IMG/VR virus record: IMGVR_UViG_3300025168_000162
Coordinates: 1-45,002 of that record
Direction: 5' to 3' (one strand)
Length of the DNA stretch: 45,002 bases
Source of the DNA: a virus
Below, one piece after another: positions 1-45,002 of the stretch. Position 1 is the stretch's first letter; the number at the start of each line of letters is the position of its first letter. The position numbers and the translations under genes were made by a program. The notes under the pieces are model-generated. The model saw only the letters and a program-made list of their open reading frames with translations, was not told the DNA's origin and did not search any database.

Positions 1-1621
1 TATTAGTATTTATAGAAAGATCTTCTAGTAATTTCATGAGATCATCAGTACCCATAGAGTCCAAAGACGAATCAAATACTTCATCAAGAATAAGAAGATT
101 ACAATTAGCACTGTTCTTTATCTTTGCGATCTCTCTCCATGATAGAATTAAAGCAAGATCAATCCGGAGCTTTTCACCCTCACTGAAACTCATGTAACTA
201 AACGTGTCTCTATGACGACTCTTGATAGTTTCATTAAACTCTTCATCCAATGTAAAGTTAGCAAAGAAATTCATTGATGCAAGATACTTGTTAATCAATT
301 TATTTATGATTGGTAAATAATACTTAATGATCTTCGACTTGATTCCTGCGTCCTTAAGTAGATCATGGACAATATCGTAATTATATTTCTGATTAAGAAC
401 CGTTTCCTTCTCACCCAAAGATTCTTCTTTGTTTTGTAAGAATTCGTGTAACTTTAATTTCTCATCATCAATATTACCTCTATTATTTTCTAGATCATTT
501 ATCTCTTGCTCAATATACTGAATCTGGGAATATAAAGACTTTATCGTACTTTCTTGTTCGACAATCCTCTTCTCCTGTTTTTGAATATCAACCTCTACAT
601 CTTCAATAGAATTTATTTTGGAGAGAGTATCTTGTATGAGTACTACAACACCTTTTAACCGCTCCTCCAGAGTTATCTTTTCTATTGCTCGTTGATCAAG
701 AATACTCTGTCTGAAATCCTCATCAATATCCTGTTTACAAGAAGGACAACTTGTATTAGAAGTATAGAAAATAATATCTTTATGCAGGCGCTTTATGTCA
801 CCCTCAAGTGTACTTTCAGTCTTCTCTACATTTTTCAAACTAACAAGAAACTGATCCTTCTCTGGGTTTTCATCTCGAAGATTATTAATATGATCTGTAA
901 TCTTACTTATACTATTCTGCGTAGACGTACCCTCTTCGATCAAAGATTTTACCTTGGTCTTATTCTTATCAATTCGTTCTTGGCTCTTCATCTCCAGTGT
1001 ATTGACATGACTTTCCTGTAGAGTTATCTTTTCGTTTGAAATGTCAATCTTATTCTGAATGATATTCAAATTCTCTTTGAGTTCAGACACTTTTGATTTC
1101 AACAATCCATTCATCACACTAAAAATCTTGATATCAAGAATGTCCTCGATAACTTCTCGTCTATCAGCAGGAGTAAGTTGCATGAATGGTACAAAAGAAG
1201 ATGATCCTAGAATTACAATCTGAGTGAATGATTTATAGTTCATCCTCAGTATCTGTTCTTCTAGAACTCGTTGATAATCTTTTGCCTTTGCATTCTGTGG
1301 AAGAAGATTTCCATCTTTATAAATTTCAAAAACTTTTGGTTGCAATCCACGAACAACTTTATATTCATGTTTGGGAGTAGAGAATTCAACCTCAACCAAA
1401 CAATCCTTTTGATTAACTGTATTCACCAACTGTGGTATGTTGACCTTACGGAACGGTTTACCGAACAACCCAAATGTAATAGCATCAAGAAGAGCAAATG
1501 ATTTTCCATGACCATTTCTCCCAGAAACCAATACAGTATTGTGCTTGTCTATTGTTATCTCTGTAAACACATTACCAAACGAACCAAAGTTTTTAAATCG
1601 TACATTCTTAAATGTTAACAT
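1..1621 (-). CDS. 46: Recombination endonuclease subunit gp46 (SbcC/Rad50-like), 3' end outside window
   Basis: This is the large ATPase subunit of the phage gp46/gp47 nuclease complex that resects DNA ends for recombination-dependent replication. About 540 residues are visible, against roughly 560 in T4, so only a short C-terminus is lost at the window edge. Seen directly: Walker A GRNGHGKS at residues 34-41, a long charged coiled-coil region, the zinc-hook motif CPSC at about 292-295, then a signature-like FSEGEKLRIDLAL and Walker B LLILDEVFD near the end. The start at 1621 gives the expected MLTFKNVRFKNFGSFG terminus and lies one base beyond the gp47 stop, so the two are co-transcribed. 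The gene is not closed in the window; the assignment rests on motif order and synteny. Confidence 0.95.
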   Translation of the reverse strand, partial: MLTFKNVRFKNFGSFGNVFTEITIDKHNTVLVSGRNGHGKSFALLDAITFGLFGKPFRKVNIPQLVNTVNQKDCLVEVEFSTPKHEYKVVRGLQPKVFEIYKDGNLLPQNAKAKDYQRVLEEQILRMNYKSFTQIVILGSSSFVPFMQLTPADRREVIEDILDIKIFSVMNGLLKSKVSELKENLNIIQNKIDISNEKITLQESHVNTLEMKSQERIDKNKTKVKSLIEEGTSTQNSISKITDHINNLRDENPEKDQFLVSLKNVEKTESTLEGDIKRLHKDIIFYTSNTSCPSCKQDIDEDFRQSILDQRAIEKITLEERLKGVVVLIQDTLSKINSIEDVEVDIQKQEKRIVEQESTIKSLYSQIQYIEQEINDLENNRGNIDDEKLKLHEFLQNKEESLGEKETVLNQKYNYDIVHDLLKDAGIKSKIIKYYLPIINKLINKYLASMNFFANFTLDEEFNETIKSRHRDTFSYMSFSEGEKLRIDLALILSWREIAKIKNSANCNLLILDEVFDSSLDSMGTDDLMKLLEDLSINTN

Positions 1622-1622
1622 A

Positions 1623-2678
1623 TTATTCCCAGCTACTCAGACCTTCCATATACAAGTCCCGAATAAGTTGTTTGATTTCCGATTTATCTTTGATCTCTTC
1701 GTCAGAATCAATTTCATCATTTATGATTGTAAGAGTATCTTTTGCCATGTCAATGTCCGATTCCTCAATTGTAAAATCAGACATGTCCTCTACCACAGTA
1801 ATATCAACTACCTTGTGCTTATAGAGTGTATCAAGAAATGCATCAAAAAGTTTTCTCTTAGTTTTGTTTTTTATGATAACTTTAACGTAGCAATCTTTAT
1901 ATTTCTTAAAATCCAAATTAACAAGAATCTCAGGATTTTCATCATCATATTCTATGTGGTAGAATTTGCGTCTTTTATTTTCTATAAACTCAAGTTCGCG
2001 AGTTTCAGTATCAAGAATATGAAACCCCTTTTTATCATATAGATCACTAAATGTTATCTGATATTGAGTTCCAAGATAGTGTATATTTTTGTTCGTGCTT
2101 TTACTGTGGAAGTGACCAGACATAACCAACTCAAACCTCTGGAGTATTTCGTCTGACATACCACCACGAAACTTCACTCCGCGTAGAACTTCATAGCCAC
2201 TCAATTCAAAGTGACCACCTATAATCGGACAACTACATTCGGAAAGAAATTGAACACACTCATCTCTCATCTCGGGAGACATCCACGGAACAAGACCAAC
2301 ACAAAGACCATCAAAATCTACTGCGGTAGGCTTTTCATACAGATGAAAATAGTCATTCTTACCAGAGAACAATTCTTTAATTGAATTTACTTCATTTGTA
2401 TTTTTATAAAATGTATCATGGTTACCCACGATACAATGCAAATGTAGTTTGTTGGACTCAAGGTTCTCAAAAAATCTTCTTCGAACTTCCCTCAGAGTAT
2501 TAAAATTAACATACTTGCGACGATCCATAAGATCACCAAGATGTATTATTTGATCTATATTATTTTCTTTGCAGTATGGGAAGAACTGTTCCTCAAAAAA
2601 ATCCAGAAAGTAATTTAGAAATATAGAAGAATCGTTTCTTGCACCAAAGTGGGTATCATTAAGAATTGCAATCTTCAT
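1623..2678 (-). CDS. 47: Recombination endonuclease subunit gp47 (SbcD/Mre11-like)
   Basis: This is the metal-dependent phosphoesterase partner of gp46. The 351 residues (T4 about 339) carry the Mre11 phosphoesterase motifs in order: DTH near residue 8, HLGDLMD near 47-52, VGNHDTF near 84-90, GGHFELSG and SGHFHS. These supply the two-metal active-site Asp, Asn and His residues. The ATG at 2678 overlaps the gp55 stop by four bases (ATGA) and the gene ends one base before gp46 begins, so gp55, gp47 and gp46 form a translationally coupled unit. Family identity is clear from the motifs. Confidence 0.95.
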   Translation of the reverse strand: MKIAILNDTHFGARNDSSIFLNYFLDFFEEQFFPYCKENNIDQIIHLGDLMDRRKYVNFNTLREVRRRFFENLESNKLHLHCIVGNHDTFYKNTNEVNSIKELFSGKNDYFHLYEKPTAVDFDGLCVGLVPWMSPEMRDECVQFLSECSCPIIGGHFELSGYEVLRGVKFRGGMSDEILQRFELVMSGHFHSKSTNKNIHYLGTQYQITFSDLYDKKGFHILDTETRELEFIENKRRKFYHIEYDDENPEILVNLDFKKYKDCYVKVIIKNKTKRKLFDAFLDTLYKHKVVDITVVEDMSDFTIEESDIDMAKDTLTIINDEIDSDEEIKDKSEIKQLIRDLYMEGLSSWE

Positions 2679-3217
2679 TCAAATGGTCCCGTATTCCCTT
2701 TTTTAGATTTACTCTTGGGTGTCATTCGTTTGACATCATCTTCAGATAAATTAAAATGTTCTCTCATAGCAACCTTAACATTATCCTTTTCAAAATAATT
2801 CTCTTTGAACCAAGATCCCATACTCCCATCATCCTTCATTTCTGCAAGTTTAAATTTGATGTAGTTTTGCTTCTTTTCTTTCTCTATTCTTCTCAAAAAA
2901 GCATAATAAATTATTTGAGTAAAATATGAAAAGGGATTTTTTGATTTCTCTGGATCAAAGTTATGTGCGTACATGAGACAATTCTCTATAGAATCATTTA
3001 TCATCTCGTCCTTGTACGGATAATTTGTAAAGTTTGGTTTCTGGGCAAGATGCTCTGCTATCTTAATAAAACAAGATCCAACATACTCAGATATGGGGGG
3101 TCTTCCTTCACCTTGATCTTCAGCTTTTATTATTTCAGCTTTCCATTCACACATGGCTTCAAAAAACTGTTTGTTATCAATATAGTGATTTGCTTTTTTG
3201 CTTGCTTTTTTCTTCAT
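2675..3217 (-). CDS. 55: Late-transcription sigma factor gp55
   Basis: gp55 is the phage sigma-like factor that directs host RNA polymerase to TATAAATA late promoters. The 180-residue protein (T4 185) matches the T4 pattern through its sigma region-2-like core: DEMINDSIENCLMYAHNF, then KNPFSYFTQIIYYAFLRRI and a basic IEKEKKQ stretch. I chose the ATG at 3217 (MKKKASKKAN) because the longer frame can only begin with TTG at 3247. No strong Shine-Dalgarno is visible. Many TATAAATA sites in this window agree with a working gp55. The C-terminus ends in KKGNTGPFE and shows no evident LDFLL-type clamp-binding motif, unlike T4 gp55. Confidence 0.9.
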   Translation of the reverse strand: MKKKASKKANHYIDNKQFFEAMCEWKAEIIKAEDQGEGRPPISEYVGSCFIKIAEHLAQKPNFTNYPYKDEMINDSIENCLMYAHNFDPEKSKNPFSYFTQIIYYAFLRRIEKEKKQNYIKFKLAEMKDDGSMGSWFKENYFEKDNVKVAMREHFNLSEDDVKRMTPKSKSKKGNTGPFE

Positions 3218-3273
3218 GATATACAGTATAATCGCTTTCTTTTGCAATACAATATGTTTTTTAGATTTTTATC

Positions 3274-3301
3274 TTGACAACTTCCATTATACCCTTACAA
3301 T
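3274..3301 (+). promoter_or_regulatory. Possible sigma70 promoter pointing antisense to the local genes
   Basis: In the 121-base gap between gp55 and the Sm-like gene the plus strand reads TTGACA (3274-3279), 16 bases, then TACAAT (3296-3301). All neighbouring genes are on the minus strand, so a transcript from here would run antisense into the Sm-like gene's 3' end. A small imperfect hairpin (ACCCT...AGGGT) overlaps the -10 region. The match is good by consensus, but no plus-strand gene follows, so it may be chance. Confidence 0.3.
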
Positions 3302-3338
3302 ACCCGTGTAGGGTGAGAAAAGGATACTCTAAAGATAC

Positions 3339-4022
3339 TTAAAGGTACTCATCATCGTTGGGGTTTGGGTTCCAGTCAGTCCACCGATTACCATAATTTG
3401 GATCATCTTTATTTTGATCGCCGGTGTATTTGTGCTCATTAACCTCTTCATAAAACTCACTAATTTCATCGTCATCATCATCATCAAAAACATCATCAAG
3501 ATCCATCAGACCTTGTTCAAATAGTTCTCTCACCATTTCTGGGGGAATCATCATATGCATGAAAAATGAATTGTCCTTGGGATTGTTGGTTTTTGGATTA
3601 TCCGGATCACTGTCCATATTTTTTCCCAAAGAATCAATGGCATCTAAAAGTGAATCCATATCAAATGTTGGGGGTGATTTGGGTTTTTTACCCGGTCCTG
3701 CAACTGGAGGGAACTTACCACCAAAAATCTCATCTTCTTGTTTAATATTTCTTTCTATATCATAAAGTTTAGTTACATTTGGTGATGGTTTAAGCCAACT
3801 GACGATAAAAGTTTCAGGAATCCTGATTGTATTTTCTACAGCATTAGATAACCAATCTTTTAGATATGTAATTTCTTTTGCTTTACCAAATGGATCACTA
3901 CGTGTGGTTGTTGTGAATAACATGGGATTGTCAAGAATAATTTTACCCTTGTCTCGCCCTTTTATTTTTGCAATAATCTCTTCGCCGCTTTGAAGTTTAA
4001 GAACACGGTATGATGAATTCAT
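3339..4022 (-). CDS. Sm-like (LSM fold) phage protein with acidic C-terminus
   Basis: The N-terminus reads YRVLKLQSGEEIIAKIKG followed by a short beta-rich segment, the hallmark of the phage 'SGEEI' Sm-like proteins of marine T4-like phages. RNA binding is inferred from that resemblance. The domain covers roughly residues 1-90; a proline-rich linker (KFPPVAGPGKKPKSPP) and a very acidic tail (DDVFDDDDDDE) follow. I chose the ATG at 4022 over an upstream TTG at 4043, because AAGGGAG sits five bases before it. That gives 227 residues. It lies between uvsW and gp55. A shorter paralogue is at 40056-40358. Function is unproven. Confidence 0.7.
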   Translation of the reverse strand: MNSSYRVLKLQSGEEIIAKIKGRDKGKIILDNPMLFTTTTRSDPFGKAKEITYLKDWLSNAVENTIRIPETFIVSWLKPSPNVTKLYDIERNIKQEDEIFGGKFPPVAGPGKKPKSPPTFDMDSLLDAIDSLGKNMDSDPDNPKTNNPKDNSFFMHMMIPPEMVRELFEQGLMDLDDVFDDDDDDEISEFYEEVNEHKYTGDQNKDDPNYGNRWTDWNPNPNDDEYL

Positions 4023-4032
4023 TGGATCTCCC

Positions 4033-5514
4033 TTATAACGCAATTGGAATCAAATTATAATCAAAATGTTCATTAGTATATATTTTTATTCTTTCGTCCA
4101 AATGTCGTAATGTGTGATTTCTGTATTTTTTATGAGATAAATTATCAGATATGTCGTAGAGCTTTACGCTGTCTTTGCTCTCAGAGCGTCTGAGTCCTCT
4201 TCCTATAGACTGGAGTACTCGTACCACAGATTTAGATGGTGAAGTAAAAACAATGTTATTAATATTGCGAATATTAATCCCGGTAGAGCAGGTTCCGTAA
4301 GAAGCGACAAGAATAGCTTCCTTTTCTTGATCGACAATTTGACGAATGTTTTCCCTTTGTTCGGCATCAGTTCCTCCGTATATGAAAAATACCTTTTTGT
4401 TTGGAAATGTTTTTGTAATCAATTCATGCAGAGGTTTTCCATGAAGATCAACATAGTTAAACAATACCAAGGTATTTCCTTTTATTTTGCCACACAAATC
4501 TGCTATGAACTTATTTCTTTTTGGATGTGCAATAATCCATTTCATTTCATCCATATACGAAGCTCGTTTTATTTCTTGTATTTCTGATGGGCTATATTGT
4601 AACATCAAACAATCAATTTGTAAATTGGAAAGAACATCTCGTTCCATTAATGCCTTGGTAGTAGTGACATTATGTACCCTTCCAAATAGACCCTCAATTA
4701 CTAACTTATGTACTTGTGTTCCGTCTAGAGTTCCAGTTGTTCCTATTCTTACATCAGCCTCTGTTAGTTTTGTCATCAACGAGGTTAATGATTTCGCTTT
4801 AAACAGATGACACTCATCACCGAATACTATTTTATACTTCTGAAAAAAGTCTTTTGGCATACTATAGATGCTTTGCCATGTTGATATGACTACTTGTTTT
4901 TCTGTGAGCTTGTCCTGACCAGAAAAAATCACATGACAATTTTTTTCTACATCCCAAGTTTTACCAGAGTAATCTCTAAAATCATTATACATCTGGGATA
5001 CAAGACCTGTTGTTGGCACAACAATGAGTATCTTTTCGTCTTCTTGTAGCTGATTTAAATAGTACCGCAATAGCGAATAAATTATTAAAGATTTACCACT
5101 ACCTGTAGGTGATAGCAATAGTGTTCGTTTTTTATTAATTGCATGAGTAATGGCATTAAGTTGGTAATCATATGGAATAATTGGGTTTCCTCTTGATTCC
5201 AATTCCAACCCATCAACAAATTTGGTTACATCATCAAGTGAAATTTCATTCTGATTCACACAATCGTGTTCTATTGTGTAGTTTCTATCCTGTGTGAATT
5301 TTATTAGGTAATCAAGAAGACCAACATATAGCTTCCTAGAATACAGATTAAACAGTCGAATTTTGCCGTCCCATTTTTTATTTCTGTATGCTGGAGTAAA
5401 CTCATAATTTGGAACATAGAATGTAAAAAACTGATTCAGCTCTTTTGCAATCGAATCATCGCACTCAAGTTTTAGATCAACTGAATCTATTTTTGACACA
5501 ACTATATCGCTCAT
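4033..5514 (-). CDS. uvsW: UvsW recombination/repair DNA helicase
   Basis: UvsW is a superfamily 2 helicase that unwinds branched DNA and R-loops and moves the phage from origin-dependent to recombination-dependent replication. The 493 residues begin with the T4-type N-terminal domain (pattern FFSF...YRF.P.FR...WDGRIRL in T4; here FFTFYVPNYEFTPAYRNKKW). Walker A SPTGSGKS is at 135-142, the DEAD-box variant GDECH at 232-236, and late helicase motifs include QSIGRGLRR. The start aligns exactly with T4 UvsW. No Shine-Dalgarno precedes it; a late-promoter-like CATAAATA lies only five bases upstream, so a leaderless late mRNA is possible. T4 uvsW is also a late gene. Confidence 0.95.
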   Translation of the reverse strand: MSDIVVSKIDSVDLKLECDDSIAKELNQFFTFYVPNYEFTPAYRNKKWDGKIRLFNLYSRKLYVGLLDYLIKFTQDRNYTIEHDCVNQNEISLDDVTKFVDGLELESRGNPIIPYDYQLNAITHAINKKRTLLLSPTGSGKSLIIYSLLRYYLNQLQEDEKILIVVPTTGLVSQMYNDFRDYSGKTWDVEKNCHVIFSGQDKLTEKQVVISTWQSIYSMPKDFFQKYKIVFGDECHLFKAKSLTSLMTKLTEADVRIGTTGTLDGTQVHKLVIEGLFGRVHNVTTTKALMERDVLSNLQIDCLMLQYSPSEIQEIKRASYMDEMKWIIAHPKRNKFIADLCGKIKGNTLVLFNYVDLHGKPLHELITKTFPNKKVFFIYGGTDAEQRENIRQIVDQEKEAILVASYGTCSTGINIRNINNIVFTSPSKSVVRVLQSIGRGLRRSESKDSVKLYDISDNLSHKKYRNHTLRHLDERIKIYTNEHFDYNLIPIAL

Positions 5515-5519
5515 ACTTA

Positions 5520-5527
5520 TATTTATG
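5520..5527 (-). promoter_or_regulatory. Candidate late promoter of uvsW (CATAAATA)
   Basis: The minus strand reads CATAAATA, one mismatch from the T4 late consensus TATAAATA, followed by TAAGT and the uvsW ATG. With T4 spacing, transcription would start at about 5514, the A of the start codon. It lies in the 17-base gap between uvsY and uvsW. The inferred leaderless mRNA is unusual. Confidence 0.45.
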
Positions 5528-5531
5528 GTGA

Positions 5532-5966
5532 CTACACGCCTTGTGTGAACTTAATCCAATCAAGTGCAGCCCGTATATTCCATTGTCTGTTTGATATCAT
5601 TTTTACAACACTTTCCAGATAATTCACGATTTCTTGCTGTAATGTAATTCTAGCCTCTATTTTCACAATATCATCATCAGAATCAATAAATCTATCTACA
5701 TCTGTTTTTAGAATAGTTAGATCAAACGGTTCCCATTTAAAAAACCTGAGTTGTTCTTCTGACATTTTACCGGTGTAATATAGCCATTTATTTTTTCTTT
5801 TTATTTTCTTTTCAGACAACAACTGCTCTAGCTTTAGTTTTTCTTGCGTGAACAATATCAGATACTTATTATGCAGTTGTGGAGTTTTTAGTGATTCGTT
5901 GTCTAGTTCTGTTTTATCGATGTCTAAATCTTGTTGTACCATCTCATATAGATCAGTTAGATTCAT
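5532..5966 (-). CDS. uvsY: UvsY recombination mediator
   Basis: UvsY loads the UvsX recombinase onto gp32-coated single-stranded DNA. The 144-residue protein (T4 137) follows the T4 pattern: an N-terminal MNLTDLYEMVQQDLDIDKTE, a helical charged middle with KWLYYTGKM, and a C-terminal segment with SVVKMISNRQWNIRAALDWI, comparable to the T4 DAIKSRGFAIKHIQDM region. It sits directly upstream of uvsW, the usual T4 pairing. Its ATG at 5966 overlaps the last base of the preceding tube-fold gene. UvsX itself is not in the window. Confidence 0.88.
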   Translation of the reverse strand: MNLTDLYEMVQQDLDIDKTELDNESLKTPQLHNKYLILFTQEKLKLEQLLSEKKIKRKNKWLYYTGKMSEEQLRFFKWEPFDLTILKTDVDRFIDSDDDIVKIEARITLQQEIVNYLESVVKMISNRQWNIRAALDWIKFTQGV

Positions 5967-6463
5967 TAGCCAATATTCCTAATTTCATATGATGTGAACG
6001 CGAATGTTGCTGTTGCAACTACAGGCTCTGTATCTACAACAACTGATGAAAACTGTATTCCACTAATTCCCACTGGGAAGATGTCTTTAATTATAACCCT
6101 TTTCATTGGGGTATATGAACCATCCATTATTGTAATGGTTGCATCTGATAGGATTCTATTATACGGATTTATTTTTCTAGAGTCAGATTCAGATGTGCTC
6201 ATGTCATACATCCAGTTATAGACTTCTAGCCAATTATCCATTTTTTCATCTACAAGAAATGACACAGACATATTTTCATATCCATATCTACCAACTGGGG
6301 ATCTAATTGGGACTCCCATTGCTGGAGCTGGTACCTCCATAAGTGAAACTGTTAGAGATGGTAAGTTTACTGATTGGCAAAAATACGAAACTGTTGGAAA
6401 TTCATCGATTTCTAATTTGAAGAAATTCGTAGCTAGGTAATTGTTTGTTTCTGGTTGTCTCAT
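5966..6463 (-). CDS. Tail-tube-fold structural protein following gp23
   Basis: The 165 residues have the pattern of the phage tail-tube family: NFFKLEI, YFCQSVNLPSL, a Gly-rich VPIRSPVGRYGYENMSVSFLVDEKMDNWLEVYNWM segment broken across positions 53-88, and a C-terminal strand pair ATATFAFTSYEIRN. It is not the gp19 gene of the gp18-gp19-gp20 block (11838-12371), so it is a second copy of the fold. In cyanophages a tail completion gene occupies this place, so it could cap or complete the tube; that is inference. The MCP terminator and a TATAAATA box end nine bases upstream, with no Shine-Dalgarno. Confidence 0.65.
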   Translation of the reverse strand: MRQPETNNYLATNFFKLEIDEFPTVSYFCQSVNLPSLTVSLMEVPAPAMGVPIRSPVGRYGYENMSVSFLVDEKMDNWLEVYNWMYDMSTSESDSRKINPYNRILSDATITIMDGSYTPMKRVIIKDIFPVGISGIQFSSVVVDTEPVVATATFAFTSYEIRNIG

Positions 6464-6471
6464 ACTATTAT

Positions 6472-6479
6472 TTATAAAA
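6472..6479 (-). promoter_or_regulatory. Late promoter TATAAATA overlapping the MCP terminator
   Basis: An exact TATAAATA on the minus strand shares bases with the poly-T tract of the gp23 terminator and ends eight bases before the ATG of the tube-fold gene at 6463. The expected start site is about 6466, giving a leader of about three bases. Transcription therefore stops and restarts within roughly 40 bases here. Confidence 0.6.
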
Positions 6480-6505
6480 AAACAACGAGGGCCCGAGGGC
6501 CCTCG
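6476..6505 (-). terminator. Strong rho-independent terminator after gp23
   Basis: A perfect inverted repeat CGAGGGCCC / GGGCCCTCG (6486-6494 and 6497-6505, centred on GA) is followed on the minus strand by TTG and seven Ts (6476-6485). The two-base centre means the innermost pairs must open into a loop. It lies 33 bases past the capsid gene stop and should isolate gp23 mRNA from the downstream tail and recombination genes. Confidence 0.9.
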
Positions 6506-6538
6506 CTGCTTATTCTAATTAAGATTCTAAAATCTAGA

Positions 6539-8017
6539 TCAAGTAGTACCTTGGTTACCATGAAGGTTGCGGATAGCGAAGAGACGGTAGTAGAGGTTTT
6601 CACCAACACCGTTAAAGACGCTACCAGTACCATCATGACGAGCGAATGGGTTGTTGACCATTCCGTACCGAGTCTTGAACCCGATCTTGGGCTGGAAGGT
6701 GTCTTGACCAACCGCACGTACCATCTGGAGGGGAACGTATGGACAGTAGAACAAACCAGCGTCATATGGGCTTACACCTTTATAACCGACACAACAGAAA
6801 TCAGAGCCAGTTGTGCTTGAGTAGGGGTCAATGTAGACTCTCATCTTACCGTTGAGAACACCAGCGAAGGTGTTACCAGTGTCATCAACATCCAACTGGT
6901 TGTTGAGGGCAGGTGAGATGTTAAGGAAGCCACCCATTGCGAGAGCACTTGCAACATCCGACGAGCAGATGATGAAGTTACCCTTACCACGGCGAGTATC
7001 CTTAGCGATGATGTTGGCTTCACGTTCAATCTGGAACATGAGACCTCGGAAGCGTTCTGCGCTCCAACGACCGTCAGAGTCAGTGTTGAGGTCGTAGACA
7101 CCACCAACATTACTGCTAACTGCTTTACCAGCAAGGTCATTATTCGTAGCACCTAGTTTAGCGTTGTAATAGATGGTACGAACGAGTTCGCGGTTGATTT
7201 CAGAGAGAATTTCAGTGCTAAGAATGTTAGCAAGTTCGGTCTCTGCATCAAGTCCGTGAACAGCCTTGAGATCCTGAGCAAGCTCAGTCGTGTACTCAGC
7301 CTTGAGTGCTCTGGTACGTGCTTCAACAGCGACACGATCGATGTTGAATGCCATCTGCTGGAAGTTCTGAGGTCCATCAGATTGTCCAAGCTGTTCGGCA
7401 GTACCGGTGAGCATTGCGCGGAAACCTTCAGCGAATGGGGGAAAAGATGCTCTGGGGTCAGCAGCATAACTGTTTCCGCCTGCTAGAGAACCAGCACCAG
7501 TAACACCAGTTGGGTTTACACCACCGGTTGCACTGAATGCTGCACCCGATGCAGGATCTGCACCGTTAGTAGTACCAGAGAATCGTGCGTCAGCTTCTTG
7601 GAATAGAGCTTCAGTACCTGCACCACCATCACCAACACCGTTGCTGGTGTTCTGTTGGGTGTAGCGGGCACGCATTGCGAAGATGAGTCCAGTTGGTGCG
7701 CTCATGGGCTGAACACCAGCAATGTCGTAAGCCATTAGGTTTGGCATAGCACGACGGACGAGGCTGATGAGGACGGGATCGTAACCAGCGAGGTTACCTG
7801 CGTTACCGACCTGTGCGTCAGAGAAGTTACCCGACATAGCGTTGTTGGGTGCCTCGGCAAGATACTGCTCACGAAGAGCTTTTTCTTGGTTTTCAAGAAG
7901 CTGGGCAGTGACCTTCTTCTTGTAGCTATCATCAATTTGTGGAAGTGCTTCGTGCTCTAGTAGGGGATCCCACTTTTCGCAGAGAGCATCCATTGGGGTT
8001 GTGTTATCAAAATCCAT
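6539..8017 (-). CDS. 23: Major capsid protein gp23 precursor
   Basis: This is the HK97-fold shell protein of the T4-type head. It is 492 residues (T4 521). The N-terminal 55 residues look like the prohead-cleaved propeptide: LAE at 53-55 before APNNAMSGN fits the gp21 protease preference for cleavage after a (L/I)xE sequence. The following SLVRRAMPNLMAYDIAGVQPM segment is the typical gp23 start of the mature protein, and FIICSSDVASALAMGGFL and KTRYGMVNNPFA are in the usual C-terminal regions. The Shine-Dalgarno AAAGGAG is strong. Codon choice is more GC-rich than in neighbouring genes, as expected for a very highly expressed gene. Confidence 0.97.
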   Translation of the reverse strand: MDFDNTTPMDALCEKWDPLLEHEALPQIDDSYKKKVTAQLLENQEKALREQYLAEAPNNAMSGNFSDAQVGNAGNLAGYDPVLISLVRRAMPNLMAYDIAGVQPMSAPTGLIFAMRARYTQQNTSNGVGDGGAGTEALFQEADARFSGTTNGADPASGAAFSATGGVNPTGVTGAGSLAGGNSYAADPRASFPPFAEGFRAMLTGTAEQLGQSDGPQNFQQMAFNIDRVAVEARTRALKAEYTTELAQDLKAVHGLDAETELANILSTEILSEINRELVRTIYYNAKLGATNNDLAGKAVSSNVGGVYDLNTDSDGRWSAERFRGLMFQIEREANIIAKDTRRGKGNFIICSSDVASALAMGGFLNISPALNNQLDVDDTGNTFAGVLNGKMRVYIDPYSSTTGSDFCCVGYKGVSPYDAGLFYCPYVPLQMVRAVGQDTFQPKIGFKTRYGMVNNPFARHDGTGSVFNGVGENLYYRLFAIRNLHGNQGTT

Positions 8018-8039
8018 TTTAGATTTCTCCTTTGAGGTT

Positions 8040-8047
8040 TATTTATT
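8040..8047 (-). promoter_or_regulatory. Candidate late promoter of gp23 (AATAAATA)
   Basis: The minus strand reads AATAAATA across the gp22 stop codon, one mismatch from the late consensus. The expected start at about 8034 would give a short leader that still contains the AAAGGAG ribosome binding site before the gp23 ATG at 8017. The position is sensible; the low complexity of this AT-rich sequence tempers confidence. Confidence 0.4.
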
Positions 8048-8990
8048 TGTGTCTCATTTGGAAAGCAAGAGCATCTACGTAGTTGTCCATTGCGCTTCCA
8101 TTTGAAATTCTTTGGTTAGTTGTTTCTTCGATTAATTCTACAGGCTCATTAATTGGAGCAGTTGAAGTGAAGTATGATTCTCTGATGTTTGCGAGCTTAT
8201 CGCTAAATATCTGTGGTGACTCAAAAGCAACATTTTCTGCTAGTACTGCGAATTTTTCAACTTCAGTATCAGCTAGATCCGATGCATAGTGAGTAAAGAT
8301 CTGTTCTTTTGCAGATTCATTTAGCTGTGTTCTCATGCCAACATTAAAATCGATTTGCTCATTAAGTTCTGATTGAAGTTGTTCATTGGCTTCGAACAAT
8401 TCATCAAGAACATCATAACGCTCATCGGGAATGTTAACATAGTGTGCTTCAAAGAGACCCTTGAGTCCCTTAATGAAGGATTCTGCAACATCAGTCTTGA
8501 TGCCACGATCAACAGCAAGTTCATTCTTCTGCATCCACTCTTCAACAACATAGGTGAGGTATTCGTCGAGCTTTTCAGCAAGATTACCGACTACTTCTTC
8601 TAGTTGTTCAGATAGAAGCTGACGATATGATTCGTCAAGCTGTTCTGCAACTTGGTTGATTTTGGTGTTTACAGCAGCCTCAAAAATTGTGCCTGCTTTA
8701 GACATGAACTCTTCTGAGAGTTCCTGACCATCAAACATTGCACTGAGGTGCTCTGCAACTTCTTCTGCACCCATGGTGGGGACATATACGGTAGCGGGGT
8801 CATATGCTAATCCCTTTGCTCCAACTGAAGCCTGATTAGCTTGTGCTACACCGTCAGGGATTACGTCAGTACCGGCGGTCATATCACCCTTGCCAGAGGC
8901 ATCGTGAGAGCCTCTACCAGAGGTATCGTAATCTTCTGAACCGTAGTTTTCTACATTTTCTGTAAGTTCTTTGTTAGTTTCTTCTGGCAT
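8043..8990 (-). CDS. 22: Prohead scaffold (core) protein gp22
   Basis: gp22 forms the internal core around which the prohead shell assembles and is later digested by gp21. The 315-residue protein is acidic and largely helical: long Glu-, Gln- and Leu-rich stretches (for example QLLSEQLEEVVGNLAEKLDE) follow a glycine- and serine-rich N-terminus. It sits between the protease and the capsid gene exactly as in T4 (269 residues there). The AAGGAG ribosome binding site is eight bases from the ATG, and an exact late promoter precedes it. The call rests on composition and synteny, not on a motif. Confidence 0.88.
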   Translation of the reverse strand: MPEETNKELTENVENYGSEDYDTSGRGSHDASGKGDMTAGTDVIPDGVAQANQASVGAKGLAYDPATVYVPTMGAEEVAEHLSAMFDGQELSEEFMSKAGTIFEAAVNTKINQVAEQLDESYRQLLSEQLEEVVGNLAEKLDEYLTYVVEEWMQKNELAVDRGIKTDVAESFIKGLKGLFEAHYVNIPDERYDVLDELFEANEQLQSELNEQIDFNVGMRTQLNESAKEQIFTHYASDLADTEVEKFAVLAENVAFESPQIFSDKLANIRESYFTSTAPINEPVELIEETTNQRISNGSAMDNYVDALAFQMRHK

Positions 8991-9018
8991 TGAAAGCTCT
9001 CCTTAAGCCTATTCTTCC

Positions 9019-9026
9019 TATTTATA
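9019..9026 (-). promoter_or_regulatory. Late promoter TATAAATA of gp22
   Basis: An exact TATAAATA on the minus strand lies 28 bases upstream of the gp22 ATG. The expected start is about 9013, leaving a leader of about 22 bases that includes AAGGAG. It sits in the gp21-gp22 gap and would drive gp22 and then gp23. Confidence 0.75.
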
Positions 9027-9030
9027 CAAG

Positions 9031-9672
9031 TTATAATTTAGAGATGAAATCTTTGAACGCATTCAAAGTTGTCTCTTCTAGTTTTTTACGTGATGCTTTT
9101 TTGATTCTTTGTTCGTACTGAGCAATTTCTTGCTCACGGAGTAAACCATTGTCCCATACCCACTCTTTACCTTCTAATATACCATTGACAAATGCATCAG
9201 GTGCAGAGGGATCTGCAACAATATCCACAGCAGAAAGAATGAAATCATTCTGTACTTCGTTTAGTCCACCCGTTTTCTTAAGAGATCCCATACCTCTAGA
9301 TGATACTCCTAATCGAGCACCTTCTTCGATGAGATTCTTTACAATCTTACCCATTGGGGTATCAAGAACCTTTGCTTTTCCCATAAAGTTATTCCCATCA
9401 CATCGAAGTTCTTTGATTATATGGGAAACTTTGTCAAGATTAACAGTTGGTCCTGACGGGTGATTTAATTCACCCATGGCACGATTCTGCGTTACATATT
9501 CTGTAATGTACTTTTCAATTGCAGGATTGATATGTTCCATGGGATAAATTCGACCATTGCGATTTTTTTGCTCGGCCTGCATAAAGATGCCTTCAATGTA
9601 ATACTCTTTGGTATCATTTTTCTTTTCAATAAGACATTCAACATCTTCTGTCATTTCTGTGATAAGTTTCAT
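9031..9672 (-). CDS. 21: Prohead core protease gp21
   Basis: This serine protease matures the prohead by cutting gp22, gp23 and other core proteins. At 213 residues it matches T4 gp21 (212). Visible catalytic candidates are His71 in GELNHPSG, Ser124/125 in GVSSRGMGS and an Asp in SAVDIVADPSAPDA (150 or 154), the herpesvirus-assemblin-like pattern of this family. NRNGRIYP near residue 38 is also typical. It lies between the two small core genes and gp22. An upstream AAAGGT is the likely ribosome binding site. Confidence 0.95.
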   Translation of the reverse strand: MKLITEMTEDVECLIEKKNDTKEYYIEGIFMQAEQKNRNGRIYPMEHINPAIEKYITEYVTQNRAMGELNHPSGPTVNLDKVSHIIKELRCDGNNFMGKAKVLDTPMGKIVKNLIEEGARLGVSSRGMGSLKKTGGLNEVQNDFILSAVDIVADPSAPDAFVNGILEGKEWVWDNGLLREQEIAQYEQRIKKASRKKLEETTLNAFKDFISKL

Positions 9673-9690
9673 CTTTATGCTTACCTTTCT

Positions 9691-9870
9691 TTAGTTTTCT
9701 TCGTCTGATTGTTCAATTTCATCAGCAACGAACATATCAGGAGCAACTTCCTTGTATTGTTCTTTTAATGAATTTGAAAGAATATCATTTAAGTAAATCT
9801 CTGTTGTCTTTTTTGCATCAATGAGATTCTCATCGAGAATGTGCTTAATTATATCTAAACTGTGTGACAT
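9691..9870 (-). CDS. Small acidic prohead core-like protein (59 aa)
   Basis: This gene encodes 59 residues beginning MSHSLDIIKHILDENLIDAK and ending DEIEQSDEEN. It is acidic and predicted helical, and lies between the 136-residue gene and gp21, where T4 has the core proteins gp67 and gp68. Its ATG at 9870 overlaps the upstream stop (TAATG), and AAGGAAGG lies about eight bases before it, so it is surely translated. A gp67 (prohead core PIP) relationship is plausible from size, charge and position, but no diagnostic motif is seen. Confidence 0.7.
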   Translation of the reverse strand: MSHSLDIIKHILDENLIDAKKTTEIYLNDILSNSLKEQYKEVAPDMFVADEIEQSDEEN

Positions 9871-10280
9871 TAGTGTGCCTTCCTTTTATATTTGGAACAA
9901 AAAACGACGGTTTCCGTAAAGCCTATTTGTGAGGAAATTAGATTTTCAATTATTGAAATCTGATTATTCTCGTTTAATCTATCAAAAGTCAAAAGAACAT
10001 TTTCACTATCCGTTGGTGTGAGAATCACCTCAGAGGCGTCCTCAAGGACTAATGAAATATTACTCTTTTGCTTTATGCTTTCTCGCAATACATCGATTAC
10101 TTGCCTACTTATTTCTCTATTATTTAGAGATTTTTTGTTTTCAAAAACTGACTCCACACACCGCAGAATGTGATCTAATTTACAATCAGCAGCTTTTTGT
10201 TCAATGATACGTCCGACGCTTTCTTTGAACTGGTCGTGCTCTCCATTCATGAAATGTGTGATTGCAGTTTTGCCTATCAT
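9870..10280 (-). CDS. Putative prohead core protein between portal and protease (136 aa)
   Basis: The 136-residue protein (MIGKTAITHFMNGEHDQFKE...) sits directly after the portal gene, overlapping it by four bases, and before the 59-residue core-like gene. T4 has gp67 and gp68 here; gp68 is 141 residues. It looks helical in its first half and beta-rich in the middle (ISLVLEDASEVILTP). I see no catalytic motif. A gp68-type core or scaffold role is inferred from position and size only. Confidence 0.6.
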   Translation of the reverse strand: MIGKTAITHFMNGEHDQFKESVGRIIEQKAADCKLDHILRCVESVFENKKSLNNREISRQVIDVLRESIKQKSNISLVLEDASEVILTPTDSENVLLTFDRLNENNQISIIENLISSQIGFTETVVFCSKYKRKAH

Positions 10281-11818
10281 CCTTGAATTTCCTCTGGGGG
10301 TAACATGCTTTGTTGCGGCTGTTGTGCCAATTCTACTTGTATTTCGTTGTCCATCTTGATTATCTCTTCATCAGACATACGAAGAATATTCTTTTTTACA
10401 TAATTATTCGAAAAATAAGTTCCGATTAGGGGCTGAATACTATTTAGCATCTGAAGCCTATTAGTTAATATTTCACTTTCTTTTAACTCTGTGAAATACG
10501 AATCTCGATTATATTCGAGTTCTATCGATGGACTAATTTCATTCCAATCTTCTTCTGTTAGAATGCCTTTTAGTATGCACTGAACTCGTAGTATGGAAAG
10601 GAAGATGTGACCAAAGCGAGATCTAAGTCTTTCGATATACTTATAAAATTTAACTTCATCACGAGTAATTTCAGCAGCTCTTCCCATATTAAATCCATCT
10701 TGGGGAAGCATTCGTGTTACCGGAACATTTAGAGCACTGTATACTTTTCGGAGAAGGTATTCTACATCATCCATCTGACCGAGGTTCTGCCCACCAGACA
10801 GCGTGCTAATTTCTGTACCTCTACCGCCCTCTCTTCTAGGAAGCCAGTAGTCTTCTAGCATAGACATATGATTTTTACTATCCTGAATTTGACCTGTACC
10901 CTGATCATAAATCATTTTAGTTCTGTAGCGTTGCATGATTTCGCGAAGATATTGTTCGGCTTTTTGTTTTGGTAGATTACCTACATCAATGTAGAAGATT
11001 CTTCTTTCTGGAGCACGAGAAATTCTGTACACCACAACAGCATCTTCAATTTGACGAAGCATGTTTACAGGACGAATTGCTTTTTGTAAGTACCCCACAA
11101 CACGTTTAGAATTTGCGTCAACTAACCCAGAGTTTGCATATGCAACAGAGTCATTCGTTATTTTAATTCCTGTTGATGTGGTTTGATAAGAAGAATCTTT
11201 TTCTGTATCCGTATATACGTAATATTCTTCTATACCAGAAATTAGTGGATATGCTATATTAGATCCACCCATTGTTTTTTTATCTTTTATGATTTTACGA
11301 ACACGTTTAATTTTTGTGGGATCGATTGGTCGTAATTCTGTAATACCCTTCATTGGATTCTCATTATCAATAATGATGTGGTAAAAGAGTTTAGAATCTA
11401 CGTACCATCTTCTAAAGATTTCATATGCTTTTTTATGAAAATCAAGAAGACGCAGAACATAATCAAATTCGGCATATATTTTATTTTTGATATTCTCAGA
11501 TAGATCTACGTTATCCAGCCCTAATTTTATGGGTTTTCTATCCGATCCCATAACAATAGAGTCATTACATATATCTTCAATTGCATTATCCACTTCTGGG
11601 TATAGAGCAATTCCTCTGTACTGCTGAATTAGAGCATTTTCATCTCGAACCGCACCGCTGAAATCAACATATGTTCCAAGAATTCCACCTGTTTCATATG
11701 CATATGAGCCATCATATTCGTCAGGAACTATCGCAGTTTTTTGACTGTCACTGATAGGCTGAACTGTTTCCCCATCGGGCGTTCTTCCAATTGTAAAACC
11801 AAATAAATTCATTGCCAT
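10277..11818 (-). CDS. 20: Portal vertex protein gp20
   Basis: gp20 forms the dodecameric portal through which DNA enters and leaves the head. The 513 residues (T4 524) show the conserved T4-portal segments GIALYPEVDNAIEDICND near residue 67, RRIFYIDVGNLPKQKAEQYL near 260, MLEDYWLPRREGGRGTEIS near 320 and LNVPVTRMLPQDGFNMGRAAEITRDE near 368. It lies between gp19 and the core-protein genes in T4 order. GGAG stands eleven bases before the first ATG at 11818; an in-frame ATG two codons later is an alternative start. Confidence 0.97.
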   Translation of the reverse strand: MAMNLFGFTIGRTPDGETVQPISDSQKTAIVPDEYDGSYAYETGGILGTYVDFSGAVRDENALIQQYRGIALYPEVDNAIEDICNDSIVMGSDRKPIKLGLDNVDLSENIKNKIYAEFDYVLRLLDFHKKAYEIFRRWYVDSKLFYHIIIDNENPMKGITELRPIDPTKIKRVRKIIKDKKTMGGSNIAYPLISGIEEYYVYTDTEKDSSYQTTSTGIKITNDSVAYANSGLVDANSKRVVGYLQKAIRPVNMLRQIEDAVVVYRISRAPERRIFYIDVGNLPKQKAEQYLREIMQRYRTKMIYDQGTGQIQDSKNHMSMLEDYWLPRREGGRGTEISTLSGGQNLGQMDDVEYLLRKVYSALNVPVTRMLPQDGFNMGRAAEITRDEVKFYKYIERLRSRFGHIFLSILRVQCILKGILTEEDWNEISPSIELEYNRDSYFTELKESEILTNRLQMLNSIQPLIGTYFSNNYVKKNILRMSDEEIIKMDNEIQVELAQQPQQSMLPPEEIQG

Positions 11819-11837
11819 GATTTGTTATACTCCATAA

Positions 11838-12371
11838 TTAATAATTTATCCCTTTAACTTCTGCCCATTGGTACTCGACAGTAACGGTAAATTCTACTAA
11901 AGTATCTATAGTGTTCGCATCAAGAGATATTGGACCAACAACTGTTGGCCAACAAGAAACCAACTTTACTTCCTTGATTACATTACCTTCAGCATCAGTT
12001 TGCTGAACCTTCCAATCTGCGGTCCAAGAACCAAAGTTATCGTTTGTGGTATTCTCTCTATAGTCATTTATAGTGTTACTCCACTCATTAAAATCATTCC
12101 ATAGTGATTTATTTGGTCCATTATTTTGGTCCAATACTCTAAATGTCCATGGGAAAAATACTCTATCGCCAGGATATTTTAATATTCTTCCTCTATATGG
12201 AATTCTAATTGGATTTATTTGACTTGGTGGTAAACTAACAGAACGAACAAAGAATCGATTTAGATCTGTCTCACTACTTGTATTATTGGGAAATGACATC
12301 TCAACGCTATAGCGATGAGATCTATTGCCCCCGTTAAATTGATCAATAAAGTCATTTAAATTATTTGACAT
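11838..12371 (-). CDS. 19: Tail tube protein gp19
   Basis: The 177-residue protein occupies the gp19 position between the sheath and the portal. It has the tube fold pattern: HRYSVEMSFPN at the start, RSVSLPPSQINPIRIPYRG in the middle, VFFPWTFRVL, and a C-terminal VEFTVTVEYQWAEV strand typical of tube proteins. T4 gp19 is 163 residues. It would polymerise as the inner tube around the tape measure. Two other proteins in the window share the fold (5966-6463 and 30477-31016); synteny makes this one the main tube subunit. Confidence 0.88.
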   Translation of the reverse strand: MSNNLNDFIDQFNGGNRSHRYSVEMSFPNNTSSETDLNRFFVRSVSLPPSQINPIRIPYRGRILKYPGDRVFFPWTFRVLDQNNGPNKSLWNDFNEWSNTINDYRENTTNDNFGSWTADWKVQQTDAEGNVIKEVKLVSCWPTVVGPISLDANTIDTLVEFTVTVEYQWAEVKGINY

Positions 12372-12379
12372 TTATTTTC

Positions 12380-13714
12380 CTAATAGGCACTACTAGTTCC
12401 TGTGTTTGTTGATCCTGAGTCGGTTGATCCTGATGATGAACTTGATGAACCCGCATCATTGCTCTCCTGACTTCCACCAGAGATAATCTGGTTACCAGAT
12501 TTGTTTGTAAACCTAAGAAGTATATTTTGTACACTTTTTGCCGGTTTAATGTATACGTCTGCAACAAACTGATTTGAGTCAATAATTGACTGGGGATTGT
12601 TTGTATCATCACATACAATACTGTAATCAACTACTCCACCGGCACCCTGTATTGATCTCAATATGGGTGATACCGAATTTATAAATGCCGCTCTACTAGA
12701 ATTATTGTTGATTTCAAACAAAAATCTTCTAGCACTATTTCCAATTATATCTTGTAGATAAAGGAATAGTCGTGTGACATTCACATAAGTAAAGTTTGCA
12801 TGTTCTCCGTCAGATTTTCGTGTTTTATCACCGAACAAAAATGTTCCTTCTCCGGGAAATACTCTAATAGGATTGATTCTATTGTCATATAGGAAGTTTG
12901 CATCAGTTTCACTAACAGTATAACCCATTCGAACTGCATCTAAAATTCTTCCTCTATTGAATCCTGCGGGAGAAAACCATGGTCGTGACGATGCTTCTGT
13001 TCTTGCAAAACACCCAGCAACATCGGGAGAAATTAACGTGGTTTTTAGTGCGGGTGAGTTTTCATCAAACGAGTTATTTGATTTTAAGTGAACTTTTTCA
13101 CCAGCAACGTAAAATGTATTTTTATTTCCAATCGTATCAAGAGGAAAGGCATCAATATTGCTAGAATCGCCACCGATACTCTCGTTTACACCCACATTAC
13201 AAATTGCTATGGTGTCGCTGCGAGCATTATCTGCATATCCAGAAGGGAGATTGTTAACTCCAACAATTCCCATTAATTTATCATTAACATCTTCATCTAT
13301 TTCAGCACCAAAAACACAATCAATATTGATTGATGGATTTTTTAATGTTTCATATCCATTCACAGTGTTACTTTGTGATCCTGTTGCACCGATACAAATT
13401 TTACCACCGTATCGGAGATAGTTGTGCACACACCACCATTCATTGTACCATGGTTCCTGTGCTCCGTTGGGCCAGTTTCCTGTGCTTGCATCTTCACCAT
13501 CTACTGGATACTCAACTGGATAGAACCCAGATAGTTTAGCATACCAGTTATTAACTCCCTGAACTTCCATATATCCGACTTCACGTTCTTGTGTTGTTCC
13601 GAGTGCAAGAAGAAGTCCGTTCTCACTAGGAAATCCAGCTTTAAATTCGCTGGCTGTTTCTGTAGTGGGTACTACGAATCCCTCGGTGTTGAGATCTACT
13701 GTGATATCTGCCAT
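12380..13714 (-). CDS. 18: Tail sheath protein gp18
   Basis: The contractile sheath subunit of 444 residues is shorter than T4 gp18 (659) and probably lacks some of the outer protrusion domains. Seen: the N-terminal strand GFVVPTTETASEF, the central FNRGRILDAVRMGYTVSETDANFLYDNRINPIRVFPGEG segment broken across about 245-283, and the C-terminal core domain with RLFLYLQDIIGNSARRFLFEINN. The extreme C-terminus is a Ser/Gly/Asn-rich tail of about 30 residues, unusual because this end packs in the inner sheath wall. An exact late promoter precedes the gene; TAGGGAAAA is the likely ribosome binding site. Confidence 0.95.
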   Translation of the reverse strand: MADITVDLNTEGFVVPTTETASEFKAGFPSENGLLLALGTTQEREVGYMEVQGVNNWYAKLSGFYPVEYPVDGEDASTGNWPNGAQEPWYNEWWCVHNYLRYGGKICIGATGSQSNTVNGYETLKNPSINIDCVFGAEIDEDVNDKLMGIVGVNNLPSGYADNARSDTIAICNVGVNESIGGDSSNIDAFPLDTIGNKNTFYVAGEKVHLKSNNSFDENSPALKTTLISPDVAGCFARTEASSRPWFSPAGFNRGRILDAVRMGYTVSETDANFLYDNRINPIRVFPGEGTFLFGDKTRKSDGEHANFTYVNVTRLFLYLQDIIGNSARRFLFEINNNSSRAAFINSVSPILRSIQGAGGVVDYSIVCDDTNNPQSIIDSNQFVADVYIKPAKSVQNILLRFTNKSGNQIISGGSQESNDAGSSSSSSGSTDSGSTNTGTSSAY

Positions 13715-13750
13715 TGTGTTTTCCCTACGGAGAAGATATTTTATCTAAGT

Positions 13751-15908
<2,158 letters not shown>

Positions 15909-15910
15909 AT

Positions 15911-16741
15911 TTACCCCCCATAATTACCATGGAAAAATGTTTCATTTTCTACTAATCCATTTGGCATGTAATATGTAATACCATTAAATTCGTGTTCGTG
16001 ATACCCAGATGTTGGACTTTCTTCAATAGCAGCCTGTGATGTTCTATAGAGTGGGTAATATCCATTGATAGCAAGAGGTTCTTCTACAACCTCTTCTTCG
16101 TTAATAAAAAACGAATTTGATGTATCATCAATTACTGGCGACTTTCTTTCTTCTCCGTACACGTATGATTTTGCAATAAAACTAAATGTAGTTGTTACCA
16201 GTCGCTTGTCTAAGAAACTTCCCTCATATAGTTCCGACATACCAGTACTAGTAAGAATAATAGGCACATTTACTTTTTTGTTTAGCTGATTAAAGTTCAT
16301 ACTAATAATAAACTCAGGGGAAAATATAGAAGCAATTTGTTCGACAATTTGTAAATTCTCATCAATTGTTCGTGTAAATGCATAGAGTCCAAAATTAACC
16401 AAGTAGGGAACTTCTGCATAATTAAATGTTGAGTTCTGATCATCTACATTTTCTTTTGTTATTCTTAATTTATTTGCTCTTCTTGTTGGATCATAGTTCA
16501 TACCCAACATTTCAAATCCCAGTCTAGGTAAAGTAATTTCAGTTCTAACGTCATCTGAAATTGTACTAACTTCTTGAATTCTTCTAATGAATTTCTCTTT
16601 TGGGCTATATGTTAATGGAATTCTATTTTTTTCTACAAGATTACCATTGTCATCATACTTACCAACGTAAATATCATTAAATAAAGTTCCAAACCCAACA
16701 ACCAGTTTTCGTAATGCTTCGTTGCTAAAATAATTAAACAT
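15911..16741 (-). CDS. 15: Tail terminator gp15
   Basis: gp15 closes the tail tube and sheath and joins the tail to the neck. The 276 residues (T4 272) closely follow the T4 pattern: MFNYFSNEALRKLVVGFGTL, IPLTYSPKEKFIRRIQE, EITLPRLGFEMLGMNYDP, and later IVEQIASIFSPEFIISMN, equivalent to the T4 IVEQILPYFQPHFNTTM. Its ATG overlaps the gp14 stop by one base and it ends two bases before gp16. Confidence 0.95.
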   Translation of the reverse strand: MFNYFSNEALRKLVVGFGTLFNDIYVGKYDDNGNLVEKNRIPLTYSPKEKFIRRIQEVSTISDDVRTEITLPRLGFEMLGMNYDPTRRANKLRITKENVDDQNSTFNYAEVPYLVNFGLYAFTRTIDENLQIVEQIASIFSPEFIISMNFNQLNKKVNVPIILTSTGMSELYEGSFLDKRLVTTTFSFIAKSYVYGEERKSPVIDDTSNSFFINEEEVVEEPLAINGYYPLYRTSQAAIEESPTSGYHEHEFNGITYYMPNGLVENETFFHGNYGG

Positions 16742-17712
16742 CAGAAATCACCTTCCGAAAATGGATCTTTATCACTAAAATCGATTAAATCATTTTCTTG
16801 TATTTCTAAATTAATTTCCTCATTGTCACCCTGCAATTCATCTGATACAGTATTAATTTGACTAAAGAAGTCGGCATCTTTCTGTGGAACAGTGTCTATT
16901 TGTTTCATAAATCTTTCTGCATTACTAGAATTGCCTTTAATAACTTGATTTACTATTTCAATTCCTCCCTGAGTAAATTCGAAGGTTCCGTTGATATTAC
17001 CTAGAGTTAATTCTAATGTTTCTGGGTTCCAATCAATAACTTCAGCAGATGCAGTTGCATTACCAAATATAGCCTCATTTCCAATAACGTCCTTAACTTG
17101 GTATACAACTTCTCCCTTATAAAACTCGTCAACAGTTCCATCAGTTCCGCTCCACGGACCAACCTGAATAACTTGTGCTTGTTCTTTCCTTGCAGCCTCG
17201 AAGCACTCATCTATATCGCATATTCCAGTAGAAAAGTCTTCATTGTTGTATGTAAATGTTTCCGTAAAGATAACATATGAATATAATGCTCCCAATTGGT
17301 AAAGGGGATCCTCATGCTCTACAAATGTAATTTCAAATAATGTTCCTGATAAAGCATAGTAAATTAAATCTCCTTCGCGTGGACGATCAATTATAGAATC
17401 TCGTTTTGTAACTTCCTGCATAAATGTTCTTCTGGCAATTCTAAATGATGCTCGATCTTTAACATCAATTCCGAATTTGCCAATAATGTCACCCTCACCA
17501 CCAAATGCTTGTGCATCTTCATGATATACATCAATTAAATATGCTGAATCAAACGATGCTGTTGCATCTTCACCTAAAATTATATCTTGATTATTCAGAG
17601 TTCTTGGAATGTAATATACATCCCTACCCATAGCTCTTATTGTTTCCACGTTAAGATCTTCGAGTAATTTTTGTTCTCGTTGACTATCTCGAATGTATGG
17701 ATTTCTAGGCAT
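16741..17712 (-). CDS. 14: Neck protein gp14
   Basis: gp14 forms the neck ring with gp13 below the portal. The protein is 323 residues (T4 256), so it has an extended, acidic C-terminal region ending DLIDFSDKDPFSEGDF. The N-terminal VETIRAMGRDVYYIPRTL is characteristic of T4-type gp14, followed by a beta-rich domain (REGDLIYYALSGTLFEITFVE). It lies between gp13 and gp15 with one-base spacing or overlap on either side. Confidence 0.92.
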   Translation of the reverse strand: MPRNPYIRDSQREQKLLEDLNVETIRAMGRDVYYIPRTLNNQDIILGEDATASFDSAYLIDVYHEDAQAFGGEGDIIGKFGIDVKDRASFRIARRTFMQEVTKRDSIIDRPREGDLIYYALSGTLFEITFVEHEDPLYQLGALYSYVIFTETFTYNNEDFSTGICDIDECFEAARKEQAQVIQVGPWSGTDGTVDEFYKGEVVYQVKDVIGNEAIFGNATASAEVIDWNPETLELTLGNINGTFEFTQGGIEIVNQVIKGNSSNAERFMKQIDTVPQKDADFFSQINTVSDELQGDNEEINLEIQENDLIDFSDKDPFSEGDF

Positions 17713-17713
17713 A

Positions 17714-18526
17714 TTATCCCGTTATAAAGTTAACTGGTAGTTCGTATTCGGATTGAATTTTTTGCTCTATTTGAGCAACTTCAGCAAGAGCTTCTTGATA
17801 AAGTTGACCTCCTCTAAGAGTAACACCACCCGGCAACTGAACACCATCGAATTTGGATAGATTTGATCCCCACTGCCTCTTAATCAACGCAGTGACATAT
17901 TCCTTCAGATAACGATCATTGAAGATTTTTGGAAAATCTGTTGGATTTAATGCGGCATATCCTTCAATAACAATAAACTGACCCGGTGTTAATTCTTTGG
18001 TAAGATCAGCATCCATTATCAATCTATCTGTAACTTTACTGAAATGTATAATATGCTCCGGATTGAAGAATTCTTCCACCATATTGATGTATCGCATCGT
18101 ACTGGAGAATTGTGATAAACCCATTGAACTATTATATCCGAGACCCCGGTTAAGTCCGAAATAATCCGTAAGAGCAAGTTGATACCGAATATCAAACATA
18201 TTTTGGTTTGCTAGAGATCCCATCCGAAACACTCGTGTGATTGATAAAATATCTGAGCCGGTTGGACTCGCAGAACCAGTAAATCCCATTGCAAGTGGAA
18301 TATTTTTAGTATCAATATACTGATTGTTTATGTCATCATCACTTACCTGATATGCAAAAATGCATCGTTCTACACCATCAAAGTGTCGTTCGGCAAAATA
18401 TTCTAGTGCATCATCCAATCGTTCCTCTGCTTGAGCATAATCTACATTGATATCAATTACAGGCGAACCTAAACGTCTCAGCGCATAATCTATTAATGTT
18501 TCTCTGGAAGTTGGTCTTCTTGTCAT
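17714..18526 (-). CDS. 13: Neck protein gp13
   Basis: This head-completion and neck protein has 270 residues (T4 309). It starts MTRRPTSRETLIDYALRRLG, followed by VDYAQAEERLDDALEYFAER, a strongly conserved T4-type gp13 segment, and it has QWGSNLSKFDGVQLPGGV near 217. It is the first gene of the neck-terminase-head block. A ribosome binding site GAGGTG lies just before the ATG and forms the right arm of a hairpin whose loop contains a late promoter, suggesting promoter-specific translation control. Confidence 0.95.
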   Translation of the reverse strand: MTRRPTSRETLIDYALRRLGSPVIDINVDYAQAEERLDDALEYFAERHFDGVERCIFAYQVSDDDINNQYIDTKNIPLAMGFTGSASPTGSDILSITRVFRMGSLANQNMFDIRYQLALTDYFGLNRGLGYNSSMGLSQFSSTMRYINMVEEFFNPEHIIHFSKVTDRLIMDADLTKELTPGQFIVIEGYAALNPTDFPKIFNDRYLKEYVTALIKRQWGSNLSKFDGVQLPGGVTLRGGQLYQEALAEVAQIEQKIQSEYELPVNFITG

Positions 18527-18529
18527 CTT

Positions 18530-18562
18530 ACACCTCGTATATATTTATAGGAAACGAGATGT
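18530..18562 (-). promoter_or_regulatory. Hairpin hiding the gp13 ribosome binding site in read-through mRNA
   Basis: On the minus strand ACATCTCG (18555-18562) can pair with CGAGGTGT (18530-18537), eight pairs including one G-U, enclosing a 17-base loop. The right arm contains the GAGGTG ribosome binding site of gp13. The loop contains the late promoter, so only mRNA from upstream genes would carry both arms. This is the architecture described for T4 gene e. Confidence 0.6.
18542..18549 (-). promoter_or_regulatory. Late promoter TATAAATA of the gp13 operon
   Basis: An exact TATAAATA stands 15 bases before the gp13 ATG. The predicted start near 18536 falls inside the right arm of the surrounding hairpin, so late mRNA would keep the GAGGTG ribosome binding site but lack the sequence that masks it. 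Confidence 0.75.
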
Positions 18563-18566
18563 GCAA

Positions 18567-19124
18567 TTATTGATTTTCTTTGCCTTTTTCTGGGGGATTT
18601 GGAGTAGTTACTGAAATTCCTGAAAGTTTATGAATATCATAGTTTTCTATTTGAAATTTCCTTGATGTTTCTTTGTTAGCAGACTTCTCATAATTACTAA
18701 ATCCCGGCATTTTTAGAGGACATGTTAATTTTGGGTAATCCAATTTTGAATATTCTTCACTATCCGACACTAACCATGTGCGTTGTTTATCTCCACAACC
18801 ACACCCACCACAAAAGAATCTACCCTCTCGGACACCACTTTTCTGTAGAGCCTGACAGGGTTTGATTTTTCCACCAATACTCGCATCACCAAAGCAACTT
18901 AATACACGAAGTCTTTTTGTTGATTCATCTATTTTTTTATTTTTTATTCCTCTAGAAAGAAGTGATGTTGCAAATGATTGAATTTGAGTAAATCCTTTTT
19001 TCATCAGATTAATCCTTTCCTGACCAACAGAAGGTCTTCCACCAGAATTTTCATCAAGTTTGTATTTATATTTTCTAGAACAATTACACTTTTTACACTT
19101 ACCATTACATTTGTGTCTATTCAT
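18567..19124 (-). CDS. Cysteine-rich putative metal-binding protein in the structural cluster
   Basis: The 185 residues have a Cys/Lys-rich N-terminus (HKCNGKCKKCNC), then a second Cys group: SCFGD, KPCQALQK, FFCGGCGCGDKQR and LTCPLKMPGFSNYE. The spacing resembles zinc-ribbon or iron-sulfur ligand sets. The KLDYPKLTCPLKMPGFSNY segment looks conserved and ordered; I have the impression of similar proteins in marine phages but cannot name a family. It lies between baseplate genes and gp13, so it may be a virion or assembly factor. Function unknown. Confidence 0.75.
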   Translation of the reverse strand: MNRHKCNGKCKKCNCSRKYKYKLDENSGGRPSVGQERINLMKKGFTQIQSFATSLLSRGIKNKKIDESTKRLRVLSCFGDASIGGKIKPCQALQKSGVREGRFFCGGCGCGDKQRTWLVSDSEEYSKLDYPKLTCPLKMPGFSNYEKSANKETSRKFQIENYDIHKLSGISVTTPNPPEKGKENQ

Positions 19125-19126
19125 AA

Positions 19127-19756
19127 TTAAGATACTATATCAGAGTCTCCAAGCTGGATTATTCCCCTTGTTGCAGTTGTGGAAACAAACAGCCTCTTTT
19201 TAGTTTGACCAGTAGTTGATGGTGCATTTAGTGTGAACCCACCTGCAACTACTGGATCCAGATAATATGCCTGTCCAGCGGTTAGACCAGAAAACCCGCT
19301 ATACAGTCCACTATTTACTATGTTTACGGTATTACCAGTTATAGATTGTACAATACCTAATGTTTCATTTTTATGGTATGGGTCTGTGGTTACCCCAGTT
19401 GCTGCGGCGATTGATGTTGTAATTCCTCCCACAGAATCAACACAAACAAATTTTCCGGTAAGTCCCGCAGTTGCGGCAGTTGCAGTATGTGCAAACGATA
19501 TGCTGCCAGATATTGAAACACTATGTGGGATAGTATCGGCCACACCAAGTTGTAGGAATCCAGAGGTTGGTCCCGCTAAAGTTGTTCCTAGATCAGCACT
19601 AATTCCTTGTGCCAAAGATCCGGTAACGTCTATATCATAGACAGATAATTTATTTAATTTAGCAATAACCGAATCATTTTCTTTTGTGTACCAATCAAAA
19701 AATGATGTGTTTGCATCTAAATTAGGAATTTGATATTCGTTGTCTTCTACACCCAT
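19127..19756 (-). CDS. Beta-rich virion structural protein (unknown role)
   Basis: The 209-residue protein has a short helical N-terminus (SFFDWYTKENDSVIAKLNKL), a Gly/Thr/Ala-rich repeat-like middle, and a C-terminal segment with GLTAGQAYYLDPVVAGGFTL then KKRLFVSTTATRGIIQLGD. That C-terminal pattern recurs in phage fibre and baseplate-attached proteins. It lies next to the gp8-like gene, where T4 has the peripheral genes gp9 to gp12, so a baseplate- or fibre-associated role is inferred. Confidence 0.65.
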   Translation of the reverse strand: MGVEDNEYQIPNLDANTSFFDWYTKENDSVIAKLNKLSVYDIDVTGSLAQGISADLGTTLAGPTSGFLQLGVADTIPHSVSISGSISFAHTATAATAGLTGKFVCVDSVGGITTSIAAATGVTTDPYHKNETLGIVQSITGNTVNIVNSGLYSGFSGLTAGQAYYLDPVVAGGFTLNAPSTTGQTKKRLFVSTTATRGIIQLGDSDIVS

Positions 19757-19765
19757 TGGTTTTCC

Positions 19766-21631
19766 TTATACCCTAGTTATGTATTTAATTCCAATTCGTT
19801 TGTTTTCTGCTGAACTCAGATTAAAGCTCGACTGCCCCATGTGAACAACTGATCCAGTTAATGCCCGAACATCGGTGTCTTTTGTTGCTGTAGTTTGAGT
19901 ATATGTTTTAAAACTACTTCCAGATCCAATATAAAATGATTCACCAGAATTAAATAATTCTGGCTTAACTGTAGTGAATTGAAGCTGTATGGGACTGCCC
20001 GCTGGAAGAGGAGTTTCTACTGATTGTACTATGCCAAGTAATTCGCCCCGAGCGTCACCACCACCGAATGATGGAAGTGCTTTGTATATTAATTGACCAA
20101 CTTTAGCGGCAACTCCACCAGAAAAAGAAAAACGAGCGACCAGAGTTTGGTCCAAAAATTCTGTTTTGTTTGGTGGTAGATCCATGCCGAGTTCTCTATT
20201 ATTGGAATAGTTATCTGCATCAACAATCAAAGAATATGCATCAAAACTCGTTGGACTACTAATATTTGATGGTGAGTAATCAAGTGACTCTACTATATCA
20301 GATTCATTTATCTGTACGTTCATCATGAATGCATTAACTGGAATAATAGGTCCATATAAGTTTTGTTCTGTTAATAGACCACCATATGGAGTAAGTAGAT
20401 ATTTTATAGAATTTTCAAACCCCAAATTGTTATTTGTATTGGCTGCTACAAATTCAACACGAGTATTATTTGATCCAACAATTCGCTGTCCCGTTGAAAG
20501 ATTGGTTGAGATTTTTACTCCACGTATTAACCACGTATTGTCATTTAGTTTTTTGGTTATAAACTCAATCTGAGGAGATAATCCATTACCCTTTGCTGTA
20601 ATTGTTGGTGCTGATGCACCTGTAACGGTAAAATCACTTCTAGACAAACCACCAGCGGTTGGATCCAAATACACCATCTCTACTGATCCTGCTTTAGCAG
20701 CCCACTGTCCAACTTTTTGGTTGTACCAACCCACGGGTGATGATGTAGAAAATGGCGAATTGTTGATTTGATCATCAATCGTAATCGGTGTTATTGTGCT
20801 TGGTAGTGCTCCAGCAGAATTGCCTGTATCAAATCTAACTTGAGTATTATTACCATTTAATTTTAATGACTGTTGAAATCTAAATGCATCGAATCTTGGC
20901 ACATTATCCATAGAGAATAATATGGACCCTGATGCTACTTCAGATGCTGCGGTTTGATCATATTCATTATTGACTGCGTAGAAATTTGCCGCACCAGTTG
21001 CACCAAAAGAAACTCCACCACAAACTGCGGCTTTAAAGTTAGCTAAAGTTACACCATCGTCAACGTATTGTCCCTCATCAGAACCAAAAAAGCTAAGACC
21101 ATCTCGAATCTCTAATGACACCCACGAAGTATCGGTAAATCTATTATCAGTTTGTGCTAATGCTATCCATTTATATCCATCCTCTTGTTCAATTACACCA
21201 GCAGGAAGATCGGTTACACTGGAATAGCCTGTACTTGGTCGATAAACTGACGCGGTTTTAATATCTTTTCTATTATGCAGATTATTGCCTACGCATAAAA
21301 ATAATACACCATTACCAATTTTATCGTCAAATATTACGCAGTTCTGTGTTTGTGGATTTTGTTCTGAGTCATAACAATCATAGATTTTAGACTTTTCCCA
21401 ATTTGTTCGGGCAAAACATAATCGATAATTATCACGAACTACTCTCTGTAAAAATATTGCCGACATCCAAAATTCATTTAAATTTTCAAGAGTATTATCT
21501 ACAACATTAGTTATTGAATTTGCATGAAGTGCAACATAGATATTATCAGAATATATTGACCTGTTCATTTCACGAACAGCATTTTGATATTTATTTGTTC
21601 CTGTATTTAAAATCTTTCTAGTCGCAGCCAT
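19766..21631 (-). CDS. 8: Baseplate wedge protein, gp8-like, enlarged
   Basis: The N-terminal third resembles T4 gp8: NIYVALHANSIT, NEFWMSAIFLQRVVRDNYRLCFARTNW, ENPQTQ-type cysteine segment and the diagnostic EDGYKWIALAQTDNRF, comparable to T4 GDGYVWEYLFEI. At 621 residues it is nearly twice T4 gp8 (334); the extra C-terminal half is beta-rich and may decorate the wedge. Order gp25, gp6, gp7-like, gp8-like supports the call. Its ATG overlaps the stop of the preceding gene by one base. Confidence 0.75.
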   Translation of the reverse strand: MAATRKILNTGTNKYQNAVREMNRSIYSDNIYVALHANSITNVVDNTLENLNEFWMSAIFLQRVVRDNYRLCFARTNWEKSKIYDCYDSEQNPQTQNCVIFDDKIGNGVLFLCVGNNLHNRKDIKTASVYRPSTGYSSVTDLPAGVIEQEDGYKWIALAQTDNRFTDTSWVSLEIRDGLSFFGSDEGQYVDDGVTLANFKAAVCGGVSFGATGAANFYAVNNEYDQTAASEVASGSILFSMDNVPRFDAFRFQQSLKLNGNNTQVRFDTGNSAGALPSTITPITIDDQINNSPFSTSSPVGWYNQKVGQWAAKAGSVEMVYLDPTAGGLSRSDFTVTGASAPTITAKGNGLSPQIEFITKKLNDNTWLIRGVKISTNLSTGQRIVGSNNTRVEFVAANTNNNLGFENSIKYLLTPYGGLLTEQNLYGPIIPVNAFMMNVQINESDIVESLDYSPSNISSPTSFDAYSLIVDADNYSNNRELGMDLPPNKTEFLDQTLVARFSFSGGVAAKVGQLIYKALPSFGGGDARGELLGIVQSVETPLPAGSPIQLQFTTVKPELFNSGESFYIGSGSSFKTYTQTTATKDTDVRALTGSVVHMGQSSFNLSSAENKRIGIKYITRV

Positions 21632-22800
21632 TAACTATATCCTCCTGCGGGACAACTGTAGTTACCTACAATCCCATCGTTTGGTGATGTATTACCAGAA
21701 GCCGCAGATAAGTGTGCGAATTCGTATATATTTATCAAACCAAAAGATGAACCAGATATGCCATACGCGGTTGACCAATCGGGAAATGTAAATGTTAGCA
21801 TATTTGCGGTATTTCCTGTAGCACCGCCGGAAATTCCACCATGAGCAGTTGAACCAGAACAACCAGCAGAAACTGCTATAGCAGAGGTATCTCCCAAGGT
21901 ATATGGGAAATAATTACCTAATATTGAAATCTCTTCGCCGGTTCCAGTACCATCGTAAGCGCCATCACCGTATACCAGTTCTTCCCATGCTGTAAACTGT
22001 GGGATATCACCAGAAAATCCTCCAGACTCACCACCACGCAAAAATGCAATACCCGTGTCTTCCAGACCAGATTGCTGTGATATAAACACATCAGTTCCTA
22101 CTGGATGAACATGTTCCATATAGTAGTCAGTGTAGTCCTGTTCCGATAGTGCTCGTGGGTGTGTTATAGACACACTGTATGATGCTGGCTCAGTAGTTTC
22201 AATTTGTGTTGATGATGCAGATAACAAGGTATTGAAAAAATATGCAATTGAGGTTGGTGTTCCCTTTTGCTTATAGAATGTATCCTGTATACCACTTACA
22301 AAATTCTTAATTGCTTGATTCGAAACCAAAAAAGGATCTTCATTATCATCATCTAGTGTTACTGATGCAAGTGAATCTACACCCGGAACAAAGTTACCCA
22401 ATAAGTGTCTAATAGTTTCGTCTGGTGACAATCTACTATCGTTGATAAACTGAAACCTATCATCTAAAATATATTGGCTTCCATTGGCAGAATATAACCA
22501 ATTGTAATATACTTGTAAAACTGAAATGAGCATTGCAGCCGGATTGGTTTCATTTCTAGATGACATCCAATTTGGAAGTTGACTTGCAACGTCAATGTAA
22601 GATGTTGGTACTACCTGAGTATTTTCCACATCACTAACAAATGTAGATCTGTATAGTGGGTGATTTGATCCTATGTTCTGATTGATTCGTAACAAAAAGT
22701 TCATCAAACCTTCTGGTCCAGTTGGTCCAGTAGGACCGGCTGTTGGTCCAGCATTGCCCCCATCAAAGTGAAATGAATTGTACGTACCAAAGATACTCAT
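21631..22800 (-). CDS. Baseplate wedge protein at the gp7 position, with collagen-like N-terminus
   Basis: The 389 residues include the pattern DTFYKQKGTPTSIAYFFNTL followed by a HVHPVGTDVFI segment, typical of the gp7/gpI-position baseplate proteins of marine T4-like phages. T4 gp7 is 1032 residues, so this is a much reduced form. Residues about 14-32 contain a collagen-like run, AGPTAGPTGPTGPEG, ahead of the wedge core. It overlaps gp6 by four bases and gp8-like by one. Equivalence to gp7 is by position and the C-terminal pattern. Confidence 0.65.
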   Translation of the reverse strand: MSIFGTYNSFHFDGGNAGPTAGPTGPTGPEGLMNFLLRINQNIGSNHPLYRSTFVSDVENTQVVPTSYIDVASQLPNWMSSRNETNPAAMLISVLQVYYNWLYSANGSQYILDDRFQFINDSRLSPDETIRHLLGNFVPGVDSLASVTLDDDNEDPFLVSNQAIKNFVSGIQDTFYKQKGTPTSIAYFFNTLLSASSTQIETTEPASYSVSITHPRALSEQDYTDYYMEHVHPVGTDVFISQQSGLEDTGIAFLRGGESGGFSGDIPQFTAWEELVYGDGAYDGTGTGEEISILGNYFPYTLGDTSAIAVSAGCSGSTAHGGISGGATGNTANMLTFTFPDWSTAYGISGSSFGLINIYEFAHLSAASGNTSPNDGIVGNYSCPAGGYS

Positions 22801-24467
22801 GATGCAACAGGGGTTCCTAGTATTTCGTGTTGTATTTTAATCTGTGTAAGTTCATTGGAATAATTTGCGGTAATTCCTTGTAACGAATTCATCTTGGTGT
22901 CATCAAGTACAATATACCCAGTATCTGTATTTACTGTTCCAATTGTTACACTATTTGCTACAATATTAACAAGACCACTACCAGTTATAAATCCTGTTTG
23001 AGCAACATCACTAGTATCTGTAATCTTAACTGTAAATGTTACTCCAGCGGGTTGGGTTGTAACATAAGACTCTAGTTTATTTTTAAGATCAAATTTGCGA
23101 TCTGTTAGTGGTGCTGTTATTTCTGCCTTTGCAGATGACCACGAACTTGGAACCGAAGCATCGACTGTTTGATTAAATCCACGGGGATATAATGAAGAAA
23201 ATTGTTGATAATCGCTAGAATCACTAGAATTTAAATTGCACGTTACAGTCACTTCTGTTGGTGCCTTGTATTGGAATGTAATTCCAACCATTACATCATT
23301 TTTAAGATTAGATAAAGTATCAGTTACAACAGAACTTGTTCCCAATATAGTTCCAGTTATTTGGTCATATAAAGAAAAGTATGCTGTACCAGAAGTTTGT
23401 TCTGCTGATTGGTTGCTACCATATACAGAAACATTTTTAGTTGGATCTGTTGAGTTTAGATTTATATTTCCTAAATTTAAAATTGCTTTTTGATAATCGG
23501 CTACTGTTACTAATCTGTTGGCAGAAGCAAATTCTCTGGGAGCCATAAATTTTATTTCATTTATATTTGGTGAACTGATTCCACCAGAAGCAACAATATT
23601 TGGTGTGGTCACTGACAATGCAGAAAATGGGCTGTCCCAACTTGTACTGCCGTTGCCTCCTGCTCCACTGCTACTTACATAACTAACGAATACCTTTTCA
23701 GTTTCACCAACACCACGTCCAGTAAAGGCACCATCAATATTTCTTGGTGCTCCAAAGTAGATGGTATATCCAGAGTTTGATGTTTCCAGATAATACACTC
23801 TACTTGACGATGTTATGTTGTTGTTGACATTTCCTACTCGTGAGTATTGACGAAGAGTTCCGTCATTTTCTTCCACAAATAATCGTAAAGTTCTGGGATC
23901 AATGGATTTATTCTTAAGTTCTATTGTTTGATTTGTGTAGTCTACATTTACCGGGTTCTGTACAGTTGCTGCGGATCCCTGATATACCGGTATACTAGCA
24001 AATTCTCCCGGTTCAATTGATACTTCATTGAACACTTGGTTTGTTTGTGGCGAAACAACTTCATTATCAGCACCACCAGTATAATAAAAAACGTATGACA
24101 ATCCATTAGAACCAACGGCAGAAAAAGTTGTTACGTAGGGTATAAGTGTTGCTGATCCAGTTGAAACATTAGTTACGGATAAATTTGCTGTTGCTGATTT
24201 CCTGTGAGCAAAGGAATATCCAAATGGTTTTGTTAGTGAAATTAAACTTTCAGATCTTTGTGCAGATTCCATAAATGATTCATTGATCATCATATTTGAA
24301 TAAAAAGCATAATACATTGTGTTATATGCTAAAAGGTCTAATATAGTTGATGCTACTGAACCATCAAAATTAACATCAAGTTCACTTTGATTTTCCATGT
24401 ATGATTTAATATTTGATCTAATATCATCAAAATCTAAACTGCCTAGTTGTATAAACGAATCAGCCAT
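22797..24467 (-). CDS. 6: Baseplate wedge protein gp6 (gpJ-like)
   Basis: gp6 forms the inner baseplate ring. The 556-residue protein (T4 660) starts with the hallmark LGSLDFDDIRSNIKSYMENQ and DGSVASTILDLLAYNTMYYAFYSNM, which is strongly conserved in gp6/gpJ proteins. The middle has PREFASANRLVTVADYQKAI, the baseplate_J signature region. It overlaps gp25 by eight bases, in the canonical gp25-gp6 pairing. Confidence 0.95.
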   Translation of the reverse strand: MADSFIQLGSLDFDDIRSNIKSYMENQSELDVNFDGSVASTILDLLAYNTMYYAFYSNMMINESFMESAQRSESLISLTKPFGYSFAHRKSATANLSVTNVSTGSATLIPYVTTFSAVGSNGLSYVFYYTGGADNEVVSPQTNQVFNEVSIEPGEFASIPVYQGSAATVQNPVNVDYTNQTIELKNKSIDPRTLRLFVEENDGTLRQYSRVGNVNNNITSSSRVYYLETSNSGYTIYFGAPRNIDGAFTGRGVGETEKVFVSYVSSSGAGGNGSTSWDSPFSALSVTTPNIVASGGISSPNINEIKFMAPREFASANRLVTVADYQKAILNLGNINLNSTDPTKNVSVYGSNQSAEQTSGTAYFSLYDQITGTILGTSSVVTDTLSNLKNDVMVGITFQYKAPTEVTVTCNLNSSDSSDYQQFSSLYPRGFNQTVDASVPSSWSSAKAEITAPLTDRKFDLKNKLESYVTTQPAGVTFTVKITDTSDVAQTGFITGSGLVNIVANSVTIGTVNTDTGYIVLDDTKMNSLQGITANYSNELTQIKIQHEILGTPVAS

Positions 24468-24897
24468 TTGAAGGCCCTTCTATTGTTATTGTTACACCGT
24501 CTGTTATATTGGATGTTGTTAGTGAATCTACATCGCCTCCATATGCTACAACATCATATATTATTTCAACTTCTATTCCGTTATCATCGGATATATTGTT
24601 ATGTATAACCATATCTTGGAATATTACTCGTGGCTCGTATCTATTTATGACTTCTCTGGTGTTTTCTTTAAGAAATACCATAGAGGCAAATTGGTTATCT
24701 TTTATTTCAAAAAACAAATTCTGTAGACCAACTCCAGCGGTTGATAAACTAAAAAATCTTTCTTTTGGTCGAGTGAGTAGTAGGTTAGTAACAGATTGCC
24801 TAATTGCTTGTAGATCGTTTCTTACAGAAAAATCGCCTGTAAATGCATTCCTCAATAGATCAACATCAAGATCCTGATATGTAAATTCTGATGACAT
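24460..24897 (-). CDS. 25: Baseplate wedge protein gp25 (gpW-like)
   Basis: gp25 joins the sheath to the baseplate inner ring. The 145 residues (T4 132) show the lysozyme-like wedge pattern: SVRNDLQAIRQSVTNLLLTRPKERFF, then GVGLQNLFFEI and the conserved NRYEPRVIFQDMVI containing the EPR triplet characteristic of gp25. The ATG shares a base with the upstream stop (TAATG), and gp6 follows with an eight-base overlap. Confidence 0.93.
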   Translation of the reverse strand: MSSEFTYQDLDVDLLRNAFTGDFSVRNDLQAIRQSVTNLLLTRPKERFFSLSTAGVGLQNLFFEIKDNQFASMVFLKENTREVINRYEPRVIFQDMVIHNNISDDNGIEVEIIYDVVAYGGDVDSLTTSNITDGVTITIEGPSNG

Positions 24898-25556
24898 TAT
24901 TGGTCGTTCCCTTCTTCCCCAATTCTACTGTCTCTGATCAATGTAAGAATCATTTTATATTGTTGTATTGACGCAAATGCGTGTGTTATATTTGATATCA
25001 ACCACCCACCGGAATATTTTTCTGCAAGGGGACTTCCATCACTTGGTAGATGAATAAAATCTCCCGCATTAACCTTGAGATTGCCCGGAATAATACAGAC
25101 AGCCTGCTCTGTAGTATATAGATTAACTAGGGCATTTCTATAAAGAGGAACCTTCTTGGGTGTGTCCCAGAAAGTAGAATACGTTCGTAATACTTGATTT
25201 AGACTATGATAATATTCTCCGTGACATTGAACTCCACAGCTACTTTCAAGTGCCTCTGGATCTAATACCAGATAACCATCAAAATTTGATCCACCACATA
25301 AAGCAACAGTTGATTTTGCCCAAGACATTTCACTATCAGTTGGTTCTCTGAACAGAGGAACTGCGGATGCTCCATTCTCACCAGTACATGGACAATTACA
25401 AAGAGGATTGCTGGAAGTGCATCCACTATTATCACTAGATCCACTAATACTAACACAATCATAATAAGGCATATTTGTTGCTATACTACGATCATTTGAA
25501 AACGCTTGCTTTCTTTGTACATCCGTTCTGATGTTTGGTATATTTGTTTTAGCCAT
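24897..25556 (-). CDS. Hub-associated protein with a cysteine-rich middle
   Basis: The C-terminal half, including DFIHLPSDGSPLAEKYSGGW and LISNITHAFASIQQYKMILT, resembles the last beta-barrel domain of baseplate hub proteins of the gp27 type. The N-terminal half contains a cysteine cluster (GCTSSNPLCNCPCTG and SCGVQCHGEYYH). I chose the ATG at 25556 (MAKTNIPN) because GGGAG lies nine bases before it; the ATG at 25565 has no room for a ribosome binding site. 219 residues. Together with the upstream 860-residue protein it may make up the hub. Role inferred. Confidence 0.6.
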   Translation of the reverse strand: MAKTNIPNIRTDVQRKQAFSNDRSIATNMPYYDCVSISGSSDNSGCTSSNPLCNCPCTGENGASAVPLFREPTDSEMSWAKSTVALCGGSNFDGYLVLDPEALESSCGVQCHGEYYHSLNQVLRTYSTFWDTPKKVPLYRNALVNLYTTEQAVCIIPGNLKVNAGDFIHLPSDGSPLAEKYSGGWLISNITHAFASIQQYKMILTLIRDSRIGEEGNDQ

Positions 25557-25558
25557 AA

Positions 25559-28141
25559 TTAACATCTCCCATCGTGATCATTTTCCGCAGAAAACAGGAA
25601 TAGAGTTCTATCTTCATTATTCTCTTTTCTGGGTGCTGGGCTAGCATTGTCGGTAATATCTGGTCGATCTTCAATGTCATCCCTTTCTATGTTTGTATAC
25701 ACAACTGTGGAGTTTCCATCTTCATCTTCTCCAGATTCCTGATATGACAAATCTAGTGTGGTTCCACCAAATATATTTGGTAAGTTGCTTGTTCCAATAA
25801 TTTTATTAAGCAACCCAACGACCATGATATCAGCCGAACCAGTTATTCCTGCTGGTCCGGTATAGCCGGTAACACCAGATGTATCTTGCAGTGTTCTAAT
25901 TTCCTGAAGTCCAGTTTCTCGGTGACTTGTCATATTAACAACACTACCCATATACGTTGCGGGAATATCTAATAATTGATCGTTTAGTCCAGAAGTCATT
26001 CCACCTATAGGCATCAACCCAAAACCATCTGGATAATTTCGTCCCATCACATTAACACCAGCGTTTGTGTGGGCTTTATTATTAGTAAATTCATTTGTAT
26101 TGTATGCAGTAAATAGTCCCCGTTTTCCGCCACGAACTGGAACAACAAGCATGTCAGTTTCTTGGGAGATATTGTATTGTGCGTCATTAATTTCTTTTGT
26201 TAAGCCAAAAGTAAATGTTATTCCGGGCAGAGTTTCTTCTCCGGCAGAATTGCCAGCAATGAAAATCATGTGCTCACCCGAAGACGGATTTATGTTTTTT
26301 TCCTTAATGTAATCATAGTATGTTACTTCATCAGAAACTCCGGATCCTACAACAAGATCATTTGCACTAACTCCCCGGGGAATGAGAGCGTCTGGCCATG
26401 CTTCAACTTCTACAAACGAATAGCGGTAGAAGTTGGACATAGTTTCTCCAGAAAGTCCGAATGGAATTATATTTGGATCTCCTGTAGCTCCCCCTGTATA
26501 TCCAACAAGAAGTGCCATAAAATTATCTGGTGCAGAAGAATTGCAACATATGGAATATCGATACCGATTCCACTGCTCCTTGAGATCTCTAAGAACTGTA
26601 TATGCAAGTTTTGCTCTTCTGGCAGGTTTTCTATAATTCTCCACAAGATAACGAATTCCCATTTGTCCGGTTTGGTCATTATATTCTAAAGGCAATTCTG
26701 TCATATCAAACATTGTTTGCCACATATAATGCTGACCACGAGCAGAGCCGTAATCATCTACAATGGTGGGAACTGGTTTATTTAAATATCGTTCATCAAA
26801 ATAACCATACACCGGATCGACCAAGCTGCTATAACTTGGGTTTGTTGCAGAATATGATAATTTAGATCCTAGTAGGGGTCCAATAGTTTCATTTTCATCT
26901 TCCTCCTCACCAGAATTTATGAACAAATCCGAATAGTTGTAAACAACTTCATCTGATAATAGGTGGGTAGAAATACTCATAAAATCATGGTAATATGCAT
27001 TTTGCTTTGCACCAACAATACTATTATTATATGCTAAGGCGAAGCTATCGTCTTCACTCGACTCTGGGTTTATTCCGTTATAAATTCCTCTCCAGCTTGG
27101 TTCAATTAATGTGTATTTTGATCCCAAAGAACCAGATTCTTCTAGATCCAATATATCTCCAGATCTAACTAATTTAAAACTTTCAGCCCTTTGATATACG
27201 TTTTCGTCCATGGTAAATGTATAGTCATGATAACCAACTCCCTCTGTACCATTGATCCAATTTTTACCATACAACCCTGACTGACCACCAATGGGAGTAA
27301 AGTGCCATTGTCCTTGTGGCATTGACTGGTAAAAGACATATGATGGATTGTTCTCTTCGGGCACACCTCTACTCACGACAGATCCGTCATCATCGGTTTC
27401 AAACCCTGCTGCTGGAATCGCATAGTTTAAAGATGCCGTCAATAACTTATTAATGCTTGGTGAATTTGTTTCTTTGCCCCATGGGTATAGTGATTGTCTT
27501 CTCTTAAACCAAGCACCATTATAGGTTTCTACAATTTCTGGTTCTACTTGAGTTGTGTTTGAAATTCCAAATTCGCTCGCATCACTTTCAGAATCTGGTT
27601 CTGGTGTTGGTGCCATTAATCCTGTTTTATCGCTAGATGTAAGCTCACTAACAAATTCACTGATTCTTCCTACATAATCCTCAGATTCTATAAGGGGGAA
27701 GTCCTGATAATTCAGGGATGAACTTTCATATGATGCAAATTCTAATCTGAATGTTGCTGACTGAGAAGATCCTAAGTTTACTGTTCCCGGAGCAATGTTA
27801 GAAACTACCGAAACATTGTAGACATAGAATTCAAGAGCATCAGCCAAATGTTCTCGACTTTCTTCGTCCATTGTAGAAAAAGAAAGCCGAATCATAGAAC
27901 CACTCTTTGCGAGGGATGCTATGGGCGGTAAAGCACCATCAGACTCTGCAAGGTCTGGGTTTGGGTCGTTGAGTATTACAAACCCATTCAGCCCACGCTG
28001 GAATATTCCTTCATTTATAGACATTCCTCCAAAAACACTTGATGCCTGGAAATTGTCAACAATGTTGACATACTCGATTTCGCCTTTTGGTTTTATTGAT
28101 ATTTCATAAAATGTAACATCATTTATACTTGCTCTAGCCAT
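25559..28141 (-). CDS. Putative baseplate hub protein (gp27-like N-terminus), 860 aa
   Basis: The N-terminal 170 residues (ASSVFGGMSINEGIFQRGLNG, then ILNDPNPD and TFRLEFASYES) have the pattern of hub proteins that begin the gp27-type beta-barrel, in which an early loop carries 'xxNEGxxxxxxFxIxD'. The remaining 700 residues are mixed alpha/beta with no catalytic motif recognised; no lysozyme domain is evident. It follows gp53 and precedes the hub-associated gene and gp25, so a central baseplate role is inferred. Confidence 0.6.
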   Translation of the reverse strand: MARASINDVTFYEISIKPKGEIEYVNIVDNFQASSVFGGMSINEGIFQRGLNGFVILNDPNPDLAESDGALPPIASLAKSGSMIRLSFSTMDEESREHLADALEFYVYNVSVVSNIAPGTVNLGSSQSATFRLEFASYESSSLNYQDFPLIESEDYVGRISEFVSELTSSDKTGLMAPTPEPDSESDASEFGISNTTQVEPEIVETYNGAWFKRRQSLYPWGKETNSPSINKLLTASLNYAIPAAGFETDDDGSVVSRGVPEENNPSYVFYQSMPQGQWHFTPIGGQSGLYGKNWINGTEGVGYHDYTFTMDENVYQRAESFKLVRSGDILDLEESGSLGSKYTLIEPSWRGIYNGINPESSEDDSFALAYNNSIVGAKQNAYYHDFMSISTHLLSDEVVYNYSDLFINSGEEEDENETIGPLLGSKLSYSATNPSYSSLVDPVYGYFDERYLNKPVPTIVDDYGSARGQHYMWQTMFDMTELPLEYNDQTGQMGIRYLVENYRKPARRAKLAYTVLRDLKEQWNRYRYSICCNSSAPDNFMALLVGYTGGATGDPNIIPFGLSGETMSNFYRYSFVEVEAWPDALIPRGVSANDLVVGSGVSDEVTYYDYIKEKNINPSSGEHMIFIAGNSAGEETLPGITFTFGLTKEINDAQYNISQETDMLVVPVRGGKRGLFTAYNTNEFTNNKAHTNAGVNVMGRNYPDGFGLMPIGGMTSGLNDQLLDIPATYMGSVVNMTSHRETGLQEIRTLQDTSGVTGYTGPAGITGSADIMVVGLLNKIIGTSNLPNIFGGTTLDLSYQESGEDEDGNSTVVYTNIERDDIEDRPDITDNASPAPRKENNEDRTLFLFSAENDHDGRC

Positions 28142-29168
28142 TAAACTTCCTCTTCAGCTCTTCAGCAACATTACCAACAACTGACTTCTTAAGTGCTCTA
28201 ATATATCGAAGTTCTTCATTTGCAGAATCAAGCGAAGATTTTTCTGATGTGGTTGATACTCTATTACTTAGTTGATATGGTCCCGGATATGTATCTGGTC
28301 CGGTTTGACCACCAGCAGAAAGAATGTAAGCATCCAAAACAGAGCACCCAGTATTTCCTAGAGCAGAATTATATGTTGTGCCTGATATTCTTGCTGTGTT
28401 TGAATTTGAATTACTAATATTCAAATTGTATGGATTTATATTTGTATCATTTCCACCAATACTTCCGTTTGTAAAAACAAACTTATCGGTAGATTTTTGA
28501 TATTTTTCTACGCGTTTCATTGTAAATTCACCAGCAGCAAAAGTATAATTTGGATCAGATGCAAATGCTGGTTCGTTGCTTATTTGAATTGGGTCATTAT
28601 CAAATGTTCCAAATTGATTTCTTCTAAACAACTTAAATTTATTGTCTTGTTTAAAAAAATCAGAATCGCTTTGTACGCCAGCACCACCGATGCTATACTT
28701 TTTAACCCACAACTTTCTTAAGTTTGAATCCCACTCTTCTACCAATCCATATGTACCAAAACAGTCTAGGTCATTTGGATCAGTACACTCACCAGCAGAA
28801 CCAGCAGTTTCTGGAATATCTGCCGCCAAAACAAGCAAATCACCACGTCTAATTTGAACTTCCGGGAGTTCTAATATATGAAAAGAAAACCCAAAATACT
28901 CATTATCGATATACCTAGTAAACTCAACTTCATTTTTTGGCCAGTCGTTTTTATTTCTGACATTATTTAATAGTAAATTTGCATAAAATAATTCATTATC
29001 GTCATACAGAGTTTCTGCTAGTTGATCGGGCGTTTCATCATCAGAAACCCGCAAAGTGTCTGCTTGTGCTGTTAATATTACTGGTCTAGAAAAAATATCA
29101 CATACCTCATACGATCCCCCGACAGAACCAAAGTTGTAATTGAATTTATTAAAATAGTTAAAATACAC
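28134..29168 (-). CDS. 53: Baseplate wedge protein gp53, enlarged
   Basis: gp53 links neighbouring wedges. The N-terminus has the family pattern: MYFNYFNKFNYNF, IFSRPVIL and the LysM-like TPDQLAETLYDDNELFYANLLLNN (T4: RPEELANAIYGNPQLYWVLL). The protein is 344 residues against 196 in T4; the extra C-terminal part contains a cysteine pair and Asn/Ser/Gly-rich stretches. The start is GTG at 29168, supported by AAGGATATACT just before it. It lies directly after gp48. Confidence 0.82.
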   Translation of the reverse strand: MYFNYFNKFNYNFGSVGGSYEVCDIFSRPVILTAQADTLRVSDDETPDQLAETLYDDNELFYANLLLNNVRNKNDWPKNEVEFTRYIDNEYFGFSFHILELPEVQIRRGDLLVLAADIPETAGSAGECTDPNDLDCFGTYGLVEEWDSNLRKLWVKKYSIGGAGVQSDSDFFKQDNKFKLFRRNQFGTFDNDPIQISNEPAFASDPNYTFAAGEFTMKRVEKYQKSTDKFVFTNGSIGGNDTNINPYNLNISNSNSNTARISGTTYNSALGNTGCSVLDAYILSAGGQTGPDTYPGPYQLSNRVSTTSEKSSLDSANEELRYIRALKKSVVGNVAEELKRKFNG

Positions 29169-29177
29169 AGTATATCC

Positions 29178-30002
29178 TTATGTTATATCAGAAAAGAATT
29201 CAGATCTACTTGTAATCTGACCATTATAGTTAAATACATTTTCTAGCTCAATAAAGTTTAATATAAGATTATATGAAAATGGTCCACCCACATTATTGAC
29301 AAACGATTGGTTATCTAAACCATGCATAACCGTAGATAGCACACATGGTTTTGGAGAACCCAACCACATGGATGTTACATTATCACTACCATCACCGCTT
29401 TCATTTACTGCGTGCATTGTCCATATATGGGGAGGTCGCATTCTTGTTGCCTGTGATAAAGATCCCTCACTTGCAAAATCACCAACAACAGGCATAGATA
29501 ATCTTTCAAATGTATTTGCAATATTACTTGCAATGACACTATTTGCGTCATTTGCTGTTGATTTTAAATTCCAGCTAAGACTGTACTTTCGTTTTGATGA
29601 TCCTAAAAATGCTGCTTCGGTTACAAGTAAATCAAGTCTACCTAAAGTAGATGTTACCTGACCAAAGGCATCTTCTACGAATCGATTTCCCATCTGGGTT
29701 GCTACTCTATCCAATGCGTTATAAAAGTCTCCCGAAGTCTCCATAGTTGCCAGTTGTTCTGGACTGAAATCATCCGAAACAGTAGAAAGTGCTTGTTGCA
29801 TATTTTCCATCATCGGGGCATCTTCAGAATAGCGGTGAGCAGTACCCCTATTCATTCGAACGCCCGGTAGAATTATTCTAGCAATAGGATTCTGCAATCT
29901 TGCACGTTCTTTTGAGGTTCTTGGATACGTATAACACGTAAATACAAGAAAATATGGTGCCTCTGATGTATTTGTTCCCCAACTAAGCTCTATATCTGCC
30001 AT
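29178..30002 (-). CDS. 48: Baseplate tail-tube cap gp48
   Basis: The 274 residues match T4 gp48 segment by segment: NPIARIILPGVRMNRGTAHRY (T4 SPIANILLPRSKSDVDTSSHRF), KYSLSWNLKSTANDANSV, RPPHIWTMHA, PCVLSTVMHGL and PFSYNLILNFIELENV. gp48 sits on the hub and nucleates the tube and sheath. The ATG at 30002 is preceded by TTGAGGAAAA; an upstream TTG frame is rejected. It opens the minus-strand baseplate block and is divergent from gp4, with the start codons 35 bases apart. Confidence 0.85.
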   Translation of the reverse strand: MADIELSWGTNTSEAPYFLVFTCYTYPRTSKERARLQNPIARIILPGVRMNRGTAHRYSEDAPMMENMQQALSTVSDDFSPEQLATMETSGDFYNALDRVATQMGNRFVEDAFGQVTSTLGRLDLLVTEAAFLGSSKRKYSLSWNLKSTANDANSVIASNIANTFERLSMPVVGDFASEGSLSQATRMRPPHIWTMHAVNESGDGSDNVTSMWLGSPKPCVLSTVMHGLDNQSFVNNVGGPFSYNLILNFIELENVFNYNGQITSRSEFFSDIT

Positions 30003-30027
30003 GGTTTTCCTCAACTTCCTTTATATA

Positions 30028-30035
30028 TATTTAGA
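30028..30035 (-). promoter_or_regulatory. Candidate late promoter of the gp48 block (TCTAAATA)
   Basis: The minus strand reads TCTAAATA, one mismatch from TATAAATA, 26 bases before the gp48 ATG in the short divergent gap with gp4. The expected start is about 30022, leaving a 20-base leader with GAGGAAAA. The gap is too short for a separate, obvious plus-strand promoter. Confidence 0.4.
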
Positions 30036-30036
30036 C

Positions 30037-30480
30037 ATGGCATATAAGACCAAATTTAAACCCAAAAATCCGGACAAATATGTTGGAAATCCCAATAATA
30101 TTATATGCCGTTCTTTGTGGGAACGAAAGGTATGCAAATTCTTTGATGGAAACAAAAATGTTGTGCGATGGTCAAGTGAAGAATTCTCACTTCCGTACAT
30201 GTCTCCGATAGATAATAAACCCCATCGGTATTACCCAGATTTTCTTGCTGAAATTAAATCAAATGACGGATCCGTTCGTACTCACTTGATAGAAGTTAAG
30301 CCGTACAAACAAACCAAACCCCCCGTCAGACCAAAAAGAAAAAACAAAACTTATGTGATAAATGAAGCCACATACGCCGTAAATCAAGCAAAATGGACAG
30401 CAGCCGAGCAGGTGTGTCAAACCAATAATTGGAATTTTACCATTTTAACTGAAAAAGAAATATTTAAGGACAAAAAATGA
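30037..30480 (+). CDS. 4: Head completion protein gp4
   Basis: gp4 completes filled heads before tail joining and has a nuclease-like fold. The 147 residues (T4 150) follow T4 closely: MAYKTKFKPKNPDKYVGNP, SLWERKVCKFFDGNKNVVRW, HRYYPDFLAEIK, HLIEVKPYKQTKPPV and AKWTAAEQVCQTNNWNFTILTE. The YYPDF...EIK and EVKP segments resemble a PD-(D/E)xK nuclease core. The ATG at 30037 matches the T4 start; a longer frame from 30001 would add a non-homologous leader. No clear ribosome binding site is seen. First gene of the plus-strand tail-assembly cluster. Confidence 0.93.
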   Translation: MAYKTKFKPKNPDKYVGNPNNIICRSLWERKVCKFFDGNKNVVRWSSEEFSLPYMSPIDNKPHRYYPDFLAEIKSNDGSVRTHLIEVKPYKQTKPPVRPKRKNKTYVINEATYAVNQAKWTAAEQVCQTNNWNFTILTEKEIFKDKK

Positions 30481-31016
30481 CCGATTCAAATGTTGACAAT
30501 TTAGTTAATGGTATACCCAACTATGCAGACGGATTTATGCGACATAACCGATATAGTGTCAACATGTTCACTAGTATTGGTAATTTCACTGATGTTCCTG
30601 CATTTGCTATTCGTCTTCCGGGATGGGACATTGCAACTGTTGCTGAAACTGGTGTTGCAGGAAATATCAAGATGTTCCCATTCAGAAAAAACTGGAATCA
30701 ATCATTATTTGTTACCTTCTATATGGAAAAGAACAATAACGGCTCAATATTCGATTTTGTTAATCGTTGGTGTAATAGTGTTGCTCAACCACAAGGAATT
30801 CAGCCATACTATGAGGAAGTTGTTAAACAAAATACTCTTGAGGTTGTTGTTGGTGATAATAACCAAACCACCACATGGACATTCGGTGAGGTATATCCAC
30901 GAGTATTGTACCCCATAGAATTAAAACCAGTTGAAGATTTCTCTCCCTTCATCTTCAGTGTACAATTCGTGTATCGTTATTTTGACTTGTTTGCCAATGG
31001 AAACCCAATAGGATAA
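30477..31016 (+). CDS. Tail-tube-fold protein, probable gp54-type tube initiator
   Basis: The 179 residues have the tube-family pattern: FMRHNRYSVNMF, FPFRKNWNQSLFVTFYMEKN, FDFVNRWCNSV and a C-terminal SPFIFSVQFVYRYFDLF, similar to the gp54 C-terminus. T4 gp54 is 320 residues, so this is shorter. It overlaps gp4 by four bases and precedes the gp26 chaperone. A role in starting the tube on gp48 is likely but could also be another tube variant. Confidence 0.6.
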   Translation: MTDSNVDNLVNGIPNYADGFMRHNRYSVNMFTSIGNFTDVPAFAIRLPGWDIATVAETGVAGNIKMFPFRKNWNQSLFVTFYMEKNNNGSIFDFVNRWCNSVAQPQGIQPYYEEVVKQNTLEVVVGDNNQTTTWTFGEVYPRVLYPIELKPVEDFSPFIFSVQFVYRYFDLFANGNPIG

Positions 31017-31019
31017 ATT

Positions 31020-31667
31020 ATGACTACAATTACATTACCCGTCTACCAGACAAAATTGCCTGTATCCGGCAGGTCTGTGGAATTTTCTCCGCTCATTGTT
31101 AAGGAAGAGAAAATTATAAGTGCAGCAAAAGATACTGGATCAAAAGAAGATTCATATTTAACATTCCTAAAAATATTAGAAAATAAAATTGATGTCAACC
31201 TTTCATCTCTATGCGAAACTGATTTAGTTCATTGTATGATTGAGTTAAGAAAACGATCTATTGGAGAAACAGTAAAGTTTGCCTTTACTTGTCCACACAC
31301 AAAGGAATCGGTAACAATTGAAACTGATTGCAATGATATTAAACTATCCGGATCTAAGATGTCTAGCACAATACACATTGATGGATACAATGTAAAAATT
31401 CATGTGCCTAAAAAGATAGGAAATATTGCATCAGCAATAGAATCAATTCAGACACCAGCAGAAATTATAAGTTTTAAGGAACTGTCTGATGATCAAAAGA
31501 ATGATATTGTTGACAGCTTATCGATAAAAATAAAAAACTGTATAGAAGAAGAGTGTGCAGAATTATTTAATTATAATCACACAATGAATTATTTTACTGC
31601 TAATATTGAAAGAAAATTGACCCTACGGAGCGCAGAGGATTTTTTTACATTATTTTTTGTCATGTAA
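31020..31667 (+). CDS. 26: Tail/baseplate hub assembly chaperone gp26
   Basis: The 215 residues match the gp26 family pattern: LPVYQTKLPVSGRSVEFSPLIVKEEKII at the N-terminus, then FKELSDDQKNDIVDSLS. In T4 gp26 is required for hub assembly; in other tailed phages the protein at this place is the first tail assembly chaperone. The last codons contain a seven-T slippery run (31640-31646) in phase for a -1 slip, and the -1 frame stays open through the next ORF. The normal product would end FFTLFFVM. Confidence 0.82.
   Translation: MTTITLPVYQTKLPVSGRSVEFSPLIVKEEKIISAAKDTGSKEDSYLTFLKILENKIDVNLSSLCETDLVHCMIELRKRSIGETVKFAFTCPHTKESVTIETDCNDIKLSGSKMSSTIHIDGYNVKIHVPKKIGNIASAIESIQTPAEIISFKELSDDQKNDIVDSLSIKIKNCIEEECAELFNYNHTMNYFTANIERKLTLRSAEDFFTLFFVM
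31640..31646 (+). other. Candidate -1 ribosomal frameshift site (T TTT TTT)
   Basis: Seven Ts read in the gp26 frame as T TTT TTT followed by ACA, a perfect X XXY YYZ heptamer. A -1 slip continues TAC ATT ATT TTT TGT and stays open to 31846. The downstream ORF has no ribosome binding site of its own. Frameshifted tail chaperone pairs are conserved among tailed phages (lambda G/GT). Confidence 0.6.
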
Positions 31668-31699
31668 ATCTGCCAAGTTTTTATTACTTAAATTTCCAG

Positions 31700-31846
31700 A
31701 TGATGCACATGTACGGATACAGTTTAGATGAATTAGAAAGTATGATTCCATGGGAAAGAAAGATCTACTTGGGAATGCTAAATGCATTCATAACTGAAGA
31801 AAACTTAAAGACACAACAAAAAATGGCTAATAAAGGAATGCTCTAA
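31700..31846 (+). CDS. Second tail assembly chaperone segment (gp51-like position), probably made by frameshift
   Basis: From the first ATG the ORF encodes 48 residues beginning MMHMYGYSLDELESMIPWER and continuing KIYLGMLNAFITEENLK; the IPWER-x-IY-x(2)-L pattern is typical of short hub or tail chaperones in marine T4-like phages. The same frame is open upstream to within gp26 and would add CHVNLPSFYYLNFQ before the first ATG, which also looks like protein. No Shine-Dalgarno precedes the ATG codons. Expression as a gp26 fusion through the 31640 slip site is therefore the likeliest route. The stop overlaps the next ATG (TAATG). Confidence 0.65.
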   Translation: MMHMYGYSLDELESMIPWERKIYLGMLNAFITEENLKTQQKMANKGML

Positions 31847-32331
31847 TGGCAGAAGAAAATAAAAAATCAGATACAGAAACATCAATGTCAGATCTAGCTG
31901 CTGATCTAAAAGTAAGTCCATCAGTAAATGCAAGCGATCTTATGCCAAATACAAACAATATACCTGCAAATATTAGTTCTGTTGAAAGAGAACTATTAAT
32001 GCCAACCGAGGAAATTGGTGGAGTTTCATCAAAAACTGTTGATCAAGTAATCATTAACAATAATACTAAACACCATGACATAGAATCAGAATTGCGAGTG
32101 AGTGCTGCCGCAATTGGAGGTCAACCAATTTCTCAAACACCAAATGACTTTAGATCACGTAGTCCTGAACTTTCTACCACCATTCCAGCAGGATTTCCAA
32201 ACGAAATGGATACAGAAAAGTTGCCCCCAAACATGTCAGGGGCAACTCCTCCGCCTTCTCGTGGACTTAGCAGTCTGAGAAGCACTTCCGCAGATATAAA
32301 AAGCGGCGGAAACAGATATGGGTTTTCTTGA
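31846..32331 (+). CDS. Disordered protein at the tape-measure position (161 aa)
   Basis: The protein is rich in Ser, Asn, Pro and Thr, has no predicted globular core, and ends GGNRYGFS. It follows the tail chaperones, where phages usually encode the tape-measure protein, but it is far too short and not coiled coil. It may be a hub-associated factor or a remnant of a longer gene. Its stop directly abuts the convergent gp32 stop with no spacer. I cannot assign a function. Confidence 0.55.
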   Translation: MAEENKKSDTETSMSDLAADLKVSPSVNASDLMPNTNNIPANISSVERELLMPTEEIGGVSSKTVDQVIINNNTKHHDIESELRVSAAAIGGQPISQTPNDFRSRSPELSTTIPAGFPNEMDTEKLPPNMSGATPPPSRGLSSLRSTSADIKSGGNRYGFS

Positions 32332-33213
32332 TTACTCCTTGGAGAGCCTTTCAAAGTAATCAAGTGCACTGGTCTCTTCACCAGATTCATTAGCTGCTGC
32401 TGGTGTAGCAGGAGTCTCCGTCTGGTCCATGGAGACGCTCTCTACGGTGTTCGTAGATACATCAGTGAATCGGATGTCATCACCAACGACGGTGCTGAGA
32501 CGCTCCTTCAGTTCGTCATACGACTTGAAGTTGGAATCATCAGTAAACGGCTTAAGGGGGTACTGCTTCTTCCAGAGTTCTTCGAGTTTCACATCGTCCC
32601 CACTAAACAGTTCCGACAGTGAATCGAACTCAGACTTGTCATAGTTGATAAAGCCAGCAACCTTGCGGACCTTCAACTTAAAGTTTGCACCGTGCCAGAA
32701 GTCAAACGGATTGATCTTCTCTTCATCTGCAAACTCAGGTTCCATGGCTTCCTGAATCTTGTCAAAGATTCGCTTACCAAACTTGTAGAGGAACACCTTA
32801 CCCTCATTCTGTGGATTTGCGGGATCGCTAATCACGAGAATGTTGGAGATATACTGGAGCTTACGCTTACGCGCACGGGCAATATCCTTATCTGTGTCAA
32901 GACCACTGTTCCAAAGTTCGGAATTCATTTCCGAAAGAGGATCCTTCTCACCAAGAGTGGTTCGAGAATTCTCAATGTACCAACCACCCTTACCTTGGAA
33001 GGCGTGAGAATAGAGCTTTGCCCAAGGAAGCTCTTCATTTGGGGGAGCAGGAAGGAACCGAATCACTGCATAACCATTACTAGACTTGTCCAGTTCTGGT
33101 CGCCAGAAGCGATCATCCTTGTAGGAATCCTTACTGCCCGAACTCTCCTGAATCTTCTTCGAGAGTTCGTCAAGATTGCTCTTCGACTTACGTTTAAAAT
33201 CTGAAAAATCCAT
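32332..33213 (-). CDS. 32: Single-stranded DNA-binding protein gp32, cysteine-free
   Basis: gp32 coats single-stranded DNA in replication, recombination and repair. The 293 residues (T4 301) match T4: the basic N-terminal DFKRKSKSNLDELSKK (cooperativity LAST-like KRKS), SNGYAVIRFLPAPP, KLYSHAFQGKGGWYIEN, LQYISNILVISDPANPQNEG, KVFLYKFGKRIFDKI and ANFKLKVRKVAGFINYD, then an acidic C-terminal region. Unlike T4 gp32, which binds zinc through His and three Cys, this protein contains no Cys at all. The ribosome binding site AAAGGAT is preceded by a hairpin. Codon usage is GC-richer than its neighbours, as in gp23. Confidence 0.95.
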   Translation of the reverse strand: MDFSDFKRKSKSNLDELSKKIQESSGSKDSYKDDRFWRPELDKSSNGYAVIRFLPAPPNEELPWAKLYSHAFQGKGGWYIENSRTTLGEKDPLSEMNSELWNSGLDTDKDIARARKRKLQYISNILVISDPANPQNEGKVFLYKFGKRIFDKIQEAMEPEFADEEKINPFDFWHGANFKLKVRKVAGFINYDKSEFDSLSELFSGDDVKLEELWKKQYPLKPFTDDSNFKSYDELKERLSTVVGDDIRFTDVSTNTVESVSMDQTETPATPAAANESGEETSALDYFERLSKE

Positions 33214-33227
33214 ACTAATATCCTTTC

Positions 33228-33244
33228 CCGAGGAACTACCTCGG
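33228..33244 (-). promoter_or_regulatory. Hairpin immediately upstream of the gp32 ribosome binding site
   Basis: The minus strand has CCGAGG / CCTCGG arms with loop TAGTT, followed at once by GAAAGGATATTAGT and the gp32 ATG. T4 gp32 represses its own translation through a leader structure; this hairpin could act similarly or protect the mRNA end. No poly-T tract follows, so it is not a terminator. Confidence 0.5.
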
Positions 33245-33247
33245 ACT

Positions 33248-33274
33248 AAAAAAATTCACAGGGAACTCCCCTGT
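33248..33274 (-). terminator. Rho-independent terminator between gp33 and gp32
   Basis: ACAGGG / CCCTGT arms with loop GAGTT (33258-33274) are followed on the minus strand by GAA and seven Ts (33248-33254). It starts two bases after the gp33 stop codon. gp32 may therefore depend partly on read-through or on a promoter within this short gap. Confidence 0.75.
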
Positions 33275-33276
33275 AC

Positions 33277-33504
33277 TTAAATTGGTAACTTATTTTCTGG
33301 TCTAGGAAGAAGATTTAAATCTTGTCCTTCTAGCTGTATCTTTTCTACGAGAGGCTTTGATAATGATTTTGCCACAATTGGTGGTTCTATTTTGTATTCT
33401 TCACACAATAATATCACGGCATCAATATAGGTTCCACCATTTTCCTGAACGTAGTTTTCAACTTTCTTAGAAAATGTCTTTTTTTGGTCGTCAGTTAATA
33501 TCAC
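33277..33504 (-). CDS. 33: Late transcription co-activator gp33
   Basis: The 75 residues align with the core of T4 gp33 (112): GTYIDAVILLCEEYKIEPPI and SKPLVEKIQLEGQDLNLL correspond to SYLEATTAFLEENSIPETQ and SGIIEKIQSEAIDENLL. gp33 bridges RNA polymerase and the sliding clamp at late promoters. The start is GTG at 33504, with AGGAGAAC before it. It is next to gp32, as in T4. The C-terminus (RPENKLPI) lacks the hydrophobic clamp-binding LDFLL motif known from T4. Confidence 0.78.
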   Translation of the reverse strand: MILTDDQKKTFSKKVENYVQENGGTYIDAVILLCEEYKIEPPIVAKSLSKPLVEKIQLEGQDLNLLPRPENKLPI

Positions 33505-33532
33505 GTTGTTCTCCTAGATACATATTATACAG

Positions 33533-33540
33533 TATTTATA
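33533..33540 (-). promoter_or_regulatory. Late promoter TATAAATA of gp33
   Basis: An exact TATAAATA lies 28 bases before the gp33 GTG start. The expected mRNA start is near 33527 with a leader containing AGGAGA. It is located in the 89-base divergent gap between gp33 and the plus-strand structural gene at 33594. Confidence 0.7.
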
Positions 33541-33593
33541 CGCTCTGTCAAATGCTTATATATAATTTAGTCTGGAGATACTAGGAGAAACAA

Positions 33594-34541
33594 ATGCCAG
33601 ATACCGGATCAAATATAATAGTCCAAACTGTAGGCACAACTGCCAATATTGCTACTGATTATGGAACCAGTGGAGTCAATCTGGGCGATGCCCACATCCC
33701 ATTGAACAAACTTGCATTTGGTAATTCGGGTGCCGCTACTCGTGTTTCTAGTGCAGACCCTTTGCCAATTACCGTTGCTGGTAGTGATGTTGCAATTTCC
33801 GTAAGCGGAAATGTCGGTAGCTCTGGTGAATTTGGCATCTCAAACTATAATAACCAATACTTAAAGGTTGCCGGTTCTACCGCTGGTGCTGGAATTACTG
33901 TTCAGGGAACTGTGTCGGTAACGGCAGGGTCCGGTTCTGGTGGTCTATATGTGACTGGTGGAATTATATCAGGACTGAGTTCGACAAGAGATTCTGTTGG
34001 AATTACTGGTACTGTCTCTCTCGTTGATATGGATGGGACTACACTGTCTGGATCTAGAGTCAAAGTATTTTCCGGAAATACTGCAATTGGAGTTTCCGGA
34101 AATGCCCTTTTAGTATCACTCATAGATGCCGGGTTAACCGCGAATGTAACTCTATCAGCAACTGTTGGTGTAACGAATGATAGTGTTACAAATGCGCTCA
34201 AGGTTCAGGGACTCTCAGGCGGAACTAATATTGGTATTACAGCAGCCGCTCTAAATATTGGTTCTGTCTCTCTGCCATCAGGATTCACTGCGGGGGTGAT
34301 TGATGTTACCCTAGCAGCAAAACGATTTGATTCCTACAGCATGGGCAGTGGAACTAAGTTAAGAGCCGGTAGTTCAAATACAGGAACTCTATACATCGGT
34401 GGAACTGGTGGGGGATTAGGATCAACGTCCGGATATCCACTATTCGCTGGTGAAAGTTGCTTCGTAGAAGTGAACAATCTAAACCTACTACACGTTGTGG
34501 GTGGTATAACTGGACAGCAGATAAGTTACTTTGCATCATAA
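33594..34541 (+). CDS. Beta-repeat structural protein (fibre-like)
   Basis: The 315 residues are rich in Gly, Ser, Thr and Val with many short strands of the type ITVQGTVSVTAGSG and VGITGTVSLVD repeated at irregular spacing, typical of fibrous virion proteins. The C-terminal section (RAGSSNTGTLYIGGTGG, then FVEVNNLNLLHVVGG) resembles small phage beta-sandwich domains. AGGAGAAAC precedes the ATG by six bases. It is followed six bases later by the cupredoxin-like gene. Role as fibre or decoration protein is inferred. Confidence 0.6.
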   Translation: MPDTGSNIIVQTVGTTANIATDYGTSGVNLGDAHIPLNKLAFGNSGAATRVSSADPLPITVAGSDVAISVSGNVGSSGEFGISNYNNQYLKVAGSTAGAGITVQGTVSVTAGSGSGGLYVTGGIISGLSSTRDSVGITGTVSLVDMDGTTLSGSRVKVFSGNTAIGVSGNALLVSLIDAGLTANVTLSATVGVTNDSVTNALKVQGLSGGTNIGITAAALNIGSVSLPSGFTAGVIDVTLAAKRFDSYSMGSGTKLRAGSSNTGTLYIGGTGGGLGSTSGYPLFAGESCFVEVNNLNLLHVVGGITGQQISYFAS

Positions 34542-34547
34542 TATCAT

Positions 34548-35723
34548 ATGTCAACACCAATAGAACGATACCATAGAAGCAGTCCGGCACCTAGCTTTTT
34601 TATACAAGATCTGGGAACGGCTGCATTCTTTGGTCTAGAATTTATTGATACAGCAGAAGATTTAGTTTTTCCAGACCAAAATTTATCGACAAGACCATCT
34701 ATATTGATTGAAGGATCAAAGATGGTGATTGATTATTCTGATTCTGGTGTGGCAAAAGATAGAGATTTTATACAAACTCAATTTTCATCAATGACAGGTG
34801 GAAATGGATTCACTCTAACTAATGCAATCTATAGTGATGTTGTGAATAGTTACGAAGCTGATTTGGCTGCTTCTTGTACATTAAATAGCTATACTGATTT
34901 TAAAATTCTAGCTACTTATTCTACAATAGGAAGTACAACAGAAACAAATTACTATCATTCAGAATATTTCGAAACCATCCCACAGATTTCCAGTGCAATA
35001 GGACTTACGTCTGGCGTAACACTGAACCAATTAATAAATTACCCAACTGGAAATGATACAAGTTTTGTATCTAGCAATATTTCGGTTGGAGATTACTTAG
35101 ATATTTCTACATCATCAAATGATGGTAGATTTACTATTATGGGTGTGACGGTTGATAATTTTTCTCGCGAAATTATAACTCTGAAATCTGATATTATAAT
35201 TTCTACAGAAGATCTAAAAGGAACTGAAGTTGTAGTTGGTCATAAGAGAAAAGTATATTTGGACACAGAAAATCCATATAATCTAAATCAAACAATAGTT
35301 CATTATGTGAGTGATGCTGTTAGTGATACTGGAGTTGCCCAGTTTGTGGTTGATGGTACTATACAGAGAGATTTGGTATTGTTTAGAGGAAATCAATATA
35401 TCTTTATTGAAAATTCATATAGCACATATCCAATGTCATTCTCCATAACCCCGGATGGTAGTAATTCTGGTGGTAGTGCCTATGCAGATATTGGATTCTA
35501 TACAATGTTTGATTCTTCCTTGGGTAAGAGAATGGCTATTGTAGTACCCAACAACAATACACCAAATCAATTATATTACTTCTGTCAAAATTCAAGTGGT
35601 ATGGGTGGAGGAGTCCGAGTTGTTGGTAATTATACTCACACAAACTCACCCGCAACAATATCAACCAATGTTAACCGAGCAACAACAAACTCTGCAACAG
35701 TATCCAGTAGAATAGTATACTAA
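34548..35723 (+). CDS. Structural protein with a degenerate cupredoxin-like domain
   Basis: The 391-residue protein begins MSTPIERYHRSSPAPSFF. Residues about 273-355 follow the cupredoxin-like domain seen in marine phage virion proteins: RDLVLFRGNQYIF, PMSFSITPDGS and LYYFCQNSSGMGGG. In the usual pattern the end reads C-x-x-H-x-x-M; here Cys346 and Met352 remain but the His is replaced by Ser (QNSSGM), and the first His is absent (TYPMSF). Copper binding is therefore doubtful. No clear ribosome binding site. Its stop overlaps the convergent protease gene by four bases. Confidence 0.6.
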   Translation: MSTPIERYHRSSPAPSFFIQDLGTAAFFGLEFIDTAEDLVFPDQNLSTRPSILIEGSKMVIDYSDSGVAKDRDFIQTQFSSMTGGNGFTLTNAIYSDVVNSYEADLAASCTLNSYTDFKILATYSTIGSTTETNYYHSEYFETIPQISSAIGLTSGVTLNQLINYPTGNDTSFVSSNISVGDYLDISTSSNDGRFTIMGVTVDNFSREIITLKSDIIISTEDLKGTEVVVGHKRKVYLDTENPYNLNQTIVHYVSDAVSDTGVAQFVVDGTIQRDLVLFRGNQYIFIENSYSTYPMSFSITPDGSNSGGSAYADIGFYTMFDSSLGKRMAIVVPNNNTPNQLYYFCQNSSGMGGGVRVVGNYTHTNSPATISTNVNRATTNSATVSSRIVY

Positions 35724-37402
35724 GCGATTGTTATAGACTGTCCAGCTACTGCTCTTACCGAGTCATACGCATTGCTTGCATCCACAGTTACTACAATTAA
35801 CGTGTCACCTGCTTCTGCTTCTGCGGGTATTGTCATTGTGAAGCTATCACCAGAAAAAGTTGCGGTGAGTGGTGTATAACTAAACCCAACACCTACGGCA
35901 TTCACAGTGCTATTTCCCCTATCCGGCATCATGGTCCATCCAGCAAATGTTCCGGTTATTGTATCTCCCGGAGAGGGTGACGTATCGTTAAACGAAAACG
36001 AATCGAATGTTGGACCAAATCCCCGCTTCTGTATTAAAGTGGAACCAATTGGATAATATTTGTTCGGGTCACCAGTTCTACCAAATATATTTTCGGAGTA
36101 AACAGATACGTTCATCGAAGCTCCAGAAACTCCATCTGGAATATTCAACCCCATTGTTGATATGGATGATGCAAGCACGGAACCACTAATTCCAGCATTA
36201 TTTAGAGTTGGTCCAAATACAATATTGGTAAACAATGTCGTGGGAGGAAATGTATCCTCGAATGCGTCATCACAATCAACTTCCCATAAAAGCTGTGTGC
36301 CTTCGTGGAAACTATTATTGGTAAATATGTTACTTATTATAAAATTACCATCAAAATCAAGATCGGGTGGAGCATTACCAGAAATTGCCGCAAATGCTGA
36401 TGTGCTCTTTTTTGTTGTGTCATCTCCACGTATAGCAGTAACCTCACACACTATTTCTTTGGCATTCATACTAGTGGATGGTGTGTACTGTTCTTCGGTT
36501 GACATGATCAAAGCATCTTTAACTTTGGTTGCACCGCCAAGATCAGCAGGAGTTAACCATTCTATTTCATATCCACCGTTATCAGCTAAAAGTTGATTTA
36601 ATTCATTCTTTAAACTAATATATCTCCCCACCGTGTTGGACATTATGGGATAATCGCTACCCATCGACACTGGACCAACAAATACCGTTCCATGCACTGG
36701 ATCGTGAATAAACACCGGAGAACCACTGTCTCCGGAAAACGTAAGAGCATTTTTGTATATGTCATCGTCTGGTGAGATTAGTCCGGTGGATAGTCGTATG
36801 TTCCCACTATTTTCAATATATGCAGGTTGAACTTGACCATTTGATGATAGCGTAAACGTTGCTGTTCCTTGTTCAAACAGAGTGTCGCCAGTTTCATCCA
36901 GAATTTTATTATAGATTTTCACATCTGGATCTGTTATTGGTGAGGTCAATTCAAACAAAGCCCAATCACCCCTTTCAAATCCAGCACCCAGTTCAGCAAT
37001 TACGTTCGGATTGAATTCCTGTGTAACAAGTTCTCCATTCTTTTTGAAGAATCCCATAACATTAGTACCGAAACCGTATTGGCTACTGAAATATCCTGCA
37101 AGGTGGCCAGCAGTTACGAAATGTTTTGGTGATATTAAAGCACCGGGCCAGATTATTGAATTATATTGTGATATAGAGGTGACATCTCTTACGAGTCCGG
37201 GGGGATACTCACCAGTATAAATGCTACCATATCTTCTATTTCTTACGCTGCATCCAGATAAGTCTAAAAATGAAAAGTCACAATCAGGATTTATTCCAGT
37301 GCATGTAGCGAAAAATCCAGAATCGGCTTCCGTTGGGGTTCCGTTGAAGTCCCCATACGTATAGTAATCTAATCTTGATGTGTCAGGCATTAAAAATAAC
37401 AT
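35720..37402 (-). CDS. Trypsin-like serine protease fused to beta-sandwich domains
   Basis: The protein (560 residues from the ATG at 37402) carries a complete chymotrypsin-fold triad: His100 in FVTAGHLAG, Asp146 in GDWALFEL and Ser227 in FSGDSGSPVFI. The protease domain covers about residues 50-300; the rest is beta-rich with Ig-like character and no membrane segment. The ATG at 37402 is preceded by TAAGGTC, which also contains the stop of the preceding gene; a longer frame from 37453 would overlap that gene and lacks a ribosome binding site. No signal peptide is evident, so it is probably a virion or lysis-stage protein. Target unknown. Confidence 0.72.
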   Translation of the reverse strand: MLFLMPDTSRLDYYTYGDFNGTPTEADSGFFATCTGINPDCDFSFLDLSGCSVRNRRYGSIYTGEYPPGLVRDVTSISQYNSIIWPGALISPKHFVTAGHLAGYFSSQYGFGTNVMGFFKKNGELVTQEFNPNVIAELGAGFERGDWALFELTSPITDPDVKIYNKILDETGDTLFEQGTATFTLSSNGQVQPAYIENSGNIRLSTGLISPDDDIYKNALTFSGDSGSPVFIHDPVHGTVFVGPVSMGSDYPIMSNTVGRYISLKNELNQLLADNGGYEIEWLTPADLGGATKVKDALIMSTEEQYTPSTSMNAKEIVCEVTAIRGDDTTKKSTSAFAAISGNAPPDLDFDGNFIISNIFTNNSFHEGTQLLWEVDCDDAFEDTFPPTTLFTNIVFGPTLNNAGISGSVLASSISTMGLNIPDGVSGASMNVSVYSENIFGRTGDPNKYYPIGSTLIQKRGFGPTFDSFSFNDTSPSPGDTITGTFAGWTMMPDRGNSTVNAVGVGFSYTPLTATFSGDSFTMTIPAEAEAGDTLIVVTVDASNAYDSVRAVAGQSITIA

Positions 37403-37410
37403 AGTTGACC

Positions 37411-37947
37411 TTACGTGGTGATGTTTGGATTGACCGCCCCAGTATACGACCATTTAAATGATAATGTTGCACTTACACCACCACACATAACTACTGTTGG
37501 AACTATAGTTTCTGTTCCATCAGCACTTGGCACTGGTGGGCTGAGTGTTATGTTGCATATTGAAAATCCACTAGAACCACTATCATAATCATATATTGCA
37601 TCACCAAGAGCAACTAGTGTTGAATATTTGTGATACTCCTGAACAGACAGTTCTTCCAATGTATCAATATTGATAAATTTATTTTTCTTGGAATCAAAAA
37701 CCCATCGGCTTCCATTGCGTAGAGTAATTATGTTTGATGGTAACTCGACTTCGGGACGTTCAGCTTCTCGTTCCCTATACGAAAGCTGTTGCTCTAGCAG
37801 AACCTGTTGTTTCTCTATATTTTCCCTATAGAACTTGGTAGAATTTTCTATAGATTCCTGTGTTCTAGTAGATCGAACTAGGTGATTTGGTAAAATAGGA
37901 GAAGCGCCCAGTTTTTTTGCAAAATTATTTACAGATCGTTTTGACAT
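37411..37947 (-). CDS. Hypothetical protein upstream of the protease
   Basis: The 178 residues have a basic, helical N-terminus (RSVNNFAKKLGASPIL, then a coiled-coil-like ENIEKQQVLLEQQLSYRERE) and a beta-rich C-terminal half (VVMCGGVSATLSFKWSYTGA). It ends eight bases before the protease ATG and begins three bases after the preceding stop, so it belongs to the same operon. No family recognised; a linker or chaperone for the protease protein is possible. Confidence 0.55.
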   Translation of the reverse strand: MSKRSVNNFAKKLGASPILPNHLVRSTRTQESIENSTKFYRENIEKQQVLLEQQLSYREREAERPEVELPSNIITLRNGSRWVFDSKKNKFINIDTLEELSVQEYHKYSTLVALGDAIYDYDSGSSGFSICNITLSPPVPSADGTETIVPTVVMCGGVSATLSFKWSYTGAVNPNITT

Positions 37948-37950
37948 ATA

Positions 37951-38241
37951 TCATATGTATTTCACTATAAAATTACCATTAAAGAAGAAGACTGATGCCT
38001 CGATTCCTCTGGATCTGAGATCTTCTTCTATGAGCATTCTGATTGCATCGATTATATCATTTTCAGATTCGACATATCCCGCACTATCAGTTTTGTTTCT
38101 CTGACATCTACCAAGTCCAAAATATGGTGCGTCTGTAAACTGTGGTACAGTACGAAAAATATCATCTACGGGATAGATGACATAATCAGGGGAAGACAAT
38201 TCAGCAACAACAGAAAGGATTATAGTTGATAATATATTCAT
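37951..38241 (-). CDS. Small hypothetical protein, first gene of the protease operon
   Basis: The 96-residue protein starts MNILSTIILSVVAELSSPDY, with a short hydrophobic stretch, and ends VFFFNGNFIVKYI. The middle contains DIIDAIRMLIEEDLRSRGIE, similar in feel to small tail-associated proteins. Two ATGs are adjacent (38244 and 38241); the second has better spacing from GGAGA. A late promoter directly precedes it. Function unknown. Confidence 0.6.
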   Translation of the reverse strand: MNILSTIILSVVAELSSPDYVIYPVDDIFRTVPQFTDAPYFGLGRCQRNKTDSAGYVESENDIIDAIRMLIEEDLRSRGIEASVFFFNGNFIVKYI

Positions 38242-38254
38242 CATTTCTCCTCTG

Positions 38255-38262
38255 TATTTATA
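38255..38262 (-). promoter_or_regulatory. Late promoter TATAAATA between tRNA-Leu and the protease operon
   Basis: An exact TATAAATA lies one base beyond the 3' end of tRNA-Leu and about 13 bases before the first gene of the protease operon. The predicted start near 38249 leaves a very short leader that keeps only part of the GAGGAGAA ribosome binding site. Confidence 0.6.
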
Positions 38263-38263
38263 A

Positions 38264-38337
38264 TAGCTCCGGTGGGATTCGAACCCACACTGTACGGATT
38301 TTAAGTCCGTTGCCTCTGCCTATTGGGCTACGGAGCC
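38264..38337 (-). tRNA. tRNA-Leu (anticodon UAA) with short variable loop
   Basis: The minus strand folds into a 74-nt cloverleaf: acceptor GGCTCCG/CGGAGCT with one G-U, anticodon stem ACGGA/TCCGT with loop CTTAAAA (anticodon UAA), and T arm GTGGG-TTCGAAT-CCCAC, discriminator A. No CCA is encoded. Bacterial Leu tRNAs normally have a long variable arm; here only about five bases (ACAGT) separate the anticodon and T stems. The D stem has three good pairs and one mismatch. It would help read UUA, frequent in this AT-rich genome. Confidence 0.85.
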
Positions 38338-38345
38338 ATGCGTAT

Positions 38346-38373
38346 ATTATAACACAGAACTCCGTAAAGTCAA
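38346..38373 (-). promoter_or_regulatory. Near-consensus sigma70 promoter of tRNA-Leu
   Basis: The minus strand reads TTGACT (38368-38373), 16 bases, then TATAAT (38346-38351), ending eight bases before the tRNA-Leu 5' end. This is a strong host-type promoter placed directly after the stop of the preceding gene, so the tRNA can be made early, independent of gp55. Confidence 0.72.
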
Positions 38374-38374
38374 G

Positions 38375-38581
38375 TCACTCTGAGAGAAACTCACCATCAT
38401 ATTCTACAGCATCCTGAATAAACGAACTGAGCGCATCAGCGAATGCCCATCCCCTGCTACCATTTTCGTACTTAAGTTCAACAAGTTGTTTGTCATCTTT
38501 ATCAACTTTTGTCGCGACAACTGTTGCTTTTTTCTTTGTAGGAATATGTACGACTTCTTCCATTAACATGAACTGTTTCAT
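38375..38581 (-). CDS. Small beta-rich hypothetical protein (68 aa)
   Basis: MKQFMLMEEVVHIPTKKKAT starts a 68-residue protein whose pattern (VVATKVDKDDKQLVELKYEN, then GSRGWAFADAL) suggests a small SH3-like barrel. Its ATG overlaps the TGA that ends the second copy of the duplicated deaminase tail (TGATG). In the ancestor it was probably coupled directly to the deaminase gene. Function unknown. Confidence 0.6.
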   Translation of the reverse strand: MKQFMLMEEVVHIPTKKKATVVATKVDKDDKQLVELKYENGSRGWAFADALSSFIQDAVEYDGEFLSE

Positions 38582-38584
38582 CAG

Positions 38585-38634
38585 TATTCCAACCTTTCGT
38601 ACCCTTCGCGGGTTGTGTAGTATATTTTGTCAAA
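38585..38634. repeat. 50-bp perfect direct repeat, copy A
   Basis: The 50 bases from TATTCCAACC to TTTTGTCAAA are identical to 39450-39499. On the minus strand this copy encodes the last residues of the deaminase (DKIYYTTREGYERLEY) but is detached from the gene, standing between the methyltransferase stop and the 68-residue gene. The coding phase and stop (here TGA) are kept. Confidence 0.97.
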
Positions 38635-38658
38635 AACTCTCCTTCATGATCTATATTA

Positions 38659-39420
38659 TTACGGAACTAACAAAGTATCGTATGACGTATGCGCGATTCC
38701 AGAATAATTTAATTCATTCATGCAAAAGTCTATTAGGCTGAAATCTTTATATTCTATATAATCAGGATAATTCTCACATATCACATCAAACAAATAGCTT
38801 CCGTAATTATCTTTATTTTCATGAAGAATTACTGGTCTATATTTCGCAATTGTTTCTTTCGCTTGGGAAAATATGAAATTTTCAGCCCCTTGGGCATCAC
38901 AATGTATATACCCCAAGTTCTCCATATTCATGCTATCGATAGTAACCAATTCTATTTGTTCTCCGCCGCTTCCTAACGACAACCCTCCAAAATTACACGG
39001 AACATCCTTCTCTTCATTTAGTCTTTTCTGTACATTACCACGAGTGCAGTCTAATGTGTTATCGTTCATGTAACCAAAGCCATTATAACAAAAAACACCC
39101 TTATTGTGGGGAATTATTTTATTGGTTAAGTTGTTTTGTTCAATATTTCTTACTAGTAATGAAAACATTGCGCTCTGGGGTTCATACACATTAATCGTCT
39201 GCCCTTCATTTAAAAAAGAAGCGTATACGAGAGAGCTTGTTCCACAATGCCCTCCTATTTCTAAAACATTTTTATTGGGGTCTACATATTCACTGCCAAC
39301 GGTTATTTCCAGAGCTGAAAAGTTTGGATGATTAGGATCAAACATTTCTTCATTTGTAAGTAAGGAAATTTTTCCATACTTGGTGTCGTAATTTTTTATT
39401 CTGTCTTCTTCGTGAATCAT
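38659..39420 (-). CDS. FkbM-family SAM-dependent methyltransferase
   Basis: The 253 residues show the FkbM fold: motif I VLEIGGHCG at about 52-60, an acidic motif II end NVYEP at about 77-81, and the FkbM signature IHCDAQGAENF near 172-182 (family pattern: KxDxEGxE). FkbM enzymes O-methylate sugars or small molecules. The ATG at 39420 is preceded by AAAAAGGATAAT; upstream ATG (39441) or a TTG inside the repeat are less likely. The gene is bracketed by perfect 50-bp repeats and is a recent insertion. It may modify host surface glycans or a virion component. Confidence 0.82.
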   Translation of the reverse strand: MIHEEDRIKNYDTKYGKISLLTNEEMFDPNHPNFSALEITVGSEYVDPNKNVLEIGGHCGTSSLVYASFLNEGQTINVYEPQSAMFSLLVRNIEQNNLTNKIIPHNKGVFCYNGFGYMNDNTLDCTRGNVQKRLNEEKDVPCNFGGLSLGSGGEQIELVTIDSMNMENLGYIHCDAQGAENFIFSQAKETIAKYRPVILHENKDNYGSYLFDVICENYPDYIEYKDFSLIDFCMNELNYSGIAHTSYDTLLVP

Positions 39421-39445
39421 AATATTATCCTTTTTGTTCATAATT

Positions 39446-39814
39446 TTAATATTCCAACCTTTCGTACCCTTCGCGGGTTGTGTAGTATATTTTGTCAAAC
39501 ATCAGTTTGCACCATGGACAACAGAGAGAACAAGGATGAGATAAACGGCTATCCCCAAACCTGTTAAACCTAAAGTTGACCAGTTCAAGATTCTTTCTTT
39601 CTTTGCATCTAAGCAATGCATCCAATTCCGAATGAACCTCATCATATCTATAACCAATTTTCTTTGCTTGTGGGTGTGATTTGAGTTGATTTATGCCAAC
39701 TGCGATAACAGTATTGCGAACTAGAATCAACGAGACATGCTTTTTTTGTCTCGTACTCTGGAGCGCATATGGTAATGCAATTTCAGATAATTTATTAAAT
39801 TTCTTTTGATTCAT
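39446..39814 (-). CDS. Zinc-dependent deaminase-like protein (dCMP/cytidine deaminase family)
   Basis: The 122 residues contain the deaminase zinc and catalytic signature: H61-S-E63 in DEVHSELDALLR and P94-C95-S-L-C98 in SHPCSLCCPWC. It is shorter than T4 dCMP deaminase (193) and lacks its extra zinc insertion. The last 17 codons lie in repeat copy B. The gene starts seven bases after the 3' end of tRNA-Arg, with no evident ribosome binding site. Substrate uncertain: dCMP, cytidine or a modified pyrimidine. Confidence 0.75.
   Translation of the reverse strand: MNQKKFNKLSEIALPYALQSTRQKKHVSLILVRNTVIAVGINQLKSHPQAKKIGYRYDEVHSELDALLRCKERKNLELVNFRFNRFGDSRLSHPCSLCCPWCKLMFDKIYYTTREGYERLEY
39450..39499. 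repeat. 50-bp perfect direct repeat, copy B (deaminase 3' end)
   Basis: This is identical to 38585-38634, offset 865 bases. This copy is part of the intact deaminase gene, whose stop is TAA just beyond the repeat. The 865-base unit (methyltransferase plus one repeat) is a discrete insertion or duplication product. Confidence 0.97.
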
Positions 39815-39821
39815 AATATAA

Positions 39822-39895
39822 CACGGGCGGAAAGACTTGAACTTTCGACCTGCGGATTAGAAGTCCGCTGCTCTATCCAACTGAGCTACGCCCGC
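39822..39895 (-). tRNA. tRNA-Arg (anticodon UCU)
   Basis: The minus strand gives a 74-nt cloverleaf: acceptor GCGGGCG/CGCCCGT with a terminal G-U pair, D arm GCTC-AGTTGGATA-GAGC, anticodon stem GCGGA/TCCGC with loop CTTCTAA (anticodon UCU), T arm GAAAG-TTCAAGT-CTTTC, discriminator G, no encoded CCA. It reads AGA/AGG, the Arg codons favoured by an AT-rich phage. It precedes the deaminase gene. Confidence 0.93.
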
Positions 39896-39901
39896 AGAAA
39901 A

Positions 39902-40039
39902 CTAACGAATTTTCTTTCCATTACCGGACTTCGCAGTTCTAGCGGGGGCATTTCCCTTTTTCTTTTTGGAGGTTCGAGGACTCCCGACCTTTACCATGTT
40001 ATTGACGTGCTTGGAATATTGAGCGGAATTCTTAGCCAT
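39902..40039 (-). CDS. Very small basic protein (45 aa)
   Basis: This gene encodes 45 residues beginning MAKNSAQYSKHVNNMVKVGS and ending GNGKKIR, rich in Lys and Arg, probably nucleic-acid-interacting. TGGAG stands nine bases before the ATG, and it ends six bases before the tRNA-Arg 5' end. It follows the Sm-like gene in the same direction. Unrecognised. Confidence 0.55.
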   Translation of the reverse strand: MAKNSAQYSKHVNNMVKVGSPRTSKKKKGNAPARTAKSGNGKKIR

Positions 40040-40055
40040 AATATAAACTCCAAAG

Positions 40056-40358
40056 TTAAGTACTGAGTGTCAGACTTGGTGCTGCAATCTTCTTGTCTGG
40101 GACAACGAGTCCATTACCAAGATTTTCATTGTATTGGTTCATGAGTTCAGTTTGTGGCTTAACTGCAAACATAACAAACCTATTATCAAGTTCGATGTCC
40201 TTGTAATCAGCATACGGCATCCAACCCATCATACCAAGCTGACCACCTTGCATTGGAATCAACACAGCAGGAGTCTTCATCTTCGTGGTTTTTCCATCAG
40301 TTTCGTGCTTACAAATAATCTCTTCACCACTACTTAGTCTTACGATTCTTACTTCCAT
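40056..40358 (-). CDS. Short Sm-like 'SGEEI' protein (100 aa)
   Basis: MEVRIVRLSSGEEIICKHET starts a 100-residue Sm-like protein with two short strand groups (TPAVLIPMQGGQ and ELDNRFVMFAV) and a C-terminal TELMNQYNENLGNG. It is the short form of the phage SGEEI family; the longer paralogue is at 3339-4022 and has an acidic extension. RNA binding is inferred from the Sm-like pattern. It overlaps the preceding small basic gene by 29 bases. Confidence 0.7.
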   Translation of the reverse strand: MEVRIVRLSSGEEIICKHETDGKTTKMKTPAVLIPMQGGQLGMMGWMPYADYKDIELDNRFVMFAVKPQTELMNQYNENLGNGLVVPDKKIAAPSLTLST

Positions 40359-40470
40359 TTTTTTTACTCACTTTCTTTTTTGCGAAAATTTTATCATAAT
40401 TTTCTTGATATTGTTTAAAATCAGAAATTCTACTCTTATCACCCTTACCAGAAGAATGTTTACCACCCAC
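40330..40470 (-). CDS. Very small basic protein (46 aa), GTG start
   Basis: This gene encodes 46 residues beginning (M)GGKHSSGKGDKSRISDFKQY and ending with the basic KKKVSKKNGSKNRKTK. It starts with GTG, preceded by GGAGATAATC. It overlaps the Sm-like gene start by 29 bases in another frame, so confidence depends on the ribosome binding site and composition. Unrecognised. Confidence 0.5.
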   Translation of the reverse strand: MGGKHSSGKGDKSRISDFKQYQENYDKIFAKKKVSKKNGSKNRKTK

Positions 40471-40472
40471 GA

Positions 40473-40670
40473 TTATCTCCAAAATAAAATATAGTCATAC
40501 CACTTCATAGGAATGTCTTCTAGATTCTTATCCGCACGAGATATGGCTCGTTTTACTTCTTTCTCGGTTAACAGTATATCACATTCCTCATCATGATACA
40601 AGACTGTAGTATGATAATAATGATCTGCTTCTCTTTGGCTTTTTTTATAAGTATTAAAAATACGTCCCAT
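40473..40670 (-). CDS. Small hypothetical protein (65 aa)
   Basis: MGRIFNTYKKSQREADHYYH starts a 65-residue charged protein containing DEECDILLTEKEVKRAISRA and ending DYILFWR. AGGAGAATTCA precedes the ATG, a strong ribosome binding site. It is the first gene of a run of very small genes (46 aa, Sm-like, 45 aa) leading to tRNA-Arg. No family recognised. Confidence 0.6.
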   Translation of the reverse strand: MGRIFNTYKKSQREADHYYHTTVLYHDEECDILLTEKEVKRAISRADKNLEDIPMKWYDYILFWR

Positions 40671-40696
40671 TGAATTCTCCTATCAGTGTATATATG

Positions 40697-40725
40697 AAAA
40701 CTCCTGCGATTAACACAGGAGTTTT
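40697..40725 (-). terminator. Terminator after the 664-residue adhesin gene
   Basis: AAAACTCCTG / CAGGAGTTTT arms (40697-40706 and 40716-40725) with a nine-base loop form a ten-pair hairpin 24 bases after the adhesin stop. The T tract on the minus strand is only four Ts, so it may be moderate in strength. Confidence 0.65.
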
Positions 40726-40748
40726 CTGATATTAAGTTATGTTCACTA

Positions 40749-42743
40749 TTAGGATTTAAATCCTCTTGGGGGGATTGGTGTACCCGGCTTAGTGAAGGCG
40801 TCATCAGCACCAGTATTGCCGAATGAGAATGAGGCAAGAACATAATGTCCAGTCGAGAATTCTATTCTTGCATCCGGATCAGATATCAACATTCCTTCTG
40901 CTGTTGCAGCAAAGTCATCACCAATCTTGAATCCTTGGTATGATGGATTGAATTCACTTCTTGCTCGGAGAACACCCCTACCAGAGATTGATCCATCGAC
41001 AACCGTAATTGGTCTGTCTGATATATTGGGTCCAACGAACACTGTTCCTGCACCAATATTTAGATTTGAAATTGTCAACCCACTATTGAGTGCAATCTGA
41101 GTGTTTAATGTAGTACCAGATATTGATTCATTTGCATTATAGGACTTCATATCAATGGTTCCATACAAGTATCTGTCCGAGAACGATGGAGGACGTGTAA
41201 TATCAATATGTCCTTGATATACTCCACCCTTGGGGTGTTCCTTTTCTGGGTGAACATTGAGCGTAGTTGCAGAACCCTCGATTCGAACTGTGCCGTGTCT
41301 AAACGCATCAATCTCAACTTGTTCAATATTTCCACTTGCGCGAATGAATGTTATTGGTCTACTACCAGAAACATCGTCATCGACTAAGAAAGTATCAGAT
41401 TGTGCATCATATTCCCGAGAATGCTGGTATGTACCACCAGAAATAACCACCGAGTTAGTTAGTTCTGTATCAAGAATATAACTAGACGTTCTTGGGGGTC
41501 CGATGTAATCCATTGTTTGTCTATCGTAAATTAACTGATTAATCGAGCCACGTTTGTAATTGAACTGAGACGCACCAAGAATAAATGCTCTTGTAAGCGT
41601 AGTATCAACAAAGTGAATCGGTCCATCACCATTTGTAATCAGATTATTTGTCTTGATAATAAGTGCATTTTCTGTTGGATTATCAGTACCTCCAGAAAAT
41701 TCTGCACTATTACCAGCAGTGATTGCTGATGCAATTTGGGGATTTGCAGAAAGTCCACCGCTTACTCCTGCTGCCCGACCAACCAATGATCCAGTAAGTT
41801 TTGTATTTCCAGCAGATCCCGGATGTACCTGTGTCAACCTGAACGTATTAACACCATGATATGCAGTTGCTCCTGTAGCAAGTCCATTTGCGAAGTTACT
41901 TATAGTACTCTTCAAATGTCCTGCTGTTATTGCCTTCTGGAAGGCATTAAACAGTGCGCGACTTGCATAGGTGTTTCCGGCGGTTAGACCATGTGCAGTA
42001 ATACCGTTAGCACGAGCACCGGCAATTTCGTAATCTGTACCTATGATGTAATATCCTGTTCTACCATAAACATCACCAGCAGTTCCTATAGTACCGGCTG
42101 TTGTTCCGAAATTATAAGAAGTATTACCTGCAAATTTAACTAGTGTTCCGTCCCAGTTCTTTATCGTAAGTGTTCCTGTTGATCCACAGATTCCTTGTAG
42201 ACCTGCAAGATCAATGCTGGCAGAAAGACCCATAAAGACCTGACCAAAGGTTGCTCCAAACTCATTACCCAATGCAAAACTTGCTCCACGAACCTGTGAA
42301 TAGTCTTTATCAACCTGTACCAATTCCAAGTTTCCCTGAAGCTGAGTGTCTGTACCAGTACCATTATCCCAAGTTCCTCCCTTATTGAACGTACCACCAG
42401 CACCAGTCCGTGGTCCAGTAATACCACCAAACAAGCATTCCGATGTTGGATAAAACCCGTCAATTCCGGGTTGATCAGGACGTAGTTGTTCGAAGTAAAC
42501 ACTATCACCTTCATGGGGAACACGAGGAGCATCATCGAAGTAATACCCCTGAGTATATCCACCTTCAGAGAAACTATCATCACCAGTATAACCGAAATAC
42601 TTCACAAACCAGTTACCAACTTCAGCCCAATCATAGCCAGTATTTCCATGAAAAGTATTACCTCTTCTGTATCGGTAATTAGTATTTGGACCTAATGGTT
42701 TATATCCTGCCCAATAGAAGTTGCCTGCGGTTAAAGTTGCCAT
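40749..42743 (-). CDS. Large beta-rich virion adhesin or tail-fibre protein
   Basis: The 664-residue protein starts MATLTAGNFYWAGYKPLGPN and contains the NW...RVPHEGDSVYF pattern seen in phage fibre and adhesin N-termini (AEVGNWFVKYFGY, then DAPRVPHEGDSVYFEQL). The long middle and C-terminal regions are Gly/Thr/Asn/Ser-rich strands consistent with a beta-solenoid or trimeric fibre. It has a dedicated late promoter and terminator, so it is a single-gene unit. Host-binding role inferred. Confidence 0.7.
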   Translation of the reverse strand: MATLTAGNFYWAGYKPLGPNTNYRYRRGNTFHGNTGYDWAEVGNWFVKYFGYTGDDSFSEGGYTQGYYFDDAPRVPHEGDSVYFEQLRPDQPGIDGFYPTSECLFGGITGPRTGAGGTFNKGGTWDNGTGTDTQLQGNLELVQVDKDYSQVRGASFALGNEFGATFGQVFMGLSASIDLAGLQGICGSTGTLTIKNWDGTLVKFAGNTSYNFGTTAGTIGTAGDVYGRTGYYIIGTDYEIAGARANGITAHGLTAGNTYASRALFNAFQKAITAGHLKSTISNFANGLATGATAYHGVNTFRLTQVHPGSAGNTKLTGSLVGRAAGVSGGLSANPQIASAITAGNSAEFSGGTDNPTENALIIKTNNLITNGDGPIHFVDTTLTRAFILGASQFNYKRGSINQLIYDRQTMDYIGPPRTSSYILDTELTNSVVISGGTYQHSREYDAQSDTFLVDDDVSGSRPITFIRASGNIEQVEIDAFRHGTVRIEGSATTLNVHPEKEHPKGGVYQGHIDITRPPSFSDRYLYGTIDMKSYNANESISGTTLNTQIALNSGLTISNLNIGAGTVFVGPNISDRPITVVDGSISGRGVLRARSEFNPSYQGFKIGDDFAATAEGMLISDPDARIEFSTGHYVLASFSFGNTGADDAFTKPGTPIPPRGFKS

Positions 42744-42787
42744 TACTGGTATCCTTGCTCAGTTAAAGGAATGGTTTTTGTCACAAA

Positions 42788-42795
42788 TATTTATA
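42788..42795 (-). promoter_or_regulatory. Late promoter TATAAATA of the adhesin gene
   Basis: An exact TATAAATA stands 44 bases before the ATG at 42743, with a leader containing AAGGAT. It lies just downstream of the tailspike terminator in transcription order, so the adhesin is separately transcribed. Confidence 0.72.
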
Positions 42796-42816
42796 ATTCG
42801 AGTCAGCTTACTCATT

Positions 42817-42853
42817 AAAAAAAGCAACTCCCCATGAAGGAGAGTTGCTTTTT
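42817..42853 (-). terminator. Rho-independent terminator after the tailspike gene
   Basis: GCAACTC / GAGTTGC arms (42824-42830 and 42842-42848), extended by A/T pairs, are followed on the minus strand by seven Ts. It starts 22 bases past the tailspike stop. The A/T flanks could also work in the other direction. Confidence 0.88.
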
Positions 42854-42874
42854 CATATATTTAATTATTAAATT

Positions 42875-44683
42875 TTAGTTATCCCATTTTTCCAACAGGT
42901 CATCATTCGGAATGTAGTCACGAACACTATGACTAGCAAATCCTTCGAATTCACCATCGTAGTGAATGCCCGTAGTTGGACTCGTCCAAGGCATTGTATC
43001 AGTTTCAGGATTGAATCTGTCTTCTGTTGGCCCGAAATCTACGTTAAAACTACCTGTAGATAAAGGAGAATCTGGCATTGGCATCCACATTTCACGTTTA
43101 TCGGGTGTTCTATAATTTCTAGACCACCTAACATTTATATACTGTGGTGAACCATCGAGGTGAGTATAAAGATCGTCACCGCCGAACCAGTTACCCTTAC
43201 CAAAGAACGTATTATCTTGGAACAGAAAATTACGAGTAGTTGTGCAACCAAAGGCAAAAAGTCTTGCCCTACCAACATCATCAGAAAGTAATCCACCAAT
43301 TGTCATATCTTCAGTGATTCCTGCCCACTCACCCAAACGGTTCCCAATAACTGCCGTGTTCTTGAAGATACCATCAGGATTATCATTCCGTCCGAAACTC
43401 CCAAAGAACATCTGACCACCGCTGTGATCCCAGCATGTGTTATATCGCAGGATAATGTTGTTATATACTAGAGCATCAGTAAAGTTTCCTCCTGTATGAC
43501 ATTGGAAGAAGTCCGTGTGTACACCTTGAGATGCAACTTCATCTGGGTTGTTTGGATCCTCTGCCCTTCCGCGATTTTTCACTACACAGTTAGACATAAG
43601 ATGAATCCATTGTGCAAGACAAGAATCACCAGAAATTAAATCATATGTTGATTGAATATCAACAAGTCGCATTGCAGGTTGAAACTGTCGTTTCCATGTA
43701 GTTCCGATTGACCAAATTCTTGCGCCACCCTTTGTCATATCAAATCCAGCAGCACGGGTGCAGCCTTCAATGTGACAATGATCAAACCACTGCATCGCAC
43801 GGGTACTACCACCCTTGATTAGATCCTTCTGGTCCTCATCAACACGAGGAGTGATACGAACATTCTTGAAGTGTACCTTACATTCCCAAGCACCATCTCG
43901 CTTGACAATTGGGCAAAGTTCTGGATCAACTGCGGATTCAATTGTTACCCACCGTAAAACATCTCTACCAGATGAGTTTGCATTCCGCAATGCCCGATCA
44001 GAAGAGTTCTTAGGAAGGGAATGCTCGCCCTCAAGAAGTTTAATATAACGACCTGCGTTATTGTCAGTTACATTGTGCCACAATGCTTTGTGCATAGTTG
44101 CAAATGGATTTTCTAATGATCCATCACCGGTTTCGTCATTGCCAGCGGCAGCAACATAAAATACATCATCTGCACCATTGTGTGGATAAACATCTAACCC
44201 ACATACACCCTTATTATCTTGAAAACTACCTTCTAGTACCAAAGGAATTCCTACCTTTGGAGTAACCTTTGCACATATACGAAGTCGCTTTAAATCTTCA
44301 TACAAGTTACTATCGAATTCAAAAAAGTATTCGAGTTCTCCAGTTTCGTCATTTATAAGCTCTTCGGTGGCAACACCAAGAACATCAGATTCGGGAAGTT
44401 CCGCTTCCCAATTGCCAAGAACCTTTACTAAATCAGTTGGGCCATGTTCTTCCCAATTGTTTAGAATGTACATTAAATCTTCATAGTTAACTTTTCCGTC
44501 TCCGGTAAAATCACCCTCAAGTTCGGTTGGGATAACAGTAGCATCTTCAAAATAAAATTCTACTTTTTCAATTCCTTCGAGTGCGTATGCAGCAACTCCA
44601 ATTTTAATTTTTCCTCGAACGTCTAAGTATTGTGGGCGAGTCCAGTATGCAATAGCCTTTTCATTTTCTGGTGTATAGCTCAT
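42875..44683 (-). CDS. Beta-helix tailspike-like protein with a dockerin-like calcium loop
   Basis: The 602 residues begin MSYTPENEKAIAYWTRPQYL. Residues 57-77 read GDFTGDGKVNYEDLMYILNNW, a dockerin-like loop with calcium ligands at Asp58, Thr60, Asp62, Lys64 (backbone), Asn66 and Asp69, followed by a decayed partial repeat DLVKVLGNW. From about residue 171 the pattern VFYVAAAGNDETGDGS, then NPFATMHKAL, is the entry of a right-handed beta-helix like that of surface-carbohydrate-degrading or binding tailspikes. AAGGAG precedes the ATG. Enzyme activity is not evident; a glycan-binding or depolymerising role is inferred. Confidence 0.72.
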   Translation of the reverse strand: MSYTPENEKAIAYWTRPQYLDVRGKIKIGVAAYALEGIEKVEFYFEDATVIPTELEGDFTGDGKVNYEDLMYILNNWEEHGPTDLVKVLGNWEAELPESDVLGVATEELINDETGELEYFFEFDSNLYEDLKRLRICAKVTPKVGIPLVLEGSFQDNKGVCGLDVYPHNGADDVFYVAAAGNDETGDGSLENPFATMHKALWHNVTDNNAGRYIKLLEGEHSLPKNSSDRALRNANSSGRDVLRWVTIESAVDPELCPIVKRDGAWECKVHFKNVRITPRVDEDQKDLIKGGSTRAMQWFDHCHIEGCTRAAGFDMTKGGARIWSIGTTWKRQFQPAMRLVDIQSTYDLISGDSCLAQWIHLMSNCVVKNRGRAEDPNNPDEVASQGVHTDFFQCHTGGNFTDALVYNNIILRYNTCWDHSGGQMFFGSFGRNDNPDGIFKNTAVIGNRLGEWAGITEDMTIGGLLSDDVGRARLFAFGCTTTRNFLFQDNTFFGKGNWFGGDDLYTHLDGSPQYINVRWSRNYRTPDKREMWMPMPDSPLSTGSFNVDFGPTEDRFNPETDTMPWTSPTTGIHYDGEFEGFASHSVRDYIPNDDLLEKWDN

Positions 44684-44789
44684 ATGAATCTCCTTTTCGT
44701 AGTGATAACTCTCATACGTTTTACTCTATAATTTGTTCCATAGATTACACAATATGTATGGGAAAGTGCTCATGTTAAACTAGGTAAAA

Positions 44790-44818
44790 TAAAAAAAAAG
44801 AACCCATAAGGCTCTTTT
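44790..44818 (-). terminator. Rho-independent terminator after the small zinc-ribbon gene
   Basis: AAAAGAGCC / GGTTCTTTT arms (44810-44818 and 44796-44804) with loop TTATG are followed by several Ts on the minus strand. It lies 23 bases past the stop at 44842. The tailspike would therefore need its own promoter in 44684-44789; no TATAAATA is visible there. Confidence 0.78.
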
Positions 44819-44841
44819 GCAATCTAGTATTTACAGAGAAA

Positions 44842-44982
44842 TTAATCTTCAATATGATCGGTGCCATGTGCTTCTTGATACGAGCATTGGCGACAGATAA
44901 CAGTTTCCCAATCAGCATCTACTGGGGCATTATCTTCGGGTCCACAAAGTATACAAAACTCATATGTAGTTTTGGTTTCCAT
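44842..44982 (-). CDS. Small zinc-ribbon protein (46 aa)
   Basis: METKTTYEFCILCGPEDNAP starts a 46-residue protein with two CxxC pairs (C10-x-x-C13 and C30-x-x-C33), spaced like a zinc ribbon. AAGGA lies about six bases before the ATG. It ends in an acidic HIED. Followed by a strong terminator. Likely a small regulatory or anti-host protein; no family recognised. Confidence 0.62.
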   Translation of the reverse strand: METKTTYEFCILCGPEDNAPVDADWETVICRQCSYQEAHGTDHIED

Positions 44983-45002
44983 GTCAGTCCTTAGAAAAAA
45001 AA

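Follow-up and report, generated by a model that had tools for sequence, protein, structure and literature searches.

Predicted -1 frameshifting at the end of gp26 in an uncultivated clade of T4-like phages

The window, by which we mean the whole stretch of 45,002 nucleotides analysed here (positions 1 to 45,002 of IMG/VR virus record IMGVR_UViG_3300025168_000162), carries gp26 followed by a small open reading frame in the -1 frame, and the question raised by this locus is whether these are two genes or one gene read in two ways. A sequence-only reading had proposed that a programmed -1 frameshift joins them into a chaperone fusion. We consider it highly probable (roughly 0.93) that a -1 slip near the end of gp26 gives a short and a long chaperone from a single gene. 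What the analysis shows is a conserved sequence signal together with homology to gp26 and gp51 of T4; the slippage itself, its rate and the chaperone role are inferred.

According to the proposed mechanism, gp26 and the small downstream ORF would be one gene. Most ribosomes would terminate at 31665-31667 and release the 215-aa short chaperone (TAC-N, gp26), and a minority would slip back by one base on T_TTT_TTT, where tRNA-Phe could re-pair with UUU in both the P and the A sites. The slipped product would be the long chaperone, TAC-NC, in which gp26 is extended by the C-domain of gp51. If the pair works as lambda G/GT does, the tape measure protein would be covered by many copies of the short form and few of the long one, and during assembly the tail tube would be brought in by the C-domain.

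The gp26 locus

Features of the locus are collected in Table 1. The gp26 product matched Pfam family PF12322 (T4_baseplate, E=2.7e-25) and PHROG family phrog_150 (E=3.6e-26), and the 3' end of its gene reads ...CTA CGG AGC GCA GAG GAT TTT TTT ACA TTA TTT TTT GTC ATG TAA in the 0 frame. The first T TTT TTT is in phase and the -1 frame is open from there to 31846, both of which the sequence-only reading had correctly noted. This open frame reaches the ATG at 31700 with no start codon before it, and the predicted fusion is 275 aa long. The match of the -1 product to phrog_634 starts at its residue 3; this family is named 'baseplate hub assembly catalyst' in PHROG, that is, gp51 of cyanophages. 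We looked for a purine-rich SD before the ATG codons at 31700, 31703 and 31709 (tttattacttaaatttccag) and found none, in agreement with the earlier statement that the ATG at 31700 lacks a ribosome binding site.

Table 1. Features of the gp26 locus, in positions of the window
Feature	Position	Strand	Basis
gp26, predicted short tail assembly chaperone (TAC-N), 215 aa	31020..31667	+	PF12322, phrog_150, AlphaFold model
Open -1 frame, stop to stop	31610..31846	+	sequence
GGAG, possible SD-like stimulator (weak), 9 nt 5' of heptamer	31627..31630	+	sequence; nearest relatives without GGAG
Slippery heptamer T_TTT_TTT, in gp26 phase	31640..31646	+	sequence and conservation in relatives
Predicted TAC C-domain ('gp51'), -1 frame	slip (31640) to 31843	+	phrog_634, E=1.4e-18
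First ATG in -1 frame, inside conserved domain	31700..31702	+	no ribosome binding site; conserved residues upstream
Next gene, 161 aa, no assigned function	31846..32331	+	its ATG overlaps C-domain stop (TAATG)

Another run near the end of gp26, A_TTT_TTT at 31652-31658, was considered as a slip site and rejected because most near relatives have ACTTTTT there. Runs of seven T are not unusual in the window (23 found versus 35 expected), and since they are no commoner than chance the case depends on comparative evidence.

Downstream of the C-domain are the 161-aa ORF and then gp32 on the other strand. The sequence-only reading had drawn a parallel with chaperone pairs that precede the tape measure gene, and such a position was not confirmed, as no tape measure gene was recognised in the window or beside the locus; in HTVC008M and Cr30 a tape measure is annotated a short distance downstream. 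Elsewhere in the window, an 860-aa protein without a PHROG or Pfam match is encoded amid baseplate genes (25559-28141, - strand), and a 577-aa protein (35720-37453, - strand) has a trypsin-like Pfam match below threshold (19.6 bits; cut-off 20.6).

Conservation of the junction in related phages

We surveyed 123 loci, comprising 19 named phages, 103 IMG/VR loci and the window. The named phages include cyanophages of the Kyanoviridae, Pelagibacter phages Mosig and HTVC008M, Sinorhizobium phage phiM19, Agrobacterium phage Atu_ph04, Caulobacter phage Cr30, Nitratidesulfovibrio phage SRB7757 and Aeromonas phage AsFcp_2. In this survey, which was seeded with the C-domain and therefore does not count T4-type phages having a full-length gp51, the C-domain was in the -1 frame of gp26 in 123/123 loci, and all 123 also had an in-phase junction heptamer T_TTT_TT[C/T/A] (T TTT TTC in 95, T TTT TTT in 22 and T TTT TTA in 6). 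The alignment of relatives that had been suggested as a check thus showed both the slippery heptamer and the -1 overlap to be kept throughout. Beyond the 123, Aeh1 and phage 65 (Straboviridae) presented the same -1 arrangement with a heptamer of this form. A query with gp26 only against viral contigs retrieved no relatives, and an alignment of mixed distant sequences had too little conservation to serve for searching.

A tblastn search of phage records with the -1 product gave 473 matches, and most of the best of these start at residue 2, which places their beginning at the slip, 17 codons before the ATG at 31700. Start codons for the C-domain were inconsistent among the relatives, and in C48C1 and SRB7757 it lacks one altogether; a conserved start for the small ORF, which would have told against frameshifting, was accordingly not observed. 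Together, the conserved heptamer, the -1 relation and homology that reaches the slip without a start argue strongly for the frameshift fusion. None of the annotated records that we fetched marks a joined CDS. Where the C-domain is annotated, it stands on its own as 'gp51', with a start that differs between records (for example L025:1507-1680, L045:1489-1662 and other cyanophage records), and it is left unannotated in S-WAM2, ACG-2014e, DSL-LC03, S-PRM1 and Aeh1.

The slip site and its flanking signals

Site statistics were obtained with 103 sites, dereplicated at 85% identity. The six slip bases T TTT TT were invariant in 103/103, and only the seventh base differed (C in 87, T in 13 and A in 3, giving TTC, TTT or TTA as the second codon). 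The codon before TTT was AGT, GAT, AAT, TCT, GCT or GGT, ending in T in 103/103 sites against a background T-ending usage of 36-81% for those residues, and the first Phe codon was TTT in every site against a background of 72%. The naive chances of these two patterns are about 1e-20 and 1e-14 respectively, in a calculation that ignores shared ancestry. The bases on which re-pairing depends are therefore fixed, and the one that it does not require varies. The motif U_UUU_UUY is among the most shift-prone in E. coli (PMC4066793).

Upstream, an SD-like word of at least 4 bases was found 7-13 nt from the heptamer in 80 of the 103 sites (78%), compared with a background of 10.7% elsewhere in frame within these genes; some of these words are weak, a few in number, such as TAAG in the L002 clade. 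The commonest spacing was 10 nt and the typical word GAGG. Glu in the EG motif was encoded by GAG in 51/67 cases, compared with 10/67 where Glu-Gly occurs in other parts of these genes (p=7e-13). The window clade has no GAGG at 10 nt.

To assess RNA stability, the 60 bases 3' of the heptamer were compared with synonymous-codon resamples. The downstream RNA was more stable than the resamples (mean z -2.22, 69% below -1.5), and a control region was not (mean z -0.09, 9% below -1.5). Stems mostly begin 5-9 nt past the heptamer; a spacing of 5-8 nt has been reported for -1 sites (PMC4066793). A single hairpin common to all phages was rejected, as the stems fall into different registers (40, 39, 36 and 52), and for that reason covariation was tested within registers only. 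For the register seen most often, 95.7% of cells can pair, versus at most 43% when the structure is slid, a comparison favoured by the structure having been derived from the same sequences, and one pair takes UA, GC and AU. Covariation was good in register 40 and only suggestive in register 39, and the downstream stems appear to have undergone some compensatory changes. The S-PM2 hairpin reaches up to 14 bp (L045:1489-1523), with equivalent positions in cyanophage loci in several registers. The hairpin of the window was not significant (z -1.44, 10/100 resamples equally stable), and L002 of the window clade likewise had no significant one (z +0.83).

Following these analyses, we lean slightly towards a scheme in which most T4-like sites would use a dnaX-like signal, made up of T_TTT_TTC, a GAGG some 10 nt before it and a hairpin 5-9 nt after it, while the window clade, having neither the hairpin nor an SD at that spacing, would rely on the more slippery T_TTT_TTT; T4 would have no slip site and two genes.

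Alternative explanations

In GenBank annotation the small ORF is treated as a separate gene (gp51), with ribosomes initiating at a start codon of its own or re-initiating past the stop of gp26. Some relatives do have an ATG just past that stop (P-SSM2, S-SKS1, and Cr30 with TGATG), and an additional stand-alone C-domain could be made there. We nevertheless consider a separate gene very unlikely, given that the conserved part of the protein begins before any start, that the starts are inconsistent and are missing in C48C1 and SRB7757, that the ATG at 31700 has no SD and that the invariant T6 would be left unexplained. Slightly less likely again is a fusion made by transcriptional slippage on the T run. 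The seven consecutive T of the window would suit it, whereas most relatives have six T and then C, which is short for polymerase slippage; moreover, codon phase governs the conservation, and most sites carry stimulators of the ribosome type (SD-like word, hairpin).

The C-domain might also be made alone from a non-standard internal start, an AUU at 31649 behind AGAGGA (31634-31639, 9 nt before the ATT), in the manner of T4 gp26', an internal start being annotated in T4 gene 26. The nearest relatives have CTT at this position, which is not a start, and the arrangement is not common to the cyanophages, so that this origin is highly improbable. Finally, homopolymers are error-prone, and a frame break at one could come from sequencing error or gene decay; an identical break at an identical place in all 123 loci, isolate genomes among them, refutes this, and we give it practically no weight.

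T4 and other known systems

The frameshift reading can be compared with T4 itself (L046). T4 gp26 corresponds in alignment to the short product, stopping at the same GLxxFF motif (GLKEFF) where the frameshift phages are predicted to slip, and T4 gp51 aligns over its full length with the fusion, continuing through the C-domain. The gp26 profile matches both T4 gp26 (3.9e-23) and T4 gp51 (1e-7), and the C-domain profile matches the C-terminus of T4 gp51 (E=2.7e-7). Unlike the single locus of the window, T4 gp26 and gp51 are separate genes on opposite strands, and T4 gene 26 has GAG TTC TTT at that point and thus no slip heptamer. Because gp26 and gp51 match the two products and the heptamer is absent, T4 appears to obtain its short and long forms from two genes. 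T4 gene 26 (L046:3803-4090, - strand) also has an annotated internal in-frame start giving gp26'. The Straboviridae are mixed in this respect, Aeh1, 65 and AsFcp_2 (L137, L138 and L040) having the frameshift arrangement and T4, Aeromonas phage 31 and Thanatos-1 two genes; the change from one arrangement to the other could therefore be mapped onto the phylogeny of the family.

The role in tail assembly suggested for the two products resembles that of lambda G/GT and P2 E/E' (PMC5009743). The correspondence of T4 gp26 to the short form and of gp51 to the long form lends support to the lambda analogy drawn in the sequence-only reading. As in G/GT-type pairs, the downstream domain is read in the -1 frame, which stays open across the slip, and it has no conserved start of its own, and the products match the profiles of the T4 gp26/gp51 family (PF12322, phrog_150, phrog_634). 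The lambda slip site is G-rich and differs from that of the window, which has a U-run instead. Most cyanophage relatives resemble the -1 signals of E. coli dnaX and IS elements in having the heptamer, an SD-like word some 10 nt before it and a hairpin 5-9 nt after it; the window departs from this tripartite signal, its GGAG at 9 nt being missing from the nearest relatives and its hairpin not significant. The gene and product in the dnaX and IS-element systems differ from the T4-like chaperones.

AlphaFold models had a pLDDT of 93.6 for gp26 and 87.8 for a T4-type gp51. A Foldseek comparison of the gp26 model with solved structures gave nothing significant (best E 0.3), and a fold search with the gp51 model likewise gave no significant match to solved structures. 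HK97 gp13 (2OB9) scored E=3.4 and TM 0.15 against the gp26 model; these chaperones are highly diverged between phages and the missing match is weak evidence.

Prior work and significance

The gp26 of the window is 45-50% identical to that of the nearest contigs and about 18-25% identical to the others. Judged from sequence comparison, the window represents a divergent clade, so far uncultivated, with an already published T4-like chaperone type. Vladimirov and colleagues reportedly found frameshifting to be conserved in several T4-like groups. The sequence-only reading had suspected that such a frameshift was new at the T4-type gp26 position, and in this it was anticipated: according to PMC10885494 and PMC12846349, Vladimirov, Gautam and Davidson (2022, Virology 566:9-15) had identified the T4-like tail assembly chaperones. 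PMC10885494 attributes the two-gene form to that study, which agrees with our T4 alignment, and PMC12846349 credits it with the poly-T slippery sequences of TAC-N genes in T4-like phages. Possible additions to the published picture are the anatomy of the stimulators, extra lineages and the apparent absence of stimulators in the window clade.

Cyanophage gp51 has been described as being without its first 200 residues, and Aeh1 as being without gp51 (PMC3037559); both descriptions would follow from the frameshift having gone unrecognised. The predicted frameshift would thus explain a recurring annotation error, in which the C-terminus of a frameshifted gp26 is recorded as a separate cyanophage 'gp51', and it indicates a concrete RNA signal. 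A 2016 review described the G-T frameshift as widely conserved 'except T4' (PMC5009743), and the present reading would bring T4, listed there as the exception to tail-chaperone frameshifting, into the common scheme.
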